NCBI GenBank assembly: GCA_946480525.1
Contig: CAMLLA010000180.1
Location: 1 to 8,126, forward strand
Reading direction: 5' to 3'
DNA: 8,126 bases
Origin: an uncultured Asticcacaulis sp.
Lineage (GTDB): Bacteria > Pseudomonadota > Alphaproteobacteria > Caulobacterales > Caulobacteraceae
Positions 1 to 8,126 of this stretch are shown here, piece after piece. Within the stretch, counting starts at the first letter, position 1. Every line of letters begins with the position of its first letter. The notes beneath the pieces are model-generated. The model had not been told where the DNA came from. It saw only the letters and a list, made by a program, of their open reading frames with translations, and searched no databases. Both the position numbers and the translations under genes were made by a program.

Positions 1-1529
1 AGTTGCGGACGCGACTGCTGATGCGTTCGGCCGCCCGCCTTGACAAGCTCCTGTCCGGCCAGATCCTGCACCGGCTGTATTCCATCCAGACGACCAGCGG
101 CAAAAGCGCGTCCTTCGCCGGCATGATGCGCGAATTCGACACGTTGAAAGGCGTCCTGAGCGGACCGGGCGTTATCGCCCTTTTCGACGCGCCGTGGATC
201 ATATTCTATCTCGGCCTGTGCTTTCTGCTGCACCCCTATCTGGGCGCACTGGCGCTGACCGCGGGCGGCAGCCTGGCGCTTATCACCTTCCTGAACGAAC
301 GCGCGACCTACGAAAAGATCACCTCGGCCAACCAGGCGATAGCCAGCGCCTATCTCGAACAGGAAGCCCTGACCTCGCGGGCGGATGTCATTCGCGCCCT
401 TGGCATGCAGGGCGAAATGGTCCAGGTGCAGCTCAAGAGCCGGAACATCGGTGTCAGCGAAGGCCTTCGCGCCAATGCGGCCGGGGATAATTTCGCGGCC
501 CTGACCAAGTTCCTGAAGATGCTGCTGCAATCCCTGGCCCTGGGCGTCGGCGCCTGGCTGGCGATCTCGCAGCAAATCTCCGCCGGCGCCATCTTCGCCG
601 CCTCCCTGCTGATGACGCGCTCGATCGCGCCCATGGAGCAGATCATTGGGCAATGGCGCAGCCTGACAAAGGGCTATAACGCCTATAAGAAGCTCAACAG
701 CCTGTTCTACCAGGTCGATCCGGAGCCCCAGCTGGTGCAGTTGCCGGCGCCCAAGGCATCGCTGACGGTCGATAACCTGACGGTCGCCAATCGCGAACAG
801 CGGCGCTACTTCCTGCAAGGCGTATCATTTACAGTAAAGGCCGGAGAAACGATTGCCATCATCGGTCCCAGCGGCGCCGGGAAGACGACCCTGGCGCGGG
901 CCATTGTCGGGATCGACAGCTATGATTACGGCACGGTCCGCTTCGACGGCTCCGAACGTTCCGAATGGGACCAGCAGCGCCTGGGCAAATGCATCGGCTT
1001 CCTGCCCCAGGATACCTGCCTCTTCCCGGGTACGATCGCAGCCAATATCAGCCGTTTTGAAGGCACGCTGAATTCAGACTCGCTACTGATCGACCAGAAG
1101 ATCGTCGAGGCCGCTAAGGCCGCCGGCGCCCACGACATGATCTCGAAGTTCCCGCAGGGCTACAACACCGTGCTTGGCGCGGGAGGTTCAGGCCTGTCCG
1201 CCGGACAGGCGCAGAGAATCGGGTTGGCGCGCGCCCTGTACGGTGATCCGTTCCTTCTGGTCCTGGACGAGCCGAACGCCCATCTTGACCAGGAAGGCGA
1301 AGACGCCCTGATGAAGGTCATTCAGTCGTTCTGCGATCGCGGCGGTGCCGTCATGGTGATCGTGCACCGCGCCGCCATCCTGTCGGTCGTCAACAAGATC
1401 CTGTTCCTGAAAAATGGCCGAGCCGCCTTCTTCGGCACGCGGGACGAATGGGTCAAGGCCCAGCAGCCTCAGGCCCAGATCGATGGCGACGACGCCAGCA
1501 GCCGGCCGGCCCTGGCGAAAAGCAACTGA
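1..1529 (+). CDS. Type I secretion ABC transporter, PrtD/HlyB-like permease-ATPase (5' partial)
   Basis: Inner-membrane energy-providing subunit of a type I secretion system, which moves unfolded RTX-type proteins from cytoplasm to medium with a HlyD-like adaptor and a TolC-like pore. The frame is open to the left edge; the first whole codon is TTG at 3, and family members of about 570-590 residues suggest 65-80 N-terminal residues are missing. Numbering from that codon, the membrane domain includes hydrophobic segments near 56-97 (with the family-typical LFDAPW) and 168-206, followed by SIAPMEQIIGQW. The ATPase domain shows Walker A GPSGAGKTT (288-296), Q-loop Q336, signature LSAGQ (398-402), Walker B LLVLDE (418-423) and H-loop H455. 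The LSAGQ form and the following ARALYGDP are typical of the PrtD subfamily. It is followed after 54 bases by the adaptor gene, so the two are presumably one operon. The general call is secure; the substrate is inferred. Confidence 0.93.
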   Translation, partial: LRTRLLMRSAARLDKLLSGQILHRLYSIQTTSGKSASFAGMMREFDTLKGVLSGPGVIALFDAPWIIFYLGLCFLLHPYLGALALTAGGSLALITFLNERATYEKITSANQAIASAYLEQEALTSRADVIRALGMQGEMVQVQLKSRNIGVSEGLRANAAGDNFAALTKFLKMLLQSLALGVGAWLAISQQISAGAIFAASLLMTRSIAPMEQIIGQWRSLTKGYNAYKKLNSLFYQVDPEPQLVQLPAPKASLTVDNLTVANREQRRYFLQGVSFTVKAGETIAIIGPSGAGKTTLARAIVGIDSYDYGTVRFDGSERSEWDQQRLGKCIGFLPQDTCLFPGTIAANISRFEGTLNSDSLLIDQKIVEAAKAAGAHDMISKFPQGYNTVLGAGGSGLSAGQAQRIGLARALYGDPFLLVLDEPNAHLDQEGEDALMKVIQSFCDRGGAVMVIVHRAAILSVVNKILFLKNGRAAFFGTRDEWVKAQQPQAQIDGDDASSRPALAKSN

Positions 1530-1583
1530 CGTGTGTTCCAGACAAATGCGCATAGATTTTAAATCCAGCTTCCGGGCAGTGTC

Positions 1584-2960
1584 ATGAGCGACAACGCACT
1601 CGTTAATACCGACAAGACCGAGATTGCCGTCGATCTCGACGGCCGCCCCGTCGAACAGGACGATCCGCGCCGCGATATTCGCAACGGTTTCATTTTCGTT
1701 GGCGTCTTCTTTCTTCTGTTCGTCGGATTGGCAGCGCTTATCCGCGTCGATGCGGCGATCTACTCCCACGGGTCGATCGTCGTCAGTGGCTCCAGGCAAC
1801 AGATTCAGCACCGCGAAGGCGGCGTCATCACGGCCGTAAGGGTTCGCGAAGGCGATTATGTCAAACAGGGCCAGGTCCTGATCGAGCTGGCCGGCGACAA
1901 TACCGAAGCCAACGCGCTGGCGCTCAAGTCCGAATATATCAAGCTGATGATCACCCAGGCCCGTCTCCTGGCGGAAATGAAAAGGGCGGGCAGTTTTGCC
2001 GAGCCGCCGGAGCTGAAAATGTTCACGGGCGCAGACCGCGTGCTGGTCGACAACGAAATGGCGACGCAACGCCAGGCCATGAACTTGCGTTATCGCGAAA
2101 TCAACGATCAGGTGACGGTCCTGGCCAAGCGCCGTAACCAGACGCAGGAGATGATCGCTGGCGCCCAGCGTCAGCTGCAACTGAACGACAGGCGCCGGGC
2201 GCTGGCGCAGGACGAACTGACCAGTGTCGAAGGCCTGGAAGCCAAGGGGTACGCACCCAAGACGCGCGTCCGCCAGCTCCAGCAATCGATCGCGGGCCTT
2301 GAGTCCGACAATGCCGGTCTTAATGCCGACATGCGCCGCAACATCGCCAGCATTACGGAACTTAGCGCCCAGGAAAACTCGGTTCGCAGCCAGGCCGCGG
2401 CCCAGATCGTTCAGCAGTTGGAACAGATCAGCAGCCGCCTGAGCGAGGTCGCGCCAGGCATGACGTCAGCATCGGCTCAGCTTGGCCGCACGACCGTCAA
2501 GGCAACCTCCACCGGCCGTGTCGTCGGCCTGACCGTGCACAATGCCGGCGCCGTCGTGACGCCCGGCCAGGTCATGCTGGAAATTGTTCCTGACGACGCG
2601 CCTCTGATTATCGAAGCCATGGTCGACGCCAAGGATGGCGATGACATCCGTCCCCAGCAGGAAGCCCAGATCCGCTTCAGCGCCATTCAGGAACGCGACC
2701 TGCCGATTCTGAAAGGCAAGGTGCTCAAGATTTCTCCGGACACCTTCCAGGACCAGAAGACCGGCGTGCATTTCTATAAGGCGCAGGTTGAGGTCAGCCC
2801 TTCGGCGGTCAACGAGATTTCCAAGGTGCGTGGCGGCAAGGATGTCCTCAAGCCCGGTCTGCCGGTGGAGATCATTGTGCCGCTACGCAAGCGCACGATC
2901 CTCGGCTACCTGTTCGAGCCGCTGAATCAGACATTCTGGCGCAGCTTCCGGGAGCACTGA
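1584..2960 (+). CDS. HlyD/PrtE-family type I secretion membrane-fusion protein
   Basis: Periplasmic adaptor linking the ABC transporter to an outer-membrane TolC-like pore. The 458 residues fit the family (about 430-480). A short cytoplasmic N-terminus is followed by one membrane segment (about 35-54). Next comes the first half of a lipoyl-like domain (about 62-102, with the family-typical REGGVI and VREGDYVKQGQ), a Gln/Arg/Ala-rich coiled-coil hairpin (about 105-285), the second lipoyl half (about 301-336, ATSTGRVVGLTV then VVTPGQVMLEIVP), and a beta-barrel region ending PGLPVEIIVPLRKRT...YLFEPL, the usual C-terminus of PrtE/HlyD adaptors. The start at 1584 is taken because the next in-frame Met lies far inside the protein; its Shine-Dalgarno match is poor, so translation may be coupled to the transporter gene upstream. 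The subunit assignment is secure. Confidence 0.94.
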   Translation: MSDNALVNTDKTEIAVDLDGRPVEQDDPRRDIRNGFIFVGVFFLLFVGLAALIRVDAAIYSHGSIVVSGSRQQIQHREGGVITAVRVREGDYVKQGQVLIELAGDNTEANALALKSEYIKLMITQARLLAEMKRAGSFAEPPELKMFTGADRVLVDNEMATQRQAMNLRYREINDQVTVLAKRRNQTQEMIAGAQRQLQLNDRRRALAQDELTSVEGLEAKGYAPKTRVRQLQQSIAGLESDNAGLNADMRRNIASITELSAQENSVRSQAAAQIVQQLEQISSRLSEVAPGMTSASAQLGRTTVKATSTGRVVGLTVHNAGAVVTPGQVMLEIVPDDAPLIIEAMVDAKDGDDIRPQQEAQIRFSAIQERDLPILKGKVLKISPDTFQDQKTGVHFYKAQVEVSPSAVNEISKVRGGKDVLKPGLPVEIIVPLRKRTILGYLFEPLNQTFWRSFREH

Positions 2961-3014
2961 TTACCTTTCGGCCTGACGCAGCCATATCATAAAAGCGGGT
3001 GAGGACTGTTCGCG

Positions 3015-4010
3015 ATGCAGAGGATGCTGCTGAGGGGTTTGGGGATTGTCGGGGCGTCACTGCTGCCTCTGTCGGTGCAGTCTGAACCCAAGACCGTCAC
3101 GTTCGTCCAGCCGGTGTCCTGCAAGCTGGGCGAAACGTGCGTGATCCAGCAGTATTTCGATCACGACCCTGGTTCAGGGGCTGCGGACTATCGATGCGGG
3201 GCACAGACCTACGATGGTCACGACGGCACGGATTTCCGCATCCCGGACCAGACCTTCCTGGCCAAAGGCGTTCCGGTCGTCGCCGCGGCCGATGGCGTTA
3301 TCCTGGGTGTCCGCGACGGAGAGCCGGACGCAACGGGGTCTGGCTATGACGAGGCGGCGGTTGCGGGCAAGGAATGCGGCAACGGCGTGGTCATCCGCCA
3401 CTCCGTTGGCTGGGAAACGCAATACTGCCATATGCGCAAGGGGTCGATCCAGGTTCGGAAACACACGCTGGTAAAGGCCGGCGCGGTCCTGGGCTACGTC
3501 GGACAATCAGGCAAGGCAGCGTTTCCGCACATGCACTTTTCCGTCCGGCACAACGGTGAAAAGGTCGACCCCTTCTTCAGCCAGGCGGCGTGCAGCACGG
3601 ACGCATCATTGACCGGATCGAAATGGCGCCCTGAGGACCAGAAAGCCCTGGCCTATCGACCGGCTTTCGTCCTCAACAGCGGTTTCACCACGGCCACCCT
3701 GGAGATGAACGACGTGGAAAGGGCGGGCTTGCCGGTACCGAATGCTGGTTCAGCCGTGCTCATCGCCTATGTCCGGGCGATAGGATTGCTCAAGGGAGAT
3801 GTTCAGCATCTTGTGGTGAAGGATCCCGACGGCGATGTGTTTGTCGAAAACGCCGAGGCGCCTCTCGACCGCAACAAGGCCCAGTACCTTCTCTACAGCG
3901 GGCGTAAACGGCCCGCGACGGGCTGGCGCAAGGGCAGGTATTCGGCACGCTACACGATTACCCGGCAGGGACAGGTCGTGGCCGGCACAAGCTTCGACTT
4001 CACGATGTAG
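3015..4010 (+). CDS. Exported M23-family (LytM-type) zinc metallopeptidase
   Basis: Likely periplasmic peptidoglycan endopeptidase of 331 residues. A signal peptide is visible (about 1-23: basic MQRMLLR, hydrophobic core, likely cut near VQS/E). The M23 core carries the expected metal and catalytic residues: H69xxxD73 (YDGHDGTDF), H139 (TQYCHM) and H172xH174 (PHMHF). By family knowledge H69, D73 and H174 bind zinc while H139 and H172 act in catalysis, so the enzyme looks active. Six cysteines (36, 42, 61, 121, 138, 193) suit disulphides in the periplasm. Residues of about 215-331 form an extra C-terminal region I do not recognise. GAGGA at 3001-3005, nine bases before ATG, supports the start. 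It lies 54 bases after the adaptor gene and probably shares its transcript. Whether it serves the secretion system or general wall remodelling cannot be told from sequence. Confidence 0.9.
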   Translation: MQRMLLRGLGIVGASLLPLSVQSEPKTVTFVQPVSCKLGETCVIQQYFDHDPGSGAADYRCGAQTYDGHDGTDFRIPDQTFLAKGVPVVAAADGVILGVRDGEPDATGSGYDEAAVAGKECGNGVVIRHSVGWETQYCHMRKGSIQVRKHTLVKAGAVLGYVGQSGKAAFPHMHFSVRHNGEKVDPFFSQAACSTDASLTGSKWRPEDQKALAYRPAFVLNSGFTTATLEMNDVERAGLPVPNAGSAVLIAYVRAIGLLKGDVQHLVVKDPDGDVFVENAEAPLDRNKAQYLLYSGRKRPATGWRKGRYSARYTITRQGQVVAGTSFDFTM

Positions 4011-4013
4011 ACA

Positions 4014-4043
4014 AAAAGCCGGCGGATGGCTCCACCGGCTTTT
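4014..4043. terminator. Bidirectional intrinsic terminator between the peptidase and RTX genes
   Basis: AAAAGCCGG (4014-4022) pairs perfectly with CCGGCTTTT (4035-4043). After one mismatch three further pairs (4024-4026 with 4031-4033) close a four-base loop. Four T residues end the hairpin on the + strand and five on the - strand. It begins 3 bases after the peptidase stop codon and lies 26 bases beyond the RTX stop, so it can end both convergent transcripts. Confidence 0.85.
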
Positions 4044-4069
4044 CGCTGTTTCAGGACTTGTGTCCGATA

Positions 4070-4645
4070 TCAGAAGATAAAGTCGCTGGCTGAGACCGAG
4101 GCAACACCCTTCAGGAAGATCGAAGTGTTGTTGAATTCGATCAGCGTGCCGCCATTGACGCTTTCGATGTCGAGCTTGCTGAACTTCGTGAAGGCCAGAC
4201 CAAGGTCGATCTTGTCCACGCCGCTGACGAAATCGACGATCTGGTCGTAGCCGTCGTTGCGATCGAAGTGGAAGACGTCACTGCCCGCACCGCCGGCAAT
4301 AAGGTCGTCGCCGTCGCCGGCCCAGATGTGGTCATTGCCGGCGTCGGCCATGATGCGGTCGTTACCCTTGCCGCCGAACAGCACATCGTTGCCGTCACGG
4401 CCCCAGATGATATCGTCGCCCTTGCCGGAAAAGACCCAGTCGTCGCCCTTGCCGGCGGTCAGGTTGTCACTGCCCTTGCCGCCGAAGACCAGATCGTCAC
4501 CGGTGCCGGCGTTGACCACGTCGTCGCCCTTGCCGGCGACGATGATGTCGTTGCCGGTAGTAGCGGTCAGGTTATCATTGAGCTTAGTGCCGACCAGAAG
4601 ATTAAGAGTGCTCAGTTTTCCGAGCAGATTAAGCAGAACAGACAT
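4070..4645 (-). CDS. Small RTX (hemolysin-type calcium-binding) secreted protein
   Basis: A 191-residue protein built almost wholly of RTX repeats. A leucine-rich N-terminus (1-18) is followed by twelve in-register nonapeptides (19-126), for example AGKGDDVVN, GGKGSDNLT and GGKGNDRIM. By family knowledge these bind calcium and fold into a beta-roll outside the cell. The tail (about 124-191) has the serralysin-like FDRNDGYDQIVDFVSGVDKIDL and ends ASDFIF, a typical uncleaved type I secretion signal (acidic residue then hydrophobics at the very C-terminus). There is no Sec signal, no protease HExxH and no other effector domain. GAGGG (4652-4656) six bases before ATG supports the start. It faces the ABC/adaptor operon across a shared terminator and is the likely cargo of that exporter. 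A structural, adhesive or matrix role is inference; it could also be a shortened relic of a larger RTX protein, although the frame is intact. Confidence 0.92.
   Translation of the reverse strand: MSVLLNLLGKLSTLNLLVGTKLNDNLTATTGNDIIVAGKGDDVVNAGTGDDLVFGGKGSDNLTAGKGDDWVFSGKGDDIIWGRDGNDVLFGGKGNDRIMADAGNDHIWAGDGDDLIAGGAGSDVFHFDRNDGYDQIVDFVSGVDKIDLGLAFTKFSKLDIESVNGGTLIEFNNTSIFLKGVASVSASDFIF
4268..4591 (-). repeat. Twelve tandem 27-bp units encoding RTX nonapeptides
   Basis: The coding stretch for residues 19-126 of the RTX protein has a strict 27-base period with no insertions. On the + strand the sub-motif GTCGCCCTTGCCGG recurs exactly at several units and close variants occur in others. The periodicity also opens long frames on the opposite strand, which are shadows. 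Repeat number could change by slippage or recombination. Confidence 0.85.
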
Positions 4646-4770
4646 GAAATTCCCTCATTTGTTAGCGCGCCCCCAACGCTGTGACGAACCTTTCGCCTTC
4701 CTTCGCTGGGCCTTACACGTATGGATGCAAAACCTATGCTTATAATTACAGGGCAAAAACGTGCCGTGAC

Positions 4771-4784
4771 GAAACATCTGTTTC
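4771..4784. promoter_or_regulatory. Palindrome upstream of the RTX gene, possible operator
   Basis: GAAACATCTGTTTC is a perfect 6-bp inverted repeat with a two-base centre, in the AT-rich region 126-139 bases before the RTX start codon. Its size suits a dimeric regulator site, but I know no regulator with this exact site, and a palindrome this short can occur by chance. Confidence 0.25.
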
Positions 4785-5340
4785 ATTCTGGAACTGCTGC
4801 CTGCCCACACAAAGCCATCTTTTTAACTTTTTAGAAATTTATCACCCCTGCTGATTGAATCGATACGGGTAGCGATGGGGTACCTGTCGCCTGGAAAGGG
4901 ATACCGCACATGCCCAGCGGACGAAGGTGCTAAAATACCCGACCCGCACCCGGACTTTCGTCACCGTCTTGAAGCGGATGGCCTGTATCAGTTTCCCGCG
5001 CCGCAGAACGGCAGCCTGGGCGGCGATCGATGGAGAAGCCGGAGCGGCGCTGCCACGCCTTTGGAATGGGGCTTCATTGTCGCATTTTCATCACATGAGA
5101 CGACGAACACACATCGGGATCACCGTGCGTTCTTCGGCATTCGTAAACCCGGCGGAAATTGGGAAGGCTTGTAAAAATGAGCTTGCGGTGGGCGGGCCCG
5201 GTCTCCCGTTACCAATATCCGCCGTGAGGAAAGGGTAGTCCGCGCAATCAACCCGCAGGAGTCATGGCTTTGCCTCTGTGCTCGCCGATGCCAGGTTTGT
5301 GAAGCCGTCGGCTGCTGTGGGTGGGCGACCTTCCGGGCGA

Positions 5341-5357
5341 TGGCATAACAATTGCTT
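5341..5357 (+). promoter_or_regulatory. Sigma-54 (RpoN) type -24/-12 promoter for the small membrane-protein gene
   Basis: TGGCATAACAATTGCTT matches the RpoN consensus TGGCACG-N4-TTGCW. The invariant GG (5342-5343) and GC (5354-5355) are exactly 10 bases apart, and the TTGCT -12 box is perfect. The two differences are at the last two bases of the -24 box. Transcription would start near 5367, giving a leader of about 34 bases. RpoN promoters need an activator ATPase bound upstream, so the gene would be tightly switched; no activator gene is in the window. Confidence 0.6.
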
Positions 5358-5400
5358 GTCCGTCTATTGGCGAGTTATTAATAAAGGCTAGGGGACATCC

Positions 5401-5562
5401 ATGGACAACGAAGTACTAGCAATTCCTTCAGCACCGGCAATAGGTGTTCTTTTCGACACCGTCATCTTTGCGGTGTTTGTCACCATCGTTGCCGGCATCA
5501 TCGGCTGTGTAACGGTGCTGAATGCGCTGGATTCGAAATCGAGGCTCAAGGTGACGGTTTGA
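5401..5562 (+). CDS. Small single-pass membrane protein of unknown function (53 aa)
   Basis: A 53-codon frame, ATG at 5401 to TGA at 5560-5562, well supported by context: AGGGGA at 5390-5395 with a five-base spacer, a sigma-54-like promoter 44 bases upstream, and a strong terminator 20 bases downstream. The N-terminus is acidic and proline-containing (MDNEVLAIPSAPAIG). Residues of about 20-40 form one membrane helix (TVIFAVFVTIVAGIIGCVTV...), and the tail is short and basic (DSKSRLK). The charge pattern predicts N-terminus outside and C-terminus in the cytoplasm. C36 follows IIG and would fit a lipobox, but the N-terminus lacks the usual basic residues, so a lipoprotein is unlikely. I recognise no family. 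It stands alone between the RTX gene and the polysaccharide operon. Small toxin, membrane-complex accessory or envelope-stress peptide are all possible, and none is supported by a motif. Confidence 0.72.
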   Translation: MDNEVLAIPSAPAIGVLFDTVIFAVFVTIVAGIIGCVTVLNALDSKSRLKVTV

Positions 5563-5582
5563 TCCCGGCGGAGACAGGTATC

Positions 5583-5626
5583 AAAACAAAGGGCCATTGC
5601 GGTATCCCGCAATGGCCCTTTGTTTT
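5583..5626. terminator. Strong bidirectional terminator with a perfect 20-bp stem
   Basis: Bases 5583-5602 pair without mismatch to 5607-5626 around the loop TATC. The stem has a GC-rich core (GGGCCATTGCGG) flanked by A-rich and T-rich arms, giving TTTGTTTTT on the + strand. It follows the small membrane-protein stop by 20 bases and lies 18 bases beyond the glycosyltransferase stop on the - strand, so it insulates the two convergent units. Confidence 0.93.
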
Positions 5627-5644
5627 TCTGTCCTTGCTCCGTGT

Positions 5645-6754
5645 CTATGCCGACACGGGCTGGTCAAGCGGCTCAAGACGATTGGTCCCTAAGGACTGAT
5701 ACACGCCGATCGTCTTTTCGGCGACATGCGACCAGGTCAGGAAGTTGCCCTTGTCGACCACGTACTCGGCCTGGTTTTCAATGCCGTGCGTAAGCTTGGC
5801 CGAAATGGCGTCGATGTCGTTAGGGTCGACAAAGTGATGGCTGGGCAGCGGCATGTCCTTGTTTTCCGGAATGTCGCTGATCAGCACGGAGCAGCCCTGG
5901 CTGATGGCTTCAAGTGTCGCGTTGGACGACCCCTCGTGCAGCGAAACGTTGACGTACAACGCGCTGCGCTTCAACAGCGCCGGCACGCTGGAGCGCGGCA
6001 CGCGGCCCAGAAGCTTGACCTTGTCATTCAGAAGGGGGCGCAACTGTTCTGCGTAGGGTTCGTCGTCGAGGCCGCCGGCGACAACCAGATCATACTCGGG
6101 ATGCGTTTCGCTCAGCTTGTTGAATGACCTGACCAAGTTTATCACGTTCTTCTGGTAGGTGACACGGCCGACCGAAAGAATGAACGGACGATCCGAGGAC
6201 AATGGCAAATGGCTATCCGACACAATGGCCGGGTCCAGTGCATTGGGGATCATGTGAACATTTTTCTTAATGCCCTTTTTCGCCAGGCGATCGCTTAGCG
6301 CCGGCGTGACCGAAATCACGGCGTCGGCAAAACGCAGCTGCCATTCGGCAAACAGGAAGCCCAGCCGGCCGACAAACCCCCACTTATTGAGGATGTAATC
6401 CGCCGACCCATAGCGCACGACCGTCTTGCAGCCGAACAGCTTGTATACAAGCAGGAATACGGCGGAGCCCAGGCCCTGCAGGTGGACGACATCCGGCCGC
6501 ATCTTCAATACCTGGTAGATCGCATACAGATAATAGGCGATCTTGTCGGTATTCAGAAACTTGACGGTGGGTGACGCAAGCAGCTGAACGCCCCTGTATT
6601 GCTCCCCTTTGATGTATTTGTGCAGGCCCATGACGGTTACGTCATATCCGGCTGCCGCCATCAACGGGAAAAGGACTTCGGCATTTTTTTCGGCGCCACC
6701 TTCGACATCGGGAATGCCACGCGCTCCGATAACCAGTACTTTTTTAGACTGCAT
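5645..6754 (-). CDS. GT4-family glycosyltransferase (surface polysaccharide synthesis)
   Basis: A 369-residue cytoplasmic, probably membrane-associated GT-B enzyme, expected to transfer a sugar from a nucleotide donor onto a lipid-linked oligosaccharide with retention of configuration. The N-terminal domain starts KKVLVIGARGIPDVEGGAEK (4-23), with the acceptor-side glycine loop EGGAE and the RGIPxxxGG form seen in O-antigen and exopolysaccharide transferases. The C-terminal domain has SVGRVTYQKN (194-203; R197 and K202 expected to bind the donor diphosphate) and the GT4 E-x7-E motif at E274 and E282 (HEGSSNATLEAISQG). Length is normal and no key residue is missing. AGGGG at 6763-6767, eight bases before ATG, supports the start, which overlaps the stop of the polymerase gene by 11 bases; translation is probably coupled. 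Donor and acceptor sugars cannot be read from sequence. Confidence 0.92.
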   Translation of the reverse strand: MQSKKVLVIGARGIPDVEGGAEKNAEVLFPLMAAAGYDVTVMGLHKYIKGEQYRGVQLLASPTVKFLNTDKIAYYLYAIYQVLKMRPDVVHLQGLGSAVFLLVYKLFGCKTVVRYGSADYILNKWGFVGRLGFLFAEWQLRFADAVISVTPALSDRLAKKGIKKNVHMIPNALDPAIVSDSHLPLSSDRPFILSVGRVTYQKNVINLVRSFNKLSETHPEYDLVVAGGLDDEPYAEQLRPLLNDKVKLLGRVPRSSVPALLKRSALYVNVSLHEGSSNATLEAISQGCSVLISDIPENKDMPLPSHHFVDPNDIDAISAKLTHGIENQAEYVVDKGNFLTWSHVAEKTIGVYQSLGTNRLEPLDQPVSA

Positions 6755-8069
6755 AACTTATGCCCCTAGTTCTTAGTTCTTTGGCTTGCGCATAATACCG
6801 CAATGTCAGCCCACACATTAGTCCGTAAAGGATAACACCTTCGATGTTAACATTAGGCATAGTTGACAAGGTTAATAAAAAATAACTGATATGCAAGGAT
6901 GTTAATACAATCCTATACTTTGGAGTACATCTTAACGAATAATAAATCATGGTCAACATGCTAATAATCGTCAATACGACGCCAGAGATGCCGTATTCAT
7001 AAATGAACGAAACGAACATGTTGTGGGCGTATTTTTCGAACACGCCCTTCCATGCGTCCGGACCGAAGCCAATAAAGGGCTGCAGTCCCTTTCCTTCGGC
7101 GGCGGCATGCAGATAACCCGACCACAGCTGCAGGCGGCCGGACAGGAACTGCCGTTCAGGCGTCGTAAATTCGTGCGGCATTTTTTCGAGCAGGGCGATC
7201 TTGTCGGCGATCATCAGCAACTCGCCGAAACGGTCCTGGTTCATCGTAAACAATACGACGACCCCGGCGACGCCGGCGGTAACCAGACCGCCCCGGATCA
7301 GCCATGTCGTGGACAGGCGCCTGACCTGGATGGACGAAATCAGAAAGGCGCCGAACATCGGCAGCGCCGCCAGAAGCGCTGTCCGGTAGTTGCTCAGGAC
7401 AATGGAAACAAGGCTGATCGAGCACCACAGCAGCTTGGTACGGAAGGTGATGTCACGATTGGCGACCGTGATCACCATAAGCGCCAGGGGAATCATCGAG
7501 AAGGTGGCTTCGTGAACATAGCCGCCGATGTAGCTGACGGAGCCGTCGCCTTCGGTCGCCTTGAACTGGCCGGTCGCCAGTGAGATCGCCTGATACAGCA
7601 AAGGCACCGCAAAGGCCTTGGTCAGGACGGTAAAGTTGAAGCGGTCGTCGTCCGGCAGCAGGAATACGGCGACGGCCACGGAGAAGAACAGCACCTGCCG
7701 GATAAGGGCGTTGACCAGGCCGACATACTCCTGGTTGGCCACGCCGCTCAAGACGATCAACACAGTGAATATGTAGAAGACCGCCAGATATTTCAGCTGG
7801 AAAATCCGGGGGCCCAGAGCCCAGACGCCGGCCACCATGAACAGGATCGTCGACAGGGCATTGATGCTCTGGCCGGCGGCGATGGGAACGATGGTGTAGA
7901 CGTGCAGGAAATTCAGCACATAGCGAAGAAGCATCAACAGGAAGAGAAAGCGGAGCGGGGTGCTCAACCGCCTGGTTACGCCCAGCCACAAGAGGACCAA
8001 CAGGGCGAATATCCCTATGGCTAGCTCTGGTATCCCCAACATGGGGGCTCTGGCGACGACCTCGTCCAT
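6744..8069 (-). CDS. O-antigen ligase/Wzy-type polysaccharide polymerase, polytopic membrane protein
   Basis: A 441-residue inner-membrane protein with about ten or more hydrophobic segments across 15-270 and 351-425, and one large hydrophilic loop (about 276-350) expected in the periplasm. That is the Wzy_C/WaaL architecture. Family-like features are SNYRTALLAALP (226-237), SGRLQLWSGYL (310-320), a glycine-rich FIGFGPDAW (332-340) and AHNMFVSFIYEYGISGVV (348-365). Such proteins polymerise or ligate undecaprenyl-linked sugar units; which of the two applies cannot be decided here. The neighbouring glycosyltransferase, starting inside its last codons, supports polysaccharide assembly. The start at 8069 is preceded by tandem AAGGA motifs (8081-8085, 8087-8091) and lies within an inverted repeat; Met10 at 8042 is an alternative. 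The last third of the gene (about 6770-7000) is strikingly AT-rich. Confidence 0.87.
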   Translation of the reverse strand: MDEVVARAPMLGIPELAIGIFALLVLLWLGVTRRLSTPLRFLFLLMLLRYVLNFLHVYTIVPIAAGQSINALSTILFMVAGVWALGPRIFQLKYLAVFYIFTVLIVLSGVANQEYVGLVNALIRQVLFFSVAVAVFLLPDDDRFNFTVLTKAFAVPLLYQAISLATGQFKATEGDGSVSYIGGYVHEATFSMIPLALMVITVANRDITFRTKLLWCSISLVSIVLSNYRTALLAALPMFGAFLISSIQVRRLSTTWLIRGGLVTAGVAGVVVLFTMNQDRFGELLMIADKIALLEKMPHEFTTPERQFLSGRLQLWSGYLHAAAEGKGLQPFIGFGPDAWKGVFEKYAHNMFVSFIYEYGISGVVLTIISMLTMIYYSLRCTPKYRIVLTSLHISYFLLTLSTMPNVNIEGVILYGLMCGLTLRYYAQAKELRTRGISYAV

Positions 8070-8109
8070 TACTATCTAAATCCTTGTCCTTAAGAATCCA
8101 GATAGTAAT
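8068..8109 (-). promoter_or_regulatory. Inverted repeat over the polymerase start codon and ribosome binding site
   Basis: ATTACTATCT (8068-8077) is repeated inverted as AGATAGTAAT (8100-8109), a perfect 10-bp match with a 22-base spacer. In the - strand mRNA the downstream arm includes the first two bases of the polymerase AUG and the loop contains both AAGGA ribosome-binding motifs. It could be an mRNA hairpin that limits initiation until an upstream ribosome opens it, or a protein-binding operator. The stem is AU-rich and weak; the exact match is observed, the role is inferred. Confidence 0.4.
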
Positions 8110-8126
8110 TCTTGACGGCCTTATAA
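8090..8126 (-). CDS. Possible 3' end of an upstream operon gene (partial)
   Basis: Entering from the right edge on the - strand, one frame reads YKAVKNYYLDS then TAA (8092-8090). The stop lies 20 bases before the polymerase ATG and overlaps the first AAGGA motif, the spacing expected of consecutive genes in a polysaccharide operon. Eleven codons are too few to identify the product, and an open frame this short is common by chance. Confidence 0.35.
   Translation of the reverse strand, partial: YKAVKNYYLDS

Follow-up and report, generated by a model that had tools for sequence, protein, structure and literature searches.

A conserved microprotein gene behind a sigma-54-type promoter box in a polysaccharide and type I secretion locus of Asticcacaulis

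This locus of an uncultured Asticcacaulis sp. (family Caulobacteraceae) raises the question whether the short interval between its type I secretion genes and its polysaccharide genes holds a separately controlled gene, and what the product of such a gene may do there. The window, i.e. the whole stretch of 8126 nucleotides that was analysed, carries the features given below. Profile matches agree with the location that the original prediction gave for this unit, flanked by an RTX/type I secretion set on one side and by polysaccharide genes on the other. Identities refer to the corresponding locus (L001) of A. solisilvae BE327.

3–1529, plus strand: type I secretion ABC transporter, PrtD type (TIGR01842, 516.9 bits against a cut-off of 510.15)
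1584–2960, plus strand: HlyD-family type I secretion adaptor (TIGR01843, 296.3 bits against a cut-off of 208.65)
3015–4010, plus strand: M23-family peptidase-like protein (PF01551, E 2.6e-20)
4070–4645, minus strand: small RTX calcium-binding repeat protein of 191 residues, divergent neighbour (PF00353, E 1.2e-31)
5076–5097, plus strand: second conserved upstream block, TTGTCGYATTTTCATCACATG (20/22 identical)
5247–5278, plus strand: conserved upstream block, ATCAACCCGC... (24/31 identical for 5248–5278)
5341–5356, plus strand: -24/-12 box of sigma-54 (RpoN) type, TGGCATAACAATTGCT (identical at L001 9942–9957)
5367–5400, plus strand: predicted untranslated leader with AGGGGA and the conserved TAATAAAGGC (25/34 identical)
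5401–5562, plus strand: 53-codon gene for a single-pass membrane microprotein (relatives, dN/dS, predicted helix)
5583–5626, strandless: perfect 20-bp hairpin, probable bidirectional terminator (pairing and folding energy)
5645–6754, minus strand: group 1 glycosyltransferase, convergent neighbour (PF00534, E 7.8e-22)
6744–8069, minus strand: Wzy/O-antigen-ligase-like membrane protein (PF04932, E 7e-9)

The unit thus runs from box through leader and frame to hairpin. The profile match of the ABC transporter begins at position 65 of TIGR01842, and the 5' end of its gene probably lies outside the window. A conserved AT-rich block at 4815–4859 (run AAATTTATCACCCC at 4835–4848), some 190 bases ahead of the small RTX gene, is probably part of the control region of that gene.

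The 53-codon frame is almost certainly a real gene. A database search with the single protein returned eight proteins including the window's own, and a profile search returned 12, i.e. 11 others, the weakest at E 1.2e-16. When the 12 are aligned, 20 positions prove invariant, and these cluster in the helix. When 50 of the 53 codons were compared with A. solisilvae, 23 synonymous and 15 nonsynonymous changes were counted (dN 0.148, dS 1.22, dN/dS about 0.12), showing that the frame is under selection. It passed the comparison with relatives for stops, frameshifts and lack of synonymous bias by which the original prediction was to be judged. A chance open reading frame was rejected on the basis of the 11 other database proteins and the low dN/dS.

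The choice of strand was made from the pattern of changes over 49 codons. In the sense frame, 37/49 residues are identical between window and A. solisilvae, and the changes fall 12/3/22 by codon position; the other frames keep 22 to 30 of 49 residues. Among these, a shifted sense frame is also open in both species (22/49 identical), as is the antisense frame 5388–5612 (30/49 identical), the latter figure being explained by the coincidence of antisense third positions with third positions of the sense frame. Openness alone therefore cannot choose the strand. The change pattern, which is 3/12/22 for the antisense frame as against 12/3/22 for the sense frame, the usual one for coding, and the 11 relatives favour the sense frame, and the antisense frame was rejected as a real gene.

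The absence of a recognised family, also claimed at the outset, was confirmed, as the window's protein hit 0 families in Pfam, NCBIfam (E <= 1) and PHROGs. Weak Pfam matches were seen for single family members only (E 0.0032, 0.032 and 0.071, one member each). The best E value in a PDB sequence search was 0.38, Rfam gave no match at gathering thresholds, and a search of the open literature by title revealed nothing on this gene among the matches listed. A phage or plasmid origin was rejected, as there was no plasmid match, no relative confirmed in viral contigs and no PHROG.

The product has one hydrophobic stretch (best Kyte–Doolittle 19-mer 2.77, residues 21–39), and an AlphaFold2 model contains a helix at residues 11–51 (mean pLDDT 78.8, 24 residues at pLDDT 90 or more), in line with the single membrane helix predicted for the intact frame. 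The charges before the helix are D2, E4 and D19 only, none of them positive, and lysines and arginine follow it. According to the positive-inside rule, these charges make an orientation with the N-terminus out and the lysine/arginine tail in most likely. A single helix offers no fold-based clue to function. Conservation is higher in the helix than in the tail, suggesting a partner in the membrane, and the invariant core of the helix, DT.IF.VF..IV.GIIGCV..LN, points to specific packing against such a partner. Assignment to known classes of small envelope proteins was not obtained: with 0 Pfam families for the window's protein there is no Flp/Tad pilin match (one of eight family members touches PF13400, Tad, at E 0.071), and with 0 NCBIfam families at E <= 1 there is none to PEP-CTERM. 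The microprotein may have a role in the envelope, as suggested in the original prediction.

The proposed GG-N10-GC promoter was found as TGGCATAACAATTGCT at 5341–5356, with TGG at 5341–5343, GC at 5354–5355 and ten bases separating GG from GC. The bare GG-N10-GC pattern has little evidential value, as it occurs 130 times in the window (both strands). The longer form TGGCAY-N5-TTGCW has one perfect site in the window, compared with 0.026 expected from 1000 dinucleotide shuffles, and TGGCATAACAATTGCT is the sole site with zero mismatches. Comparison by hand with the Caulobacter RpoN motif, reported as GGCNC-N4-CTTGC (PMC4287350), revealed agreement at 7/9 fixed bases and differences at 2/9. A transcript start at about 5367, 12 bases after the GC of the -12 element, is predicted from the position of the box. 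The good ribosome binding site of the original prediction proved to be AGGGGA at 5390–5395, 5 nt ahead of the ATG at 5401.

Conservation of the promoter was judged from two DNA sequences, those of the window and of A. solisilvae, and from a third inferred from a protein (P0009). L001 could be aligned to the window over the whole intergenic stretch. The box is identical in 17/17 columns (5340–5356), as against 29/61 for the 61 bases just upstream of it, so that between these two DNA sequences it is conserved beyond background. Identities for the other segments are 7/10 from box to start, 25/34 in the leader, 112/150 in the frame and 38/82 after the frame. No identical run in the non-coding stretch is longer than the one formed by the entire -24/-12 box; the leader element TAATAAAGGC (5379–5388) is conserved as well. 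Frame and box are thus conserved together, as had been anticipated for relatives, in A. solisilvae, the sole relative compared at the DNA level. P0009 is a database protein of 87 residues with an annotated start upstream of the box; its first 33 residues, which span box and leader in frame, are probably untranslated DNA read in frame. Back-translation fixes TGGC, is no more than compatible with TTGC and agrees with the window at 49/60 positions. Its sixth box base is C, nearer than the window's to the usual consensus of the -24 element, TGGCAC. We infer use of this box by RpoN, for which it very probably is the promoter.

Two blocks further upstream keep their distance from the box: 94 bases in the window and 91 in A. 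solisilvae for 5247–5278, and 264 and 262 bases, respectively, for 5076–5097. The position of the former would make it a possible activator or IHF region. Neither block is recognisable before the nine other exact boxes of the A. solisilvae genome, the best matches being 9/12 and 13/20, each with a free base.

The genome of A. solisilvae provides a setting for RpoN control. RpoN is present, and nine frames pass the cut-off for the sigma-54 activator domain, three with strong scores of 171 to 241 bits and six with weak ones of 23 to 38 bits. Of the three strong ones, two were named over cut-off, FlbD and NtrX; the third, which is NtrC-related and carries GSFTGA, was named by no model and may be TacA-like. 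The best PEP_resp_reg score among these three is 379.5 against a cut-off of 502.6, i.e. no PrsR-type activator was detected among them. The exact form TGGCAY-N5-TTGCW occurs ten times in this genome, compared with five times for the reversed control pattern. For the looser TGGCNY-N5-TTGC the figures are 177 and 98, which indicates that most loose sites are noise. The ten exact boxes are located as follows.

L010: 48 nt before FlgF, same strand
L013: 68 nt before flagellin, same strand; sixth base T, as in the window box
L018: 26 nt before HfaA, same strand
L017: 50 nt before an RTX protein, same strand
L009: 116 nt before RcdA, same strand
L016: 44 nt before the microprotein gene, same strand
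L011: 36 nt before an unnamed 49-residue frame (L011 1319–1465)
L014: 34 nt before an unnamed 59-residue frame (L014 1550–1726), also inside an opposite 226-residue frame
L015: 163 nt before an unnamed 231-residue frame
L012: inside a queuosine-synthesis gene, on the other strand; probably a chance site

FlgF, flagellin and HfaA are typical RpoN company; the first two belong to the flagellar genes, for which RpoN control is described in Caulobacter (PMC4287350). HfaA likewise counts among the RpoN-class genes. The box before the unnamed 231-residue frame lies about 18 kb from the A. solisilvae microprotein gene (C6:83329; L066 4472–5345), a closeness that is not significant by a rough hand estimate.

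In Caulobacter, RpoN motifs are described as serving the swarmer-to-stalk and flagellar classes of genes (PMC4287350). A Caulobacter screen for flagellum-signalled adhesion turned up rpoN and tacA, and its authors propose that the action of pleD on holdfast production runs via the tacA programme (PMC7885107). ShkA, stimulated by c-di-GMP, is reported to feed TacA (PMC7010744). An NtrC-type protein need not be the activator, as Caulobacter NtrC is described as being without the GAFTGA motif and acting at sigma-70 promoters (PMC12421884). By analogy, this literature would support developmental timing of the gene, not a mechanism.

At the other end of the unit, the hairpin 5583–5602/5607–5626 has 20/20 paired bases and a loop of 4 nt. 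The stretch 5560–5635 folds with -43.1 kcal/mol on the plus strand (z -7.65 against shuffles), and the minus strand folds about as well (-39.7 kcal/mol, z -8.57). The end of the convergent glycosyltransferase gene (5645) is 18 bases away. As the hairpin is palindromic and located between convergent genes, it probably ends both transcripts; the perfect 20-bp stem of the predicted terminator stood, and its assignment to this unit alone did not. A simple terminator scan did not have the hairpin 5583–5626 among its predictions, probably because the T run lies mostly inside the stem. A. solisilvae has a counterpart at L001 10308–10351 (91% complementary). Extra hairpins beside the microprotein gene at L001 10185–10291, one with a perfect 20-bp stem, are without counterpart in the window alignment and look like an inserted repeat element.

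The microprotein gene is lineage-restricted. It was found in 1/25 genomes of the genus, and this genome also has the glycosyltransferase (E <= 1e-60) and the small RTX protein (E <= 1e-20). Among 390 genomes of the family there is one full-length match; a second, partial match in genome G147 (22 residues, E 0.006), which falls within a frame of 149 residues, is probably due to chance. In the same 390 genomes, the glycosyltransferase (E <= 1e-60) and a close Wzy-like gene (83% identical) occur once each, both in the genome with the microprotein, and this co-occurrence of gene and cassette rests on that one positive genome. The locus around a distant Wzy-like relative (34%) in genome G206 revealed no microprotein motif. 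In A. solisilvae, L001 adds to the cassette a Wzz/AAA (Wzc-like) protein, a second AAA protein with a sub-threshold GNVR domain, a pectate-lyase-like protein, another group 1 glycosyltransferase, a polysaccharide flippase-type protein and an acyltransferase. L066 adds a UDP-sugar dehydrogenase, a family 2 glycosyltransferase, a hexapeptide transferase and two RTX proteins. Four more relatives of the window's small RTX protein (41–55% identity) are encoded on contigs 6 and 8 of this genome (G001; L059–L062).

Gene and cassette were found in one and the same genome, which makes an inner-membrane component of the polysaccharide/type I secretion cassette the most probable partner. In the reading that we prefer, with a probability of about 0.4, RpoN holoenzyme, opened by an enhancer-binding protein, would transcribe the short mRNA of a single-gene unit; to judge from A. 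solisilvae, FlbD or the NtrC/TacA-like protein carrying GSFTGA would be candidates for the activator. Translation would yield a bitopic protein of 53 residues in the inner membrane, with its N-terminus outside and its C-terminal lysine/arginine tail inside. This protein would dock on the Wzy-like protein, the Wzc-like kinase or the ABC exporter and adjust the activity of this partner in an RpoN-controlled phase of the developmental cycle. The gene, the selection on it, the conservation of the box and the context of the locus are the established parts of this scheme; use of RpoN, activator, topology, partner and direction of effect are the conditional ones. For a cassette-related role as such we see an even chance. 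In a bolder form, the RpoN-timed microprotein would gate the polysaccharide assembly or secretion machine posttranslationally, and the flagellar/holdfast RpoN programme of a stalked bacterium would reach a second surface polymer by way of one helix in a 53-residue protein; this we consider unlikely.

Another reading, also on the unlikely side, keeps gene and promoter but gives the membrane microprotein a general function within the RpoN developmental programme, in envelope, pole or attachment, so that it merely sits in the cassette. Its own promoter, separate from the neighbours, would fit such a role, as would the exact boxes that precede flagellar and holdfast genes at other sites of the A. 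solisilvae genome. However, a general role would not lead one to expect 389 other family genomes without a full-length match, and microprotein and cassette genes share a genome.

Quite improbable is a role as a small protein of the ExoX/PsiA kind that restrains polysaccharide synthesis posttranslationally. These rhizobial proteins are described as small, attached to the inner membrane and suggested inhibitors of the first sugar transferase, ExoY/PssA (PMC1403797). The setting is similar, with polysaccharide genes and PrtD-type secretion, but PsiA, with 10 kDa, is about twice the size, and no Bac_transf match (PF02397) was found among the scanned part of the frames of the window, L001 and L066 (L067 excluded).

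For the leader, its AT-rich stretch might be a -10 element of sigma-70 type, the RpoN box being secondary or unused. The sequences in question, TATAAT in L001 and TATTAA in the window, lie 19 and 18 bases, respectively, after TTGCTC/TTGCTT, and TAATAAAGGC, as noted, is conserved. This is nevertheless very unlikely, since the spacing is long and not the same in the two species, a promoter scan predicts no sigma-70 site here, the whole -24/-12 box is what remained unchanged as one run, and the same form of box precedes flagellar genes in A. solisilvae. Expression only under a defined signal, as the original prediction had it, would follow from RpoN control, and the TATAAT-like stretch leaves room for a second start of sigma-70 type.

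That the product is a secreted or lipid-anchored peptide, or cargo of the type I system, is scarcely credible: the invariant cysteine 36 follows I-I-G (IIGC 33–36), which fits the lipobox pattern, and secretion genes adjoin, but the distribution of charges, with no positive residue before the helix and lysines and arginine after it, is the opposite of that in a signal peptide, and the window's protein has no RTX match.

The microprotein and its locus have likenesses among known systems. Sigma-54-dependent genes of Caulobacterales (flagellin, FlgF, HfaA, spmX) have the same form of -24/-12 box, as seen in A. solisilvae for the first three, whereas the product here, a membrane protein of 53 residues, is an orphan located in a polysaccharide cassette. 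ExoX/PsiA resembles the microprotein in kind, as a small inner-membrane protein tied to alphaproteobacterial exopolysaccharide genes; PsiA is described as regulated by MucR/Psr (PMC1403797). The pepA gene of Aquincola, of PEP-CTERM type, is likewise reported to be under RpoN-type control and to affect surface polymers (PMC9850573), but the microprotein has no PEP-CTERM match and no strong A. solisilvae activator passes the PEP_resp_reg cut-off. Rhizobial PrsDE-type secretion with exopolysaccharide comprises, as in the window, a type I exporter, an adaptor and calcium-binding secreted proteins, and the passages on it in that account mention no such microprotein (PMC1403797).

Annotation often overlooks small membrane proteins, and a trigger is known for few of them. 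In the present case there are a promoter box that is both conserved and specific, a defined locus and, in A. solisilvae BE327, a relative that is named and sequenced. If the link to the cassette holds, the RpoN programme, which in Caulobacter is reported for flagellar and swarmer-to-stalk genes (PMC4287350), would be joined to another surface polymer.
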